Of a stretch of DNA of 64,000 nucleotides, positions 1 to 64,000 are shown in pieces (the stretch's first letter is position 1; each line of letters begins with the position of its first letter). The position numbers were made by a program, and so were the translations under genes. This DNA comes from Alphaproteobacteria bacterium (GTDB taxonomy: Bacteria; Pseudomonadota; Alphaproteobacteria; UBA6615). Under the pieces are notes generated by a model, which was not told where the DNA came from, searched no databases, and saw nothing but the letters and a program-made list of their open reading frames with translations. The stretch covers positions 1 to 64,000 of the forward strand of contig SHVS01000006.1 of assembly GCA_009694135.1 (NCBI GenBank), written 5' to 3'.

Positions 1-184
1 TCAGCCACTTCTGGTCACCGTACTTTTACCGCGTAGTCATGAGGTCCGGAGAAAAAGGGCCCGGAGAGAAGGAAATGGGGCCTTTCGCGGAGTGAGGCCT
101 ACGGAGCCGAACCCGGAAAGGCGCGTGGTTCCTGGCGTTATTCGGCCCGATGCTCAGGGCGGAGAAGGGCGAGGCGAGGGAGAC

Positions 185-258
185 TGGCTGGGGGACGAGG
201 ATTCGAACCTCGACTGACGGAGTCAGAGTCCGCTGTCCTACCGTTAGACGATCCCCCA
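185..258 (-). tRNA. tRNA-Gln (anticodon CUG)
   Basis: On the minus strand the sequence folds as a full cloverleaf. The acceptor strands TGGGGGA and TCCCCCA pair, the discriminator base is G, and CCA is encoded. The anticodon loop CTCTGAC gives anticodon CTG, which reads the glutamine codon CAG. The T arm contains GGTTCGAATCC. A possible -10 element (TATGCT on the minus strand, positions 276-281) lies about 18 bases upstream of the 5' end. No protein gene is seen in 1-184 or in 259-471. Confidence 0.95.
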
Positions 259-471
259 GCAGCGCTGGCTCGAATAGCATACCAGAACGGCGATGGGTAG
301 CGCGTCATTAGCTGCCCAGATTCAGTCTGCCGGCTTGCCATACTGTTGGTCGGGAGTAATCTTGATCGGTCGGTCGCTGGATGGGGCGGCAGGGGATTTG
401 ATGGTCAGCTGTAGCGGGCTAACCGGGACGGTTCCCTCTGTATGTGTGGCGGCTTCCCGACAGGAGCGGAC

Positions 472-1524
472 ATGTGCATCAGCGGTGCGCCACTCGGAGA
501 GGCGCCAGGGTCGGGCGCGGGGGACGCGCCGTCTGGCCCCGATGCGGTCGCTGGACGGCCCGCGGCGGAGGATCAAATTTATGCCGCGCTCGATCTCGGC
601 ACCAATAATTGCCGGTTGTTGATCGCGCGACCGACCGGGTGCCATTTTCGCGTGGTCGACTCGTTTTCGCGTATCGTCCGCTTGGGCGAGGGGATCGAGA
701 CCGACCGCAGGATCTCCGATGCGGCCATGGACCGCACCTTCAAGGCGCTAGAGGCGTGCACGGAAAAGCTTGAGCGGGCGAATGCCACGCGCACGCGAGC
801 GGTGGCGACCGAAGCCTGCCGGCGGGCGGAGAACGGCCCGGCCTTCCTTGAACGTGTACGCAGCCAACTTGAGTTGGACGTCGAAACCATTGATGGCGCG
901 ACCGAGGCTGACTTGGCCTTGGCCGGCTGCGCCCCGCTGTTCGCGGGCAGCGATGCCGAGGAGGGTCTGCTGTTCGATATCGGCGGCGGCTCGACCCAGT
1001 TGATTTGGGTCGCGCTTGCGCCCGACCATCCTCCGCGTCGTCTGGCTTCGGTCTCGGTGCCCTGCGGCGTGGTCACGCTGACTGAACGCTGCGGCGGGCC
1101 GGACATGTCGGATGTCTGCTACGCTCAGCTGCGCGCCGATATCGGGCAGATCGTTCGGCCATTCCTTGTGCCGCGAGCTACGCAGCACATGGCCATGGTC
1201 GGTACCTCCGGCACGGTGACGACGCTCGCGGCCGTTCTGCTCGGATTGCAGCGCTATGACCGGCGGCGCGTGGATGGCATCCGGCTCAGCTTTGCCGAAG
1301 TGGCCGATGCTATTTGCGCCGTGCGTAGCATGGGGCCTGAGGGCCGGGTCAAGCACCCGTGCATCGGTCCCGAGCGCGCCACCTCGGTCCTGGCTGGTTG
1401 CGCGATCCTTGAGGCGATTTGCGCCGCCGCGCCGGCCGGCAGCCTGAAAGTGGCCGATCGCGGCCTGCGCGAAGGCATTCTCCTCGGCCTGATGGCTGCC
1501 GACGGTCTACCGGTCGCCGGTTGA
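472..1524 (+). CDS. ppx: Ppx/GppA family phosphatase
   Basis: Exopolyphosphatase / guanosine pentaphosphate phosphatase family, 350 aa, soluble. The family hydrolyses polyphosphate or pppGpp through an actin-like ATPase fold. Visible motifs are LDLGTNNCRLLIA (about residues 40-52), FDIGGGSTQL (about 166) and GTSGTVTTLA (about 243), the phosphate-binding loops of this fold. I chose the ATG at 472 because AGGAG sits five bases upstream; an ATG at 442 in the same frame lacks such a site. The first 35 residues are Gly/Pro/Ala-rich and not conserved-looking. It is followed 10 bases later by rlmE, a common alphaproteobacterial pairing. It is shorter than E. coli Ppx (about 510 aa), so it matches the short single-module form; whether it prefers polyphosphate or pppGpp cannot be told. 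Confidence 0.88.
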   Translation: MCISGAPLGEAPGSGAGDAPSGPDAVAGRPAAEDQIYAALDLGTNNCRLLIARPTGCHFRVVDSFSRIVRLGEGIETDRRISDAAMDRTFKALEACTEKLERANATRTRAVATEACRRAENGPAFLERVRSQLELDVETIDGATEADLALAGCAPLFAGSDAEEGLLFDIGGGSTQLIWVALAPDHPPRRLASVSVPCGVVTLTERCGGPDMSDVCYAQLRADIGQIVRPFLVPRATQHMAMVGTSGTVTTLAAVLLGLQRYDRRRVDGIRLSFAEVADAICAVRSMGPEGRVKHPCIGPERATSVLAGCAILEAICAAAPAGSLKVADRGLREGILLGLMAADGLPVAG

Positions 1525-1534
1525 AGCAGGCAGC

Positions 1535-3692
<2,158 letters not shown>

Positions 3693-3700
3693 AAAGTGGG

Positions 3701-4411
3701 TTAGACCGGCTTGAACAGGATGCGATCGGCTTCCGATTGCGCCAAGCCGCCGATCCAGCGCCCCCTATCGTCGTAGCGCAGTTGGATCTGGAACTTGTCG
3801 AACTTGGGCAGATAGACGCGATAACGCCGCGCGGGAGTTTCGCCGCCTTTGAGTCCGATGCGCTCGATGCCATCCGCCTCGGCGGTTATGTCGAGCAGCG
3901 AGCCCGAATGCATGTCGATAATTTCGTCTTTGCCGACAAAGGCCGGGTGCCAGATCGAGTTGGACGTCAGCATATCGGGCGCCACCACCGTGATTCGGCG
4001 CTTGGGGCCAAAAATCTTCAGCCCGGCAGGGTGCGGCTCGCTGGTCACTTCGCGTACATGGCCGTTGCTTTCGGTCCGGCTGCGGACATCGACCAGCGCC
4101 CCGTTGCGCCAGCGCTCGGTCGAGCGATGCTCGTAGCGCAGCACGGAGATGAAGGCGAATTTCATGCGGATGTCGAGTTCGGTCGTGGCGGTAAGATCCG
4201 GCGCCCGGCTGGTGAAATCGACCGCATAGCGGCCGATATCGGTACCGTTGCGCAGGATGCGGAAATCAAGCGGCTTGGCGTCGATCGGCGGGGCCAGTTT
4301 GTCAACACGCGTTGGCAACGCCGCCGGCGCCGCTTGCCCGCTGCCGGGCAGCGCGAGGCTACTGATGGCCCCTAACCCAAGGCCCAAGACCCCTCTGCGC
4401 GTCGTGTCCAT
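3701..4411 (-). CDS. Secreted protein of the DUF6134 type
   Basis: A 236 aa protein with an N-terminal export signal: TRRGVLGLGLGAISSLALPG followed by an Ala-rich cleavage region. The twin arginine makes a Tat signal possible. The mature part starts LDFRILRNGTDIGRYAVDF and contains a Trp-rich centre (RSTERWRNGALVDVRSRTE, SNSIWHPAFVG). This layout resembles DUF6134 proteins, which are predicted periplasmic beta-rich proteins without known function. The start at 4411 is supported by AGGTGG upstream on the minus strand; a longer in-frame reading to 4711 would run through the region upstream of the divergent OmpA gene and has no signal peptide at its end. Its function is unknown. Confidence 0.7.
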   Translation of the reverse strand: MDTTRRGVLGLGLGAISSLALPGSGQAAPAALPTRVDKLAPPIDAKPLDFRILRNGTDIGRYAVDFTSRAPDLTATTELDIRMKFAFISVLRYEHRSTERWRNGALVDVRSRTESNGHVREVTSEPHPAGLKIFGPKRRITVVAPDMLTSNSIWHPAFVGKDEIIDMHSGSLLDITAEADGIERIGLKGGETPARRYRVYLPKFDKFQIQLRYDDRGRWIGGLAQSEADRILFKPV

Positions 4412-4586
4412 TCCACCTGCCGCATATCGAAGAGGACGCGACCGCAACGTATATGCTTGCACGGTAAAAGTCGAGATGCACGACAGCCGGTGCGACGAGA
4501 TGATAAATTGCGCATTCGAACCGGCAAGATATAGTAAACGCAGCAATTGGCGGCTTGGTGCCGTCTTGAATGGGGAGAGTGTTAGA

Positions 4587-5150
4587 ATGAATGCGGTAGT
4601 ACGCGGCCTATCGCTGGCCGGACTTATGTTGCTCCTGGGCGCTTGCGCCCCAGAACTGATCCTCGGGCTTGGCGCCATGGGGGGGCTGTTGCTGCTTAGT
4701 GAGCCGGCCAAGGCGCCGGCTGCAGCCCCGGCCGCGCCGGCACAGGCTCAGGCCGCTCCGGCTCCGGCGCCGACTCCCGCGCCGACTCCCGCGCCTCCGG
4801 CTGCTGCGCAGCCGCCGCGCGACTTCATCGTCTATTTCGATTTCAACAGCGCCAAGACCCGGTCGGATGCGGTCGCCACGCTCGATTCGGCGATTGCGGC
4901 CTATCGCGCGCTCGGCGGGCAGAACCGTACCGTCACCGTGGTCGGGCACACCGATCGCGCCGGCTCGAATCGCGTCAATCAGCGCCTGTCGGTGCGCCGT
5001 GCGGATGCGGTCGAGGCGTATCTGGCGGGCAAGGGCATTGCCGCGACCTTGGTCATGACGTCCGGCCTCGGCGAGCTTGACCCGCGCGTCGTAACCCCGG
5101 ACGGCGTCCGCGAGCAGCAGAACCGCCGCGCCGAACTCCGCATCAACTAG
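4587..5150 (+). CDS. OmpA-family lipoprotein (peptidoglycan-associated)
   Basis: A 187 aa outer-membrane lipoprotein candidate. The signal peptide ends in a lipobox, LMLLLGAC, with Cys at about residue 17. It is followed by an Ala/Pro linker with repeated PAPTPAPTPAP (about 45-72), which would span the periplasm, and a C-terminal OmpA domain. That domain shows VYFDFNSAKTRSDA, VVGHTDRAGSNRVNQRLSVR and the final NRRAELRI, the Asp and Arg expected to bind diaminopimelate. It probably links the outer membrane to peptidoglycan. It is not the pal gene of the tol operon, as no tol genes flank it. Transcribed divergently from the DUF6134 gene, with 175 bases between the two starts. Confidence 0.85.
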   Translation: MNAVVRGLSLAGLMLLLGACAPELILGLGAMGGLLLLSEPAKAPAAAPAAPAQAQAAPAPAPTPAPTPAPPAAAQPPRDFIVYFDFNSAKTRSDAVATLDSAIAAYRALGGQNRTVTVVGHTDRAGSNRVNQRLSVRRADAVEAYLAGKGIAATLVMTSGLGELDPRVVTPDGVREQQNRRAELRIN

Positions 5151-5162
5151 GCGTCACTTATG

Positions 5163-5187
5163 GCCGCGACGACAGCCCGGTCGCGGC
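5163..5187 (+). terminator. Hairpin after the OmpA-family gene
   Basis: GCCGCGAC (5163-5170) pairs with GTCGCGGC (5180-5187) across a 9-base loop, 12 bases after the stop codon. No T-run follows, so it is only a weak terminator candidate and could instead be an mRNA-end stabilising hairpin. Confidence 0.35.
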
Positions 5188-5260
5188 GTAACGGCGCATT
5201 TGCGGAGTCTTAGTTCCATCTGGCTAATATCAGCGGACGGAACGCGAGGACTTCTGCGGT

Positions 5261-5629
5261 ATGAACGTATTTATACATAGATGGGCAAGGGCTGCGGCGT
5301 CCGCGCTTGGGCTGATCGCTCTCGGCGGCGTGGCATTCGCCCAGACCGGCCCGCTGATCGCTTCGCTGGCGGACCCACTGCTGGGCAGTCGTGCGCAGGC
5401 GCGCGTCCTCCAGATCGACGATCAGGCGGATGGTCGGTGCTCGAGCAGACAATTTACCGCCGCGCACATCGCGCGCATGCCGGAAAGCATCCACCGCGCC
5501 GGTCGTACGCCGGAAGTCCGTTGGGTCGAGATGTGGTCGCTCGATCGCTGTGGCGCGCGGGTCGATTACTGGCTGTATTTCTTCGACCTGGGCGGCGGCG
5601 CGTATTTTTCGGCCCAACCAGTTCTTTGA
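5261..5629 (+). CDS. Small secreted protein, unknown function
   Basis: A 122 aa protein with a clear Sec signal peptide (RWARAAASALGLIALGGVAF followed by AQ, cleavage near residue 28). The mature part of about 95 residues contains two cysteines that could form a disulfide (DGRCSSRQF and SLDRCGARV) and ends with YWLYFFDLGGGAYFSAQPVL, which is aromatic-rich. I do not recognise a family. Coding potential is supported by the signal peptide and by a good gap-free placement between the OmpA-type gene and the next ORF on the same strand. Confidence 0.55.
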   Translation: MNVFIHRWARAAASALGLIALGGVAFAQTGPLIASLADPLLGSRAQARVLQIDDQADGRCSSRQFTAAHIARMPESIHRAGRTPEVRWVEMWSLDRCGARVDYWLYFFDLGGGAYFSAQPVL

Positions 5630-5743
5630 CCGGCAGGCTGGGCGGCGATGACTGCCGAGGCGTCTCCCCCTCGATCGGCCGGCGGTGTCCGTTCGCCGGC
5701 TGTTTTGCTGCCTAGAGAGGCGTAAGATGGCGGGCAGCTTCCA

Positions 5744-6355
5744 GTGGAGGTCGGCGTGCGGCTAAGAACATGGGGCGCCCTCAGGGGTTCAGTCATTGCG
5801 CCCGCGATCGTCGCGCTGGTCGGCATCGGGGCGCTGGTGCTGTGGGTCTTGCAGCCGGCGCAGCCGCCGACGCGTCTGTCGGCGCCAGCGGCCGAGAAGC
5901 GCAGCCCAGGGCTGATCAAGCTCGATGCCGAGCGCCATAAGCTCGAATTGGTCCAGGCCATGGCCGGCGAAAAGGTGCGCATTCGCCTGCACAGCGAGGG
6001 CGCGCGCGCCGGCGACTATCGCCTGCGCGTGCAAATCAGCGACAAAGTCTATCGCAAGGTGCTGGTTTCGTCCGACGAAGTGATCTCCCTTCCGGCTGGT
6101 CCCCATGACGACCAGTGGGAGGTCGATAGCCAGACGGTCGGGCAAGCCTATGCCGCGCGTATTCTGCCCACCGATGCGACCGATGTGCAGATCGAGGAAA
6201 ACTTCGCCGTGAATGTGACACTCGAGCCGCAATTGACCGAGGATGAACTGGCCGCGCTCGACAACAACGAGCGGCTAAGGCTCGCCAATGGAGGGCTCGC
6301 GCTCGAAAGCAAAATGCGGACGGAATATTTTTCCCGCCTGTTTATTACGCGATAA
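5744..6355 (+). CDS. Membrane-anchored protein, unknown function
   Basis: A 203 aa protein with one N-terminal transmembrane segment (SVIAPAIVALVGIGALVLWV, about residues 15-35) followed by a soluble, probably periplasmic part. The soluble part is rich in short beta-like stretches (KVRIRLHSEG, YRLRVQISDKVYRKVLVSSD) and ends in a charged segment (LTEDELAALDNNERLRLANG). No family recognised. A GTG at 5756 is an alternative start. Its 3' end overlaps the convergent membrane-protein gene by 11 bases. Confidence 0.55.
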   Translation: MEVGVRLRTWGALRGSVIAPAIVALVGIGALVLWVLQPAQPPTRLSAPAAEKRSPGLIKLDAERHKLELVQAMAGEKVRIRLHSEGARAGDYRLRVQISDKVYRKVLVSSDEVISLPAGPHDDQWEVDSQTVGQAYAARILPTDATDVQIEENFAVNVTLEPQLTEDELAALDNNERLRLANGGLALESKMRTEYFSRLFITR

Positions 6356-6701
6356 AACGCACGACCCCGATGCCGATCAGGCTCAACAAGCCGCTGGCGA
6401 CCAGCGGCAGTTCGATCGTGCGATAGGTCGGATGCGGCCGGCCTGAAGCGGTCAAAATGCCCAGCGCCAGCAGCAATGCGGCGATCACCTGCAACTGCTG
6501 GTTCGCGAAGCTGAAGCCGAGCAGCGCGACCACGATGGCGACGTTCTGCACCAGCTCCGGATAGAAGAAGCGGCGCGTGAAGGCGCCTTCGCCCGCCGAT
6601 TCAATCACCAAGATTGTCGTCTGCAGCACGATGACGCTCATATGCATCATCAGGCTCGAGGTGACGATCGCCGTGACCCCGAACATCAACCAGCCCTGCA
6701 T
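6345..6701 (-). CDS. Small four-helix membrane protein, unknown function
   Basis: 118 aa and almost wholly hydrophobic. Four likely membrane spans are seen: LMFGVTAIVTSSLMMHMSVI, VQNVAIVVALLGFSFA, LQVIAALLLALGIL and LPLVASGLLSLIGIGVVRF. A charged loop with GEGAFTRRFFYPEL lies between helices one and two. Start chosen at 6701 because GGAGAGGGAG precedes it on the minus strand. No family recognised. Confidence 0.55.
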   Translation of the reverse strand: MQGWLMFGVTAIVTSSLMMHMSVIVLQTTILVIESAGEGAFTRRFFYPELVQNVAIVVALLGFSFANQQLQVIAALLLALGILTASGRPHPTYRTIELPLVASGLLSLIGIGVVRFIA

Positions 6702-6848
6702 GGGCGCGTCTCCCTCTCCGCCGTCGCCGCCCGGGCGTGTTAACGAGTACCCGGTTCAAGACTTGGCGAAGTCTGGACAAGGCGTCCATTAGAGGAAAAT
6801 AGTTTTTCAAACCAAAGACTTAGCACGAATTATGGTTAACGCGGCCGA

Positions 6849-7898
6849 TCAGCGGTGATCGGCGCCGACCGCCTCCGCGAGGGTGGCAAAACCGTCGCGT
6901 TCCAGCATCGTGGCCAGCTCGCGCTTGATGCGCCCGATCAGTCCCGGACCGGCATAGACCAGGGCGCTGTACAGCTCGACCAGCGAGGCGCCGGCGCGCA
7001 GCTTGGCATAGGCATCCAAAGCCGATGCCACGCCGCCGACACCGATGATCGGCACGCGGTTCTGGCACAGGCGATAGACCTCGCGCAGGGTCGCGGTCGA
7101 GCGGGCCAGGAGCGGCCGGCCGGACAGCCCGCCGGCCTGCGCGCCGTGGCGGCTCATAAGGTCCGACGGGCGGGCGCGGGTGGTGTTGGTGGCGACGAAG
7201 CCGTCCACGCCGCCCTCCAGCGCGGTTTCGACCAGCCTGGCCAGCCGTTCCGGTTCGAGATCGGGCGACAGCTTGACCAGGAGCGGGATCGCCGTGCGCT
7301 TGCGCGCCGGCACCGCGGTCAGTCGCGCGAGAAGCCGCGCCAGCGCCTTTGGCTCGAGGAACTGCTGCCCGTCGCGCGTGTTGGGGCAGGAAATATCGAC
7401 CGTCAGGAAATCGGCGATCGGCGCGAAACGCGCGACCAGCTGGGCGAAATCCTCGACCGGATCGGTGCTGTCGGTGTTGCTGGCCAGGTTGACTCCCAGC
7501 GGCCGGTCGCGCCGCCTGCGCGCGGTGACCCGTGCCGCGACTGGGTCCGCGCCGTCGCTGTTGAGCCCCAGGCGATTGATGATCGCGCGGTCCTCGCTAA
7601 GGCGGAACAAGCGCGGGCGCGGATTGCCCGCTTGCGGACGCGGCGTCACCCCGCCGATTTCGGCGAAGCCGACGCCGAGCGCGAGCGCGCCGTCGATCGC
7701 CAGCCCATTCTTGTCGAAACCGGCGGCGAGCCCGATCGGATTGGCGAACACCCGGTCCCACAAATGCGCCGCGAGGATCGGCGGATCGGGCGTCGCGTCG
7801 CGCCGCACCAGCCCGCGCGCGAGCGCCAAAAGGGCGATGCGATGCGCCGTCTCCGGGTCGAGCGCGTGCAGCAGCCGGGTGCCGAGGGCGGCGAACAT
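6849..7898 (-). CDS. pyrD: Dihydroorotate dehydrogenase (quinone-type layout)
   Basis: Oxidises dihydroorotate to orotate in pyrimidine synthesis, using FMN and passing electrons to quinone at the membrane. It is 349 aa. Class 2 features are the N-terminal helical region (ALGTRLLHALDPETAHR), GLAAGFDKNG (about residue 65), TPRPQAGNPRPRLFRL (about 88), INRLGLNSDG and the final IGVGGVASALDAYAKLRAG and LVELYSALVYAGP FMN-phosphate region. Odd point: the active-site segment reads VDISCPNTRDGQQF, with Cys where class 2 enzymes have the catalytic Ser (ISSPNTPGL in E. coli); Cys at that place is the rule in class 1. The start lies 8 bases downstream of the oxygenase gene stop, so the two are probably one operon. 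Confidence 0.93.
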   Translation of the reverse strand: MFAALGTRLLHALDPETAHRIALLALARGLVRRDATPDPPILAAHLWDRVFANPIGLAAGFDKNGLAIDGALALGVGFAEIGGVTPRPQAGNPRPRLFRLSEDRAIINRLGLNSDGADPVAARVTARRRRDRPLGVNLASNTDSTDPVEDFAQLVARFAPIADFLTVDISCPNTRDGQQFLEPKALARLLARLTAVPARKRTAIPLLVKLSPDLEPERLARLVETALEGGVDGFVATNTTRARPSDLMSRHGAQAGGLSGRPLLARSTATLREVYRLCQNRVPIIGVGGVASALDAYAKLRAGASLVELYSALVYAGPGLIGRIKRELATMLERDGFATLAEAVGADHR

Positions 7899-7906
7899 GC
7901 TGCGAA

Positions 7907-8980
7907 CTACGAGCCGGCGTCGCGCTGCGCGCGCTGGCTCGCGAGGCGCGCGGCAATCTTGGCGACGCCAACGGAATCGTACAGGAAATTGAACAAGCCG
8001 AAACGGCGCCCCGCGGTCACGTCGAGCGCCTCGTGCAACAGCGAGCAAGAAAAAATCACCGCTCCGCCGGCGGGTGGACGATAGCACATTCGGCCGAATT
8101 CCGGGAAGACCAGCTCGCCGCCCGCGAAGTCCTGGTTGAGGTTGATCGACATGGCGAAAACGCGGTGGTCGGTGTTGGGCGTCGTGTTGTCGCGATGGCG
8201 GCGGAAGAAGCCTTTCTCTGCCGGGTAGCAGCCGACGCGAAAGGCCTCGAACTCCGTCGGCTCCCAATTGAAGGCGCGACGCATGGCGGGCCGCACGCAC
8301 CAGGCCATGGCCCGCCTGAGTTCGGCGAGCAAAGCCTCATCCTTGAGCAGCACATCTTCCCGCTGCTTGATGCCGGTGTCGTAGGCGGCGCGATCGCCAC
8401 CACGCGACACCTGGGCGGACAATTTCTCGCCCGCCTCCCAATAAGCCATCAAGCGTTCGCATAGCGCGGGCGCAATGGCTTGCGGCAGGACAAGAACCGG
8501 CGCTTGCGCGGCGATGATGTGCGGCGTGGTTTGCGCGTGCAACTGCCGGCACAGGGATTCGACCGCCGCCGGGCTTGCCGCCTCGCCGACCAGGCGTGCG
8601 GCGAAACGTCCGGCCGGATCGATGATCGCCGCGCCGGCACCGTCGATGCCGAAGGCGGGGCGGGCGACATTCTGGGTATCGATCAGCCCGGTGAGCGGTG
8701 CCGGTGGCGATGCAAACGCGCTCGTGGTCACCGCAAACATCCGTCCGCCGATCGATCGCAAGGCTTCGGCCGCCGCGACCCAGGGAGCAAGCTCCGCGTT
8801 CGGCTGAGGAAAAAGGAGCACGACCAACCCGCCGGCAATGGACTGATGCGTCAGCGTAATGCTCTCGCCGCCCGTATCAGGGAGGATCAAGCGCGGAACG
8901 AAATCGCCGGGTTCGAGCGGCGTCGGCAGCGCACTGGGCCGACCCGACCCGCGCGGCGCGGCAACAATGGGATCGGACAT
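7907..8980 (-). CDS. Peroxiredoxin-like domain fused to a 2-oxoglutarate/Fe(II) oxygenase
   Basis: A 357 aa two-domain protein. Residues about 20-155 look like a thioredoxin-fold AhpC/TSA domain (LEPGDFVPRLILPDTGG, then GGLVVLLFPQPNAELAPWV), but the place of the peroxidatic cysteine is empty. Residues about 165-350 are a prolyl-4-hydroxylase-type oxygenase. It has the iron ligands His and Asp in FFRRHRDNT and His in SLLHEALDV, plus the 2-oxoglutarate-binding Arg in AGRRFGLFNF. The substrate is not known. The start at 8980 is preceded by GAAGGTG; a longer in-frame reading to 9076 is less likely. Directly upstream of pyrD and divergent from rnhB. Confidence 0.82.
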   Translation of the reverse strand: MSDPIVAAPRGSGRPSALPTPLEPGDFVPRLILPDTGGESITLTHQSIAGGLVVLLFPQPNAELAPWVAAAEALRSIGGRMFAVTTSAFASPPAPLTGLIDTQNVARPAFGIDGAGAAIIDPAGRFAARLVGEAASPAAVESLCRQLHAQTTPHIIAAQAPVLVLPQAIAPALCERLMAYWEAGEKLSAQVSRGGDRAAYDTGIKQREDVLLKDEALLAELRRAMAWCVRPAMRRAFNWEPTEFEAFRVGCYPAEKGFFRRHRDNTTPNTDHRVFAMSINLNQDFAGGELVFPEFGRMCYRPPAGGAVIFSCSLLHEALDVTAGRRFGLFNFLYDSVGVAKIAARLASQRAQRDAGS

Positions 8981-9125
8981 GCGGGCACCTTCGCCGCGAC
9001 AAGGAGTGCGGTCAAGGTCGCTGCACCCGACTCGTCGACGCGTGCTAGCGTGACCGCCATGGTTTGTCTTCGCCACCGCATCGACTTCGCTCGCGCGGCC
9101 CTGGCCAAGCTTCCCTGCGGCCGTG

Positions 9126-9731
9126 ATGCCTGACCGCCGGCGCGAGGCGCTTTATCCGCCCCCGGTCGCCGGGGTGGACGAAGCCGGGCGCGGCCCCTGG
9201 GCCGGGCCGGTGGTCGCCGCGGCCGTCATCCTGGCGCCGGGGGTTGTTCCGGCCGCACGCATCGATGATTCGAAGCGCCTCGGCCGGGCGGGGCGCGATG
9301 CGGGTTATGACGCGCTCATGGCTTTGGCGCGGAGTGGCCAAGCATCCATCGGCATCGGCCAGGCCAGCGTCGCGGAGATCGATCGGATCAATATTCTGCA
9401 GGCCACCTTCCTCGCCATGCGGCGGGCGCTGGCGGCGCTCACGCCAACCCCCGGCTGCGCTTTCATCGACGGCAATCTGGTGCCGGATGACCTTCCCTGC
9501 GCGGCCACGGCCATCATCGGCGGGGATGGCAGCGAGTTGCTCATCGCCGCCGCCTCGATCATCGCCAAGGTGACGCGCGATCGGCTGATGGCGGAGCTGG
9601 CGGCGCAAAACCCAGGTTACGGCTGGGAGCGGAACCAGGGTTACGGCACGGCGGAGCATCGCCAAGCATTGGTGCGGCTAGGCCCCACTACCCACCACCG
9701 CTTGAGTTTTCGCCCCTTGAAAGCCTGTTGA
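9126..9731 (+). CDS. rnhB: Ribonuclease HII
   Basis: Endonuclease that cuts the RNA strand of RNA-DNA hybrids and removes single ribonucleotides from DNA. It is 201 aa. The conserved GVDEAGRGPWAGPVVAAAV (residues about 15-33) carries the catalytic Asp-Glu pair. DDSKRLGRAGRD, CAFIDGN (catalytic Asp) and SIIAKVTRDRLM supply the rest of the family signature, and the C-terminus has GYGTAEHRQALVRLGPTTHH. The GTG at 9123 directly before the ATG is an alternative start. In alphaproteobacteria rnhB is commonly next to ccrM, as here. Confidence 0.96.
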   Translation: MPDRRREALYPPPVAGVDEAGRGPWAGPVVAAAVILAPGVVPAARIDDSKRLGRAGRDAGYDALMALARSGQASIGIGQASVAEIDRINILQATFLAMRRALAALTPTPGCAFIDGNLVPDDLPCAATAIIGGDGSELLIAAASIIAKVTRDRLMAELAAQNPGYGWERNQGYGTAEHRQALVRLGPTTHHRLSFRPLKAC

Positions 9732-9753
9732 TATGTGGCAGAAAAGCCGAATG

Positions 9754-10943
<1,190 letters not shown>

Positions 10944-10950
10944 CCTCCCT

Positions 10951-11304
10951 ATGGCCTACCGCCGCCCCACGATCGCTGGACTAGCGGCGCTGGGGGTATC
11001 GGTCACGATCGCCAGCGGGGCGCGCCGTCAGCGGCTGCTGGTCTAGAGGGAGAACTGCCGGCGGATCAGTGCATCTCGGCGGTCGAACGCATCCTGGGCA
11101 GCCTCGCCGTCGATCGCACGGGTTGTGCTCTGGCCGGTTCTAGGCAATGGCGATGCCGATGACGGTCAGCTGCGTGGCATGGAAGCCTGGGTCATTTACA
11201 CGGGGATCGCGGGCGCGCTGATCATCGACATGCGGCGCGACTGCGGCGTGCGCCAAGTCTATACGCGCGGCGAGCTGCGACTCCCTGGACTGAAGGCGTT
11301 TTAG
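10951..11304 (+). pseudogene. Frameshifted small ORF, unknown family
   Basis: The 368 bases between ccrM and pmbA hold what looks like one disrupted gene. An ATG at 10951 opens MAYRRPTIAGLAALGVSVTI, signal-peptide-like, and ends at a TAG at 11044. The reading then continues in a second frame from about 11049 (GELPADQCISAVERILGSLA) and returns to the first from about 11143 (DGQLRGMEAWVIYTGIAGAL), ending at a TAG at 11302. The two cysteines and the sequence character suggest a small periplasmic protein of about 115 residues. No family recognised. An assembly error is an alternative to real decay. Confidence 0.4.
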
Positions 11305-11311
11305 CCGGCCG

Positions 11312-12658
11312 CTAATTGGTGCCGGCCACCGTCATGCCTTCGATGCGCACCGTGGGCGCGTCGGCCCCGCCCCGGAACTTCAAATCATTGGCCGGCGTCA
11401 GGCGCAGGAACATGTCCTTGAGATTGCCGGCCACGGTCAGTTCCGAGACCGGATAGACCAGCACCCCATTTTCGATCCAGAAGCCGGCGGCGCCGCGGCT
11501 GTAATCGCCGGTGATCTGATTGGCGCCCATGCCCATCAGCTCGGTGATGAAGAAACCCTGCTTGATGTCGGCAATCAGCTCTTTGGGCGTCGCCGAGCCC
11601 GGCAAGAGATACAGGTTCGTGGCCGAAGTTCCGCCGCCCAATCCGCGCCCAGCATGGCCGGTGGATTTGAGCCCAAGCTGGCGCGCCGAGGCAAGGTCGA
11701 GCAGCCACGTTGTGAGCACGCCGTCGGCGATGATTTCCCGCCGGCGGTTGGTCACGCCTTCGCCGTCGAACGGGCGCGAGGCCAGCCCGCGCGGGCGGTG
11801 CGGGTCATCGACGACCGTGATGCCGGTGCCGAAAACATGCTGGCCAAGTTTTTCCTTCAGGAAGCTGGTACGCCGGGTGATGGCGCCACCGCTGATCGCC
11901 CCGACCAAATGGCGCAGCAACCCGCCGGCGATGCGGGATTCGTAAACCACCGGCACCTGCTGCGTCGGCACGCGGCGCGGATTGAGCCGCCGCACCGTGC
12001 GCGATCCGGCGCGCTTGCCGACCAGTTCGGGATTTTCCAGGTCTTCGGCATAGACCGCCGTCGTGTAGTCGTAATCGCGCTCCATCCTGGCGCCTTCGCC
12101 AGCGATGACCGACACCGACACCGAATGGCGCGTGCGGGCGTAGCTGCCGGCAAAACCATTGCTGGCGACCAGCGCCATTTGCGTCCGGCCCCAGGACGCA
12201 TCTGCGCCGTCGGAGTTGGCGATTCCCGCAACCGCCAGCGCCGCGCCTTCGCAGGCCTGGGCGCGGGCGATCAACTCGGCCGGCGCCGGCTCCACCTCAT
12301 CAGCCATTTCCAGCTCGGGCAGAAGGGTGCAGATTTCCTCCGGCTCGGCGAGGCCGCAGTAGGGATCTTCCGGCACGGCGCGCGCCATGGCGATGGCGCG
12401 ATCGACCAGGGCGTCGAAGCCATCGAGCGACAGATCGGTCGACGAGACCGTTGCCTGATGCTTGCCGATCAGAACGCGCAGGCCAAGGTCGCAGCTCTCC
12501 TCGCGCTCGAGCTTTTCAAGCGCGGCCTTGCGCTGGCTATGGCTCAAGCTGGATGAGCGGACGATCAAGGCATTGGCCGCTTCGGCGCCGGCGCGGCGCG
12601 CGCGATCGACCAGCTCCTGCGCGATCTCCTGGTCCCTGGTGCTGCCCGGCTGATCCAT
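11312..12658 (-). CDS. pmbA: TldD/PmbA family metalloprotease, PmbA type
   Basis: 448 aa, cytoplasmic. With TldD, PmbA (TldE) forms a zinc protease that matures modified peptides and degrades unstable polypeptides. PmbA lacks the zinc motif and is the partner subunit, and no HExxxH is seen here. Conserved stretches include LGLRVLIGKHQATVSSTDLS (about 60-80), YESRIAGGLLRHLVGAISGG, DGEGVTNRRREIIADGVL and GQ/GDYSRGAAGFWIENG near the end. The start at 12658 places it 7 bases after a small periplasmic-protein gene. A longer reading to 12757 would extend through that upstream gene in another frame. Confidence 0.92.
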   Translation of the reverse strand: MDQPGSTRDQEIAQELVDRARRAGAEAANALIVRSSSLSHSQRKAALEKLEREESCDLGLRVLIGKHQATVSSTDLSLDGFDALVDRAIAMARAVPEDPYCGLAEPEEICTLLPELEMADEVEPAPAELIARAQACEGAALAVAGIANSDGADASWGRTQMALVASNGFAGSYARTRHSVSVSVIAGEGARMERDYDYTTAVYAEDLENPELVGKRAGSRTVRRLNPRRVPTQQVPVVYESRIAGGLLRHLVGAISGGAITRRTSFLKEKLGQHVFGTGITVVDDPHRPRGLASRPFDGEGVTNRRREIIADGVLTTWLLDLASARQLGLKSTGHAGRGLGGGTSATNLYLLPGSATPKELIADIKQGFFITELMGMGANQITGDYSRGAAGFWIENGVLVYPVSELTVAGNLKDMFLRLTPANDLKFRGGADAPTVRIEGMTVAGTN

Positions 12659-12665
12659 GGTCGCG

Positions 12666-12914
12666 TTATTTCTTCTTGATCGACTGCAAGACGTAGGGGT
12701 CGTGCACGTCGTCTTGGGTGTAGGTGATCTGCACCTCGTCGCCGACTTGGAAGCCATCCGGCTTGACCGACTTCCAGTTTACCATGGTCGGGCCGATCTT
12801 GAGCGCGCTCTTGGCGGGATCGATCGCAATGATCTTGCCGGTCAGGGTATCGGCGGCAAAGGCACCCTGGGTCAGGAGAGCCGCCAGGGCGGCCAGAACC
12901 AGAACTCTCGGCAT
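12666..12914 (-). CDS. Small periplasmic protein, DUF1344-like
   Basis: 82 aa with a Sec signal peptide (PRVLVLAALAALLTQGAFAA, cleavage near residue 21). The mature part, about 60 residues, reads like a small beta-barrel: TLTGKIIAIDPAKSALKIG, then FQVGDEVQITYTQDD, ending in SIKKK. This resembles the short DUF1344 proteins of alphaproteobacteria, though I am not certain. It lies 7 bases upstream of pmbA and is probably cotranscribed. Confidence 0.6.
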   Translation of the reverse strand: MPRVLVLAALAALLTQGAFAADTLTGKIIAIDPAKSALKIGPTMVNWKSVKPDGFQVGDEVQITYTQDDVHDPYVLQSIKKK

Positions 12915-13047
12915 TGTTCGCACTCTCCTCGCATGAAGACGTCCGGCCTTAGCCAGCGCGCCCCAAAAAACCGAGCAACTCATGAACGAGGCGGGCAGCG
13001 ATTACAAGCAGCCACAATGTGGGGCCGCGCGCGCTTGCCGCGGTAAT

Positions 13048-13962
13048 TTATACCAGGCTGCCGGCGATCAGCGCCAAGAGCACGATCAGCCCGAAGTCGC
13101 GATTGGCTCGGAAAGTGGCAAGGCAGCTGGCCGGCGCGTCGAGGTCGAGCTTGGCCAACTGCCAGGCGAGATGTAGCGCCGCGCCAGCCAGACCGAGCAG
13201 CACCGGCCAGCGCAGCCCGGCCAGGGAGGTCGCGGCGGCCAAGAGCGTCAGCGTCGCGAGTGCGAAACCGATCAGCCAGGCGCGGGTGTGCGCTCCGAAC
13301 AGCAGCGCGGTCGAGCGCACGCCGAGTTTGGCGTCGTCGGCCTTGTCCTGATGCGCGTAGATCGTGTCGTAAAACAGGGTCCAGGCGACCCCGGCCAGGT
13401 AAAGGACGACCGCCGATGTCTCCACCCATCCGCGCGCGGCGATCCAGCCCAAGAGCGCGCCCCAATTAAAGGTGAAGCCGAGTACCAGTTGCGGCCAATG
13501 GGTCACGCGCTTGGCCAAGGGATAGAGCGCGATGAGCGGCAGCGAAGCGGCCCCGAGCAGGATCACTCCTGGCTCGAATTGCAGCAGGATCAGAAGCCCA
13601 AGCGCGAGCAAACCGGCAAGCACGGCTAAGGCCTGGCGCGGCGTGATGGCGCCGGAAGCGAGCGGGCGATCCGCCGTGCGCGCGACCCTGGCGTCGAGCT
13701 CGCGGTCCCACAAATCATTGACGATGCAGCCGGCGCCGCGCATCACCAGCGCGCCAATAGCGAACAGCAGCGCCAGGGGGAGCGTGCGCGACCCGGCGCC
13801 GCCGGCCAGCGCCAGCCCCCACCAGCACGGCAGCAGCAGCAGCCAGACGCCGATCGGGCGGTCGAGCCTGAGCAGCCGCGCATAGGGGAGCGCGCTGGCG
13901 GGCAGCAGCCGGTCGAGCCAATGCCCGGCGCGGATGTCGCTCGTGCTAGTCTGTTCGCTCAT
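13048..13962 (-). CDS. ubiA: 4-hydroxybenzoate polyprenyltransferase
   Basis: Attaches the polyprenyl side chain to 4-hydroxybenzoate in ubiquinone synthesis, in the inner membrane. It is 304 aa with eight or nine hydrophobic spans. Both Mg2+/diphosphate-binding Asp-rich motifs of the UbiA family are present: NDLWDRELDARVARTADRPL (about residue 82) and DTIYAHQDKADD (about 205). The start at 13962 was chosen because the 28 bases between it and the divergent rsmE start form a compact shared promoter region. This ubiA / rsmE / gshA arrangement is common in alphaproteobacteria. Confidence 0.96.
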   Translation of the reverse strand: MSEQTSTSDIRAGHWLDRLLPASALPYARLLRLDRPIGVWLLLLPCWWGLALAGGAGSRTLPLALLFAIGALVMRGAGCIVNDLWDRELDARVARTADRPLASGAITPRQALAVLAGLLALGLLILLQFEPGVILLGAASLPLIALYPLAKRVTHWPQLVLGFTFNWGALLGWIAARGWVETSAVVLYLAGVAWTLFYDTIYAHQDKADDAKLGVRSTALLFGAHTRAWLIGFALATLTLLAAATSLAGLRWPVLLGLAGAALHLAWQLAKLDLDAPASCLATFRANRDFGLIVLLALIAGSLV

Positions 13963-13990
13963 GGCCCGGACAGTGGAGCAGGGGGAGCCC

Positions 13991-14737
13991 ATGCGGCAAG
14001 CGCCGCGTCTATACGTCGATGCGCCGCTGGCCGCGGGCGGCGAGGTCGCCCTCAGCCCGGAGCAGGCGCATTACCTGCGCCATGTCCTACGCCAGTCGCA
14101 GGGCGACTCGCTGCATCTGTTCAACGGGCGCGACGGCGAATGGCTGGCGCGGGCCGGTGGCGGCGGCCGCGCCGCGAGCGCGCGGGTCGCAAGCCAGCTC
14201 CGGCCGCAGGCGGGAGAGGGCGATCTGTGGCTCGCGGCGGCTCCGCTCAAACGCACGCCCTATGATTTGGTGGCGCAGAAGGCGACCGAGCTGGGCGTAG
14301 CCCGCCTGATCCCGGTCATGACCGAGCGCACCCAATCGACGCGGGTGAAGACCGACCGGCTGCGGGCGATCACGATCGAGGCAGCCGAGCAATGCGAGCG
14401 GCTGACGGTGCCCAAGGTCACCGACCCCTTTACCCTTGCGCGGCTGATCGCCGACTGGCCGCGCGATCGCGCGCTGTTGATGGGGGACGAGACCGGCGGC
14501 GGGCGGCCGTTGGCCGAGGTCGCGGCGACACTAGAGGGCCGCGCTATCGGGATTTTGATCGGGCCGGAGGGCGGTTTCGCCCCCGCCGAGCTTGACGCGC
14601 TGGCAGCCGAGGCCTTTGTTACGCGCATCGACCTCGGCCCAAGAATAATGAAGGCCGAGACGGCGGCCTTGGCCGCGCTAGCGGTAGTGCAGGCGATTGC
14701 CGGCGACTGGCGGGCGGAAGCACCCCGCCCCACATGA
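13991..14737 (+). CDS. rsmE: 16S rRNA (uracil-N3)-methyltransferase RsmE
   Basis: Methylates U1498 of 16S rRNA using SAM. It is 248 aa, the family length. An N-terminal PUA-like part ([20 protein letters not shown], about 20-40) is followed by a SPOUT knot domain with [20 protein letters not shown] (about 97), [14 protein letters not shown] (about 194) and [16 protein letters not shown] (about 217). GGGGGAG lies just upstream of the ATG at 13991; an in-frame reading from 13934 would run into the divergent ubiA gene. gshA follows after 52 bases. Confidence 0.95.
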
Positions 14738-14789
14738 CATCGAGACGCACGCCAGCGGTTACCGCGGTGCCATACACGAAGGGGATAGG

Positions 14790-16157
14790 ATGTCGGGACC
14801 AGCCGTCGCGGATGCGACACCGATCGAAAGCAAGGCGGATCTGGTCGCCTATGTCGCTTCCGGCGAAAAACCGGTCGAGCGCTGGCGCATCGGCACCGAG
14901 CACGAGAAATTCGCCTTCCGCGTCGCCGATAATCGGCCGCTGCCTTATGCCGATGGGCCGGGAATCAAGGATGTGCTCGAAAAGCTGACCCGCTTCGGCT
15001 GGCAGCCGATCCGGGAAGGCGAAAACATTATCGCCCTCCTTGGCAAGAACAGTGAATCGGTCACGCTCGAGCCGGGCGGCCAAGTCGAGCTCTCGGGCGC
15101 GCCGCTCGCCACGATTCACGAAACCTGCGACGAGGTAAGCGAACATCTGCGCCAGTGCCGCCAAGTCGGCAAAGAGCTGGGCGTCGCCTTCCTCGGCATG
15201 GGGTTCCATCCGAAGTGGCGCTTGGCCGACATGCACTGGATGCCCAAGGGCCGCTACAAGATCATGCGCGAATACATGCCCAAGCGCGGCGACCTCGGCC
15301 TCGACATGATGCTGCGTACCTGCACGGTGCAGGTGAATCTCGACTTCTCCTCCGAAGCCGACATGGCGAAGAAGTTCCGCGCCTCGCTGGCGTTGCAGCC
15401 GGTGGCGACGGCGCTGTTCGCCAATTCGCCCTTCCTTGAGGGCAAGCCGAACGGATATTTGTCTTATCGCAGCCACATCTGGACCGACACCGATCCCGAC
15501 CGCTGCGGCATGCCAGGCTTCGTGTTCGAAGACGGCTTCGGCTATGAGCGCTATGTCGACTGGATGCTCGATGTGCCGATGTATTTCGTCTATCGCGACG
15601 GCAAATACATCGACGCCTCCGGCCAGTCGTTCCGCGCCTTCCTCGACGGCAAGCTGCCGGCGCTGCCGCGCGAAAAGCCGCGCTTCTCCGACTGGGCCGA
15701 TCACTTGACCACGGCGTTCCCCGAAGTGCGGCTGAAGAAGTTCCTCGAAATGCGCGGCGCCGACGGCGGTCCGTGGCGGCGGCTGTGCGCCCTGCCGGCC
15801 TTATGGACCGGGCTGCTCTATGACCAGCCGACGCTCGATGCCGCCTGGGATTTGGTCAAGGATTGGACGGTCGAGGAAATGGTCGCGCTGCGCACCGAAG
15901 TCCCGCGCCTCGCGCTTGGCGCGCGCATCCGCAACCACTCCGTGCTCGATTTCGCGCGCGAGGTCGTGACCCTGGCACGCCAAGGCTTGAAGAACCGCGC
16001 CAAGCTCGACATCTGGGGGCGCGACGAGAGCTATTTCCTCACCACGCTGGAGGAAATCGTCGATAGCGGCTGCACGCTCGCCGAAACTAAGCTCGCCGCC
16101 TATCACGGCCGCTGGCAGGGTAATATCGACCGCGTGTTCGAGGAAGGCGCGTATTAG
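14790..16157 (+). CDS. gshA: Glutamate-cysteine ligase (EgtA / plant-type)
   Basis: First enzyme of glutathione synthesis; joins glutamate and cysteine with ATP. It is 455 aa and belongs to the alphaproteobacterial/plant GCL class, not the E. coli class. Signature stretches: [12 protein letters not shown] (about 31-42), [20 protein letters not shown] (about 91-110), [20 protein letters not shown] (about 137) and [16 protein letters not shown]. The start at 14790 has GGGGATAGG just upstream. Transcribed with rsmE; the next gene on the right is convergent. Confidence 0.95.
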
Positions 16158-16181
16158 GCGTTCAGGCTTCGGCGGGCACCG

Positions 16182-16921
16182 TCATTTCCCCCCATGGCGC
16201 GGGAAAGGAATCGTTTGCACCAGAACCGCGCTCGTCCCGCTATCCGGTAACTTGACTTTAAAATGCTTGGTCGCAACGAGAAGGGCCTTCAGTGTCCTGA
16301 AGCCATAGTCGCGGACGTCGAAATCGGGAAGACGATTCTGAATAATTTGCCCGACCTGTCCAAGATTGGCCCATCCGCTCTCATCGGTCGCAGCCTCGAC
16401 CACATTGCGCAGGATTCGGAGCGGAATTTGCACCGGTTCTGCAGACTTGGGCTCAATCGCGTCCGCGCTCTCAGGGCCGGAATTGCCGCCCAGAATGTCG
16501 ACATAGATAAACTTGTCACAGGCCGAGACCAGCGACGGCGGCGTCTTACGCTCGCCAAACCCGTAAACGAGAACGTCGCTCTCGCGGATGCGGATCGCCG
16601 CCGCGTGAAGTCGCCGTCGCTCGATACGATGCAGAATGCGTTTAAGCGTTCCGAATGCAGCAAGTCCATCGCGTCGAGCACAAGACCGATGTCGCTCGCG
16701 TTCTTGCCCTTGGTGTTATTGCCGTGCTGCATGGGAACGGTCGAATGCGCGAGCACGGCGCTTTTCCATGGTGCTAGCGACGGATTCGTGAAGTCCCCGT
16801 AGGCGCGGCGCACCGTCGCGACGCCGAGCCCCGCGATCTCAGCAAATAGCTTGTCGAGGATGGTGTGCGACGTGTTCTCGGCGTCGATCAGAACCGCGAT
16901 ACGGAGTGACTGGTCGGTCAT
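16182..16921 (-). pseudogene. NYN-domain (LabA/DUF88) protein with OST-HTH/LOTUS domain, frameshifted
   Basis: The N-terminal half reads LRIAVLIDAENTSHTILDKL, KSAVLAHSTVPMQHGNN and KGKNASDIGLVLDAMDLLH, then FCIVSSDGDFTR. These are the acidic metal-binding signatures of NYN/PIN-like RNases. After that Arg, at about 16596-16605, the frame must shift by one base to continue as AIRIRESDVLVYGFGERKTP, then CDKFIYVDILGGNS and a C-terminal LOTUS-like domain (QIPLRILRNVVEAATDESGW to TKHFKVKL). Restoring one T (cgg-ctg-gcg for cgg-cgg-cg) would give the expected Leu-Ala. Rebuilt length is about 246 aa, normal for the family. Either a recent pseudogene or a consensus error; GGAG precedes the start at 16921. 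Confidence 0.8.
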
Positions 16922-16963
16922 CGAGGTCTCCTCAATGTTGCACGACTGCGCTTGATGGCGCTC

Positions 16964-17890
16964 TCAATATCCGCGCCGGGGATCGACGACATAGAGCGGC
17001 GCTTCTCCCGCATCGACGCGGCGGATATTTTCCGCCACCAGCTCGGCGGAGGAGCGCGGATCGGTCACGCTCGCCACATGCGGCGTGATCAGAATGCGCG
17101 GGTTGGTCCAATAGGGATGCCCGCGCGGCAGCGGCTCGACGCGAAACACGTCCAGCGCCGCGCCGCCGAGCTGGCCGGTATCGAGCGCCGGAATCAGGTC
17201 TTCCTCGACCAGATGCGCGCCGCGCGCGGCATTGATGAGGCAGGCGCCGCGCGGCAAATGCGCGAACAGCTGGCACGATAAAATGCCTTCCGTCTCGCGC
17301 GTCAGCGGCAGCAGGCAGACCAGGATCTCGCAGCCCTTGAGAAACGCGGCGAGCGCGTCGTTGCCGGCGTAACTTTCGACGCCTGCAAGCGTCTTCGGCG
17401 TTCGGCTCCAACCGCGCGTGTGGAATCCATGCGCGGCCAGCGCCTTCGCCGCCGCCCCGCCCAACTCGCCCAGCCCCATGACGCAGACGATGCGCTCCTC
17501 GGGCAGCTTGATCGGCAGGCCCTTCCATTCGAAGGCATGTTGCTGGCGCTCATAGCCGGGCAGGTTGCGATGGAAGCGTAGCACATGCGTGAGCACATGC
17601 TCGGTCATGCCGCGGGTGAGGGCGCGATCGACCAACCGGCACACCGGCACGCGCGGCAATGTCGGATCGGCCAAAAGGTGATCGACTCCGGCGCCGAGCG
17701 AGAAAATCGCCTTGAGATTGCGATAGCGGGCGAGGTCGCCAGGCTTCGGCTTCCACACCAGCGCGTAGGTGATCGCCGCCTCGTCGCCGACGTCGGGCCA
17801 GACGCGGAAGTCGAGGTCCGGGATGCGCTGCAGCAATTCCTCGCGCCACCAATCGGCGCGGTCCCAGGAGGATTTGAACAGTAGCGCCAT
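16964..17890 (-). CDS. ghrA: Glyoxylate/hydroxypyruvate reductase A-like D-2-hydroxyacid dehydrogenase
   Basis: 308 aa, NAD(P)H-dependent reduction of 2-oxoacids such as glyoxylate or hydroxypyruvate. The Rossmann dinucleotide loop is VMGLGELGGAAAKALAAHGF (about 137-156). The catalytic Arg is in LINAARGAHLVEEDL (about 223), the Glu in DVFRVEPLPRGHPYW (about 252) and the His in ITPHVASVTDP (about 270), the R-E-H set of the family. WKPKPGDLARYRNLKAIFSL is the GhrA-type N-terminal pattern. It starts 20 bases after the ABC ATPase gene on the same strand and is probably the last gene of that operon. Confidence 0.88.
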   Translation of the reverse strand: MALLFKSSWDRADWWREELLQRIPDLDFRVWPDVGDEAAITYALVWKPKPGDLARYRNLKAIFSLGAGVDHLLADPTLPRVPVCRLVDRALTRGMTEHVLTHVLRFHRNLPGYERQQHAFEWKGLPIKLPEERIVCVMGLGELGGAAAKALAAHGFHTRGWSRTPKTLAGVESYAGNDALAAFLKGCEILVCLLPLTRETEGILSCQLFAHLPRGACLINAARGAHLVEEDLIPALDTGQLGGAALDVFRVEPLPRGHPYWTNPRILITPHVASVTDPRSSAELVAENIRRVDAGEAPLYVVDPRRGY

Positions 17891-17910
17891 GGTTCAATTC
17901 CGCGCGCGGA

Positions 17911-19596
17911 CTAGGAGCGCACGACGCCGGTCTCGACCGCTTCGAGGTCAAAGGCGGCCGCGAGCAGCGCCTGGGTGTATGGGTGCTGCGGCGCGTTGAA
18001 CACGCGCTCGGACGGGCCTTGCTCGACCACCTTGCCGTCCTTCATCACGATCAGATCGTCGGACAGCGCGCGCACCACACGCAAATCGTGGCTGATGAAC
18101 AGATAGGCGAGCTTGTGCCGCGCCTGCTCGTCGCGGAGCAGATCGATGATCCCCGCCTGCACCGAGCGATCGAGCGACGACGTCGGCTCGTCGAGCACGA
18201 CGAAGCGTGGGCGCAAAACCATGGCGCGCGCGATCGCAACGCGTTGCCGCTGGCCGCCGGAGAACTCATGCGGGTAACGGTGGCGCATTTCGGGATCGAG
18301 CCCGACTTCGGTCATCGCCTGCACGACGCGCGCGTCGCGTTCGGCGGCCGAAAGCGAGCGTTCATGCACGCGCAATCCTTCTTCGATCACCTGCGTGATC
18401 GACATGCGCGGCGAAAGGCTACCATAGGGGTCTTGGAACACGATCTGCATTTCGCGCCTGAGCGGCCGGAGCGGCTTCGACGGCAAATTATGGATCTCGT
18501 GCCCCAGGAATAGGATCGGCCCTTGCGAGGAAATCAGCCGCAGCAAGGCGAGACCGAGCGTCGTCTTGCCCGAGCCGGATTCGCCGACCACGCCGACGGT
18601 GTGTCCCTCGCGGATGTCGATCGTCACGCCGTCGACCGCCTTGATGTGATCGACCGTGCGCTTGAACAGGCCCTTCTTGATCGGGAACCAGACCTTGAGG
18701 TCCTTGGCCTGCATAATCAGCTTGGCTCCGGCGACGCCGGCGGTCTTTTTCCCCTTGGGTTCGGATTCGATCAGATGGCGCGTGTAGGCGTGCTGCGGGC
18801 GCTCGAAAATCTGCTGCGTGTAACCCTGTTCGACGACTTCGCCCTGGTTCATCACATAGACCCGGTTCGCCATCCTGCGCACGATCGACAGGTCGTGGGT
18901 GATGAACAGGATGGCCATGCCAAAGCGCGCCTGCAGTTCGCGCAGGAGCTTCAGGATTTGCGCCTGGATGGTGACGTCGAGCGCGGTCGTTGGCTCGTCG
19001 GCGATCAACAGCTCCGGCTCATTCGCCAGCGCCATGGCGATCATCACGCGCTGACGTTGGCCGCCGGATAGCTCATGCGGATAGGCGTCGAGCCGGCTTT
19101 CGGCCTTGGGCAGGCCGACCAGGCGCAAGAGTTCGAGCGTGCGCGCGCGCGCGGCCGAGCGGGTCAAGCCCTTGTGGATGAACAGCACCTCGTTGACCTG
19201 CTTCTCGATCGTGTGCAGCGGGTTGAGCGAGGTCATCGGCTCCTGGAAAACCATGGCGATGCGATTGCCGCGCACGGTCTGCAACAGCTTGGGCGTGGCG
19301 CCGACCAACTCCTGGCCGCGATAGCGAATGCTGCCCTTTGGGTGGCGCGCGACCGGATAGGGCAAAAGCTGCAAAATCGACAGCGCGGTGACCGACTTGC
19401 CCGAGCCGGACTCGCCGACGATCGCCACCGTCTCCGCCTCGCCGATGTCGAGATCGATGCCCCTGACCGCGTGCACCGTGCCGCGCGGGGTCGCGAAATC
19501 GACCGCCAGGTTACGGACCGAAAGCACGGCCGACGCCGGATCGACCGCGCCCGTGCGGCGCGCCCCGATTCCCGGGCGATTGGTCGCTTGGCTCAT
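17911..19596 (-). CDS. yejF: Peptide ABC transporter, fused double ATPase (YejF type)
   Basis: 561 aa with two complete ABC domains in one chain. The first has Walker A GESGSGKS (about 58), signature LSGGQRQRV (about 170) and Walker [13 protein letters not shown]. The second has GESGSGKT (about 333), [15 protein letters not shown] and [12 protein letters not shown]. Each ends with the oligopeptide-transporter extension ([24 protein letters not shown]). This single-chain layout is that of YejF, which powers the YejABEF importer of peptides, including microcin C in enterobacteria. Last transporter gene of the operon, 24 bases after the permease gene. Confidence 0.93.
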
Positions 19597-19620
19597 GTCC
19601 GCCCTTTCCCGCGCATCGGT

Positions 19621-20697
19621 TTAGCGTGGCACACTGGAGACCTGCTTGCGCGGGTCGAAGGCGTCGCGCACCGCCTCGCCGATGAAGATCAGCAGGCTCA
19701 ACATCGTGGCGATGATGAAAAACGAGGTGAAGCCGAGCCACGGCGCCTGCAAATTGTTCTTGCCCTGCTGCAGCAACTCACCGAGCGAGGCCGATCCCGG
19801 CGGCAGGCCGAAGCCGATGAAATCGAGCCCGGTCAGGATCGTCACCGAACCCGCGGTGATGAAGGGCAGGAAGGTCATCGTCGCCACCATCGCGTTGGGC
19901 AGGATGTGCCGGAACATCAGGTAGAAATTCGGCACGCCGAGGGCGCGCGCCGCACGCACATAATCGAAATTGCGCCCGCGCAAGAACTCGGCGCGCACCA
20001 AGCCGACCAGCCCCATCCAGCTGAATAGCAGCGTCAGGAACAGGAGCGAGAAGAAGCTGGGCGTTATCACGCTGGCGAGGATGATCAGCAGATACAGCCG
20101 TGGGATCGAGCCCCAGATTTCCATGAAACGCTGAAATAGCAGGTCGAGCCAGCCGCCGAAATAACCCTGCGCCGCGCCGGCGATCACGCCGATGATCGAA
20201 GAGATGATCGTGACCGCCAAGCCGAACAGCACCGAAACGCGGAAACCATAGATCAGCCGCGCCACCACATCGCGCGCCTGATCGTCGGTGCCGATCCAGT
20301 TGCGCGCCGATGGCGGCGCCGGCGCCGGGGTCTTGAGCCCCTTGACGGCGGTATCGTAACTGAAGGGAATCAGCGGCCAGACCATCCAGCCCTTGGCGGT
20401 GATCAGCTCGATGACATAGGGGTCCGTGTAATCGGCTTCGGTCGCGAATTCGCCGCCGAACGCCGTCTCCGGATAGGCGATCAGCGCCGGCAAATAATTT
20501 TGACCGTCAAAGCGGACCAGGAGCGGTTTGTCGTTGGCGATCAACTCGGCGAACAGGCTGACGAAAAATATCGTCGCGAAAATCCACAGCGACCATACGC
20601 CGCGCCGGTTGGCGCGGAAATTGGCCAGCCGCCGCGCGGTCAAGGGCGTGATGGCGAAGCCAAGAAATGTGTCGCGGTTGTTTTGCGAGCGAGACAT
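19621..20697 (-). CDS. yejE: Peptide ABC transporter permease (YejE type)
   Basis: 358 aa inner-membrane permease. The N-terminal part has one span (GVWSLWIFATIFFVSLFAEL) and a periplasmic segment, followed by RNWIGTDDQARDVVARLIYG, the DppC/OppC-type motif. The core BPD_transp_1 domain carries the coupling EAA loop in EFLRGRNFDYVRAARALGVP (about 240). It extends further than plain OppC proteins, as expected for YejE. The start codon shares one base with the stop of yejB (TGATG), pointing to translational coupling. Confidence 0.92.
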   Translation of the reverse strand: MSRSQNNRDTFLGFAITPLTARRLANFRANRRGVWSLWIFATIFFVSLFAELIANDKPLLVRFDGQNYLPALIAYPETAFGGEFATEADYTDPYVIELITAKGWMVWPLIPFSYDTAVKGLKTPAPAPPSARNWIGTDDQARDVVARLIYGFRVSVLFGLAVTIISSIIGVIAGAAQGYFGGWLDLLFQRFMEIWGSIPRLYLLIILASVITPSFFSLLFLTLLFSWMGLVGLVRAEFLRGRNFDYVRAARALGVPNFYLMFRHILPNAMVATMTFLPFITAGSVTILTGLDFIGFGLPPGSASLGELLQQGKNNLQAPWLGFTSFFIIATMLSLLIFIGEAVRDAFDPRKQVSSVPR

Positions 20698-21827
20698 CAG
20701 ACCTCGCGGGTCTCGAAGTCGATGCGCGGATCGATGATTGTGTAAGTCAAATCGGAAATCAGACCGATGAACAGCCCAAGCAGGCTAAAGGCATACAGCG
20801 TGGCGAACATGATCGAATAGTCGCGATTGAGCGCGGCTTCGAAGCCCAAGAGCCCGAGTCCATCGAGCGAGAAAATCAGCTCGATGAACACCGTGCCGGC
20901 AAACAGGATGCCGATCAGCGCGCCGGGGAAGCCGGCGATGACCAGCAACATGGCGTTACGGAAAACGTGGCCGTAAAGCACGCGGCCATCGCTCAGTCCT
21001 TTGGCGCGCGCGGTGATGACATACTGCTTGTTGATCTCGTCGAGGAACGCGTTCTTCGTGAGCATCGTCAGCCCGGCATAGCCGCCGATCACCATCGCCG
21101 AAAGCGGCAACGTAAGGTGCCAGAAATAGTCGCGGATGCAGCCGAGGTCGGTGGCGCAGGCCGTGAAGCCGTATTGACTATATTCTGGCGACAGCAGCCC
21201 GCGCAGCGGAAACCAGTGGAAATACTGACCGCCGGCGAAGACGACGATCAAGAAAATCGCGAACAGGAACTCGGGAATGGCGTTGCCGATGATCACCGCC
21301 GCGCTGGTCCATACATCGAAACGCGTGCCGTCCTTGACCGCCTTGGCGATGCCGAGCGGGATCGCGATCAGATAGGTGAACAGCGTGGTCCAGAAACCGA
21401 TCGTGATCGACACCGGGAATTTGTCGATGATCAGATCGACCACCTTGCGATCACGAAAATAGCTGTTGCCGAAGTCGAAGCGCAGATAGCGGCCCATCAT
21501 GTCGATGAAGCGGATGTGGATCGGCTTATCGAAGCCGAACTGCCTCTCGATTTCCTTGATGAATTCCGGGTCGAGACCGCGCGCGCCGCGATATTTGCTT
21601 GGGGCGCCGCGATCTTCGAGCGTCTGTTGCTGCTGCTGGTTGCGGATTTCGCCGCCTTCGCCGCCGCCGAAACGCGCCGTCGGGTCGACATACTCGCCCT
21701 TGATACGCGCGAGCAGGGTTTCGACCGGCCCGCCCGGGGCCGCTTGGGTGACGAAGAAATTGATCACCATGATCCCGAACAGAGTCGGGATCATCAGCAA
21801 GACACGGCGGGCGATATAGGCCAGCAT
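20697..21827 (-). CDS. yejB: Peptide ABC transporter permease (YejB type)
   Basis: 376 aa inner-membrane permease. It begins LAYIARRVLLMIPTLFGIMV, the usual DppB/OppB first span. A long periplasmic insert follows (about residues 35-110, including RFGGGEGGEIRNQQQQQTLE), characteristic of YejB rather than DppB. Six membrane spans and the EAA loop KQYVITARAKGLSDGRVLYG (about 268) are present. It lies between the substrate-binding gene (16 bases upstream) and yejE (one-base overlap). Confidence 0.92.
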   Translation of the reverse strand: MLAYIARRVLLMIPTLFGIMVINFFVTQAAPGGPVETLLARIKGEYVDPTARFGGGEGGEIRNQQQQQTLEDRGAPSKYRGARGLDPEFIKEIERQFGFDKPIHIRFIDMMGRYLRFDFGNSYFRDRKVVDLIIDKFPVSITIGFWTTLFTYLIAIPLGIAKAVKDGTRFDVWTSAAVIIGNAIPEFLFAIFLIVVFAGGQYFHWFPLRGLLSPEYSQYGFTACATDLGCIRDYFWHLTLPLSAMVIGGYAGLTMLTKNAFLDEINKQYVITARAKGLSDGRVLYGHVFRNAMLLVIAGFPGALIGILFAGTVFIELIFSLDGLGLLGFEAALNRDYSIMFATLYAFSLLGLFIGLISDLTYTIIDPRIDFETREV

Positions 21828-21843
21828 TGATGTTTTGCGGGGC

Positions 21844-23715
21844 TTAGCGGAGCGCCGCGCGCCGCGCGGCCAGGCTTGCGTCCTTGGCCGGATCGACCCA
21901 CCACGTGCCGAAGGCGGTGCCGCGTGACGGGATCACCTCCGGCCGGCCGAAGTGGTCCCAATAGGCCAGGCGATCGGTCGCCAGATGCCATTGCGGCACG
22001 ACGTAATGGCCCCACAGCAGCACGCGGTCGAGCGCGCGCGTGCGCTCGACCAGGCTCTTGCGGTCGGGGGCGGAGATCACCAGCTCGATCAGCTCGTCGA
22101 TCACCGGGTCCTTGATGCCGGCGGTGTTGCTCGAGCCTTTTTCGGCGGCCGAGGCGGAGCCCCAGAACCCGCGCTGCTCGTTGCCGGGCGATTCCGACTG
22201 CCCCCAGCCGGTGGTCGTGATGTCGAAATCAAATTCATCCATGCGCCGCTGGTACTGCGGCACATCGACCGTGCGCACGCTGGCGACGATGCCGAGCCGC
22301 TCCAGGCGCTGCACGAATGGCAGGGTGTAACGTTCTTGGGTCGCATCATAGAGCAGGAATTCGATCTCGAGCGGCTGTCCGCTGCGGCTGTTGACCCGCT
22401 TGCCGTCGCGCACCACCCAGCCGGCGGCGTCAAGCAGCTCGCCGGCGCTGCGCAGATTGTTGCGATCGTTGCCGCTGCCATCGGTCTTGGGCGGCAGATA
22501 GGCCTTGGTGAACACCTCGGCCGGAATCTTGCCGCGCAAGCCTTCCAGAATCTTGCGCTCTTCGGAGTCCTGCGGCAGGTCGTCGAATTTGCCGAAGCTC
22601 GCCAGTGCGGAATTGGACCAGTAGCTCGGCGAGCGCGTATAGGCGCCGAAGAAGATATTGGCGTTGGTCCACTCATAGTCGAAGGCGTTATTCACCGCCT
22701 CGCGCAGGCGCGGGTCCTGGAGCTTGGCCTTGCGCGTATTGAACACGAACGCCTGCATGCCCTGCGTGCGCGAATGCTTGATCTCGTCCTTCTGGATCAA
22801 GCCCGCGCGCACGGCCGGCGTGTCATAGGCGGTCGCCCAATTGCGCGCGACGTTTTCGCCGCGATAGTCGAGATTGCCGCCCTTGAACGCCTCCAGCATG
22901 ACGGTGGCGTCGCGATAGGTGTCGTAGCGGATTGCATCGAAGTTATTGAACCCAACCGAGGTCGGAAGTTTGGCGCCCCAATAGTCCTTGACCCGCTCAT
23001 AAGTGATCGAGCGGCCTGGATCGAGTTCCTTGATCTTATACGGCCCGCTGCCGAGCGGCGGGTCCATGGTTGAGGCGGTGAAATCGCGCGCCTCCCAGTA
23101 ATGCCTTGGCAAAACCGTGAGCTGACCCATGATCAGCGGCAGCTCGAGATTGGTCTTATCCTCGAAGCTGAATTTGACCTTGTTTGCTCCGGTTTTCTCG
23201 ACCTTGGCCACGCTCTTGTAATAGGCGCGGAAGCCGGGCGTGCCTTTCTCGCGCAGCGTCTCGAAGGTCCAGATCACGTCATCGACGGTGAGCGGCTTGC
23301 CGTCATGCCAGCGCGCGTCGCGGCGCAGGGTGAACTCAACCCAGGAGCGGTCATCCGGCACCTCGACCGTTTCGCACAGGTGGCAGTATTCGCTGAAGGC
23401 TTCGTCCAGGCTGCTGACCATCAGGCTTTCATAGATGCTGCCGATGCCGGCGGCCTTTACGCCCTTGACGATGAAGGCATTGAGCGTGTCGTAGGCCGAG
23501 ATCGAGCCGAGGACGACTTTCCCGCCCTTGGGGGCGCTGGCATTGACGTAGTCGTAATTCTTGTAGTCCTTCGCGTATTTCGGCGCGCCATGCATGGCGA
23601 TGCCATGTGCCGGGCCATTGGTGCCGCCGGCGGCGAGGGCTTTGGGTGCCAAGCCCGCGGTCAGTAACGCCGCCAGGGAGGCCGCTGCAAATGCCGCAAT
23701 GCGCGTTGTCAACAT
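21844..23715 (-). CDS. yejA: Peptide ABC transporter substrate-binding protein (YejA type)
   Basis: 623 aa periplasmic binding protein of the SBP_bac_5 family, which is the length of YejA. Sec signal peptide: LTTRIAAFAAASLAALLTAG with Ala-rich cleavage region. Mature domain shows GIAMHGAPKYAKDYKNYDYV (about 35), YESLMVSSLDEAFSEYCHLC and WVEFTLRRDARWHDGKPLTV (about 125), the typical entry of this family. Start at 23715 is chosen for the GGTGGAG upstream and the immediate signal peptide. First gene of the yejABEF-ghrA operon. Confidence 0.92.
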   Translation of the reverse strand: MLTTRIAAFAAASLAALLTAGLAPKALAAGGTNGPAHGIAMHGAPKYAKDYKNYDYVNASAPKGGKVVLGSISAYDTLNAFIVKGVKAAGIGSIYESLMVSSLDEAFSEYCHLCETVEVPDDRSWVEFTLRRDARWHDGKPLTVDDVIWTFETLREKGTPGFRAYYKSVAKVEKTGANKVKFSFEDKTNLELPLIMGQLTVLPRHYWEARDFTASTMDPPLGSGPYKIKELDPGRSITYERVKDYWGAKLPTSVGFNNFDAIRYDTYRDATVMLEAFKGGNLDYRGENVARNWATAYDTPAVRAGLIQKDEIKHSRTQGMQAFVFNTRKAKLQDPRLREAVNNAFDYEWTNANIFFGAYTRSPSYWSNSALASFGKFDDLPQDSEERKILEGLRGKIPAEVFTKAYLPPKTDGSGNDRNNLRSAGELLDAAGWVVRDGKRVNSRSGQPLEIEFLLYDATQERYTLPFVQRLERLGIVASVRTVDVPQYQRRMDEFDFDITTTGWGQSESPGNEQRGFWGSASAAEKGSSNTAGIKDPVIDELIELVISAPDRKSLVERTRALDRVLLWGHYVVPQWHLATDRLAYWDHFGRPEVIPSRGTAFGTWWVDPAKDASLAARRAALR

Positions 23716-23782
23716 GGGGAGCTCCACCGTTTTCGCCACGCTCGGACGCTACATTAACACAAGCCGTGGCGAGCGCTAAAGC

Positions 23783-24574
23783 TCAAGCCGCCCCGGTCAA
23801 CAGCGCTTGCGCGGGCGCCAGCAGCCGCAGGTCGCCGACCGCCAGAACCTGCCCGCTGCTGGCGGGCGTGATCGCGCGCCCCTGCCAATCACGCAGCGCG
23901 CCGCCGGCACCGTCGATCACCGGCGCCAGCGCCATGAAATCGGTGGCGTCCAGGTCGGTTTCGACCACGAGATCGGCCCAGCCGCTGGCGACCAGCCCAT
24001 AGGCATAGCAATCCGCGCCATAGCGCACGCGCTTGACGCGCTGGCGCACGCGGCCGAAGGCTTCGCGCTCGGCGCCTTCGAATAACTCCGGATCGGTTGT
24101 GAACAGCTGCGCGTCTTCCAGGCGCGCGCAGGGGCGGCAGCGGGCCGGCGCGCCGTTAAAGGTCGTCGAACGGCCGCTGAGCCCGATCCATCGCTCGTTG
24201 AGCGCTGGATGGTCGATGATGCCGAGATAGGGCCGCCCTTCGCGCGCTAAGCCGATCAGGGTGCCGAACAGCGGCACGCCGGCGATGAAGCTCTTGGTGC
24301 CGTCGATCGGGTCGAGATACCAGACGAACTCGGCATCGGGCCGCTCACTGCCATGTTCCTCGCCGACGATGCCGTGCTGTGGATAGGCGCGCGCGATCTC
24401 GGCGCGCATGGCCGTTTCCGCCTCGCGGTCGGCGATGGTGACCGGCGTGGCGTCGGGCTTGTCGATCACCGCAAGGGCGCTACGAAAATAGCGTCGAGCG
24501 ATCGAGCCGGAGATTTCCGCGAGGCGGACGCCGAACGCGACCAGCGCGTCCGGGTCCGCGTCGCTCGAAGACAA
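23783..24574 (-). CDS. hisN: Histidinol-phosphatase, inositol monophosphatase family
   Basis: 263 aa Mg2+-dependent phosphatase. IMPase motifs: GIVGEEHGSERP (metal-binding Glu, about 69-80), WYLDPIDGTKSFIAGVPLFG (about 86-105) and DLDATDFMALAPVIDGAGG (about 208). In alphaproteobacteria this subgroup dephosphorylates histidinol phosphate in histidine synthesis; the DPIDGTKSF form with RPYLGIIDHPALNERW is characteristic. A different IMPase substrate cannot be ruled out because no other his gene is near. It starts 29 bases after the cytochrome gene on the same strand. Confidence 0.85.
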   Translation of the reverse strand: MSSSDADPDALVAFGVRLAEISGSIARRYFRSALAVIDKPDATPVTIADREAETAMRAEIARAYPQHGIVGEEHGSERPDAEFVWYLDPIDGTKSFIAGVPLFGTLIGLAREGRPYLGIIDHPALNERWIGLSGRSTTFNGAPARCRPCARLEDAQLFTTDPELFEGAEREAFGRVRQRVKRVRYGADCYAYGLVASGWADLVVETDLDATDFMALAPVIDGAGGALRDWQGRAITPASSGQVLAVGDLRLLAPAQALLTGAA

Positions 24575-24603
24575 TGGCGGCGGCGAAAAGGTGCCGCGCG
24601 GCG

Positions 24604-25182
24604 CTACTTGAGGGACTTGAAGTAAGCGATCAGATTGACACGATCCGCCTCACTTTTCAGCCCGGCAAAGGTCTGCATTGGCGTGCCCTCGATAAGCGGC
24701 TTCGGATCTTCAAGGAACTCAGACAGATCACTTTCGGTCCAGGTCTTGTCCAAGCCCTTGAGCTTCGACTTGTAGTCATAGCCGGGCGCCGTGCCCGCCT
24801 TGCGTCCGACGACACCAAGTAAGTTGGGACCGACGCCATGCTTGCCAGTGTCAGCCACGCTGTGGCAGGCAATGCACTTCACGAAGACTTTCTTGCCGGC
24901 CTCGGCGTCGCCCGCGCCGACTGCGGCCATCTGTGCGCCGCCGGCAGCAGGCGCGGCGGCTGGTGCTGCTGCGGCTGGCGCCGGAGTGGCGGCCGGAGCC
25001 GGAGTCGTCGCCGGACGAGCGGCCACGGCGGGCGCCGGCGCGGCGCGCGCGGGCGCCGGGCTATGCGTGCCAACCGTTTCCTTCTCCGGGATGAGAAAAT
25101 CGGCGATATGGCCGATCACCTCGGACGCCAACAGCGTCACCAGCACCGCACCAAGGATCTTGTTGATGTCGCCGGCCGACAT
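24604..25182 (-). CDS. Membrane-anchored cytochrome c (CycM/c552-like)
   Basis: 192 aa. An uncleaved N-terminal anchor (SAGDINKILGAVLVTLLASE) is followed by a long Ala/Pro linker (about residues 45-90) and one class I cytochrome c domain. Heme is bound by CIACH (about 106) with a distal Met expected in GTPMQTFAGLK (about 168). Such anchored cytochromes carry electrons between the bc1 complex and oxidases in alphaproteobacteria. I prefer the ATG at 25182, which begins with the family-typical SAGDINKI; the ATG at 25212 would add MNHGQAGAGS. Confidence 0.88.
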   Translation of the reverse strand: MSAGDINKILGAVLVTLLASEVIGHIADFLIPEKETVGTHSPAPARAAPAPAVAARPATTPAPAATPAPAAAAPAAAPAAGGAQMAAVGAGDAEAGKKVFVKCIACHSVADTGKHGVGPNLLGVVGRKAGTAPGYDYKSKLKGLDKTWTESDLSEFLEDPKPLIEGTPMQTFAGLKSEADRVNLIAYFKSLK

Positions 25183-25506
25183 CGATCCCGCCCCAGCTTG
25201 ACCGTGATTCATTCCCCGCGCCCCAATGTTTTGTCGAACGCCAAGTTTCGTCGAACGTCCAATCGCCACACACCGACCGACTGCATTTGCAGAGGGCCAA
25301 ATTCGTGCCGAGATATGAAGTCGGCCTCAGCCAAGGTCAAATCCCCTGCGGGATGCGCCCGGCCCGTCCCAAAAACCTTCCCCTACACAACGGCGGCGCG
25401 AGATTATACAGCGCGTCCGACCGAGTCCATGGCCTCGCGGTAAAATCGGTTTGCCCGGATTTCAGCGCTGCCGCATGGTCCCGGTCGAAGGAAACAAGGG
25501 GGAACT
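25183..25506. other. Intergenic region between divergent cycM-like gene and kdsB
   Basis: 324 bases without a convincing gene. It should hold both divergent promoters. Two observations: a direct repeat GTCGAACG at 25233-25240 and 25250-25257, 17 bases start to start, closer to the cytochrome gene; and TTGCAG (25287-25292), 18 bases and AGATAT (25311-25316), a weak plus-strand promoter candidate. Confidence 0.4.
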
Positions 25507-26250
25507 ATGCATCCGATGGTCGTGATTCCGGCGCGCATGGCGGCCATGCGCCTGCCGGGCAAGCCCTTGGCGATGATCCACGGCCGGCCGATGATCGTTC
25601 ATTGCTGGCAGCATGCGGTAAACGCTGGGCTCGGGCCCGTGCTCGTGGCCGCCGGCGATGCGGAAATCGTCGCGGCGATCGAGGCCGCCGGGGGCAATGC
25701 GCTGTTGACCGATCCGGCGCTCGCGTCCGGATCGGACCGCGTTCATGCGGCGATGGAAGCGGCTGATCCCGGCGGAAGTTATGATGTCGTGATCAATTTG
25801 CAAGGCGACCTGCCGACCATCGACCCGGCGATCCTCACGGCGGTTCTTGGCCCGCTCGCCGACCCGGCGGTGGATATCGCCACGCCGGCGGCGCCGATCA
25901 CCGATATGAGCGAGCACGACGACCCTAATGTGGTGAAGGCAGTGGTGTCGCCGCACGCGCATGGCCGCGGCGGGCGCGCGCTTTATTTCAGCCGGGCGGC
26001 GGTACCGTCGGGCGAGGGGGTCCGCTACCACCACATCGGCGTCTACGCCTACCGGCGCGCAGCTCTGCGGCGCTTCGTCGCGCTGCCGGCGAGCGTGCTC
26101 GAAAAGCGCGAGCGGCTGGAGCAGTTGCGCGCGATGGAGGCCGGAATGAGGATCGATATCGCCTTCGTTGACTCGATTCCGCGCGGTGTCGATACTGCCG
26201 CCGACCTTGAACGCGTGCGCGAGCGTCTGCGGCCCCCCGCCTCGACTTAG
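25507..26250 (+). CDS. kdsB: 3-deoxy-manno-octulosonate cytidylyltransferase
   Basis: Activates KDO with CTP for lipopolysaccharide core synthesis; cytoplasmic. It is 247 aa. N-terminal VVIPARMAAMRLPGKPLAMI (about 4-23) is the nucleotide-binding start. ALASGSDRVHAAMEAAD (about 74) and VVINLQGDLPTIDPAILTAV (about 96) are the CMP-KDO synthetase motifs. VRYHHIGVYAYRRAALRRF and EKRERLEQLRAME near the C-terminus complete the fold. AAGGGGGA lies upstream of the ATG. Followed by pheA after 26 bases. Confidence 0.96.
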   Translation: MHPMVVIPARMAAMRLPGKPLAMIHGRPMIVHCWQHAVNAGLGPVLVAAGDAEIVAAIEAAGGNALLTDPALASGSDRVHAAMEAADPGGSYDVVINLQGDLPTIDPAILTAVLGPLADPAVDIATPAAPITDMSEHDDPNVVKAVVSPHAHGRGGRALYFSRAAVPSGEGVRYHHIGVYAYRRAALRRFVALPASVLEKRERLEQLRAMEAGMRIDIAFVDSIPRGVDTAADLERVRERLRPPAST

Positions 26251-26276
26251 AGCCTAGGAGCGGATTTCTCACCATC

Positions 26277-27173
26277 ATGGCTGCTCGCAAGAAACCTGGC
26301 CGCGCCCAAGCGGCCCCCGCCCGCAGCGCTTCGGCGTCGAAAGCGGGCGTGATCGCCTTCCAGGGCATCCTCGGCGCCTATTCGCATCTCGCCTGCCGCG
26401 AGGCCTATCCGGCTTTGACGCCGCTGCCGTGCCCGTCGTTCGAGGACGCTTTCGCCGTGGTCGAGGACGGACGCGCCGAATGCGCCATGATCCCGATCGA
26501 AAACTCGCTCGGCGGGCGGGTGGCGGACATCCACCACCTGCTGCCGGCGTCGTCGCTGTACATCATCGCCGAGCATTTCCAGCCGGTGCATCATTGCCTC
26601 CTGGGCGTGAAAGGCGCGACGCTGGAAGGGCTTAAGCGCGTGCTCAGCCACGAGCAGGCGCTCGCCCAATGCCGCGGCCAGCTCAAATCGCTTGGCCTGG
26701 AGCCTGTGCTGCGCGCCGATACCGCCGGCGCGGCCAAGGAATTGTCAGAATCCGGCGACAAGACGACCGGGGCGATCGCCTCGGCCTTGGCCGGCGAAAC
26801 CTATGGGCTCAAGGTCTTGCGCACGCGCGTCGAGGACCGCATCGGCAATACGACCCGTTTCGTGATCATGTCGCGCCGGCGGATCGATCCCGACCCGAAG
26901 GATGGCCCCTGCCTGACCGCGCTGATCTTCCAGCTGCGCAGCGTGCCGGCGGCGCTCTACAAGGCGCTCGGCGGCTTCGCCACCAGCGGCATCAACATCA
27001 CCAAGATCGAGAGCTACCTGTCCGGCGACCGGTTTTCCGTGGCCCAGTTCTATGCCGAGATCGAGGGCCACCCCGCCGACCTCAAGGTCGCGCGCGCGCT
27101 CGAGGAATTGGACTATTTCTCGACCACATTGCGCATCCTTGGCTCGTTCCGGGCGCATAAGTTCCGGCAATAG
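26277..27173 (+). CDS. pheA: Prephenate dehydratase
   Basis: Converts prephenate to phenylpyruvate in phenylalanine synthesis. It is 298 aa and monofunctional, with no chorismate mutase part. The catalytic domain starts VIAFQGILGAYSHLA (about 24) and has AMIPIENSLGGRVADIHHLL (about 71) and the Thr-Arg-Phe motif in GNTTRFVIMSRR (about 190). A C-terminal ACT domain (about 215-290) has TSGINITKIESYLSGD, which should bind phenylalanine for feedback inhibition. The first 20 residues are a basic Ala-rich extension. Confidence 0.96.
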   Translation: MAARKKPGRAQAAPARSASASKAGVIAFQGILGAYSHLACREAYPALTPLPCPSFEDAFAVVEDGRAECAMIPIENSLGGRVADIHHLLPASSLYIIAEHFQPVHHCLLGVKGATLEGLKRVLSHEQALAQCRGQLKSLGLEPVLRADTAGAAKELSESGDKTTGAIASALAGETYGLKVLRTRVEDRIGNTTRFVIMSRRRIDPDPKDGPCLTALIFQLRSVPAALYKALGGFATSGINITKIESYLSGDRFSVAQFYAEIEGHPADLKVARALEELDYFSTTLRILGSFRAHKFRQ

Positions 27174-27202
27174 GGTGTTGCCGCAAGCCGCCGTCCATCT
27201 GC

Positions 27203-27208
27203 TATAGT
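27203..27208 (+). promoter_or_regulatory. -10 element of the SRP RNA gene
   Basis: TATAGT lies seven bases before the inferred first base of the SRP RNA at 27215. A TTGCCG at 27178-27183 could be the -35, but the 19-base spacing is longer than optimal. Confidence 0.5.
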
Positions 27209-27214
27209 CGGTCC

Positions 27215-27308
27215 TGGGAGTCCGGGGCGGACGGGCGCCTTGCGAACCCGGTCAGGTCCGGAAGGAAGCAGCCGTAGTGATTAGCGCCCGGGTCGTGCCG
27301 GGCTCCCA
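27215..27308 (+). ncRNA. ffs: Signal recognition particle RNA (small bacterial 4.5S type)
   Basis: About 94 nt hairpin RNA. The conserved apical region GGTCAGGTCCGGAAGGAAGC followed by AGCC is at about 27249-27273, which is the binding site for the Ffh M domain. The flanking arms pair over the length: TGGGAGTCCGG at the 5' end with CCGGGCTCCCA at the 3' end, and GGGCG with CGCCC inside. With Ffh it directs signal-peptide-bearing ribosomes to the membrane. A short T stretch follows. It lies between pheA and dnaX, a common alphaproteobacterial location. Confidence 0.95.
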
Positions 27309-27331
27309 CTTTGTTTCCCCTGGGCGCGCTT

Positions 27332-29020
27332 ATGAACAACGACTCCGAACCCGTGGCATCCACGCCCGAGCTGTTCGGCGGCGGCGCCGCGCCCCCGCCT
27401 TACCGCGTGTTGGCGCGCAAGTACCGGCCGCAGGACTTCGACGCGCTCATCGGACAGGACGCGCTGGTGCGCACGCTCACCAACGCCTTCGCCACCGGGC
27501 GCATCGCGCATGCCTTCATGCTGACCGGCGTGCGCGGCGTGGGCAAGACCTCGACCGCGCGTATCATCGCCAAGGCGCTCAACTGCACCGGCGCGGATGG
27601 CAAAGGCGGCCCGACGGTCAAGCCCTGCGGCGTGTGCTACAATTGCCGCGCGATCGCCGAGGACCGCCACGTCGATGTGCTGGAAATGGATGCCGCCAGC
27701 CACACCGGCGTCGACAATATGCGCGAGATCCTCGATGGCACGCGCTATCGGCCGGTGATGGGCCGGGCCAAGGTCTACATCATCGACGAAGTGCACATGC
27801 TGTCGAAGGTTGCCTTCAACGCGCTTCTCAAGACGCTTGAAGAGCCGCCGCCGCATGTGAAGTTCATCTTCGCCACCACCGAAACGCGCAAGGTTCCGGT
27901 CACCGTCTTGTCGCGCTGCCAGCGCTTCGATCTGCACCGCATCGAGACCGCGCGGCTGGTCGAGCATTTGGCCGCGATCGCCAAGCGGGAAGAGGTGACA
28001 GCCGAGGATATGGCGCTGCGGCTGATCGCGCGCGCGGCCGATGGTTCGGCGCGTGACGCGCTTTCGCTGCTCGATCAGGCGATCGCGCATGGCGATGGCA
28101 AGGTCGAGGGCGCGGCGGTGCGCGCCATGCTGGGGCTCGCCGAAGGCGGGCGCGTGCTCGAACTCGCGGACACGATCTTTCGCGGCGACGCCAAAGCGGT
28201 GCTTGGCTTGCTCCGTCGGCTGTATGACTCCGGGGCCGAGCCGTTGACCGTGCTGCAGGATTTGCTCGACCTCACGCATTGGCTGACACGGCTGTTGCTG
28301 GCGCCCGAAGAGGCCGCGAGCGAAGCGACTTCGGATGAAGAGCGCGCGCAGGGAAAGGCGATGGCGGCCAAGCTATCGGTGCCGCTGCTTAGCCGTGCCT
28401 GGCAGATCCAGCTGAAGGGCTTGAGCGAGGTGCAAGCCGCGCCTTCGCCGATCGACGCCGCCGAGATGGTGCTGGTGCGCTTATGTTTTGCCGCCGCATT
28501 GCCGACGCCGGCGGAGATGATCGCGCGCCTCGATGAAAAGGCCGCGATGGCGTCGCCCGCGCCCGCCGCCACCGCGACGCGTCCCAAAGAGTCCACGAAA
28601 GAGCCAAGCAGTTTTGCCGAAATCGTGGCGCTGTTTGGCCTGCACAAAGAGGCGCGGCTGCGCAACGAGCTCTACCACCACGTCGAGCCGGTGGCACTCG
28701 TCGCTGGACGGCTGGAAATACGCTTGCGGCCGCAGGCGCCGCGCGATCTGCCCGCGCGCGTGCAGGAGAGGCTGCGTGCCTGGCTCGGCGCGCAATGGCA
28801 GGTCGCTTTGGCCGCCGCCGGGGCTTCGGTGGCGACTCTGGCCGAAGCGGAGCGCGTGACAGCGGAAGAGCGCAAAGCGCAGGCGGCGGAGCATCCACTG
28901 GTCAAAGCGACATTGGAGGCCTTTCCGGGCGCGACCATCGTGCGCGTGCGCGCGCTTGACGGCGGCGCGGGCGAGGGCGTTGACGCCGCGGAATCCGATC
29001 TGGATGGAGCCGAGAGATGA
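27332..29020 (+). CDS. dnaX: DNA polymerase III subunit tau/gamma
   Basis: Clamp-loader ATPase of the replicative polymerase; 562 aa. Walker A is in FMLTGVRGVGKTSTARIIA (about 60). A zinc module follows, with Cys in KPCGVCYNCRA (about 96-106). Walker B and sensor region: KVYIIDEVHMLSKVAFNALL and LEEPPPHVKFIFATTETRKV (about 170). The C-terminal part (about 400-562) is the Ala-rich linker plus tau-type domain that binds the polymerase. ATG at 27332 is chosen over a TTG at 27311, which would overlap the tail of the SRP RNA. The stop overlaps the next start (ATGA). Confidence 0.96.
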   Translation: MNNDSEPVASTPELFGGGAAPPPYRVLARKYRPQDFDALIGQDALVRTLTNAFATGRIAHAFMLTGVRGVGKTSTARIIAKALNCTGADGKGGPTVKPCGVCYNCRAIAEDRHVDVLEMDAASHTGVDNMREILDGTRYRPVMGRAKVYIIDEVHMLSKVAFNALLKTLEEPPPHVKFIFATTETRKVPVTVLSRCQRFDLHRIETARLVEHLAAIAKREEVTAEDMALRLIARAADGSARDALSLLDQAIAHGDGKVEGAAVRAMLGLAEGGRVLELADTIFRGDAKAVLGLLRRLYDSGAEPLTVLQDLLDLTHWLTRLLLAPEEAASEATSDEERAQGKAMAAKLSVPLLSRAWQIQLKGLSEVQAAPSPIDAAEMVLVRLCFAAALPTPAEMIARLDEKAAMASPAPAATATRPKESTKEPSSFAEIVALFGLHKEARLRNELYHHVEPVALVAGRLEIRLRPQAPRDLPARVQERLRAWLGAQWQVALAAAGASVATLAEAERVTAEERKAQAAEHPLVKATLEAFPGATIVRVRALDGGAGEGVDAAESDLDGAER

Positions 29021-29337
29021 AAATGCTCAGCCAGCTCTTGCAACAAGCGCAAGCCGCGCAGGGTAAGATAGCCGCCGCGCAGGAACGCTTGGCGAGCGAA
29101 GAGGTCGAAGGCCACGCCGGCGGAGGGCTGGTGACCATCGCGATGAATGGCAAAGGCGAGGCGAACCGCGTCCACATCGATCCGTCGCTGCTCAAGCCGG
29201 ATGAGGCCGACAGGCTTGAGGCGCTGGTCCTCGCGGCGCTCAGGGATGCGCGCGGCAAGCAAGAGGCGCTGATGTCGGCGGCGATGAAGGACGCGACCGG
29301 AGGGTTGCCGCTGCCGCCCGGGCTGAAGTTGTTCTAG
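29017..29337 (+). CDS. YbaB/EbfC family nucleoid-associated protein
   Basis: 106 aa DNA-binding protein of the YbaB/EbfC family, usually a homodimer. It shows the family pattern: an N-terminal amphipathic helix rich in Gln/Ala (SQLLQQAQAAQGKIAAAQER), the central VTIAMNGKGEANRVHIDPSL (about 40-60) and the C-terminal LPLPPGLKLF. It overlaps dnaX by four bases (ATGA) and is followed by recR, the classic dnaX-ybaB-recR operon. Confidence 0.95.
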   Translation: MKMLSQLLQQAQAAQGKIAAAQERLASEEVEGHAGGGLVTIAMNGKGEANRVHIDPSLLKPDEADRLEALVLAALRDARGKQEALMSAAMKDATGGLPLPPGLKLF

Positions 29338-29367
29338 CACTCCTGACCCGCGCCAAGCGCAGCGCCC

Positions 29368-29961
29368 ATGCCCGCACCGGAAATCGAGCGGCTGATCCAG
29401 CTTCTGGCCAAGCTGCCGGGACTCGGGCCGCGTTCGGCGCGCCGCGTCGCGCTGTATCTGGTGCGGCACAAGCCGGACGCGCTCGATCCCCTCGCCGATG
29501 CGATGAGCCGCGCGGCGGCGGCGATTCGCGCCTGTTCGACCTGCGGCAATCTCGACGCTTCCGATCCCTGCGCGATCTGCGCCGACCCGAAACGCGATTC
29601 CAGTTACGTCTGCGTGGTTGAAACCGTCGCCGATCTTTGGGCGCTGGAGCGCGCCGGGGCCTGCGAGGGGCGCTATCATGTGCTGGGCGGGGCGCTATCG
29701 GCCTTGGATGGCATCGGGCCGGAAGAACTCCGCATCGGCCAATTGGTCGAACGCGCGCGCGCCGGCGAGCTCAAGGAGGTGGTGCTGGCGACCAACGCCA
29801 CCGTCTCCGGCCAGACCACGGCGCATTACATCGCCGAGCGGCTGATGGGCGCGGGCGTCGCCGTCACCGGCCTCGCGCATGGCGTGCCGTTGGGCGGCGA
29901 GCTGGATTACATGGATGACGGAACCCTGGTCGCGGCGCTTAAAGCGAGGCATCGTATCTGA
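29368..29961 (+). CDS. recR: Recombination protein RecR
   Basis: 197 aa, forms the ring that loads RecA with RecF and RecO on gapped DNA. N-terminal helix-hairpin-helix with [20 protein letters not shown] (about 12-31). The four-cysteine zinc finger is [20 protein letters not shown] (about 54-73). The Toprim domain starts [17 protein letters not shown] (about 80). The C-terminal [20 protein letters not shown] is typical. Third gene of the dnaX operon. Confidence 0.97.
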
Positions 29962-29986
29962 AGCGGCGGCAAGCGGAGGACGGGTC

Positions 29987-31186
29987 ATGCGAAGGGCGAT
30001 TGTTGGCGCGCTGACACTTTCGATCCTGAGCGGCGTGGCGCACGCCGCAGAAGTCGCGGTCGGGCCGGACGCGCGCGCCGGGCTTGCCGTCACGCTCTAT
30101 CGCGATCTGGCTTTCGTGCGCGATGCGCGCCGGACGACGCTCATCCAGGGCTTGAATGAGCTGGCTTTTCCCGGCGTGAGCCGGGTGCTTCAGCCGGAAA
30201 CCGTGCAGCTTTCCGCGCCCGGCGTGCGCGTTGTCGAACGCCGCTTCGAGGCCGATGTGGTCACGCTGTTGATCGACAGCCCGCGCGCCGGACCGGCCGA
30301 GATCGAACTCGGTTATCTTACCTCCGGATTGTCATGGCGCGCCGATTACGTCGCATCGCTCGATGCCAGCGGCCGGCGCATGCGGTTGGAACTTTTGGCG
30401 ACCGTCGCCAACGAAAGTGGGGCGGACTATCCGCGTGCGCGGCTGGCGCTGATCGCCGGCGAGGTTGCGCGCGCCCAGCCCCCTGTGGCGCCGGTGCAAC
30501 GCGGCGTTGTCGCCATGGCGGCGGAAATGGCGCCGGGCGTGGCCGAAGCCCCAGCCGGCGATTATCGCCGTTTCGCCGTGGAGCGGCCGGTGGATTTGGC
30601 GCGGGGCGCGCGCACGCAGGTGGCGCTGCTGTCCGCCGTCGACGTGCCGGTCGAGCGCATCTATCGCCTGAGCGGAAGGCCGAGCATGACCCGCCCCGCG
30701 CCCAGCCCGGCGCCGGTGCCGGTCGATGTGCTCATCGCCTTCGCCAACGCCGAGGCCGCCGGGCTTGGGCTGCCGCTGCCGGCGGGGACGCTGCGGGTTT
30801 ATTCTACTGGGACTGACGCGGCATTTCTCGGCGAGGCGCCGCTGCCGGCGACGCCCAAGAACGAGCGCGCCGAGCTTTTGATCGGTCGCGCCTTCGACGT
30901 AACCGCGCGGCGCAGCGTGACCGATTATCGCGAGGAGGGGCCGCGCAACGCGCTCGCGATTGAAACCACGCAGCGTATCGTGCTGTCGAACGCCAAAGCC
31001 GAGCCGGTGACGGTCGAAGTGGTCGAGTCCCCACTGGGCGAAGGTAACCTTTTCGAGGAAAGCCAGCGGCACGAGGCGCTTTCGGCGCTGCAACATGTCT
31101 GGCGCGTTGCCGTGCCGGCGAATGGCTCCGCGACGCTCAGCTATCGCGTGCGGGTGAACGTCGTCGCGCCGGGCGAGCGACGCTAG
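29987..31186 (+). CDS. Secreted DUF4139-type protein
   Basis: 399 aa with a Sec signal peptide (RRAIVGALTLSILSGVAHAA, cleavage near residue 21). The mature protein begins with a beta-rich part (VTLYRDLAFVRDARRTTLIQ, then GLNELAFPGVSRVLQPETVQ) and has LGYLTSGLSWRADYVASLDA (about 107), the hallmark of DUF4139 / mucoidy-inhibitor A-like proteins. The C-terminal half has VLSNAKAEPVTVEVVESPLG. Function unknown; probably a periplasmic or surface beta-sandwich protein. GGAGG lies before the ATG at 29987. 25 bases after recR, so possibly transcribed with it. Confidence 0.78.
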   Translation: MRRAIVGALTLSILSGVAHAAEVAVGPDARAGLAVTLYRDLAFVRDARRTTLIQGLNELAFPGVSRVLQPETVQLSAPGVRVVERRFEADVVTLLIDSPRAGPAEIELGYLTSGLSWRADYVASLDASGRRMRLELLATVANESGADYPRARLALIAGEVARAQPPVAPVQRGVVAMAAEMAPGVAEAPAGDYRRFAVERPVDLARGARTQVALLSAVDVPVERIYRLSGRPSMTRPAPSPAPVPVDVLIAFANAEAAGLGLPLPAGTLRVYSTGTDAAFLGEAPLPATPKNERAELLIGRAFDVTARRSVTDYREEGPRNALAIETTQRIVLSNAKAEPVTVEVVESPLGEGNLFEESQRHEALSALQHVWRVAVPANGSATLSYRVRVNVVAPGERR

Positions 31187-31190
31187 GGGC

Positions 31191-31619
31191 TTACGCCTTT
31201 TCGACGATCAGCAGCGTGCCATCGGCGCCGGTGATGCGCACGCGCGCGCCGGCCGGCAAATCCGGGCCGGAGACTTGCCACACGCTGTCGCCCAGCCGCG
31301 CCCGGCCGCGCCCATTGACGATGGCCGCTTCGAGCGCAACCAGCTGGCCGACAAAGTTCTTGGTGCGCAAGTTGAGATTCGGCTCCTCGGTCGCAAACGG
31401 ATGGCGGCGCAGGTAACGCCAGGAAACGACCACCGACGCCACCGACAAAATGGCATAAAGCGCGACCTGCCACTGCCAGAGCATGTCCTGCACCCAGAAC
31501 ACGATCACCCCGACGATCAGCCCGGCGATGCCGAGCCAGATGAGGAAGATTCCGGGTGCGAGGATCTCCAGCGCCATCAAAGCGACGCCGAGGATCAGCC
31601 AGATCCAGTAGGCGCTCAT
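31191..31619 (-). CDS. NfeD family membrane protein
   Basis: 142 aa. Three N-terminal spans ([59 protein letters not shown]) are followed by a C-terminal OB-fold domain of about 60 residues ([20 protein letters not shown] to [16 protein letters not shown]). This is the short NfeD form, which partners SPFH/stomatin proteins in membrane domains. Its start overlaps the stop of the SPFH gene by four bases (ATGA), strongly linking the two. Confidence 0.9.
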
Positions 31620-32782
31620 GTGTTGCCCCAGATCGGCAGGTCCTTCCCGTCCGCGCCTTTGCGCCGTGCGACCGGCACCGACGAGGCTGGCTTGCCGGCG
31701 TTCGACGCGGAGCCGGCCGAGGATTGGGTGCCGGCGCTTGACGCCGATCCGGCCGAAGATTGCGACCCGGCGGAGGATTGCGACCCGGCGGAGGATTGCG
31801 ACCCGGCGGAGGAGGGCGTGCGCAGGCGCCCGCCGCTTGGCGGCAGACCGCCTCCGCCGTGCGGCGTATCGCCCCCGAAAGCGGCGCGCACCAGTTCCGC
31901 GATGCCGCCGATCGAACCGATCAGGCTCGAGGCTTCGAGCGGCATCAGGATGACGCGCTGATTGGGTGCGGAGGCCAGCGCGCTCAGCGCTTCGACATAT
32001 TTCTGAGCGACGAAATAGTTGATCGCCTGCACATTGCCGCCGGCAATGGCCGCCGAAACGGATTCGGTCGCCTTGGCTTCGGCGGCGGCTTCGCGTTCGC
32101 GCGCCTCGGCATCGCGATAGGCGGCTTCGCGGCGGCCTTCGGCGGCGAGGATGGTCGCCTGCTTCTCGCCTTCGGCCTTGAGGATCGCCGACTGGCGCAG
32201 CCCCTCGGCTTCAAGGATCGAGGCGCGCTTGTCGCGTTCTGCCTTCATCTGCCGCGCCATGGAATCGACCAGATCGCGCGGCGGGGCGATATCCTTGATC
32301 TCGATGCGCGTGACCTTGACGCCCCAGGGGTGGGTCGCGTGGTCGATCACGGTCAGCAACTGGGCGTTGATCTTGTCGCGCTGCGACAGCAGCTCGTCGA
32401 GATCCATCGAGCCCATCACGGTGCGGATATTGGTCATCGTCAGGTTGACGATCGCCGGCTGGAGGTTGCGCACCTGATAGGCCGCCTTGGCCGCGTCGAG
32501 CACCTGATAGAACACCACGCCATCGACCCCGACCATGGCGTTGTCCTTGGTGATCACCTCTTGCGTCGGGACCTCGAGCACTTGCTCCATCATCGACAGC
32601 TTCTGGCCGATGCGATCGACAATCGGCACGATGAAGTTGAGCCCGGGTTTCAGGCTTTTGATGAAGCGGCCGAAGCGTTCGACGGTGTATTCGTTGCCTT
32701 GCGGAACGGACTTGACCCCGCCGAGGATGAGCGCGATTGCCAGCGCGACCAACACTATGACGAAGATTGCCGAGCCGGTCAT
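31616..32782 (-). CDS. SPFH/stomatin-like protein (QmcA type) with a hexapeptide-repeat tail
   Basis: 388 aa. One N-terminal span ([20 protein letters not shown]) is followed by the SPFH domain: [20 protein letters not shown] (about 33), [17 protein letters not shown] (about 79) and [20 protein letters not shown] (about 153). A long coiled coil follows (about 180-255, [20 protein letters not shown]). These proteins oligomerise in the membrane and recruit NfeD and proteases. Odd feature: after about residue 315 the tail has tandem [18 protein letters not shown] units, low-complexity Ser/Ala/Gly, before a basic end ([15 protein letters not shown]). Confidence 0.92.
31755..31814. repeat. 18-bp tandem repeat in the SPFH gene
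   Basis: The unit GGAGGATTGCGACCCGGC (plus strand) is repeated with near-perfect identity about three times, with diverged copies continuing to about 31690. Each unit encodes Ser-Ser-Ala-Gly-Ser-Gln on the minus strand and keeps the frame, so copy number can change without breaking the gene. Confidence 0.75.
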
Positions 32783-32831
32783 TGCACTGTCCCCTGTGTT
32801 AAGTGTCGCGCCAGTCTTATAGCATGCGCCG

Positions 32832-34163
32832 TCAATTGGGCGAGCCGGAAGCGGGCGGGGCGAGCCGCATCGTGTCCTCGGCCTCGCCTTCGATCAATAA
32901 TCCAGATTCCTGGGTCACGACCTGGAATGACGGCAGAGGCGCGGGCAGATCCTTGCCCGCACTTGGGCGCACGCCCAGGTCGATGATCATTTTCGCGCGC
33001 GGCAGCAGGCGTTGGTTGAGCGAACTCCCCAGCTTTTGAAAGGCGTCGGCGGCGCTTTTGATTCCCTTGCCCACCTTGTCGAGATAGCCGAAGGCGACCG
33101 GGATTGCCTCCAACAACGCGCGGCTCGCCTCGACGATGCGCTCGCGGTTCATCGCTTGGCGGCCAAGGTCGATCTCCACCCGCGCGAAGCCGATCAGCGA
33201 GGCGAGGCCGGCCGGTCCGACCAGGATGATCTCCGCCTTGGCGGCCTTTTGCACGAAATCCTGATCGGCGTTGGCCAGACGTTCGAGCGCGCCTTCGTTG
33301 GGCAGATACATCACCGACAGGATTCGGCGCGGCTCGCGGCCATTGAGCGACTGCCGGTAGTCGCCCTCGACCGCGCTGCGATAATCCTTCGCCGCCAGCG
33401 CTTTCAGATGCTTGTTCATGGTCGCGGCCAACCCGGCGGCAGCGGCGGCGGCGCCGTCCTCGTCCTTCGCGGCGGCATGTTCGAGAAGATACTTGGATGC
33501 CTTGCTGTCGATCACCAGAACGGTGTCGCCGGGCATGAACACCAGCGCGTCCGGGCGCAGCCGCGCGCCTTCCTCCCCGGCGACGGTGGCTTGCAGGCGG
33601 AAGTCGCGGCCGGGCTCGAGGCCGAAGGTCTTGAGGGTGTTTTCCAGCCCGATTTCGGCATAGCTGCCGGCGCCGCCGGGGCTGAGCAACGCGCGTTTGA
33701 CGGTTTCGACCGTGTCCTGGTTCTTCGCCACCTGGCTGTTGAGCGCGGAGACCGAGGCGGTGACCTTTTCCACGCTTTGATAGAGCTTCTCGGTCGCGAG
33801 GCGCACCCGTTCCTCGGCTTCCTTGCGCTGCAACTCGGCTTCGCGCTTGTGGTCGTCGATCAGCTTGGCGGACAGCTCGCGCGAAGAGGCGAGCGCCGCC
33901 GCCTGCGCCGTCACCACCGCGTCCTTGCGCGCCTGGTCGAGGTCGCCCATCCGCGCGCGTTCCAGCGCCACCGCTTGCTCCGCCAGCGCTTGGGCGCGTT
34001 CGGCGTCGATGCGTGCCGCCTCCGCGGATTCGGCACGTACGCGGTCGGCGGCGGCTTCGCGGGTGAGCCGCGCCGCCTCGCCACGGGCGCCGAGCAACAA
34101 GGTTAACGCGACCGCGAGCGCGACCAGAGCCGCGGCCAGAAGCACGGCCAAAGTGATAATCAT
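32832..34163 (-). CDS. rmuC: DNA recombination protein RmuC
   Basis: 443 aa. One N-terminal membrane span ([20 protein letters not shown]) and a long Ala/Glu/Arg-rich coiled coil (about 30-150) precede the RmuC domain. That domain has [20 protein letters not shown] (about 180) and the nuclease-like stretch [19 protein letters not shown] (about 205-225), with Asp and Asp-Ser-Lys as in PD-(D/E)xK folds. RmuC limits inversions at short repeats and may act as a nuclease. GGAGG precedes the ATG at 34163. Divergent from def, a common arrangement. Confidence 0.93.
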
Positions 34164-34259
34164 CGACAACCTCCAGCGCGTATCCTAGCTGATCGCGCCC
34201 GCGAAGCGCATACCGTCCTGACCTTGACGCGGCCGGGGACGGCTCATAGGTAAACCGCC

Positions 34260-34802
34260 ATGGCACTGCGTACGATCATTAAGGCGCCCGACCCGCGCCT
34301 CAAGCTTAAAGCTGCGCCGGTCGGCACGGTCACGCCCGACATCCGCCAGCTGATGGCTGATATGCTGGAGACGATGTATGCGGCGATCGGTATCGGGCTG
34401 GCCGCGCCGCAAGTCGGCGTGCTTGCGCGGGTCGTGGTGGCCGATGTCGCCAAGCGGGACGCGCCCCGCCAACCACTCGTGCTGGCCGACCCGGAGATCC
34501 TGTGGCGCTCGGTCGAGCGCGCCTCCCATGAGGAGGGCTGCCTGTCTTTCCCCGAGCAATTCGCCGAAGTCGAGCGGCCGGCGCGGGTGCGCATCGGCTA
34601 TCTGGACGAGACGGGTTCACGGCGGGAGCTTATGGCCGATGGATTGCTGGCGACTTGCCTGCAGCACGAGATCGATCACCTGTCCGGCGTGGTCTTCGTC
34701 GACTACGTGTCGCCGCTCAAGCGCAACATGATCTTGCGTAAACTGCGCAAGGCCAAGCGTTTGGAGGCGCCGGCGGATGAGGAGGAGCGCGCCGCGCTCT
34801 AA
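34260..34802 (+). CDS. def: Peptide deformylase
   Basis: Removes the formyl group from the first methionine of new proteins. It is 180 aa. The three metal-site motifs are present: GIGLAAPQVG (about 43-52), EEGCLSFP (metal-binding Cys, about 95) and QHEIDHLSG (two His and catalytic Glu, about 138-146). The C-terminus is rich in Lys/Arg/Glu. Sixteen bases before fmt, forming the def-fmt-truA set. Confidence 0.97.
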   Translation: MALRTIIKAPDPRLKLKAAPVGTVTPDIRQLMADMLETMYAAIGIGLAAPQVGVLARVVVADVAKRDAPRQPLVLADPEILWRSVERASHEEGCLSFPEQFAEVERPARVRIGYLDETGSRRELMADGLLATCLQHEIDHLSGVVFVDYVSPLKRNMILRKLRKAKRLEAPADEEERAAL

Positions 34803-34818
34803 GGGTTGAGTTAGGCCC

Positions 34819-35733
34819 ATGCGCCTTGCCTTTCTCGGTACCCCAGATTTCGCCGTTCCGGCGCTGGAAGCGCTTCTCGCCGCCGGCCATCAAATCCTGC
34901 GCGTCTATAGCCAGCCGGCGAAACCGGCCGGGCGCGGGATGGCGCCGCGCATGTCGCCGGTGGCGCGCGCCGCCGAGGCGCATGGCATTACGATCGAGAC
35001 CCCGCGCAGCCTCAAGGATCCCGCCGTGCAACAGGCGTTCAGATCCCTCGGCCTCGATGCGGCCGTGGTCGCCGCCTATGGGCTGATCCTGCCCCAATCC
35101 ATGCTCGATGCGCCGCGCTTCGGCTGCATCAATATTCATGCATCGCTGCTGCCGCGCTGGCGCGGCGCGGCGCCGATCCAGCGCGCGCTGCTGGCCGGGG
35201 ATGCGAATACGGGCATCACCATCATGCGCATGGATGCCGGACTCGACACCGGTCCAATGCTGCTGGCCGAAGGCTTCCCGATCGCCGCGGACGACACGAC
35301 CGGCACGCTGCATGATCGCCTGGCGGCGCTGGGCGCGGAATTGATCGTCACCGCGCTCGCCAAGCTGCACGCGGGCGAACTCGCGGCCAGGCCGCAGTCG
35401 GCAGCCGGCGTGACCCTCGCGCCCAAAATCAAGCCTGAGGAAGCGCGGCTGGTGTGGACCGAACCAGCGCGTGACCTCGCCCGCCGCGTGCGCGCCTTCG
35501 CCCCGCAGCCGGGAGCGTTCTTTTATCTGGGCGATCACCGTATAAAGGTTTTTGCCACCAAGCTTGCCCCGGGCGAAGGCCCCCCGGGGACCGTACTCGA
35601 CGAGCATCCGACCATTACCTGCGGGCATGGAGCGCTGCGCTTGCTAATGCTGCAGCGCGAGGGCAAGCGCGTCCTTCCAGCCGCCGAATTCCTGCGCGGG
35701 ATGAAGCTGCCGCCCGGGGCGAAGCTTTCCTGA
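34819..35733 (+). CDS. fmt: Methionyl-tRNA formyltransferase
   Basis: Formylates Met-tRNA(fMet) with 10-formyl-tetrahydrofolate for initiation. It is 304 aa. Motifs: [20 protein letters not shown] (about 3-22), [13 protein letters not shown] (about 29-41) and the catalytic [20 protein letters not shown] (about 106), with Asn, His and later Asp in [18 protein letters not shown]. The C-terminal tRNA-binding domain begins near residue 205. Stop and truA start share one base (TGATG). Confidence 0.97.
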
Positions 35734-36494
35734 TGCCACGCTATCGGTTGCTGCTCGAATACGATGGCGGACCCTTCGCCGGCTGGCAGCGGCAGGCGAA
35801 TGGGCCGTCGGTGCAAGGCGCGATCGAGGATGCGGTCTTCGCCTTTTGCGCCGAGCGGGTGACGGTGATTGGCGCCGGGCGAACCGATTCCGGCGTGCAT
35901 GCCGCCGGCCAGGTAGCGCATCTCGACCTGACCAAGGAACTGCTTCCGGGGCGGCTGCGGGATGCGCTCAACAATTTTTTGCGCCCGATCCCCGTGGCGG
36001 TGCTCGAAGCTACGCTGGCGCCTGCGCGCTTCGATGCGCGCCGCTCGGCGATCGGCCGCCGGTACCTCTATCGGATCCTGTCACGGCGACCACCGCCGGC
36101 GCTTGGACGCGGGCGGGTGTGGTGGGTTGCGCGCGCGCTTGATCCCAAGCCGATGCAGGCGGCGGCGTCCTTGCTGCTCGGCAAGCATGATTTCACCAGC
36201 TTCCGCTCGATCCAGTGCCAGGCCAATTCGCCGCTGCGGACACTCGACCGGCTGGAGGTCGAACGCGTCGGCGACGAGATTCATATCACCGCCGAGGCGC
36301 GCTCGTTCCTGCACAATCAGGTGCGGATTATGGCCGGTACGCTTGAACAAGTCGGCGCCGGACGCTGGAAGATCGCCGATGTGGCTGCCGCGTTGGAGGC
36401 GCGCGATCGGCGCGCCGGCGGCCCGACCGCGCCGCCGGACGGTTTATGCCTGATGGAGGTGCGCTACGCCGACGACGTGCTTACGCGCGAATAA
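35733..36494 (+). CDS. truA: tRNA pseudouridine(38-40) synthase
   Basis: Makes pseudouridine at tRNA positions 38-40. It is 253 aa. It begins [19 protein letters not shown] (about 4-22) and has the catalytic Asp in [19 protein letters not shown] (about 47-65). [12 protein letters not shown] and [13 protein letters not shown] (about 150) are further TruA signatures, with [20 protein letters not shown] near the C-terminus. Starts within the last codons of fmt. Its 3' end overlaps a convergent membrane-protein gene by 14 bases. Confidence 0.97.
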
Positions 36495-37041
36495 GCAAGG
36501 CGTCGCTGACGCGGGCGATCAATTGCCAGATCAGCACGCTGAGAAAGACCACGCCGGCGGCGGTGAAGCCATCGATCTCGAGCGCGACGCGCGCGACATA
36601 CCAATCATAGGCCAGCATGGCGAAGAAGGCGATTACATACAGCAGAGTCGCCGCCCAGCCGCCATAGGCGCTTAAGACGGCCAAGGGAATCAGCAGCGCC
36701 GTCTGCAACACCGAGCACCAATTGGCGGCGACGATATAGCCGACATAGCGCGCGCGGCGGTCGATCAGGTCGCAGATGCCGGTCATGGCCAAGGGAAATG
36801 TGACCCAGCCGATCACATAGGCGATCAACCAGACAGCGATTTCGCGCCACAGCGGCGCGGCGATAGTCTTGTCCTCCAGAAAATTAAAAATCGCATGGCC
36901 GGGCAGCACGATCGCCGCGGCGACAAAGGATTTCCAGAATCCTTCCGGCGTCGCCTCGAACAGCGTCATGCCGCGCCGATCAAGCTGCGCCAATCGCCAG
37001 GCGCCGTTAAGCGCGGCGGCGACCTCGGTCGTCGTGATCAT
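36481..37041 (-). CDS. Multi-pass membrane protein, unknown function
   Basis: 186 aa with about five spans: [77 protein letters not shown] and [21 protein letters not shown] polar loop [16 protein letters not shown] lies in the middle. No family recognised with certainty. The start overlaps the stop of dapE (ATGA), so it is translated in the dapD-dapE operon. Confidence 0.75.
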
Positions 37042-38183
37042 GCCTTGGCGGCGAAAAATCGCTCGAGCACGCGCTCATAGACCCGCGCCAGCGCTTCGAT
37101 GTCCTTGACGCTGACGCGCTCGTCGACCTTGTGCATGGTCGCGCCGACCAGGCCGAATTCGACCACCGGGCAATGGTCCTTGATGAACCGCGCGTCCGAG
37201 GTGCCGCCCGATGTGGAGAAATCCGGCCGGCGGCCAAGCGTCTCGGCGACCGCACCCGCGACCAGCTCGGCGAAACCGCCCGGCGGAGTCAAGAAACTCT
37301 CGCCGCTCACGCTCACCGCCAGCTCATAGCCGCCGCCGACCGCGTCGAGTTGCCGGCGCAAATGCGTTTCGAGCGATGCGCCGCTGTGCAAGTCGTTGAA
37401 CCGCGCGTTGAACATCGCGTTCGCGCGCGCCGGGATGACATTGGTCGCGATATTTCCGACATCGACGCTGGTGATTTGCAGCGTCGAGGGCTCGAATGCC
37501 TCGCTGCCCAGATCGAGCGGTTCCTTGAGCAGCGCCGACAGCATGGCGACCAGCCGGTGCACCGGATTGTCGGCCAGATGCGGATAGGCCGCATGGCCCT
37601 GGACACCCTCGACCGTCAGCACCCCGTTTAGGCTTCCGCGGCGGCCGATCTTGATGGCATCGCCGAGCGCCTGTGGGCAGCTCGGTTCGCCCACGACGCA
37701 GGCGTCCAGCTTTTCGCCGCGTGCCTTGAGCCAGTCGAGCACCTTCTTCGTGCCATTGACCGCCGGGCCTTCCTCGTCGCCGGTGATGAGCAGGCTGATC
37801 GAGCCTTGCGGGCGGCCCTTGGCGACAATACGCGCCGCCGCACCGACAAAGGCGGCGATCGCGCCCTTCATGTCGGCCGCGCCGCGTCCCCACAGCGCGC
37901 CGTCGCTGATTTTGCCGGCGAAAGGATCGACCGACCACTGTGCGCGCGCGCCTTCCGGCACAACATCGGTATGGCCGGCGAAGCAGAAATGCGGCGCGCG
38001 ATCACCGAAGCGAGCGTACAGATTCTCGACCGGTGGGGTGCCCTCGGCCTCGAATCGCAGTCGATTACAGGTAAAACCGAGCGGCGTGAGCGTGCGCTCG
38101 AGCAGATCGAGCGCGCCGCCTTCGTGCGGCGTGACCGATGGGCAGCGGATCAGCGCCTGGGCGAGCGCAACCGGGTCGGTCAT
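37038..38183 (-). CDS. dapE: Succinyl-diaminopimelate desuccinylase
   Basis: M20 zinc peptidase that removes the succinyl group in lysine/diaminopimelate synthesis. It is 381 aa. Metal ligands: His and Asp in [12 protein letters not shown] (about 64-75), Asp in [18 protein letters not shown] (about 96) and the Glu pair in [18 protein letters not shown] (about 130). The dimerisation insert spans about 180-290 and the last His is in [14 protein letters not shown] (about 345). Shares one base with the dapD stop. Confidence 0.96.
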
Positions 38184-39022
38184 TAGTCTCGCAACAGCTC
38201 GTTGATCGCGGTCTTGGAGCGCGTGCGCTCATCCACTCGTTTGACGATCACGGCGCAGTATAGACCGGGTCCCGGCGTTCCGTCGGGGAAGGGTTTGCCT
38301 GGCATGGTGCCGGAAACCACGACCGAATAGGCCGGCACGCGGCCGTAGTGCACCTGGCCCGTGGCGCGATCGACGATTTTGGTCGAGGCTCCGATATAAA
38401 CGCCCATCGACAACACCGAGCCCTGTTCGACAATGACACCCTCGGCCACTTCGGCGCGGGCGCCGATAAACACGTCGTCCTCGATCACCACCGGACCGGC
38501 CTGCAGCGGCTCCAACACGCCGCCGATGCCGGCGCCGCCGGAGATATGACAGTTCTTGCCAATCTGGGCACAGGAGCCAACCGTCGCCCAGGTGTCGATC
38601 ATCGTGCCGCTGTCGACGCGCGCGCCGAGATTGACGAAGGCCGGCAACAGCACAACGCCCGGGGCGATATAGGCTGACCGGCGCACGATGGCTCCCGGCA
38701 CGGCTCGAAATCCCGCGGTCTTGAAGCGGGCCGCATCCCAGCCGACAAATTTGGACGGGACCTTGTCCCACCAATTGGCGCCACCCGGGCCGCCGGCGAT
38801 CACGGCCATGTCGTTGAGGCGGAAGGAGAGCAGCACCGCCTGCTTGAGCCATTGGTTAACGCGCCATTGACCATCCTGCTTTTCGGCCACGCGGACGGTG
38901 CCGGCATCGAGCAGGGCAAGCGTCTGCTCCACGGCGTCGCGCACGGCGCCCTTGGTGGTCAGCGAAATGGTATCGCGCTGCTCCCACGCGGATTCAATCG
39001 TGGCCTTGAGTTCGGCAGTCAT
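38183..39022 (-). CDS. dapD: Tetrahydrodipicolinate N-succinyltransferase
   Basis: Transfers succinyl from succinyl-CoA to tetrahydrodipicolinate in the lysine pathway. It is 279 aa. Helical N-terminus ([17 protein letters not shown]), then a left-handed beta-helix of hexapeptide repeats from about residue 100 ([59 protein letters not shown]). C-terminus has [15 protein letters not shown]. First gene of dapD-dapE plus a membrane-protein gene. Confidence 0.97.
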
Positions 39023-39208
39023 GGTTCGACGGGACCCTTGTCTGTGGGCGGTGGCCGAACATGGCGCGCGCGCCGCATTGGCGCAAGCCGATTTCCGGCG
39101 TGTGCCGGGCCGTTGCGGGCCAGGCGTTACGGTCGGTTAAGCGCCGGTCGCTAAGGTGCCGTGGCCCCCGAAAGTCGTTTCGGCGCGTAATTTTCATTGG
39201 TCCGAAGC

Positions 39209-40921
39209 ATGGCGCAGACCGAGCCCCAGCCGCCCGAGGCCGCTGCGCCGCCGTCTGTCGTGGACGGGCGGCTGCCGCCGCTCAGTGGCGTCGCCGCCAC
39301 GCTGCTGGCCGCCTATCCCGATCCGGTGCTGATACTTGGCGAAGATGGCGCGCCCGTTGCCGGCAACGCAGCGGCGAGCGCGCTGATCGAACGGCTCGGC
39401 GATGACTGCGCCAAAGTGCTCGCCACCCTGGCCGAACTGTGCCGCGTAGCGCTGCAGAGCGGCAAGCCCGGCCGCGGCGTTCTCTCGACCACCGGCGGTG
39501 ACATCGCGCTCGATATGCTGGTCCTGCCGCAAGACGGCATTGGCGCTGGGCCGTGACACGCGGACCGAAACCGTCGTGCGCCAAGCCTTGTTCGAATCGC
39601 GCCAGCGCTACAAGGAACTGGTGGAGATCGCGAGCGACTTCTCTTGGGAGACGAATGCCGCCGGCGAGATCGTGTTCGTTTCACCCAAGGGCGCGCTTGG
39701 CTTCACCGCCGCCGAACTGGTCGGTCGTCCGGTGCAGAGCCTGTTGAGCGACGTCGCGGCGCTCGGCGGTCATTCGCCCTTCGCCGCGCGCGAGCCGGTC
39801 GCCGATGTCGAACTCTGGGCAACGGACAAGGCCGGCAATCCGGCTTGCCTGATCACCACCGCGCGGCCGCTTAACGACAGCGCGGGCGCGTGGCGCGGGG
39901 CCCGCGGGCTGTCGCGCAACGTGACGCGCGAGCGTCTAGAGGCGTTCGCCCGCTCGAAACGTGACGGGCGTGAGCGCGTGGTCGCGCACATTATCGAGCA
40001 GATTCGCGACGGCGTCGATCCGCTCGAAATGCTCGAGCGCGCCGTCGAGGCGCTGTGCGGCGCGCTGGCGGCGGATGGCGTCGCGATCATGCTGACCGAC
40101 GATGCCGGCGGCGAGCTCATTCTGCGGCGCGGCGCGGATGCTGCGGTGGCGGCCGCCTCTTCCGCCATGATCGCGTGCAGGTGAACAATGGCCCAGAGTC
40201 GCTTGTCGAATCGGGCCATGCGCTTCTTGTTTTCCGCACGCGGTTTCGCGGCGGCTCGAATGGCGTCGTCGCGCTCGCGCGCATGGAGGCAAACGCCGCC
40301 TGGAGCGCGGATGATCGCGCCTTGGCGCGGGCGGTCGAGGCGCAGCTTGGCGTGATCTTGGCGCAGTTCACGCAGCAACGCCGGCTGGAGACGTTGTCGC
40401 GCACCGATCCGCTGACAGGTCTGCTCAATCGCCGCGCCTTTATCGAGGAGGTCGATCGACAACTCGCGCGTGACAGCCGCGAAGGGCATTCCGGCGCGCT
40501 ATTTTATGTCGATCTCGACAACTTCAAGCCGATCAACGACCGTCTCGGCCACGCCGCGGGCGACGAGGCGTTGATCAAGGTCGCGGCAGCGTTGAAGGGC
40601 AACGCGCGTCGTTACGATCTGGTGGCGCGGATCGGCGGCGATGAATTTGCCCTGTGGCTGTCGCACGCCGACCAGGCAACGGCTCTCCGCCGCGCGCAGG
40701 CCTTGAGCGAAAACATCGCCGCACTTGTGCCTCCCAACGCTGGCGATCTCCCGTCGCTTGGCGCGTCCATCGGCGTCGCTTGCTGGACGCCAGCTCAGGT
40801 CGAGCCCGCCGAGTTGCTCCTCGCGCGCGCCGATCGCGCCATGTATATCGCCAAGAACGAAGGCAAACAGCGCATTTTCGCTGATGAGCCGGTTCCGGCG
40901 GCATCCGGGAGCGCGGCATGA
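39209..40921 (+). pseudogene. PAS-GAF-GGDEF diguanylate cyclase with two frameshifts
   Basis: Three reading frames join into one protein of about 570 aa. Frame 1 (39209-39556) has a PAS-like start (AAYPDPVLILGEDGAPVAGN). At about 39535-39545 the reading shifts to a frame ending at 40184, with a second PAS domain (YKELVEIASDFSWETNAAGE) and the start of a GAF-like domain. At about 40165-40175 it shifts again and runs to 40921, with the rest of GAF and a full GGDEF domain: LSRTDPLTGLLNRRAFIEEV, VDLDNFKPINDRLGHAAGD and RIGGDEFALWL, and an RRYD inhibitory site before it. If intact it would make cyclic di-GMP. Either decay or two consensus indels. Confidence 0.8.
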
Positions 40922-41257
40922 GCGATTCCGTGCGCAAGCAACTAGGCAGCGCCATCAATCGCCGAGGCCAAGCTCCTCGCGCGCGATACTGACGCGGCGG
41001 TGCGCCGTCGGGTCGCCGCGCGTACGGACGTTCCGCCCGAGCTCCTACCTGGCGGCCGATCCGGCGCCCGAAGTGCGGCGCCTGAAGTGCGGCGCGAAGT
41101 GGCGCGCAACCCACAGGCGCCGCGTCACGCGGATTTCGTGCTTGCGGGCGACGCGGACGGCGAGGTGCGCTCAGACTTGGCCGCCAAGATCGGTCGTTTG
41201 TTGCCCGGGTTGCAGCCAGGCGAACGCGAGCGTTTGCGCAAGGTCGCCCTGACGTGA
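40918..41257 (+). pseudogene. Truncated, multiply shifted DUF2336-family remnant
   Basis: The ATG at 40918 overlaps the GGDEF stop (ATGA) and starts SDSVRKQLGSAINRRG. In a second frame follows KLLARDTDAAVRRRVAARTD then VPPELL, in a third YLAADPAPEVRR, and then EVARNPQAPRHADFVLAGDA with DGEVRSDLAAKIGRLLP. This is the N-terminal HEAT-like pattern of DUF2336 proteins of alphaproteobacteria. The remaining roughly 250 residues of a normal member are absent, and a near-duplicate GAAGTGCGGCGC occurs at the break. Real decay is more likely here than in the single-shift genes. Confidence 0.65.
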
Positions 41258-41331
41258 AAGGCGAATTTGAGCATGCGGCTCGCGCCTAAAGATATGGTGT
41301 GGCAGATCCAGTTCTTGAGCGAGGCAAAAAC

Positions 41332-42240
41332 CTAGTCGGGCCAGATCGCCGTGCCCATGCCGGGGTCGGTGAAGATCTCCAACAGCAGCGCATGCGGGAT
41401 GCGCCCGTCGATGATCACCGCCGCCGCCGCCGAGCCCATCACCGCGGCGATGCAGGTCTCCACCTTGGGAATCATGCCGCCGCTGATGGTGCCGTCTTGG
41501 ATCAGCGCGCGCGCCTCGCTGACTTTCATGTCGGGAATGAGCGTCTTCTTCCGGTCGAGCACGCCGGTCACATCGGTCATCATCAGCAGCCGCGTGGCTC
41601 CGATCGCGCCGGCGACCGCGCCCGCGACCGTATCGGCGTTGATGTTGTAGGTCTCGCCCTTCGGCCCGACGCCGATCGGCGCGATCACCGGAATGATGTC
41701 GGAGTGCGTCAGCGTCTCCAGCAGGTGACGGTTGATCGTGCGCGGTTGGCCGACGAAGCCCAGGTCGAGCACGCGCTCGATATTGCTGTCGGGGTCGGCC
41801 TGGCGCCGCTCCAACTTCTCCGCCGAGATCAGATTTCCATCCTTGCCGGACAGCCCGATCGCCAACCCGCCGGCGGCGTTGATCGCGCCGACGATCGATT
41901 TGTTGATGGCGCCGGACAGCACCATCTCAACGATCTCAACCGTTGCCTGATCGGTGACGCGCAAGCCCCCGACGAACTCGCTCTTGATTTTCAGCCGCTC
42001 GAGCATGCGGCCGATCTGCGGCCCGCCGCCATGCACGACTATCGGATTGATGCCGACCTGCTTGAGCAGCACGATGTCGCGGGCGAAGCTTTCCGCCACG
42101 CTTTCGTCGCCCATGGCGTGGCCGCCGTATTTGACGACGAAGGTCTTGCCGGCATAGCGCCGCATGAAGGGCAGCGCCTCGGACAAGACACTCGCCTTTT
42201 GCAGGCGGTCATCGGCGATTTCGGTCTGCGGCCCGGCCAT
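41332..42240 (-). CDS. argB: Acetylglutamate kinase
   Basis: Phosphorylates N-acetylglutamate in arginine synthesis; 302 aa. Phosphate-binding [17 protein letters not shown] (about 30-46) and the substrate-binding [20 protein letters not shown] (about 67-86) are typical, and the C-terminus has [18 protein letters not shown]. The N-terminal helix ([15 protein letters not shown]) is that of the arginine-inhibited hexameric form. Follows engB on the same strand after 26 bases. Confidence 0.97.
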
Positions 42241-42266
42241 ACTATCCCTCCCTTGGCGCGCCGAAC

Positions 42267-42938
42267 CTAAGCGTTCGCCGCCGGCAAGGCCAGACCCGCC
42301 GGCAAGGCGAGGGCCGCCAGCTCGGCGCGCAACAGGGCAATGCCCGCCCCGGTGCGCGCGCTGGTCGAGATCAGGCGCGGGTGCAGCGCGCCGTGCCGGG
42401 CGAGAGCGGCGAATTCACGCTTCCGGTCCTCGCCCTCGGCCTGATTGATCTGATCCGTCTTGGTCAGCACGAGCTGGTAGGACACCGCGGTCTCGTCGAG
42501 CAGATCCATGAACTCGATATCGCTCGGCTTGGTGCCGTGGCGGGAATCGATCAGGATGCAGACGCGGCGCAGATTGGCGCGGCCGCTCAGATAGGTGCGC
42601 ATCATCTCGGTCCAGGCGCGGATTTCGCCTTTCGGCGCCTTGGCGAAGCCATAGCCGGGAAGATCGACCAGCCCCAGCCGTCGTCCCAGCTCGAAGAAAT
42701 TAAGCTGGCGGGTGCGGCCGGGCGTCTTGCTCACGCGCGCCAGCGTCGAGCGGCCGGTGAGGGCATTGACCAGCGACGATTTGCCGACATTCGAGCGGCC
42801 GGCGAAGGCGATCTCCGGCAGATGCGAGACGGGGATCTTCCCATCGCCGGTCACGCCGGCGATGAAGCTGCAAGACTGGGCGAACAGAATCCGCCCGGCC
42901 TCTTCGTCCATGATCTCGTCGTCGTTGGTCGCAAGCAT
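42267..42938 (-). CDS. engB: Ribosome-biogenesis GTPase EngB (YsxC/YihA)
   Basis: 223 aa GTPase needed for 50S assembly. G1 is in [20 protein letters not shown] (about 42-61), G3 in [17 protein letters not shown] (about 90), G4 in LVLTKTDQ (about 156) and G5 in [18 protein letters not shown] is the family-specific switch I region. I use the ATG at 42938; an upstream TTG at 42947 is possible. It starts 20 bases after the yidC stop. Confidence 0.96.
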
Positions 42939-42958
42939 GCGGGCCAATCAGCCGAGGA

Positions 42959-44689
42959 CTATTCGGCCGCCTTCTTCCGCGCGGGTTGGGGCGGGGAGGC
43001 GGCGCCACCGATCGGCACGCCCATGCTGCGCATGATCACATATTGCTGCGTGATCGACAGCAGGTTGTTCCAGGTCCAATAGATCACCAGCCCAGCCGGG
43101 AACATCGCCATCATCGGCGTGAAGATCAGCGGCATGAAGGCGAACATCTTGGCTTGTACCGGGTCGGGCGGCGCCGGGTTGAGCTTGGTCTGGAGAAACA
43201 TCGTCACGCCCATGACGAACGGCCAGGCGCCGATGGTCGAAGGCAGCAGCAAGGTCTCCGGCGGCGCCCAGGGCAGCAGGCCGAACAGGTTGAAGACCGA
43301 GGTCGGGTCGGCGGCCGACAGATCGATGATCCAGCCAAAGAACGGCGCGTGGCGCATCTCGATGGTGACGAACAGCACCTTGTAGAGCGCGAAGAACACC
43401 GGCACCTGGACGACGATCGGCAGGCAGCCGGCGAGCGGATTGACCTTCTCGCGCTTGTACAGCGCCATCATCTCCTGCTGGAGCTTGAGCTTGTCCTCTT
43501 CGTAGCGCGCGCGCAGTTCGAGCAGCTTGGGCTGCAAGGCCTTCATGCGGCTCATCGAGCGATACGACTTGTTCGCCAGCGGGAAGAACAACGCCTTCAC
43601 GAAGACGGTGAAGACGAGAATCGCCAGCCCGAAATTGCCCAGCCACTCGTGCAGCGTGAGCAAGGCATAGAACATCGGCTTGGTGATATAAAAGAACCAG
43701 CCGAAATCGATCGCCAGATCGAAGCGGGCGATGCCCAACTCCGCGCTGTAGCGGTCGAGCAGCCGCACTTCCTTGGCGCCGGCGAACACGCGCTGCGTTG
43801 CCACGACCGAAGCGCCCGGTTCCAGCCGGCGCTCGCGACCGAGCGTCTCGACCGTATAAGCGTCGACGCCCGCTTCGACGGCATGCGCGAAGCGCGCCGT
43901 GACCGGCTCGGCTTGATCGGGGATCGCGGCGGCGAGCCAATACTTGTCGGTGATTCCGATCCAGCCGCCGGTTGAAGCCATCTCGATCTTCGGCGTCGCG
44001 TCGAGATCCTTGTAATTGACCTCCTTGAGCGTCGCGTTGAAGACGCCGAGCGGGCCCTCGTGCAGGATGTAGTAGCCGTCGGTCTTCGGCCGACCGATGC
44101 GCCGCACTTGCGCGAATGGGACCAGGGTCTGCGCCGCCGTTCCTTCGTTGACCACGGTGTCGGTGACGGTGATCAGGAAATCCGCATCGACCGCGATCCG
44201 GCGGGTAATGGAAAGCCCTTCGGCCGAGCGAAAGACCAGGACGGCCGCGTCCTTGGCGCCCGCCTGCGCGGGGGCGGCGGTCCACAGCGCGTCCGCGCCC
44301 AATTCGCGCCCGGCGGCATCGCGCCAGCCGACGGCGGCGTAATACGGGGCGGCAGTGCCAAGCGGGGAGAGGAGTTCGATCTCGCTGCTCTTCGGATCCG
44401 TGGTTTCGCGATAGTCCGCCAGCGTCAAATCGTCGAAGCGCGCGCCGGCCAAGTTGATCGATCCATGCACGCGCTGGCCCATGATCGGGGCGCGTTTGGT
44501 TTCACCGAGCACCGTGGCGCGCGGGCGCGGCGCGGCGGCGACCGGGGCCGCCGGCGTCAGGGCCGGCAGGGCCAGTTCCGCCGGGGACGGCGGCACGGGC
44601 TTGGGGACGATCGAGGAGATGTAGTACTCCCAGCCCACCAGCACGAGCACGCTCAAGACCAAAGCGATGACGAGGTTGCGCTGTTCCAT
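42959..44689 (-). CDS. yidC: Membrane protein insertase YidC
   Basis: 576 aa, alone or with SecYEG inserts inner-membrane proteins. First span LVIALVLSVLVLVGWEYYIS at the N-terminus, a large periplasmic domain (about 60-350), then the conserved five-helix core. WFFYITKPMFYALLTLHEWL opens the core, with FPLANKSYRSMSRMKALQPK and YKREKVNPLAGCLPIVVQVP (about 420-450) and the last helices LIFTPMMAMFPAGLVIYWTW. The hydrophilic-groove Arg is expected in the first core helix region. Part of rpmH-rnpA-yidD-yidC-engB. Confidence 0.97.
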   Translation of the reverse strand: MEQRNLVIALVLSVLVLVGWEYYISSIVPKPVPPSPAELALPALTPAAPVAAAPRPRATVLGETKRAPIMGQRVHGSINLAGARFDDLTLADYRETTDPKSSEIELLSPLGTAAPYYAAVGWRDAAGRELGADALWTAAPAQAGAKDAAVLVFRSAEGLSITRRIAVDADFLITVTDTVVNEGTAAQTLVPFAQVRRIGRPKTDGYYILHEGPLGVFNATLKEVNYKDLDATPKIEMASTGGWIGITDKYWLAAAIPDQAEPVTARFAHAVEAGVDAYTVETLGRERRLEPGASVVATQRVFAGAKEVRLLDRYSAELGIARFDLAIDFGWFFYITKPMFYALLTLHEWLGNFGLAILVFTVFVKALFFPLANKSYRSMSRMKALQPKLLELRARYEEDKLKLQQEMMALYKREKVNPLAGCLPIVVQVPVFFALYKVLFVTIEMRHAPFFGWIIDLSAADPTSVFNLFGLLPWAPPETLLLPSTIGAWPFVMGVTMFLQTKLNPAPPDPVQAKMFAFMPLIFTPMMAMFPAGLVIYWTWNNLLSITQQYVIMRSMGVPIGGAASPPQPARKKAAE

Positions 44690-44707
44690 GGATTTCGCTC
44701 TGGGCGC

Positions 44708-44947
44708 TTAGGCGCGTGGAACGGGGTCGAAGCCGGCCCCGCCCCAGGGGTGACAACGGAGGATCCGACGCAATGCAAGCCAGGACCCGCGCTTGGGCCC
44801 GTGCCGCTCGATCGCCTCAAGTGCGTATTCGGAACAACTGGGTGCGTAACGGCAGGCAGGGCCAAAGAGGGCGGCGAAGCCATAGCGCCAAGCCAGGATC
44901 ACGGCGCGCAGCCCGGCGCGGAGCCCCCGCTCAACATGCTGCATCAT
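44708..44947 (-). CDS. yidD: Membrane protein insertion efficiency factor YidD
   Basis: 79 aa small membrane-associated protein with the family signature [20 protein letters not shown] (about 23-42), followed by [20 protein letters not shown] and [13 protein letters not shown]. It assists YidC-dependent insertion. Its start overlaps the rnpA stop (ATGA, 44944-44947). A longer in-frame reading upstream would lie inside rnpA. Confidence 0.95.
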
Positions 44948-45369
44948 GCTCCCCCACGGCTTTGCTCGCCGTCCGCACGCCACAGCCCGAGCCGCCGCAG
45001 TGCCTGTTCCAGGTCGGCGAGCAGCAGCGGGAAGGGTCGCTCAACCGTGGCCGAGCGGCCGACCAAGACATAATCGAAGCCGGATTGGGCGTGGATGGGC
45101 ATGACCCTCTGTACCACGGCTCTGAGGCGACGCCGCGCGCGATTGCGTTGGACAGCGCCGCCGACCTTGCGGCTCACCGTGTAGCCGACCCCCAGCTCCT
45201 CGGCAATGCGCCCCGGGGCCGGAAGGCGCGGCGCCACTTGCAGCACAAGCCCGGGCGCGGCGAACCGCCGTCCGGCGGAACTTACGCGCAGAAACTCGGG
45301 TCGCCGGCGCAGCCTGGACAACTGCGCGCCCGGCACCGCTACAGGGGGTGCGGGTTGCGGCATCGGCAT
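44944..45369 (-). CDS. rnpA: Ribonuclease P protein component
   Basis: Protein subunit of RNase P, which cuts the 5' leader from pre-tRNA. About 141 aa with the RNR motif region [20 protein letters not shown] (about 70-89). [20 protein letters not shown] is the normal family start, so the first 15 residues (Met/Pro-rich) may be extra and a downstream start possible. Two ATGs (45369, 45363) fit. 119 bases after rpmH. Confidence 0.94.
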
Positions 45370-45488
45370 TCCCAATCGACATAAAGCACGGGGGGCAGGG
45401 CAGCCCGGCGCGGCCTCCCGCCTGGCACCCCCGGCGACTACCGACAGGGAAGTCGAGTCCGGAGGCGTCGGTCGGCCGTAGCGAGAGT

Positions 45489-45632
45489 CTAGTCGCTGAT
45501 CAGGTGTTTGCGGCCCTTGGCGCGACGGCGCGAGAGCACCAGACGCCCGCCGACCGACCCCATGCGCGCGCGGAATCCGTGCCGACGCTTACGGACTATC
45601 TTGCTCGGCTGCCAGGTGCGTTTCTGAGCCAT
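45489..45632 (-). CDS. rpmH: 50S ribosomal protein L34
   Basis: 47 aa, very basic. The minus strand reads [20 protein letters not shown] followed by [20 protein letters not shown] and RKHLISD. The conserved [17 protein letters not shown] and RRAKGRK blocks identify L34. It has two extra residues at the N-terminus and a slightly longer tail than the 44 aa E. coli protein. First gene of the rpmH-rnpA-yidD-yidC-engB cluster, with a strong promoter upstream. Confidence 0.96.
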
Positions 45633-45694
45633 GTTCACAAGCCTCAATAGCGGGTGACACCGGGACCGACGGCTCCGGAAGCCAGAGCGCGAGG

Positions 45695-45723
45695 TTGTAT
45701 CGAGCGCGGCGAAGGCTTGTCAA
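45695..45723 (-). promoter_or_regulatory. Promoter of the rpmH cluster
   Basis: On the minus strand a perfect TTGACA (45723-45718), a 17-base spacer and ATACAA (45700-45695) lie about 63 bases upstream of the rpmH start. A GANTC site (45725-45729) touches the -35 side. This is the best sigma-70 type match I saw in the window. Confidence 0.6.
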
Positions 45724-45837
45724 CGAATCCCGCGTGCGGAGCCCGGCGGCAAGCCATTCGCCGGCAGCATGCCCCTGAACGCTTGACAGCGGCCGCGCAA
45801 TAGGGACGCCTCTATTCCGGCCCGCAAATGCGGGCAA

Positions 45838-46593
45838 ATGCCGGAACGACTGGGTATCGCGGACATGGATTTTTCGGGGCTCGTCCTTGTCCTCAAGCGG
45901 GGCTGGCCGTTGCTGGCTATCGCCACCGGCGTCGCGCTGTATTATTTTCTAGGTCTCGACCGCTATTTCGGCATTGAGGCCCTGCGCGCGAATCGGGTCG
46001 GGCTGACCGCCTGGGTCAACGATAACGGGCTGTGGGCGCTCGCGGCTTTCGCCGTCGTTTATGCCGTTATGGTCGCCCTGTCGGTCCCGGGCGCTGGCGT
46101 GATGACTCTTGCCGGCGGGTTCATGTTCGGGGTGATCGTGGCCACAGCGGTCATCGTTTTCGCGGCGACTGCGGGGGCGACGCTGCTGTTCCTTGCCGCG
46201 CGCACCGCGCTGGGCAAGCCGTTGCGTGCACGCGCCGGTCCTTGGCTGCGCACGCTCGAAGCCGGCTTCGCCGAGAACGCGCTCAGCTACCTGCTGCTGC
46301 TGCGGCTGATGCCGATCTTCCCCTTCTGGCTGGTCAATCTCGCGCCGGCTTTTTTGCACATTCCGATACGGACTTATGTGTTCGGCACATTTTTCGGCAT
46401 CATCCCGGCGACGCTCGTCTATGCCTGGGTAGGCAGCGGCATCGGCCATGTGCTGGACCAGGGCGGGGAGCCCGATCTGCACATGATCTACTCGCCGAAT
46501 GTCCTTGGCCCGATTCTGGCGCTGGCGGCGCTCGCGACGGTGCCGATCGCCTACAAGCGCTACCGCCGCTCGCGGGAACGGGCGCGTGGCTGA
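45838..46593 (+). CDS. TVP38/TMEM64 family membrane protein
   Basis: 251 aa, DedA-related superfamily, inner membrane. First span LLAIATGVALYYFLGLDRYF, then the VTT domain: VMVALSVPGAGVMTLAGGFM and FGVIVATAVIVFAATAGATL (about 80-120), FAENALSYLLLLRLMPIFPF (about 142) and FFGIIPATLVYAWVGSGIG. The Gly/Pro-rich re-entrant loops suggest lipid or ion transport, but the substrate is unknown. An ATG at 45868 is an alternative start. Its last 8 bases overlap the start of the flavoprotein gene, so the two are coupled. Confidence 0.9.
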   Translation: MPERLGIADMDFSGLVLVLKRGWPLLAIATGVALYYFLGLDRYFGIEALRANRVGLTAWVNDNGLWALAAFAVVYAVMVALSVPGAGVMTLAGGFMFGVIVATAVIVFAATAGATLLFLAARTALGKPLRARAGPWLRTLEAGFAENALSYLLLLRLMPIFPFWLVNLAPAFLHIPIRTYVFGTFFGIIPATLVYAWVGSGIGHVLDQGGEPDLHMIYSPNVLGPILALAALATVPIAYKRYRRSRERARG

Positions 46594-48013
46594 AACCCTT
46601 CGCCCCGATCTGTGTGTGATCGGCGGCGGATCGGGCGGGCTTACGGTTGCCGCCGGCGCTGCGCAGATGGGGGCCTCGGTCGTGCTGTTCGAGCGCGACC
46701 GCATGGGCGGCGAATGCCTGAACACCGGCTGCGTGCCGTCGAAGGCGCTGCTCGCGGCGGCGCATGCGGCCGAGTCCGCGCGGCGCGCGCGCGCCTTCGG
46801 GGTCTCCAGCCCGCCGACAGTCGATTGGGCGGGCGTACGCACGCATATCGACCAGGTGATTTCCGCCCTCGCGCCCCATGATTCGGTCGAGCGTTTCGAG
46901 AAACTCGGTGTGCGCGTGGAGCGCCAAGCGGCGCGATTTACCGGCCCGGATGAAGTCGAAGCCGCCGACGGCACGCCTGTGCGTGCCCGTCGTTTCGTCA
47001 TTGCCACCGGCTCCGAGCCCTTGGTGCCGCCGATTCCCGGCTTGGCGACGACGGGCTTCCACACCAACCAGACGATCTTTACCCTGCCAGAGATGCCGGC
47101 CCATCTCCTGGTGCTTGGCGGCGGGCCGGTCGGCGTCGAGCTGGCGCAGGCGTTCCGCCGCCTTGGCGCTCAGGTAACGATGGTCGAGCGGGCGACGATG
47201 CTCGCGCGCAGTGATCCTGAACTGGTCGCGGTGCTGCGCCAGCGCCTGTTGGCCGAAGGTGTCGTGCTGCACGAAGGCGCGCGCGTCGAGCAAGCTTCCG
47301 CCAAGGGCGGGGGGGTTACGCTCGTTGCGCGCTTGCCCGGCGGCGCCGCGGTCGAACTCACCGGCAGCCATGTGCTGGTCGCGGCCGGACGGCGTCCGCG
47401 TCTGGACGGGCTCGGGTTGGAGCGGGCCGGGGTCGCATTCACGCCGCAAGGCGTCACCGTCGATCGCGGCCAGCGCACCAGCAACCGACGCGTGTTCGCC
47501 ATCGGCGATGCGGCCGGCCCGCCGCAATTCACCCACAGCGCCGCGCATCAGGCCGGCATCGTGCTGCGCCGCGCGCTGTTACGCTTGCCGGCGCGCAGCG
47601 AGACGCGCGCCATTCCCGCCGTCACCTATACCGATCCGGAGTTGGCCGAGGTCGGCATGAGCGAGGCCGCTGCGCGCGAGCGCCACGGGCGCGTCACGGT
47701 CCTGCGCTGGCCATTCAGGGAGAACGATCGCGCCCAGGCGGAACGAACGACCGAAGGCATGGTTAAGCTTTTGGTCGATCGCCGCGGGCGGGTTTTAGGC
47801 GCGGGCATCGTCGGTGCGCGCGCGGGCGACCTTTTGCTGCCCTGGGTGATGGCCGTAGCGCAGCAGCAGCGCGTCGGCCGCCTGGCGGGGCTGGTCGTGC
47901 CTTATCCCACGCTGGGTGAGGCAGGCAAGCGCGCTGCGGGCAGTTATTTCACCCCCTATTTGTTCTCGGCGGCCATGCGCTGGCTGGTGCGACTAATTTC
48001 ATGGCTGGGATGA
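46586..48013 (+). CDS. FAD/NAD(P)-dependent disulfide oxidoreductase (mercuric reductase/lipoamide dehydrogenase-like)
   Basis: 475 aa class I pyridine nucleotide-disulfide reductase. FAD-binding LCVIGGGSGGLTVAAGAAQM (about 9-28), redox-active cysteine pair GGECLNTGCVPSKALL (about 45-60), NAD(P) loop LLVLGGGPVGVELAQAFRRL (about 174-193), second FAD contact RVFAIGDAAG (about 303) and a C-terminal dimer domain. It lacks the HMA domain and the C-terminal Cys pair of true MerA, and no E2 lipoyl gene is near. GTG start. The neighbouring TVP38 gene overlaps it by 8 bases, suggesting a shared membrane redox role, but the substrate is unknown. Confidence 0.88.
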   Translation: MAETLRPDLCVIGGGSGGLTVAAGAAQMGASVVLFERDRMGGECLNTGCVPSKALLAAAHAAESARRARAFGVSSPPTVDWAGVRTHIDQVISALAPHDSVERFEKLGVRVERQAARFTGPDEVEAADGTPVRARRFVIATGSEPLVPPIPGLATTGFHTNQTIFTLPEMPAHLLVLGGGPVGVELAQAFRRLGAQVTMVERATMLARSDPELVAVLRQRLLAEGVVLHEGARVEQASAKGGGVTLVARLPGGAAVELTGSHVLVAAGRRPRLDGLGLERAGVAFTPQGVTVDRGQRTSNRRVFAIGDAAGPPQFTHSAAHQAGIVLRRALLRLPARSETRAIPAVTYTDPELAEVGMSEAAARERHGRVTVLRWPFRENDRAQAERTTEGMVKLLVDRRGRVLGAGIVGARAGDLLLPWVMAVAQQQRVGRLAGLVVPYPTLGEAGKRAAGSYFTPYLFSAAMRWLVRLISWLG

Positions 48014-48058
48014 ACGGCGACCTTCTGCCGCACGACGCGATCTGCTAAGGTGGCCCGC

Positions 48059-49483
48059 ATGCGTCCCGGCGGACCCAAAGATTTGCCGCATGGGCTGAGG
48101 AGTCTCTCGGCCCGTCTGCTGCTATTCACCCTCGGCTTCGTGATGCTGGCCGCGGTGATGATCTATGCCCCCTCGGTTGGCCGCTATCGCGACGACTGGC
48201 TCGTACAGAAGATCGCCGCTGCTCATTTGGGCGTGCTGGCGCTCGAGGCCGTCCCCGATGCGACCGTCAACGAGGAGTTGAAGCAGGCGCTGTTGATGCA
48301 TGTCGGCGCCTACGCCATCGTGCTGCACAAGGCCGACGCGCGCGTGCTGATCGCCCAATCCGCCCTGCCAATGATGGATCAGCAGGTGGTGACCGGCAGC
48401 AGCACCTTGCTGGAACACATCTGGGATGCATTTGGCACGCTGCTGCATGGCAACCGGGTGATCCGTCTGCTCGGGCCATCGCCGCGCGAAGCCGATGTGA
48501 CCATCGAGGCCTTGATCGACGAGCATCCCTTGCAACTGGCCTTGCTCGGGTTTTCCGGGAATATCCTACTGGTTTCGGTCGCCATCTCCCTGTTCGCCGC
48601 GATTCTGGTCTATGCCAGCCTGCACTGGCTGCTGGTGCGGCCGATGCGCCGCCTGACCGACGGCGTGATCGAGTTCGCCGAGCATCCCGAAAATCTGCAA
48701 GCCGGGGTCAAACCCTCCGGCCGCGCCGATGAAATTGGCGCCGCCGAGCGCGTGCTGGCGGCGATGCAGGCCGATGTGCGCGCCGCGCTGCGGCAAAAAG
48801 ATCACCCCGCGGCGCTGGGGGCTGCGGTCGTCAAGATCAGCCATGATTTGCGCGGGATATTGTCCACCGCCGTGCTGATCACCGATCGGCTGGCGACGTC
48901 CGCCGATCCGCGCGTGCGGCGCACCGTCGGCCCGCTGTTGCAGGCGATCGAGCGCGCCATCGCTCTAGCCACCAGTACGCTCGACTATGCGCGCGATGCC
49001 GCGCCCGAACTCGCGCTCAGCCGCTTCCGCATCGAGGATTTGATCGAAGATGTCGGTCGTGATCTGTCGGTGACGGCGCCCGCAGGGGTGCCCTTGGCGG
49101 TCGAGGCTGGTGGCGAGCTCGAACTTTTCGCCGATCGCGCCCAGCTCTATCGCGTGCTCGCCAATCTGGCGCGCAACGCGGTCGAAGCCGGGGCCGATCG
49201 GGTGCGGATCGTCGCCAGTACTGGCACCGAGGGCATGGCGATCGATGTCGCCGACAACGGCCCCGGCTTGCCGGAGAAGGCGCGCCAGGGCTTGTTCAAG
49301 CCGTTCAGCGCCTCGACGCGCAAGGGCGGCAGCGGGCTGGGGCTTGCCATAGCGCGCGAGGTGATGCGCGCCCATGGCGGCGACATCGCGCTGGTCGCAT
49401 CCAGCGACGCCGGCACGCGCTTCCGCCTTACTCTGCCGCATAAGAAAACGCGCGTCAGTCGAGCTGCAGCACCTGAAGCTTGA
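48059..49483 (+). CDS. Membrane sensor histidine kinase, orphan
   Basis: 474 aa. Two membrane spans (RLLLFTLGFVMLAAVMIYAP and GFSGNILLVSVAISLFAAIL) bracket a periplasmic sensor region of about 125 residues. A HAMP-like linker (LLVRPMRRLTDGVIEFAEHP, about 195) leads to the phospho-acceptor motif AVVKISHDLRGILST (His about 260). The ATPase has NLARNAVEAG (N box, about 372), DNGPGLPEKARQGLFKPF (G1/F) and GGSGLGLAIAREVM (G2). No response regulator gene is adjacent. ATG at 48059 has AAGGTGG upstream; a GTG at 48050 is possible. Confidence 0.93.
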   Translation: MRPGGPKDLPHGLRSLSARLLLFTLGFVMLAAVMIYAPSVGRYRDDWLVQKIAAAHLGVLALEAVPDATVNEELKQALLMHVGAYAIVLHKADARVLIAQSALPMMDQQVVTGSSTLLEHIWDAFGTLLHGNRVIRLLGPSPREADVTIEALIDEHPLQLALLGFSGNILLVSVAISLFAAILVYASLHWLLVRPMRRLTDGVIEFAEHPENLQAGVKPSGRADEIGAAERVLAAMQADVRAALRQKDHPAALGAAVVKISHDLRGILSTAVLITDRLATSADPRVRRTVGPLLQAIERAIALATSTLDYARDAAPELALSRFRIEDLIEDVGRDLSVTAPAGVPLAVEAGGELELFADRAQLYRVLANLARNAVEAGADRVRIVASTGTEGMAIDVADNGPGLPEKARQGLFKPFSASTRKGGSGLGLAIAREVMRAHGGDIALVASSDAGTRFRLTLPHKKTRVSRAAAPEA

Positions 49484-50639
49484 GATAGGCGCTTTCCGGC
49501 AGCAGCGGATGCACCGGGTGATCGGCTCCGGCGCCGGCATTGCGCAGGATCCGCCCCGTTCGTCCGGCGGTGGCGATGCCGGCCGCGATCTCAGAGGCGA
49601 AATCGCTTGCCGGGACATGGTGCGAGCATGAAGCGAGCACGAGGAACCCGCCGGGCGCCACGACCGACGCCGCTAGCCGCGCGAGCTTGCGATAGCCGCG
49701 CAACCCGACCGCTAGATCCTTCTTCGCCTTAACAAAGGCGGGCGGATCGCAGATCACGGTGCCCCAGTGGCGTTTCTCACGGGCGGCCGATTCGAGCACG
49801 CCGAAGGCCTCGCCCTTTTCGAACCGCAGCTGGCCCTCGACGCCGTTGAGCCGTGCCGCCGCGGTCGCCAGCGACAAGGCGGCTTCGGAGCTATCCACGC
49901 CAGTTACCTCGGTCGCGCCGGCCAGCGCGGCGGCAATCGAGAAGCCGCCCGAGTAGCAATAGAGATCGAGCACATCGAGCCCGGCGGCGAGCGAGGCGAC
50001 GAAGGCGCGGTTGTCGCGCTGGTCATAGAACCAGCCGGTCTTCTGCCCGGCGGTCAGCGACGCCAGGGCGCGCAGCGAACCTTCATGCACTTCGATCGGC
50101 CGGTCGGCGTTGCCGCGCACGACTTCGACGCGCAGTTCGAGACCTTCGAGCGTGCGCACCGGCGCGTCGGCGCGGATCACGACCGTGCGCGGCGCAATCA
50201 CCGCATCGATCGCGGCCAGCATCGGCGCAAGGAGCACCTCCGCCCCGGCGGTATTGACCTGGATCGACAGCGCGTCGCCGAAGCGGTCGATGACGAAGCC
50301 GGGCAGTCCGTCGGCCTCGGCATGCACCAGCCGATAATAGGGCGTGCCGTAAATACGGTCACGCAGGGCAAGCGCGCGCGCCAGCCGGTCCTGCACGAAG
50401 CGCCAGTCGATCGACGCATTGACGCTCGGCGTCATGATACGCGCCGCGATCAGGGAATGCGGGTTGAAGCTGGCTAGGCCGAGCGGCTTGCCCTCGGTTC
50501 CCACCCGCACGATACCGCCAGGTGGAAGCGCCTTGGTGGCCGCATCCATCTCGATCTCGTTGGAGTAGATCCAGGGGTGGCCGGTCCGGGCGCGCCGGGC
50601 GTGGCCCTTCATAACGTGAATGGTCGGAATCTCGATCAT
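49455..50639 (-). CDS. RlmI-like class I rRNA methyltransferase with PUA domain
   Basis: 394 aa. N-terminal PUA-like domain (RARTGHPWIYSNEIEMDAAT, about 15-34), an EEHEE-type middle domain with HAEADGLPGFVIDRFGDALS (about 106), and a Rossmann SAM domain: DVLDLYCYSGGFSIAAALAG (about 222-241), motif IV ICDPPAFVKAKKDL (about 300). RlmI methylates C1962 of 23S rRNA; the match is to the family, not proven for the site. Its 3' end overlaps the convergent kinase gene by 29 bases. Confidence 0.88.
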   Translation of the reverse strand: MIEIPTIHVMKGHARRARTGHPWIYSNEIEMDAATKALPPGGIVRVGTEGKPLGLASFNPHSLIAARIMTPSVNASIDWRFVQDRLARALALRDRIYGTPYYRLVHAEADGLPGFVIDRFGDALSIQVNTAGAEVLLAPMLAAIDAVIAPRTVVIRADAPVRTLEGLELRVEVVRGNADRPIEVHEGSLRALASLTAGQKTGWFYDQRDNRAFVASLAAGLDVLDLYCYSGGFSIAAALAGATEVTGVDSSEAALSLATAAARLNGVEGQLRFEKGEAFGVLESAAREKRHWGTVICDPPAFVKAKKDLAVGLRGYRKLARLAASVVAPGGFLVLASCSHHVPASDFASEIAAGIATAGRTGRILRNAGAGADHPVHPLLPESAYLKLQVLQLD

Positions 50640-50871
50640 GGGCGAGGAGTGATAGGGAGCGCGGCAATCTGGCGCAACTGGCGCGGTGTGTTGCGGCGCG
50701 GGCGCCGTTAGTTAGGATAGCCTCCGGCTACGCCGCCATGAGCCGCCTGCGGGGCAAGACGTCAGGGCGGAAAGGGACCATCGAGTCGATGAGCAACACG
50801 CGCGCCGAGCCGCCCCAGCGTCAGCAGAGCAGCGCTCTTCCGACAAGATTGCCGCCTGCGCCGCCTGCCGT

Positions 50872-51537
50872 GTGCGCGACCTAGGCATGTGCGCGGCGCT
50901 CACCCAGCCCGATCTCACCGAACTGGCCGGGATTATGACAGAAGTGAGTTATCCCGCCGGCAAGATCGTGTTCGATGAGGGCGAACCGGCGGATGCGCTG
51001 TACAATATCACCGGCGGGGCGGCCAAGCTCTACAAGCTGATGCCTGACGGTCGCCGGCAGGTCACCGGGTTCCTGCTGCAGGGCGATTTGCTCGGCCTGG
51101 CGCAGAACGGGCGCCACTCCTGCTCGGCCGAGGCCATTGGGCAGATGCGCGCGTGCCGTGATGTGCACGGCCGCTTCGACGCCCTGGTGGAGCGCTTTCC
51201 CGATCTGCGCCGGCGGCTGCATCACGATGCGGTTGACGAACTGGTCGAGGCGCAAAACCACATGCTGCTGTTGGGGCGCAAAACGGCCGTCGAACGTGTC
51301 GTGTCGTTCCTGCTGCGGCTGTCGCACCGGCAATTGCGGCATGGTTTTACGGCCCAGCCCGTGCGACTGCCGATGACGCGGGCGGATATCGCCGATTATC
51401 TCGGTCGGACGACCGAAACGGTGAGCCGCACGATCACCAAGCTGAAAACGCAGGGGGTGATCCGCCTGCGGCCCGAGAGCGAGGTCGAGTTGGTGGATGC
51501 AATTCGCTTGTCTGCTCTGGCCGGAGGCGAAGCATGA
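50872..51537 (+). CDS. FNR/FixK-family transcription regulator (N-terminus probably frameshifted)
   Basis: Readable frame 221 aa. cAMP-binding-like fold: LYNITGGAAKLYKLMPDGRR, VTGFLLQGDLLGLA, followed by a dimer helix and a winged helix with RADIADYLGRTTETVSRTIT. The Glu-x-x-Ser-Arg pattern is that of FNR proteins binding TTGAT boxes. Just upstream, in the same frame but without a start codon, is AACAACRVRDLGMC, a Cys-x2-Cys-x7-Cys set as in iron-sulfur FnrN/FnrL sensors. An ATG at 50789 with RBS-like AAAGGGA opens the correct region one frame off, reading SNTRAEPPQRQQSSALP; one extra base near 50841 would join it to DKIAACAACR. So the real gene probably spans 50789-51537, about 250 aa. Stop overlaps the next start. 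Confidence 0.85.
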   Translation: MRDLGMCAALTQPDLTELAGIMTEVSYPAGKIVFDEGEPADALYNITGGAAKLYKLMPDGRRQVTGFLLQGDLLGLAQNGRHSCSAEAIGQMRACRDVHGRFDALVERFPDLRRRLHHDAVDELVEAQNHMLLLGRKTAVERVVSFLLRLSHRQLRHGFTAQPVRLPMTRADIADYLGRTTETVSRTITKLKTQGVIRLRPESEVELVDAIRLSALAGGEA

Positions 51538-52499
51538 GCGACATTCCGGCCCCGGTGCGCGTGCGCATGACCCCGCAGATCGAGGCGCGCGTGGCAGAGC
51601 GCCTGGTGCGGCGGATCGACGCGCGGACGGGCGAGCTGGTCGAGCTGGCCCGCGCCCTGATCCGCGTTCCGACCGTCAACCCACCTGGAGAGCGCTACCC
51701 CGAGGCGGTGGCGCTCATTGGCGAGCGCTTGGCGGGGCGCGGTTTCGAGGTGGTTTATGAGCGCGCCCTGGGCGCCCCGGGCGACAGCGAGGCCTATCCG
51801 CGCAGCAATCTGATAGCGCGGGTGGAAAGTCGCGTCGCCGGCCCAACCGTGCATATCAGCGGGCGGATCGACGTTGCGCCGCCGGGAGTCGGCTGGAGCG
51901 TCGATCCCTTCGCCGGCGAGTTGCGCGGTGGGCAGCTTCTCGGTCGCGGCGCCGCAGCGGTGAAGGGCGGGTTGGCCGCCGCCATCATCGCGCTCGAGAC
52001 GCTCAAGGAGGAGCTGCCGCGCCTGCCCGGCGCCATTGAATTATCGGTGACCGTCGATGGGCTCAGCGGCGCCGCAGGCGGGCTGGGCTTTCTCGGGCAG
52101 CTCAATTACCTGGAGCCGCCGCGCGTCGATCATCTGATCCTGCTCGAAGCCGGCGGGGCCGAGGCGGTAGCGGTGGCGGCCGCGCCGGGCGCAACCGAAT
52201 CCCCGGTCTTGCTGGCGCTCGAACAGGCGGCCGCGCGGGCGGGAGCCCCCCCATTACGGCGAATTCCGCTACCGGATGCATCCGGGCTGCATGCGCTCGC
52301 GCGGGCAGGCCTGATCACGAGCCTGGCCGCTTACGGGCCGGGCACGCCGGGCGCGGGCGACGCCGCCGACGAGGCGGTCGTGGTGGCCGAATTGGTTCTG
52401 GCGGCGAAGATTCTGGCGCTGGCGGCGCATAAGGTGCTCAGCTCGGCGCCCGATGCCGCCAGCGGACCGCAGCCCCCGATGGGATCACAGCCCGATTAA
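51534..52499 (+). CDS. M20 peptidase-like protein without metal ligands
   Basis: 321 aa, clearly of ArgE/DapE-like descent: LVELARALIRVPTVNPPGER (about 37-56), SNLIARVES (about 89), [20 protein letters not shown] (about 119) and VKGGLAAAIIALETLKEELP. The zinc ligands are gone. The usual Gly-His-x-Asp is SGRIDVAPPG, the usual Gly-Ala-x-Asp-Met-Lys-Gly is GAAAVKGG, and the usual Glu-Glu-x-Gly-Gly is VDGLSGAAGG. The dimer insert is short. It is probably not an active metallopeptidase and may bind a ligand. Translationally coupled to the FNR-type gene (ATGA overlap). Confidence 0.72.
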   Translation: MSDIPAPVRVRMTPQIEARVAERLVRRIDARTGELVELARALIRVPTVNPPGERYPEAVALIGERLAGRGFEVVYERALGAPGDSEAYPRSNLIARVESRVAGPTVHISGRIDVAPPGVGWSVDPFAGELRGGQLLGRGAAAVKGGLAAAIIALETLKEELPRLPGAIELSVTVDGLSGAAGGLGFLGQLNYLEPPRVDHLILLEAGGAEAVAVAAAPGATESPVLLALEQAAARAGAPPLRRIPLPDASGLHALARAGLITSLAAYGPGTPGAGDAADEAVVVAELVLAAKILALAAHKVLSSAPDAASGPQPPMGSQPD

Positions 52500-52552
52500 C
52501 GCGGCGCGAGGGTGTCGGCCAATCCGGTTGTTGGTCGGGCCGAGCGCGCATA

Positions 52553-52569
52553 GTCTGAATATTTCAGAC
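52553..52569. promoter_or_regulatory. Perfect palindrome upstream of the ABC transporter, candidate operator
   Basis: GTCTGAA (52553-52559), TAT, TTCAGAC (52563-52569): 7-base perfect arms with a 3-base centre, 26 bases before the substrate-binding gene start. Too short and AT-poor in context to be a terminator; a dimeric repressor site is more likely. Confidence 0.5.
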
Positions 52570-52595
52570 CGTTACGGCGTAGGAGACGTGGATTG

Positions 52596-54050
52596 ATGCG
52601 CGTAGTGACTTGGATCGTCGCGGCCTTGCTGCTGGCGACCGGGGCCTCGGCCAAGGATATGCTGACGCTGGGCGTGACGCTGGAGCCCGACCATCTCGAT
52701 CCGACTGCCGGCGCGGCGGCGGCGATCGACGAAATCGTTTATGCCAATGTGTTCGAAGGCCTGACGCGTTTTGACGAGACGGGCGCGGTCAAACCGCAGC
52801 TCGCCACCAGTTGGACCATCTCCGGCGACGGCCTCACTTACACCTTCGCGCTCAAGCCTGGGGTCAAGTTCCACGACGGCGCCGCGCTGACCTCAGCCGA
52901 CGTCAAATTCTCGTTCGACCGTGCCCGCGCGCCGGATTCGGTCAATGCGCAAAAGGGTTTATTCGCCGCCATCGATAAGGTCGAAGCGGTCGATCCGCAG
53001 ACTGCGCGTGTCACGCTCGCAAGGTCGGAAGGCGCGCTGCTATTTAATCTCGCCTGGGGCGATGCGGTGATCGTTTCGCCAGCGAGTGCTGCGGGCAATA
53101 AGACAAACCCGATTGGCACCGGCCCGTTTCGCTTCCAGCGCTGGGTCCAGGGCGACCGCGTCCAGTTGGTGCGTGCCGATGCGCGCGCCAAGCTTGCCGC
53201 CGCCACCTTCAAATTCATCCCCGACCCGGCGGCGCAGGTCGCGGCGCTGCTCGCCGGCGACATCGACGTGCTGCCCAATGCCGCCGCGCCCGAGGCGCTG
53301 CAGCAGCTGTCCGTCGATCGCCGCTTCGAAGTGGCGGTCGGCACCACCGAGGGCGAGACGATTCTCGCCATTAACAATGCGCGCAAGCCATTCGACGATG
53401 TGCGTGTCCGCCAGGCGCTGTCCTATGCCGTGGATCGCAAGGCGATCATCGACGGCGCGATGTATGGCTATGGCACGCCGATCGGCACGCATTTCGCGCC
53501 GCATCATCCGGCCTATGTCGATTTGACCGGCCTGTATCCCTATGATCCGGCCAAGGCGCGCGCGCTGTTGCAGGCGGCCGGGCTTGCGCAGGGCTTCAAG
53601 GCGACACTCAAGCTGCCGCCGCCGTCTTATGCCCGCCGCGGTGGGGAGATCATCGCGGCACAGCTCAAGCAGATCGGCGTGAGCGTCGAGATTGTGCCGG
53701 TCGAATGGGCGCAATGGCTCTCGCAGGTATTTCGCGACTCCGATTTCGATTTGACCATTGTTTCGCACACCGAACCGATGGACATCGAAATTTACGGCCG
53801 CGAAAAATATTACTTCAACTATCGCTCCGATCCGGTGCGCGCGGCGCTGCGCGCGCTCGACCGCACGCCGGGCGAGGCCGAGCGCTTTGGGCTATATCGC
53901 CAAGTCGAACGCTTGATCGCCGAGGACGCGGCCAATGTCTTCCTGTTCCAGCTCGCCAAGACCGGCGTTTGGCGGCGCGGCCTCGTCGGGATGTGGCGCA
54001 GCAGTCCGGTGCAGGCCAATGACCTGACCGGGGTCTATTGGCTCGAATAG
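52596..54050 (+). CDS. ABC transporter substrate-binding protein, SBP_bac_5 family
   Basis: 484 aa periplasmic protein for peptides or similar oligomeric/amine substrates. Sec signal peptide (RVVTWIVAALLLATGASAK, cleavage near residue 20). Family landmarks: LGVTLEPDHLDPTAGAAAAI (about 26-45), VYANVFEGLTRFDETGAVKP, GLTYTFALKPGVKFHDGAAL (about 82-101) and the later VRVRQALSYAVDRKAIIDGA. First gene of an operon with two permeases but no ATPase gene. A TTG three bases upstream is an alternative start. A palindromic operator candidate lies just upstream. Confidence 0.92.
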   Translation: MRVVTWIVAALLLATGASAKDMLTLGVTLEPDHLDPTAGAAAAIDEIVYANVFEGLTRFDETGAVKPQLATSWTISGDGLTYTFALKPGVKFHDGAALTSADVKFSFDRARAPDSVNAQKGLFAAIDKVEAVDPQTARVTLARSEGALLFNLAWGDAVIVSPASAAGNKTNPIGTGPFRFQRWVQGDRVQLVRADARAKLAAATFKFIPDPAAQVAALLAGDIDVLPNAAAPEALQQLSVDRRFEVAVGTTEGETILAINNARKPFDDVRVRQALSYAVDRKAIIDGAMYGYGTPIGTHFAPHHPAYVDLTGLYPYDPAKARALLQAAGLAQGFKATLKLPPPSYARRGGEIIAAQLKQIGVSVEIVPVEWAQWLSQVFRDSDFDLTIVSHTEPMDIEIYGREKYYFNYRSDPVRAALRALDRTPGEAERFGLYRQVERLIAEDAANVFLFQLAKTGVWRRGLVGMWRSSPVQANDLTGVYWLE

Positions 54051-54078
54051 CGGGCCCCGTCCGCGGCGCCGCGCAGCA

Positions 54079-55026
54079 ATGCTGACGCTGCTCGGCCGAC
54101 GGCTGATCGGGGCATTGCTCGCGCTCCTGCTGGCGAGCCTGATTGTCTTCGTGGTGCTCGAAGTGCTGCCCGGCGACGCCGCTCAGCTGATGCTTGGGAT
54201 CAACGCCGATCCCGCGGCGCTCGCGGCGTTGCGCGCCGAACTCGGACTGGATAGGCCGGCGCCGGCGAGGTTTCTGCTTTGGCTCGCGGAGTTGCTGCAA
54301 GGCGAGCTCGGCCGCAGCCACACCAATGCGCGACCGGTGGCGGCGCTGATCGGCGAGCGCCTGGGAGTAACGGTGCCGCTGGCGCTGTTCGCCTTTCTGT
54401 TGTCGACGAATTTGGCTGTGCCGCTCGGTTTTCTTGCGGCGTTGCGGCGCGACCGCGCTGGCGACGTCGTGGTGATGGCGCTCTCACAGCTCGGGCTGGC
54501 GGTGCCAGAGTTCTGGCTCGGGTTACTCTTGATTCTGCTGTTCGCCGTCTCGCTCGGTTGGTTGCCCGCGGGCGGTTTCCCCGGCTGGCAGGGCGGGGTG
54601 GGTGGCGCGCTTGCCGCGCTGCTGCTGCCGGCGGTCACGCTCGGCCTCAACCAGGCGGCGATTTTGGCGCGCGTTGCCCGTCGTGCGGCGATCACCGCGC
54701 TCGCCGCCGATCATGTGCGCACGGCGCGCGCCAAGGGACTGTCCGAGCCGCGTGTCATTCTCGGTCACGTTCTGCGCAACACGCTGGCGACGCTGCTCGC
54801 CCTCATGGGCTTGCAGCTGGCCTTTTTGCTTGCTGGCGTCATCGTAGTCGAGAACCTGTTCTATCTCCCGGGTCTCGGTCGCTTGCTGCTGCAAGCGGTG
54901 ACGCAGCGCGATGTCGTGGTGGTGCGCGACTTGGTGCTGCTCTTCGTGTTCGTGGCGATCGCGCTCAATTTTCTGGTCGATGTTTTGGTCGCGGTGATCG
55001 ATCCTCGCCCGCGGGCGACGGCATGA
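54079..55026 (+). CDS. ABC transporter permease, DppB type
   Basis: 315 aa inner-membrane permease. Starts LTLLGRRLIGALLALLLASL; six spans; DLxGxS-like RSHTNARPV segment after the first periplasmic loop. EAA loop: DHVRTARAKGLSEPRVILGH (about 213-232). The C-terminus GVIVVENLFYLPGLGRLLLQ is typical of the DppB/GsiC family. Its stop overlaps the start of the second permease by four bases (ATGA). Confidence 0.93.
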   Translation: MLTLLGRRLIGALLALLLASLIVFVVLEVLPGDAAQLMLGINADPAALAALRAELGLDRPAPARFLLWLAELLQGELGRSHTNARPVAALIGERLGVTVPLALFAFLLSTNLAVPLGFLAALRRDRAGDVVVMALSQLGLAVPEFWLGLLLILLFAVSLGWLPAGGFPGWQGGVGGALAALLLPAVTLGLNQAAILARVARRAAITALAADHVRTARAKGLSEPRVILGHVLRNTLATLLALMGLQLAFLLAGVIVVENLFYLPGLGRLLLQAVTQRDVVVVRDLVLLFVFVAIALNFLVDVLVAVIDPRPRATA

Positions 55027-55853
55027 CGACGCATCGTGCTCCGCTCAATCTGCTGCTCGGCGGCGGGCTGGTTGTCCTGCTTCTGGCGTCGGCCGCGCTG
55101 TCGCTCGTGTGGACGCCCTATGCGTATGATGCGATCGACATCGCCGCGCGGCTTGATCCGCCGAGCGCGCGCCACTGGCTTGGCACCGACCCGTTCGGGC
55201 GTGACGTGCTGTCACGCATCCTTGTTGGCGCGCGCATGTCGATCGCTGTCGGGTTTGTCGCGGTCGGCGTCGGGCTCTTGGCCGGGGTTGCGCTCGGCGG
55301 GCTGGCGGCGGCGCGGCGCGGCTGGGTAGACGAGTTGGTCATGGGGTCGAGCGATGTGGTGTTTGCCTTCCCGGCGATCCTCTCGGCGCTGCTGATCACC
55401 GTGACGCTCGGGCCCGGGGTCGTGAATGCCGTGCTTGCCATCGGCATTTTCAACATTCCGGTGTTCGCGCGCGTGACGCGGCGCGCCGCGCTTGGCATCT
55501 GGGCGATGGATTACGCCCGCGCCGCGGCGGCGCTCGGGCAGGGCGGCTTGGCGGTGACCTGGCGGCATGTGCTGCCCAATGTCGCGCCGCTGTTGATCGT
55601 GCAGGCGAGCGTGCAATTCGCGATCGCAATACTGGCCGAGGCGGCGCTGAGCTATCTCGGCCTTGGCGCGCAGCCGCCGATCCCGTCTTGGGGGCGGATG
55701 TTGTATGACGCGCAGACTCTGCTGGCGCTGCAACCAACGCTGGCGCTGTTCCCTGGGCTGGCGATCATGCTCGCCGTGCTTGGGCTCAATCTGCTCGGCG
55801 ATGGGCTGGCTGATCGGCTCGACCCGCGTTTGCGTGCCGTGCGGCTGGTTTGA
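55023..55853 (+). CDS. ABC transporter permease, DppC type
   Basis: 276 aa inner-membrane permease. The DppC motif [20 protein letters not shown] (about 49-68) follows the first span. EAA loop: [20 protein letters not shown] (about 161-180). Ends with [17 protein letters not shown] and [16 protein letters not shown], the family C-terminus. No ATPase gene follows; the next gene on the strand is the broken phosphonate transaminase, which begins 17 bases later. A longer reading starting at 54279 in this frame is inside the other permease and is not real. Confidence 0.93.
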
Positions 55854-55870
55854 TGTTTAAGGAACTAACG

Positions 55871-56973
55871 ATGACCCGCGCTCCGAGCGACTCACCCATC
55901 CTGCTCACACCCGGGCCATTGACCACGGCGCAAGCGGTGCGTGACGCCATGGCGCGCGACTGGGGCTCGCGCGACCCCGGCTTTATCGAACTCACCGCGC
56001 GTGTGCGCGCGGGCTTGGCGGGTTTGGTCGCGGCGGAGGAGGGTTTCACCGCCGTTCCGATCCAAGGCAGCGGAACCTTCGCCGTCGAGGCGATGCTCGG
56101 CACTTTCGTGCCGCCCAAAGGCCGGCTGCTGGTCGCGAGCAACGGTGCTTATGGCCGGCGCATGGCCAGCGCCAAGGGCGTGCGATTGCCATGCTGGAAA
56201 GCCCGGAAGAACAGCCGCTAGTCTGCTGCTGGCGCTGCGCGCGGACCCAGCCATCACCCATGTCGCCGTGGTGCATTGCGAGACCACCACCGGCGTCTTG
56301 AATCCGCTCGGAAAGATTGCGACTGCGGTCGGGCGCTACGGGCCGGCGACTCCTCGTCGATGCGATGCGCAGCCTCGGGGCGCTGCCGGTGAATGCACGC
56401 GATCCGATCGACGCCATCGCGGCTTCGGCCAATAAATGCCTGGAAGGCGTGCCGGGCGTGGCTTTCGTGCTGGCGAGCGAGCGGGCGCTCATGGCGGCGC
56501 GCGGCCAGGCACCGTCGCTGAGCCTCGATTTGCACGATCAATGGTCGGGCTTCGCTGAAAAGGGCGAATGGCGCTTCACCCCGCCGACGCAGGTCGTGGC
56601 CGCGCTGGCCGCTGCGCTCGACCGCCATGCGGCCGAAGGGGGTGTCGCCGCGCGTGGGGAGCGTTATCGGCAAAATTGTGCGGCGCTCATTACAGGCATG
56701 CGGGCGCTCGACTTCGCGCCGCTGCTCGCGCCCGCGCATCAGGCGCCGATCATCGTTACCTTCTGCATGCCGGCCGATCCGCGCTTCGCCTTCAAGCCGT
56801 TTTACGACCAATTGGCCGCGCGCGGGTTCCTGATCTACCCCGGCAAATTGACGGCCGGTCCGAGTTTCCGCATCGGCTGCATCGGCGCGATTGACGAGAG
56901 CGACATTCGGCTTGCGCTGGCGACCGTCGCCGCCAGCATGCAAGCGTTGGGGGTCGCGAGCGGCGCTCCTTAA
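55871..56973 (+). pseudogene. phnW: 2-aminoethylphosphonate--pyruvate transaminase, frameshifted
   Basis: AAGGA precedes the ATG at 55871. Frame 1 reads [34 protein letters not shown] and [20 protein letters not shown], the unmistakable PhnW N-terminus. Three shifts then follow: near 56170 (to ESPEEQPL), near 56215 (to [20 protein letters not shown], then [13 protein letters not shown]), and near 56340 (to [16 protein letters not shown]). The last frame holds the PLP lysine in [17 protein letters not shown] and runs to a normal C-terminus (GKLTAGPSFRIGCIGAID). An intact enzyme of about 368 aa would exchange the amino group between phosphonoacetaldehyde and 2-aminoethylphosphonate. As written it cannot be made. 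Confidence 0.85.
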
Positions 56974-57728
56974 TTGCTCTGCAGGAATTCCTGAAAGCGG
57001 CGCGCCATCTGCGGCGGCGCAATCGTCGGGCGGCCAAGCTTGGCCAGTGCTCCGGGCGCGATCCGCAGATGGATCAGATGCGGCCCGTCGCTTGCCAATG
57101 CGTCGGTCAGCGCCGATGCGAAACCCGCCAGCTCATCGACGCAGGTTCCACTCGCATAACCGCAAGCGAGAGCGACGTCGGCGAAATCAACGCTGGCTGA
57201 CACGGTGCGCTGCCCGCCGGTCGAGTCATGCACGCCGTTGTCGAGCACCAGATGCACCAGGTTCTTCGGCGCGCGCGCTCCGATTGTGGCGCAATTGCCG
57301 AGCTTCATCAGCGCCGCCCCGTCGCCGTCGATGACTACGACTGGTCGGGCGACATTGAGCGCGACGCCCAGCCCCATCGCCGCGGCGCAGCCCATCGAGC
57401 CGACCTGGTAGAGGTGCTGCGGCCGGTCATTGAGAGTGAACAGCTCGCGCCCGGTCTTGCCGGTCGTGGCGATCACCGCCGCGCGTTCGGGCAAGAGTTC
57501 CAGCAACCGCGTGAGCGCCGCCGCGAGCGTTGGCGCGATCTGAGCGGGCTGCTCGGGAAATAGCTGGTGGGCGACGCGCAGGACATCCAGGAGCGGGCCG
57601 GTCGCTTCGCCCATGAGCGCGTGCTGCGGCTCGTCCTTGAGCCCCGGTTCGCCGCGCACGTCGAGCATGCATTTCGGCCGGTCAAGCGTAAGCGCGCCCA
57701 GCGCCTCGCCACGCGACGCCGCCAGCAC
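56970..57728 (-). pseudogene. Phosphonopyruvate decarboxylase C-terminal half, joined to nucleotidyltransferase start
   Basis: Open reading of about 252 codons with no proper start codon. From about residue 27 on it is the C-terminal, thiamine-diphosphate-binding half of phosphonopyruvate decarboxylase: GLKDEPQHALMGEATGPLLD, then YQVGSMGCAAAMGLGVALN, the cofactor motif VVVIDGDGAALMKLGN and LDNGVHDSTGGQRTVS. The N-terminal pyrimidine-binding half is missing. Instead residues 2-26 read LAASRGEALGALTLDRPKCM followed by LDVRGEP, the N-terminus of a nucleotidyltransferase that belongs to the upstream PEP mutase gene. The two meet at Arg-Gly-Glu-Pro, which both parents should contain. Stop codon overlaps that of phnW on the other strand. 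Confidence 0.82.
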
Positions 57729-58661
57729 GATCGCGCGCGCGCGGCGCGACCGCGGTCAGGTAGTGGCGCTCGGCCTCGCGCAGCTCCGCGTCATTGGTCA
57801 GGGCAAAGACATCGCGCACGCTGGCAAGCTCGCCTTGGACGCCCGCGATGCCTTCGTCGCGCGCCATGCGTTGTGCGACCGCGCGCATCGCCTTGATGGA
57901 TGCGCGCAGCGTTTGATTGCCCTCGATCGCCAATGACACGCCCGCTTCGCGATAGCGTTCGGCCGGAGTATGCGCATAGGTCGTCGGCACGATCACCAGC
58001 GGGGCGCGTTAGGCCCAGAGCCGGGCGAAGGCAAGGATCTCACCGGCCGTCGGCGCCTTGGAATGGATCAGGATCGCGTCCGCTCCGGCGTCGTGATAGG
58101 CTGCGGCGCGTGCCAGAGCTTCATCAAGGCTGCGCCCGGCGATCAACGCCTCGACGCGCGCCACAAGAACGAAATCTGGATTGGTCTGGCTGTCCTTGCC
58201 GGCTTTGATCTTGCCGCAAACTCCTCGACGTCGGCTAACGGCTGCGCCTCGCCGATGAAGGAGTTGGTCCTGGGGAACAGCTTGTCCTCGATGCACACGC
58301 CGGCGATGCCGCGCTCGCAGAGCTTGCGCAGCAGCCGCCGCAGATTGTTGAAATTGCCGTAGCCCGTGTCGCCGTCGACTAAAATCGGGATGTTCGTCGC
58401 GTCCGCCATGAACTCGAGGGTCTCGAGCACCTGGGTCTAGGACGCTTCATTGCTGTCGCGCACGCCCATGGCGGCGGAGATCGCCAGCCCCGAGGCCCAG
58501 ATGCCGGGAAAACCGGATTCCTCGACGATCTTGGCCGAAAGACCATTATGCGCCTCCATGATGAAGCGCAGACCGGGTCCGGCCAACAGCGAGCGCAGCG
58601 CCGCCGCCTTACCGATGCGGGCCGCGTGCGCCTCGACCGCTTGCGATGAGAGCAGGCTCAT
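57662..58661 (-). pseudogene. pepM: Phosphoenolpyruvate mutase (with start of a fused nucleotidyltransferase), inactivated
   Basis: PEP mutase makes phosphonopyruvate, the first C-P bond of phosphonate synthesis. The pieces read in order: [20 protein letters not shown] and [20 protein letters not shown], then an in-frame TAG (58437-58439) where Trp is expected. Next [18 protein letters not shown] and the catalytic [11 protein letters not shown], then a one-base shift near 58217 to [11 protein letters not shown] and [20 protein letters not shown]. An in-frame TAA follows (58009-58011), then VIVPTTYAHTPAERYREAG and a further shift near 57735 in a GC-dinucleotide run into the nucleotidyltransferase start. 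Two stops plus two shifts make this a true pseudogene. Confidence 0.87.
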
Positions 58662-58743
58662 CAGGCTAATTTCCGGTTAAAGGTCATCGGGGCTACATAG
58701 CGCTGGTGTGCCGGCCTGTCCATGCGGGCCGATCAAAGAGAAA

Positions 58744-58767
58744 CGGCGGTCCGTTTCCAGACCGCCG
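58744..58767 (-). terminator. Second of two tandem terminators after the histone-like gene
   Basis: CGGCGGTC (58744-58751) pairs with GACCGCCG (58760-58767). On the minus strand the hairpin is followed by TTTCTCTTTG. It is similar in sequence to the neighbouring hairpin at 58814-58841, so the pair probably arose by duplication. Confidence 0.6.
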
Positions 58768-58813
58768 CAGGCGATGCGTTCAGGGAGCGCGCCGCCAAAC
58801 AGGCAAAAAGCGA

Positions 58814-58841
58814 AACGGCGGTCCGTTGCCGGACCGCCGTT
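58814..58841 (-). terminator. First of two tandem terminators after the histone-like gene
   Basis: Perfect 11-base stem AACGGCGGTCC / GGACCGCCGTT with loop GTTGCC. On the minus strand it is followed by TCGCTTTTTG, giving a U-rich run, 31 bases after the stop of the histone H1-like gene. A clear intrinsic terminator. Confidence 0.75.
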
Positions 58842-58871
58842 GCGTATTCGAGTGCCGATCAGCTTGGGCCG

Positions 58872-59342
58872 CTAGATGATCTTGCGGCTGCCGAACCGGT
58901 CGTAAACGACGAGCGTTGGCCCGACAACAGGGGCCAAGTGGCCCCGTCGTGCAGAAGCCTTCTTTTTCGCCGAACTGCGTCGTGCGCCAGGCTTGCGCGT
59001 GGACGCCTTCTTGGAGCGCCGGGCAGTCTTGCGGACGGCCTTGCGCGCACCCGTCTTGCGGACGGCTTTGCGAACGCCAGTCTTGCGTGCGCCGGCAGCG
59101 CGACGCGTGCTCGCGCGACGGCCGGCCGCCTTGCGGGTACCGGTCTTCGCTTTCGCGCGCCGCGTCGAAGTCTTACGCACGGCAGCCTTGGTCGACTTGC
59201 GCGTGGTCTTCTTCGACTTGACGCGACGGGTCGTCTTGACGCTGCTCGAGCGGGCAGACTTGCTCTTGCCAGCGCGAGACTTGGACCAACGCGACTTGGA
59301 AGTCTTGCTCATCTTACGCTTAGAAGTTTTGGCTCTAGCCAT
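58872..59342 (-). CDS. Histone H1-like Lys/Arg/Ala-rich nucleoid protein
   Basis: 156 aa. The first 130 residues are almost only Lys, Arg, Ala, Ser and Thr, with imperfect repeats such as RKTGVRKAVRKTGARKAVRK. This composition matches bacterial H1-like DNA-binding proteins (AlgP, Hc1/Hc2 type), which bind DNA without a fixed sequence. Odd feature: a non-basic tail, GHLAPVVGPTLVVYDRFGSR, which looks structured. GGAGGG lies six bases before the ATG at 59342. It has its own tandem terminators, so it is a single-gene transcript. Confidence 0.8.
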   Translation of the reverse strand: MARAKTSKRKMSKTSKSRWSKSRAGKSKSARSSSVKTTRRVKSKKTTRKSTKAAVRKTSTRRAKAKTGTRKAAGRRASTRRAAGARKTGVRKAVRKTGARKAVRKTARRSKKASTRKPGARRSSAKKKASARRGHLAPVVGPTLVVYDRFGSRKII

Positions 59343-59406
59343 CTCTTGTCCCTCCGATTGACCAGCAGGCAAACCCCATCTCTCGGGTCAGAGAACGTTT
59401 CATTAA

Positions 59407-59421
59407 GTTAACACTCTTAAC
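59407..59421. promoter_or_regulatory. Inverted repeat GTTAA-N5-TTAAC upstream of the histone-like gene
   Basis: GTTAACACTCTTAAC, 65 bases upstream of the start of the H1-like gene and 124 bases from the APC permease stop. Symmetric half sites with a 5-base centre. Possible operator; it resembles but does not match the CtrA box (TTAA-N7-TTAA). Confidence 0.35.
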
Positions 59422-59545
59422 GAAAGGTTAGATTTCCATGGCTGGCGATACAGTTTTATTTCCCCCGCGCCGCGTAGATGGCGCGACAAGCACGACTTCT
59501 AATGTACGGAATGCCACGCGCACAAGCCCTACGCCACTATTTCGC

Positions 59546-60787
59546 TTACGCGAACAGCGCCGAAATCCGCTGCAACAAAAATGTGACGCTGACAAAAAAT
59601 CCTGTCATGGGAACCCAACGCGGCAGGTCGAGCGCGCCTTTGGGCGATGGTCCGCGTCGCTTGAGCGCGAGCAGCGCGAGGTTCATGAGCGCAAAAATTC
59701 CGAGCATGATCACTGAAGACGCGCGCGCCAGTGCCGCAAGCGGCAGCACAAGCGCGACGGCTGCGGTGATGCTGGAAACCAGCGCCGTCGCGAAGAGTGG
59801 CGTGCGCGTGCGCGTGTGCACGCTAGCCAATTCCTTCGGCAGCGCGTCTTGTCGTGCCAACCCATAGACGACGCGCGTCGCCATGATGATCATCACCAGC
59901 GCGCCATTGACGGTGGCGATGGCGGCGACGACGCTGAATGGCGCGGACGACATCCCGCTCGCGCGCTCGAACACGAGAGCAAGCGGCGCTGCCGAGGCGG
60001 CGAGCTCTGCCGGCGCGACGGTGAGCACGGCGATGCAGGTGATCGCGCCATAGAGCAGCGTGGTGATCAGCAGGGTTAGCATTATTGCCCGCGGGAGTGT
60101 CCGCGCCACGTCCTTTACTTCCTCGGCCAGATTGACCATGGCCTCGAAGCCGATGAAGGCGAAGAAGGCAAGAAGTGTACTGCCAAGTATTGCGCTCCAG
60201 GCGGCAGTGGTCGCTGGCGGCAGCAATTCCGTGAGGCGAGAAGCAAGATCGGGAGTTCCGAACGCGCCGGCAAGTATGACCGCGATCAAGCCGCCTGTTT
60301 CCAAGACGGTGATCAACGCGATCATCAGGGTCGATTCGACAATGCCCCAGGCAGCGAACAAACCGAGACCGAGAGTGATCGCGAGCAGCGTCGGAGCGCG
60401 CGGCAGCGGCAGCAGTTCCTGTATGTAACCGGTCGCGCCATTGATGATCGCGGCTGAAGACACGATCCCGGCCAAAGCGGTCAAAAGCCCGACCGCCAGG
60501 GCGAGATCGGCGCGACCGAAGGCTTCGCGGACATAAACCGCCTCGCCGCCGGCTTGCGGGTGGCGCGTGCCCAGCTCGGCGAAGGTCAGGCCGGTGAACA
60601 GGACAAGAATCGCGGCGACGAAGAATGACACCGGCGCGTACAGGCCGGAGGCGCCGGCCATGCTGCCGATCAGGACATAAATGCCGGCGCCTATGGTGGT
60701 ACCAAGACCATAGAGCGTAAGCAGACCGAGGCCGAGACCGCGCTTGAGTTCCGCGCCACTCATCGCGTCGAGATTGAGACGATGCAT
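59546..60787 (-). CDS. APC-family amino acid permease
   Basis: 413 aa with about 12 membrane spans. The family start GLGLLTLYGLGTTIGAGIYV (about 18-37) contains the Gly-rich substrate-binding unwound part of helix 1. LTFAELGTRHPQAGGEAVYV (about 66) and AFFAFIGFEAMVNLAEEVKD (about 207-226), followed by ARTLPRAI, are the other APC signatures. Likely imports amino acids or amines; substrate unknown. It directly follows the HPF gene on the same strand with no gap. Confidence 0.9.
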   Translation of the reverse strand: MHRLNLDAMSGAELKRGLGLGLLTLYGLGTTIGAGIYVLIGSMAGASGLYAPVSFFVAAILVLFTGLTFAELGTRHPQAGGEAVYVREAFGRADLALAVGLLTALAGIVSSAAIINGATGYIQELLPLPRAPTLLAITLGLGLFAAWGIVESTLMIALITVLETGGLIAVILAGAFGTPDLASRLTELLPPATTAAWSAILGSTLLAFFAFIGFEAMVNLAEEVKDVARTLPRAIMLTLLITTLLYGAITCIAVLTVAPAELAASAAPLALVFERASGMSSAPFSVVAAIATVNGALVMIIMATRVVYGLARQDALPKELASVHTRTRTPLFATALVSSITAAVALVLPLAALARASSVIMLGIFALMNLALLALKRRGPSPKGALDLPRWVPMTGFFVSVTFLLQRISALFA

Positions 60788-61138
60788 CTAAGGCTCGACG
60801 TGTGTCTTGACGTCGCCACGCTGGACACGAACGTAATCCTCAAGCTGGCGCGTGATGGCGTCGAAGGCGTCGCGAATGGCGACATAGACGTCTTCATGCG
60901 CATGATCCTTCGACCCGTTGCGGTTGGCGACGAATTCCTTGCCTGGAACGCTCAGGTCGATACGCACGCTATAGAGCTTGCCCTTGCGCGAGTGCCGGTG
61001 CGGCGCCTCGATCACCACGCGGCAGCCGATGATTCGGTCAAAAATATGGTCAAGCTTCCCCGCCCGTTCGCGCAACCGTTCCTCGACCGCGGGCGAATGG
61101 TCCATGTTGTGAAAGTCGATCTGCAACGAATTCTGCAC
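60788..61138 (-). CDS. Ribosome hibernation promoting factor (HPF/RaiA family), short form
   Basis: 116 aa. Binds the 30S decoding region and keeps ribosomes inactive when growth stops. Reads LQIDFHNMDHSPAVEERLRE (about 5-24), GKLYSVRIDLSVPGKEFVA and EDVYVAIRDAFDAITRQLED (about 81-100), the beta-alpha-beta-beta-beta-alpha pattern of the family. The His/Arg-rich APHRHSRKG stretch would contact rRNA. Only the N-terminal domain is present, not the long C-terminal dimer domain. First of two genes, followed by the APC permease. Confidence 0.88.
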   Translation of the reverse strand: MQNSLQIDFHNMDHSPAVEERLRERAGKLDHIFDRIIGCRVVIEAPHRHSRKGKLYSVRIDLSVPGKEFVANRNGSKDHAHEDVYVAIRDAFDAITRQLEDYVRVQRGDVKTHVEP

Positions 61139-61232
61139 GCGGTGCTCCTCTGCTTGCGCCGAGATCCGATGCGATGAACCCTAAACCTGGGTGCCGGCAC
61201 CGAGCCTTGAGGCGCGTCAAGTGCGGGGGCGC

Positions 61233-62537
61233 CTAAAGGTCGTAGGCGCTCTCCCCATGCGCCGTGAGGCCGAGGCCCTGGACCTCGGTCTCCTCTTCGA
61301 CACGTAAGCCCACGGCCGCGCGCGTGACCGCGATGATCGCAAGTGTCGCGATTGCCGACCAGGCGCCGACCGCGGCGAGCGCAAGCAGCTGCACGCCGAG
61401 TTGGCTGGCCATGGTCATGCCCTCGGCATAGCCGACGCCGCCGAGCGCCTCGGAGGAGAGGAAGGCGAGCAGCACAGTGCCGAGCGCCCCGCCGACGCCA
61501 TGCACGCCGAATACGTCGAGCGCGTCGTCGATCTTCAGCCGCTGCTTCACCAGCGCCGTGACCCAAAGGCAGACGACGCCGGCGGCGGCGCCGATGATCA
61601 GCGCGCCCACCGGCCCGATGAAGCCGGATGCCGGGGTGATGGTCGCAAGTCCGGCAACCGCGCCGGTGACGGCGCCGATAAGGCTCGGTTTGCCGAAGCG
61701 CTGCCATTCGATCGCCGCCCAGACAATGGCGCCGGTCGCGGCCGAAATATGCGTGACCAGTATCGCCATGCCGGCGGAGCCATTGGCCGCCACGGCCGAG
61801 CCGCCGTTGAACCCGAACCAGCCGATCCACAACATGCAGGCGCCGGTCATCACCATGCCTGGGCTATGTGGCGGGCGCATCTCTCGGGGGAAGCCGCGGC
61901 GCGGTCCGAGCGATCGGGCAAGCAGCAGCGCCGATACGCCGGCGGTCAGATGCACGACGATGCCGCCGGCGTAATCGCGCACGTTCATTTGTGCCAGCCA
62001 GCCGCTCCCCCACACCCAATGCGCGACCGGAACATAGACGAGCATAAGCCACAGCGCGCTGAACATTAGAACGGCCGCAAAGCGGATACGCTCGGGATAG
62101 GAGCCGATGATCAGCGCCGGGGTGATAATGGCGAAAGTCATCTGGAACATGAAATAGACGCTTTCCGGCAGCGTTGGCGCGAGATCGGACAGGGTTTCCG
62201 GGCGGATGCCGGCAAGAAAGGCCTTCGATAACCCGCCCAACAGCGGCGCATTGCCGTCAAAAGCGGGCGTGTAGCCGAAGGCAAGCCAAAGCACCGACAC
62301 GATGCAGGCGACGGCAAAGCAGTGCATCAAAACGGACAAAACATTAATCGAGCGGACCAGCCCGCCGTAAAACAGCGCCAGCCCGGGCAGAGTCATAAAG
62401 AGTACGAGGGCGGTGGCGGTGATCATCCAGGCGGTATCGCCACTGTCGAGACCCGTGGCCCAGGCCGGTGCCGTCGAAAGTCCCAGCGCCAGGCCGGCGC
62501 CGAACACCGATCGTACGATATCCCGAGCAAGCCGCAT
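61233..62537 (-). CDS. amtB: Ammonium transporter
   Basis: 434 aa, Amt/MEP/Rh family, inner membrane channel for ammonium. Cleavable signal peptide (FGAGLALGLSTAPAWA), then 11 spans. GLALFYGGLVRSINVLSVLM (about 53-72) is the family signature. The conserved acidic NVRDYAGGIVVHLTAGVSAL (about 186-205) has the first pore His, and DVFGVHGVGGALGTV (about 343) the second. The usual glnK gene is not adjacent; upstream is a divergent diguanylate cyclase gene. C-terminal cytoplasmic tail LGLTAHGESAYDL is typical. Confidence 0.95.
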   Translation of the reverse strand: MRLARDIVRSVFGAGLALGLSTAPAWATGLDSGDTAWMITATALVLFMTLPGLALFYGGLVRSINVLSVLMHCFAVACIVSVLWLAFGYTPAFDGNAPLLGGLSKAFLAGIRPETLSDLAPTLPESVYFMFQMTFAIITPALIIGSYPERIRFAAVLMFSALWLMLVYVPVAHWVWGSGWLAQMNVRDYAGGIVVHLTAGVSALLLARSLGPRRGFPREMRPPHSPGMVMTGACMLWIGWFGFNGGSAVAANGSAGMAILVTHISAATGAIVWAAIEWQRFGKPSLIGAVTGAVAGLATITPASGFIGPVGALIIGAAAGVVCLWVTALVKQRLKIDDALDVFGVHGVGGALGTVLLAFLSSEALGGVGYAEGMTMASQLGVQLLALAAVGAWSAIATLAIIAVTRAAVGLRVEEETEVQGLGLTAHGESAYDL

Positions 62538-62703
62538 GTCTTCCCCAAAGGCTTTTGTGGGCGCCGTTTAACGCTGGCGCACTGTTCACGCTTGGCCGTT
62601 TGCGTACGCTGCCGCTCAGGGCGAGACAAGCTGGCGCTTAGTGAAACATTAACCAAGCGGCGCGCAATCCTGGCAGGATCGATCCGGATCGGGGGACCGG
62701 GCT

Positions 62704-63612
62704 ATGGATCTACACTTCGTACGCGCCGTCGACGCCGGCTTGCCGGCCGAGTTCGAAGCGGCGCTGGCCGATCACCGGCAGTGGCTGCAGCGCTGGCACA
62801 GCGCGCGGCTGTGCGGCGCGATCCCGGGCAATGATATTGTAGCAACCGATCCAGCCGAGCATTGCGCGATCGGCCGTTGGCTGCAGCACCAGACCGCGCG
62901 GATGACTCCATGGCCTGGGCCGTTTGCCTCCCTTGCCGATGCGCATGCAGCGCTGCACGCCCAGGCGCGCCAGCTTGCTTTGGCGGAGCCGGGACCATTA
63001 TCCGTGCCCGATTATGGCCTGCTGTTGGCTGCGGTCGAGGCTTTCGAACAGCTCGCCCGCCCGATTCAACTCGCCTTCGAACGGGCCCTGTCCGATCTCG
63101 ATCCCTTGACTTGGCTTTTAAATCGGCGCGGCAGGCGCGTGGCGCTCGAGCGCGAACGCGCGCGGTCCCGGCGCGGCGGATTGGCCGCGGCGATCGCCAT
63201 CGGCGATCTGGATTATTTCAAGTCGATCAACGACGCCCATGGCCACTCGGCCGGCGATCATGTGCTGCAATCCGTGGCCGAAGTGTTCCTGACCGAGCTT
63301 CGCCCCTATGACAGCGTTTATCGCTACGGCGGCGAGGAATTCCTGTTTTGTCTGCCGAGCACAGACGGCGTGACGGCGCAGCTCGTGCTCGATCGTCTGC
63401 GCGCCGGACTGTCGGCGCTCACCGTGCCTGAAATCGGCGGCGACGCGCGTATCACTATGTCTTTCGGCATTGCGCCGATAGAGGCGGATGTGACCGTCGA
63501 AGAAACGATCGAGCGTGCCGATCGCGCGCTTTATGCTGCCAAGCGGGCTGGGCGCAACCGCGTGGTGAGCTGGCACGGCCCGGTGCCGATTGCCATCGGC
63601 GCGGTGGCTTGA
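62704..63612 (+). CDS. Diguanylate cyclase with N-terminal CZB-type zinc sensor (DgcZ-like)
   Basis: 302 aa, cytoplasmic, no membrane span. N-terminal about 120 residues look like a CZB domain: ALADHRQWLQRWHSARLCG (His near 24), AEHCAIGRWLQHQT (Cys near 59) and ASLADAHAALHAQARQL (two His near 82-86), the 3His/Cys zinc set of E. coli DgcZ. The C-terminal GGDEF domain has DPLTWLLNRRGRRVA, GDLDYFKSINDAHGHSAGD and VYRYGGEEFLFCL, with an RPYD product-inhibition site five residues before GGEEF. Zinc should turn cyclic di-GMP synthesis down. Divergent from amtB, 166 bases between starts. Confidence 0.87.
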   Translation: MDLHFVRAVDAGLPAEFEAALADHRQWLQRWHSARLCGAIPGNDIVATDPAEHCAIGRWLQHQTARMTPWPGPFASLADAHAALHAQARQLALAEPGPLSVPDYGLLLAAVEAFEQLARPIQLAFERALSDLDPLTWLLNRRGRRVALERERARSRRGGLAAAIAIGDLDYFKSINDAHGHSAGDHVLQSVAEVFLTELRPYDSVYRYGGEEFLFCLPSTDGVTAQLVLDRLRAGLSALTVPEIGGDARITMSFGIAPIEADVTVEETIERADRALYAAKRAGRNRVVSWHGPVPIAIGAVA

Positions 63613-63669
63613 CCGCGGCGGAGTCGGCCGCGCACCTTCCATCTACTGCTGCAGTCAGGAGTTCGGCGT

Positions 63670-64000
63670 ATGGCGCGCATCGCCTATGTCAATGGACGCT
63701 ATGTGCCCATGTCTTCCGCCGCCATCGCGGTCGAGGATCGCGGGTTGCAATTCGCCGATTCGGTTTATGAGGTGGTCGCGGTCGCCGGCGGACGGCTGAT
63801 CGACGAAGACCCGCATCTCGACCGCCTCGATCGCTCGCTCGCCGAAATTCGCCTCTCGGCGCCGATGTCTCGCCCCTCCTTACGCCGCATCATGCGCGAA
63901 GTGGTGCGGCGCAACCGGATCGGCTCCGGCATGCTCTATGTGCAGGTGACGCGCGGTGTTGCGCGCCGCGACCCGATCTTTCCCGCCCACGCTCGACCGA
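63670..64000 (+). CDS. D-amino-acid transaminase / branched-chain transaminase-like, partial
   Basis: Only the first 110 codons are in the window; the gene runs off the end. It reads ARIAYVNGRYVPMSSAAIAV (residues 2-21), EDRGLQFADSVYEVVAVAGG and LIDEDPHLDRLDRSLAEIRL, then MLYVQVTRGVARRDPIFP, the N-terminal pattern of class IV PLP transaminases of the D-alanine type. The PLP lysine is not yet reached. The start ATG is at 63670. Confidence 0.85.
   Translation, partial: MARIAYVNGRYVPMSSAAIAVEDRGLQFADSVYEVVAVAGGRLIDEDPHLDRLDRSLAEIRLSAPMSRPSLRRIMREVVRRNRIGSGMLYVQVTRGVARRDPIFPAHARP

Follow-up and report, generated by a model that had tools for sequence, protein, structure and literature searches.

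A peroxiredoxin-descended domain without its peroxidatic motif, fused to a prolyl-hydroxylase-type oxygenase in Alphaproteobacteria

What does a peroxiredoxin fold do when it has no peroxidatic motif and stands in front of an oxygenase? The question is raised by one gene in the window analysed here, a stretch of 64,000 nucleotides from an alphaproteobacterium of the UBA6615 lineage (contig SHVS01000006.1, C29 in our numbering of a 1.6 Mb genome that is 79% complete). The gene lies at 7907-8980 on the minus strand, as the earlier note had placed it, with its ATG at 8980 and its stop codon at 7909-7907, and it encodes 357 amino acids. An AlphaFold2 model of the whole chain, computed from an 80-row alignment, has a mean pLDDT of 91.7 and a pTM of 0.87. 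As modelled, the protein is a two-domain one: a peroxiredoxin-fold part (residues ~20-150; 8531-8923, minus strand) is followed by a prolyl-hydroxylase-type double-stranded beta helix (residues ~158-335; 7976-8509, minus strand), and the chain ends in a predicted C-terminal helix (residues 336-356; 7913-7975, minus strand).

The N-terminal domain is invisible in the lone sequence: Pfam, NCBIfam and PDB sequence searches with the single 357-residue protein do not detect it, and neither AhpC-TSA nor Redoxin is matched in Pfam up to an E-value of 10. It emerges from the relatives. At an E-value of 0.01, 36 of 80 family members match AhpC-TSA and 13 match Redoxin (73 match PF13640, the oxygenase family), and a paralogue in the same genome (contig C2, 38% identical) clears the AhpC-TSA cut-off with 40 bits against 26. 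A profile of the family finds the peroxiredoxin 5epf in the PDB with an E-value of 3e-13 over profile positions 5-148. When a profile of the N domain, from which the sequence at locus L054 was left out, was run against 149 ORFs from seven AhpC-TSA loci (the paralogue's included), it retrieved a BCP of the same genome (E 1.3e-21) and a second AhpC-TSA protein (E 4.5e-6); the remaining four of the seven loci gave no match at 0.01. Structural alignment of the modelled domain with BCP-type and 2-Cys peroxiredoxins yields Z-scores of 16.3-17.6, the highest with BCP 9a4d (Z 17.6, rmsd 1.7 over 129 residues), which is an integrative model, followed by the crystal structures 2a4v (yeast nuclear thiol peroxidase; Z 17.3) and 5enu (Z 17.0). 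On these grounds – family profiles, Pfam matches of relatives, AlphaFold2 and structural alignment – the N domain descends from a peroxiredoxin. Domain searches and structure prediction, the checks that the earlier note had proposed, have thus found both folds, and the thioredoxin fold that it placed at residues 20-155 is present. Fold and ancestry are common to this domain and the PrxQ/BCP peroxiredoxins, which differ from it in that the domain here is devoid of the peroxidatic motif and is joined to an oxygenase.

How far does the fusion extend? Searched with the single protein, 24 of 40 genomes (its own included) gave a match at an E-value of 0.001, 19 of them below 1e-40, and some of the rest were weak matches to the oxygenase only. 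The same single-protein query found no match in a collection of genome contigs; an alignment-based scan of that collection returned at least 592 stretches and at least 581 relatives. The 80 loci studied are the best 80 of these at least 581 relatives, and because they were ranked against a full-length query the fused form is favoured among them. In 77 of the 80 the family match runs unbroken from the N domain to the end; the three exceptions are L065, which starts at a contig end, L054, where the match is in two pieces, and L089, which is without most of the N domain. The last, from Phenylobacterium sp. J426, is an open frame in which that part was lost, frameshifted or mis-assembled. The genera include Thalassospira, Reyranella, Caulobacter, Phenylobacterium, Brevundimonas, Siccirubricoccus and Falsiroseomonas, with others of the class, and a few of these best 80 of at least 581 come from records titled Micromonosporaceae and relatives, Gemmatimonadota, Latescibacterota, Planctomycetota, KSB1 and Cyanobacteria. 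At L081, L090 and L101 (Phenylobacterium and a further alphaproteobacterial record) the fusion gene stands in tandem pairs, and additional partial copies lie at L088 and L101.

The 80-row profile (A2) matches below 1e-60 in 42 of 192 genomes of the class by hand count, all at least 90% complete except for the genome of the window, which is counted. A clear gap separates these matches from the next, from 1e-60 to 1e-19, and those beneath it cover one half of the protein only. Thirteen of the 42 genomes have two or more strong places, and a single genome reaches six, of which one, at a contig end, is partial. Of 199 genomes drawn across the phylum, again by hand count, 8 have a match below 1e-60, all from the same class, as against none of the 136 genomes of other classes. 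Two copies lie on plasmids, in Rhizobium and Niveispirillum; their annotation, '2OG-Fe(II) oxygenase', does not name the N domain. In the literature covered, mostly the non-subscription part, we found no description of a peroxiredoxin-like/oxygenase fusion, and an earlier mention is possible.

Residue conservation was read from 113 distinct sequences: the window protein, the relatives at L004-L021 and L027-L032, the members at the 80 loci and 17 more from the class and phylum draws, 123 in all before ten duplicates were removed. Left out were L022-L026 (weak matches), places for which no locus was fetched, L065, L089 and the partial pieces at L088 and L101; L054 is included, and L009 and L109 are the same gene, entered twice with different starts.

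The peroxidatic cysteine of peroxiredoxins sits in the motif PxxxT/SxxC. With a BCP of the same genome as a ruler in the alignment (further on in the domain, where the column of the conserved active-site arginine of peroxiredoxins would be read, this reference is misaligned), the motif occurs in the N domain of 0 of the 113 sequences, and CxxC likewise in 0 of 113. A cysteine occupies the peroxidatic column in five members (L010 and L011 of one genus, L068, L092 and L135), all of them without the Thr/Ser of the motif; the window protein, in which the peroxidatic loop is shortened, is not one of them. The description 'cysteine-less' given by the earlier note therefore holds for the peroxidatic cysteine, missing in the window protein as in 108 of the 113, and is too strong if taken literally since Cys144, in the last helix, falls within residues 20-155. 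It is the sole cysteine of this N domain, the others of the protein being at 174, 228, 251, 299 and 312, and 31 of the 113 N domains have no cysteine at all. By eye on the drawn tree we read the five exceptions as four separate places, and cannot tell whether they are leftovers or chance. The tree was built quickly, its end branches are long and SH-aLRT is its sole measure of support, and we do not rely on its deep order; L054 was left out of it, and its change count for the cysteine compared seven labelled rows.

Could the N domain, by way of another cysteine or by a route without thiols, still sense peroxide or the redox state and tune the oxygenase? The four places with a cysteine at the peroxidatic column would fit such a role, as would two residues of the catalytic half, C312 (8045-8047, minus strand), which is invariant in 113 of 113 and stands four residues ahead of the distal histidine, and the nearly invariant C174 (108 of 113). 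The uniform absence of both motifs and the 31 N domains devoid of cysteine speak against it, and we regard redox sensing as very improbable.

The catalytic half is the part of the protein that sequence searches do recognize. PF13640 is its only Pfam match (43.1 bits against a cut-off of 27), NCBIfam gives a weak match to PKHD-type Fe2+ dioxygenases, and the score against PRK05467, the YbiX/PiuC PKHD equivalog, is 27.2 bits, below the curated cut-off of 143. A PF13640 search of the window's own genome missed this very gene despite its 43 bits by hmmscan, so absence in that search is no proof of absence. In the PDB the protein alone matches a 2OG oxygenase and PiuC-like chains with E-values of 0.003-0.011, and the family profile reaches PiuC at 5.8e-7. 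For a profile of the C domain the best sequence match is PiuC/YbiX (9ghl, 3dkq; E 1.5e-9); the Bacillus prolyl 4-hydroxylase (P4H) 5hv0 follows at 1.9e-4, and PHD2 is missing from the 19 matches listed up to an E-value of 1. Structural alignment puts prolyl hydroxylases on top, although their sequence match to the C domain is weak: Z is 19.0 for the algal P4H (3gze), 18.9 for the Pseudomonas putida P4H bound to EF-Tu (4iw3), 18.2 for PiuC and 17.7 for PHD2, several of the P4H alignments beginning at model residues 17-26 in ranges that give the first and last aligned residue only. The likeness to the EF-Tu prolyl hydroxylase is thus one of structure only.

All elements of the P4H/PKHD active site, the HxD...H metal triad and the distal arginine, are present. 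H262 and D264 (motif HRD; 8189-8197, minus strand) are each conserved in 113 of 113 sequences, H316 (8033-8035, minus strand) in 112, where the lone exception may be a misalignment, and R326 (8003-8005, minus strand), ten residues past H316, in 113 of 113. We take it from the superfamily that the two histidines and the aspartate bind Fe(II) and that R326 binds 2-oxoglutarate. With PF13640, the model, the structural alignments and the retained ligands in agreement, the presence of a C-terminal prolyl-hydroxylase-type oxygenase is confirmed. PiuC and YbiX belong to the same superfamily and also carry an arginine ten residues after the distal histidine; the matched chains differ in being 225-243 residues long and in having no match to the N domain. 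In a human collagen P4H, according to the portion of PMC9676403 available to us, a conserved cysteine that shares a strand with the distal histidine, three residues past it, is disulfide-bonded to a cysteine of an N-terminal extension.

What the oxygenase acts on is suggested differently by sequence and by structure. A small molecule, such as a free amino acid, a siderophore-type compound or another metabolite, would suit the sequence neighbours, since PiuC/YbiX-type hydroxylases are the nearest and PiuC is called an iron uptake factor in its PDB title; one of the plasmid copies also lies within a stretch of sigma factor, FecR and TonB-receptor genes. By structure, however, the nearest enzymes are mostly protein or peptide prolyl hydroxylases, and no conserved biosynthetic neighbours were seen among the largest neighbour groups listed at the 80 loci, which leaves a small-molecule substrate fairly unlikely in our estimation.

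We lean instead, and hold it somewhat probable, towards an Fe(II)- and 2-oxoglutarate-dependent protein hydroxylase of the prolyl-4-hydroxylase/PKHD superfamily in which the inert peroxiredoxin-like domain serves as a rigid, non-redox scaffold. Iron would be held by H262, D264 and H316 and 2-oxoglutarate by R326, and O2 would serve to hydroxylate a protein or peptide residue, most likely a proline. Peroxidase chemistry may have disappeared from the PrxQ/BCP-like ancestor of the N domain before the family spread or early in that spread, and the domain would now pack rigidly on the catalytic domain, stabilising it and/or presenting the substrate. It is the high pTM that suggests such a fixed packing of the two domains. 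R125 (8606-8608), in a DPxxR stretch of the N domain and an arginine in 101 of 113 sequences, is a candidate contact with the catalytic domain. Computation itself establishes the two folds, the missing peroxidase motif, the kept oxygenase ligands, the retained fusion and an N-domain dN/dS below 1.

The last of these comes from 16 pairs, in all of which dN/dS, by a simple counting method without an error estimate, is below 1 in both domains (0.08-0.45 in the N domain, 0.02-0.20 in the C domain), with the higher value in the N domain in 14 of them. In pairwise comparison the N domains are on average 24% identical, the C domains 49%. The N domain is thus kept and yet drifts faster, which fits a scaffold or recognition module, as it might a loose spacer. 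The reading of the protein as a thioredoxin-fold domain without a peroxidase motif fused to a prolyl-hydroxylase-type oxygenase is borne out, and a dN/dS below 1 in both halves fits a binding or scaffold role for the first domain, of which docking, as the earlier note had suggested, is a possible form; that note was right on the anatomy and reasonable on the role.

Peroxiredoxins often associate through their fold. The N domain might accordingly do no more than stabilise or dimerise the protein and have no say in the choice of substrate, a reading that we consider possible, if on the unlikely side: the high pTM of the whole chain, the retention of the domain in 77 of 80 loci and its fast drift are all as it would have them, but the same data do not set it apart from docking. 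Present evidence does not tell docking, stabilisation and dimerisation apart.

By analogy only, the nearest functional parallel to the proposed scaffold is collagen prolyl 4-hydroxylase with protein disulfide isomerase (PDI). There, as the available part of PMC9676403 describes, a P4H catalytic domain likewise has a thioredoxin-fold partner, the PDI subunit, which is required for a soluble and competent catalytic subunit. PDI is, however, a separate subunit that keeps its CGHC motif and forms disulfides with the catalytic domain (PMC9676403, same part), whereas the partner here is fused, of the peroxiredoxin type and without CxxC.

The gene for dihydroorotate dehydrogenase, pyrD (349 residues; 6849-7898, minus strand), which we place outside the system, starts 8 bases past the stop codon of the fusion gene, and given this spacing the two probably form one transcript. 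Upstream lie rnhB, in the opposite direction, and then a RAMA-domain N6/N4 DNA methyltransferase; a search ahead of the fusion gene, on its strand, brought up no promoter-like site. Across the 80 related loci, with flanks that reach 8 kb at most and less where a contig ends, and an E-value of 1e-8, pyrD, rnhB and the methyltransferase are each found at none, while the family gene itself, as a positive control, is recovered at all 80. The position next to pyrD to which the earlier note had drawn attention is real; as it is not conserved, it carries little weight, and pyrD was rejected as a functional partner and is incidental. The search for co-conserved partners that the same note had called for found no partner gene conserved across genera among the largest groups listed at the 80 loci. 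Recurrent groups are common mainly within genera or close groups, such as the constant upstream genes in Thalassospira, and the neighbour gene lists are rough, the simple caller having preferred ORFs on the wrong strand to pyrD and the fusion gene of the window itself. In the paralogue's group a folC-like gene lies upstream and, in three loci, a trxA-like gene downstream (names by eye). Among the groups listed, one resembling an ABC transporter by eye occurs at 8 loci of different genera, 1 to 7 kb away and on both strands; ABC transporter-type genes are common.

Protein hydroxylation, well known from animals, has been charted far less in bacteria. The family couples an intact prolyl-hydroxylase-type domain to a peroxiredoxin-descended one whose motif is intact in 0 of 113 members; its members are defined enzymes that can be put to the test in the search for hydroxylated proteins of bacteria, and they invite the question of what a redox-dead thioredoxin fold contributes next to an oxygenase. 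A bolder idea, and one that we think improbable, is that these are widespread, undescribed O2-dependent protein hydroxylases of bacteria in which a peroxiredoxin has turned into a substrate-reading module that would recognise thiol-redox proteins or their clients and pass them on to the hydroxylase. Such a module, if real, would make protein modification in Alphaproteobacteria depend on the levels of O2 and 2-oxoglutarate.

Finally, six loci fall on viral contigs. L139, a 5 kb contig that may be bacterial, has the full fusion, four others have weak partial matches, and L140, on a 32 kb viral contig (~2980-3609, plus strand), encodes the catalytic domain of the family without the peroxiredoxin part, near ORFs that by eye resemble a T7-type RNA polymerase and a primase. 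Because L140 has the catalytic domain alone, the N domain may be dispensable for catalysis.

Follow-up and report, generated by a model that had tools for sequence, protein, structure and literature searches.

The window, i.e., the whole stretch of 64,000 nucleotides that was analysed (C29:1-64000), belongs to an alphaproteobacterial MAG of 1.60 Mb (30 contigs, 79% complete, 0.45% contamination). Positions 55871-58661 hold a block of genes for the synthesis of 2-aminoethylphosphonate (AEP), a carbon-phosphorus compound that is usually attached to the cell surface. The route, established for these enzyme families, leads from PEP to phosphonopyruvate (PepM), then to phosphonoacetaldehyde (Ppd) and finally to AEP (PhnW). 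The block extends from the ATG of phnW at 55871, which sits 17 bp past the last ABC permease gene, to the ATG of pepM at 58661; phnW lies on the forward strand and is convergent with ppd and pepM, which follow in this order on the reverse strand (Table 1). An initial annotation, made from the sequence alone, had assigned three adjacent pieces to these enzymes and regarded their neighbours as intact. Profile matches far beyond chance and the alignment to intact relatives confirm the assignment, and the flanking genes, i.e., those for the SBP_bac_5 protein (485 aa), the two permeases (315 and 276 aa) and the histone-like protein, are all open. The ABC transporter is not needed for the AEP block, and a Pfam search with the histone-like gene (58872-59372) gave no match. 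Between pepM and the latter gene, two direct copies of 33 bp are situated (58735-58767 and 58807-58839), which are 91% identical and hairpin-forming.

Table 1. Features of the AEP block and its flanks (window coordinates)
Feature	Position	Strand	Basis
Flanking ABC transporter, SBP_bac_5 protein and two permeases, open	52593..55853	+	ORFs, profile searches
phnW pseudogene (AEP transaminase)	55871..56973	+	Frameshift-aware alignment; PRK13479 5.7e-82 for tail
ppd remnant (phosphonopyruvate decarboxylase), C-terminal TPP-binding domain	56970..57656	-	Alignment, profiles
252-codon open frame, PntC-domain start and ppd remnant	56970..57728	-	ORF, alignment
Deletion junction, PntC 'DVRG' to Ppd 'RGEPGLKDEP'	57645..57662	-	Comparison with intact relatives
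pepM-pntC pseudogene	57657..58661	-	Frameshift-aware alignment, profile searches
Flanking Lys/Arg/Ala-rich histone-like gene, open, 166 aa	58872..59372	-	ORF

Lesions were mapped by frameshift-aware alignment of the DNA to the proteins of two intact relatives (G007 and G039). In pepM, two stop codons (TAG at 58439-58437, TAA at 58011-58009) and two frameshifts (near 58216 and near 57745-57750) are found; identity amounts to 211 of 327 residues against G007 and 220 of 343 against G039 (64-65%). Both halves of PepM, each with one of the stops, match PF13714 above the cut-off (1.4e-31 and 1.3e-20), and the PEP mutase motif EDKXXXXXNS is still readable in the fragment 58430-58143. Concerning the full-length model (TIGR02320), the fragments reach 54-55 bits against a cut-off of 319.6, and no single open frame exceeds it. 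phnW exhibits three frameshifts (near 56166-56175, near 56222-56231 and near 56334-56343) as well as small gaps; 202 of 358 residues are identical (56-58% against the two relatives), and profile matches amount to 5e-70 and 4e-33. Its last 218 codons are open, and this tail scores 276 bits against a cut-off of 296 (TIGR03301, PRK13479), such that here, too, no single open frame passes.

The initial annotation considered all three genes to be broken by stops, shifts or truncation. This applies to pepM and phnW with their stops and frameshifts, whereas the ppd remnant contains neither and is truncated by deletion: of 379 residues, the first ~98 are deleted, such that the match begins at residue 99, and ~53 are missing internally; 151 of 225 residues (67-68%) are identical. 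The match to TIGR03297 (E = 4e-78; 263 bits, cut-off 312.5) covers the C-terminal domain only, not both TPP domains. In the intact relatives, a MobA-like NTP transferase domain (PntC) is fused to the C-terminus of PepM, the fusion protein having 563 aa in G007 and 554 aa in G039 and comprising PF13714 and PF12804 in L107. In the window, this domain is cut to its first ~27 residues, and a complete C-terminal NTP transferase domain of the PF13714 + PF12804 fusion is lacking. PntC passes in-frame into Ppd (..DRPKCMLDVRG EPGLKDEPQH..), and the ~945-961 bp that separate the two joined points in G007 and G039 are absent. At these points, several intact relatives possess a direct repeat of 12 (L004, L105) or 11 (L016) identical bases, in others, including G007, of only 3-8. 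A deletion between short repeats would be the simplest cause of the loss of ~0.95 kb. Since the repeat shares its codon register at both points, the resulting 252-codon frame is open; it is a chimera of decay and not a known protein. A further shared frame exists in L035 (9452-10897), where a PepM match of 49 aa and Ppd lie in one open frame, possibly by another pepM-ppd deletion or an assembly fault.

Among sites kept in at least 97% of the relatives, the window is changed at 3 of 89 in PepM, 2 of 71 in Ppd and 4 of 79 in PhnW (9 of 239 in total), the leave-one-out medians of the relatives at those sites being 0-1.3%. By a rough calculation, ~2.2% of random changes would create a stop codon, such that one to two nonsense codons correspond to ~2-4% neutral divergence, with 9-19 changes expected at conserved codons, compared to the 9 observed. 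Rough as this estimate is, the conserved-site changes fit a young pseudogene, and the earlier claim that the ability was lost recently agrees with a few percent of neutral divergence. Open genes cover the remainder of the window except for one large gap (44690-45837), which holds yidD, rnpA and rpmH; in 13 stretches beyond the window (~250 kb), the density of open genes is about equal, and genome-wide 37 of 38 ABC_tran matches are without a stop. Genome-wide decay or poor sequence was therefore rejected, as neither the window nor the ~250-kb sample showed signs of either. An ABC transporter ATPase match in the same genome (G000:C10:27577-28011) carries an in-frame TAG; other pseudogenes are thus present at low frequency. 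Profile searches of the assembly (79% complete) revealed no second PEP mutase and no close PhnW; the assumption of an intact second copy was rejected on this basis, although one may lie in the missing ~21%.

The initial annotation had proposed to search relatives for intact versions of the genes, for fusions and for extra cargo genes, and all of these exist. In G007, a member of the same family, phnW (+), ppd (-) and pepM-pntC (-) are intact and in the same convergent order, and the locus adjoins an NTP transferase and a CDP-alcohol phosphotransferase gene; intact versions are also found in G039. PepM and PntC are fused in these relatives, the additional genes being NTP2, which encodes a further NTP transferase, and the one for the CDP-alcohol phosphotransferase. 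Within the family (24 genomes), PepM of the window's type is restricted to G007 and the window's own genome. The Ppd tree puts the window nearest to L004 and G039, weakly supported, and a grouping with G007 is compatible with the AU test (p-AU 0.36). The search for congeneric relatives gave none, and synteny via the neighbouring amino-acid permease was dropped as a criterion, the relatives being too distant (~47% identity). Two further genomes of the family, G017 (L119) and G021 (L120), possess a different PepM with an N-terminal extension and the motif EDKTGPKRNS, together with a ppd that lies beside a polysaccharide-type epimerase gene. PhyH-type dioxygenases are situated near pepM in G007 (L103:11376-12227), L005 (172-909) and L107 (7533-8543); the best match of the one in G007 is a methylphosphonate hydroxylase model, below its cut-off. 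The phosphonate may thus be hydroxylated in those relatives.

On another contig of the window's genome (C19), a hopanoid cluster comprises genes for a CDP-alcohol phosphotransferase, HpnM, HpnN, NTP2, HpnA, HpnL, IspH, HpnH, HpnG and Shc. HpnN (867 bits, cut-off 752), HpnH (532, cut-off 225) and Shc (758, cut-off 431) exceed their cut-offs, HpnG stays below (164 bits, cut-off 187), and shc, hpnH and hpnN are open. Within this otherwise open cluster, two genes are damaged (L162:12084-13483): of the ~252 residues of NTP2, 125 are left, and HpnA exhibits one in-frame TAG. There is no pepM in this cluster, and the search of the window for hpn genes gave none; a hybrid hopanoid-phosphonate cluster, i.e., one with AEP genes inside the hopanoid cluster, is thus not seen in this assembly. 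Two places of the putative pathway, the AEP block and C19, are damaged while the hopanoid core stays open. As HpnA occurs in genomes without PepM, too, its stop may be unrelated and is only suggestive; the truncated NTP2 constitutes the stronger support. The PntC fusion, the short-repeat deletion and this second damaged place had been missed by the initial annotation.

In relatives, AEP genes are linked to hopanoid genes. We found 17 loci in which Ppd or PepM occurs with at least three of shc, hpnG, hpnH, ispH, hpnA, hpnN and hpnM: 14 belong to the set of 80 (L004, L008, L009, L014, L017, L018, L019, L022, L035, L036, L051, L055, L058, L063), and the other three are from whole genomes (G039, G050 = L107, G030 = L109). 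PepM is present in 12 of the 17, and as a fragment in L035; in L008, L009, L055 and L058, Ppd lies within the hopanoid cluster and no PepM was found nearby. Three hopanoid-phosphonate loci (L051, L055, L067) come from records titled Klebsiella pneumoniae MAG, titles that look wrong. Most AEP-hpn loci also contain NTP2 and the CDP-alcohol phosphotransferase. The cluster of L107 holds PepM-PntC, Ppd and PhnW, and NCBIfam cut-offs are exceeded by hopene cyclase (673 bits), HpnH (545), HpnA (485), PEP mutase (388), Ppd (424) and HpnN (959), as well as by PhnW; a single frame of 1097 aa (L107:12516-15806) consists of the CDP-alcohol phosphotransferase (PF01066) as its first and HpnN as its second part. 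Five genomes that lack this PepM have neither NTP2 nor the CDP-alcohol phosphotransferase next to their hpn genes, and in G007 and G037 both sit with PepM and not beside hpn genes. Both genes thus track PepM and not hpn genes alone. Among the 60 relatives and the window's genome, hpnA exceeds its cut-off in all six that possess this PepM and in five others; the association (Fisher 9e-6, 60-genome table) concerns related, i.e., non-independent, genomes and a PepM sought by DNA similarity, and it supports a link without proving it. HpnA was rejected as a phosphonate gene proper, being also present in five genomes in which no PepM of this type was detected by DNA search. In G007, L005, L007, L012, L016 and Paraburkholderia loci, the AEP genes have no hpn genes nearby. 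Taken as gene neighbourhood, the linkage of AEP synthesis with NTP2, the CDP-alcohol phosphotransferase and HpnA/HpnN/HpnM would point to an envelope lipid.

The breaks could be consensus errors or the product of a chimeric MAG, the genes being intact in the organism. The state of the source (a MAG, 79% complete, in 30 contigs) invites this suspicion; however, at least seven point lesions and two to three deletions fall within 2.8 kb that have open genes on either side and a densely coding remainder of the window around them, a deletion of ~0.95 kb at a short repeat is no base-calling error, and the other contigs look sound, such that we consider an artefact very improbable. Even less credit can be given to the assumption that the 252-codon frame is expressed in a new role, e.g., as a TPP-binding-domain subunit. 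Both deletions are in-frame, neither stop nor frameshift interrupts the 252 codons, and the TPP motif GDG..N can still be read; yet the shared register of the repeat explains this openness, the N-terminal TPP domain is missing, and the frame reaches 131 bits against the sulfopyruvate decarboxylase beta subunit (TIGR03846), below the cut-off of 221.5. Changes at conserved sites are not rarer in Ppd than in PepM, small as the numbers are, and no extra constraint on the ppd frame was seen in this comparison.

A foreign AEP cassette that was acquired horizontally, never became established and decayed after its arrival, without loss of a long-held trait, would agree with the rarity of this PepM type in the family, with the weakly supported position of the window's Ppd nearer to L004 and G039 than to G007, and with the horizontal movement of phosphonate genes among marine microbes (PMC8931226). 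Nevertheless, we regard it as unlikely: order and orientation are those of G007, the clade with G007 is not rejected, and the partner genes, NTP2 and the CDP-alcohol phosphotransferase, are located within the hpn cluster of a different contig and thereby suggest that the pathway was resident.

With high confidence, we interpret the block as the recent loss of an AEP pathway, which probably served a membrane lipid, in a lineage that is still hopanoid-capable. The ancestor would have converted PEP via phosphonopyruvate (PepM) and phosphonoacetaldehyde (Ppd) to AEP (PhnW), and the PntC domain fused to PepM would have activated AEP to CMP-AEP. The CDP-alcohol phosphotransferase may then have moved AEP onto a lipid alcohol, either a hopanoid or diacylglycerol, and transport of the HpnN/HpnM type may have carried the AEP-lipid to the outer membrane; for acceptor and export, it is the gene neighbourhood that suggests these steps. 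The earlier alternative of a surface decoration or a small molecule is narrowed by the PntC fusion and the linked genes to a presumable envelope lipid. More tentatively, and with considerable doubt, the CDP-alcohol phosphotransferase of the relatives (fused to HpnN in L107) might join CMP-AEP to a hopanoid or another lipid handled by HpnN/HpnM, and the window's lineage would then be a knock-out that keeps plain hopanoids. The locus is of interest since AEP synthesis has been knocked out naturally while the hopanoid core was retained, and since the recurrent linkage of AEP genes, NTP2, CDP-alcohol phosphotransferase, HpnA, HpnN and HpnM leads to a specific hypothesis on an unknown phosphonate lipid.

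As a pseudogene cluster, the block is nothing unusual; it represents a known pathway type in a dead state. It is most similar to the Pnt pathway (PepM-PntC/Ppd/AEP transaminase; Rice et al. 2019, PMC6697681), with which it shares the three enzymes, the MobA-like C-terminal fusion and the motif EDKXXXXXNS; PepM-NTP-transferase fusions are common, and other PntCs were shown to make CMP-AEP (PMC6697681). Contrary to that pathway (PMC6697681), all parts are broken in the window and ~27 residues of the PntC domain are left. The locus of G007 (L103) has the same order, but is intact, and has the NTP transferase and CDP-alcohol phosphotransferase beside phnW, where the window has the ABC transporter.

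Concerning hopanoids, HpnN is stated to shuttle them to the outer membrane (PMC12583986). A 2025 survey of alphaproteobacterial hopanoids saw no additional candidates in the neighbourhood of hpn clusters; it still counts hpnA and hpnL among the genes whose function is not established, and describes what exactly hpnM does as elusive (PMC12583986). Our literature search, thin on subscription papers, found no description of AEP-hpn loci that include the CDP-alcohol phosphotransferase and the HpnN fusion. For Roseomonas, however, a report from 2021 describes a linkage of hopene cyclase and PepM and predicts a terpene-phosphonate (PMC8776678). Equally to these hybrids, the AEP genes of the relatives studied here are hopanoid-linked, and the window's genome has its leftover NTP2 and CDP-alcohol phosphotransferase in the hpn cluster, whereas its AEP block is dead and lies on a separate contig. 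Furthermore, the relatives belong mostly to other lineages, and they exhibit the CDP-alcohol phosphotransferase as well as the protein in which it is fused to HpnN.
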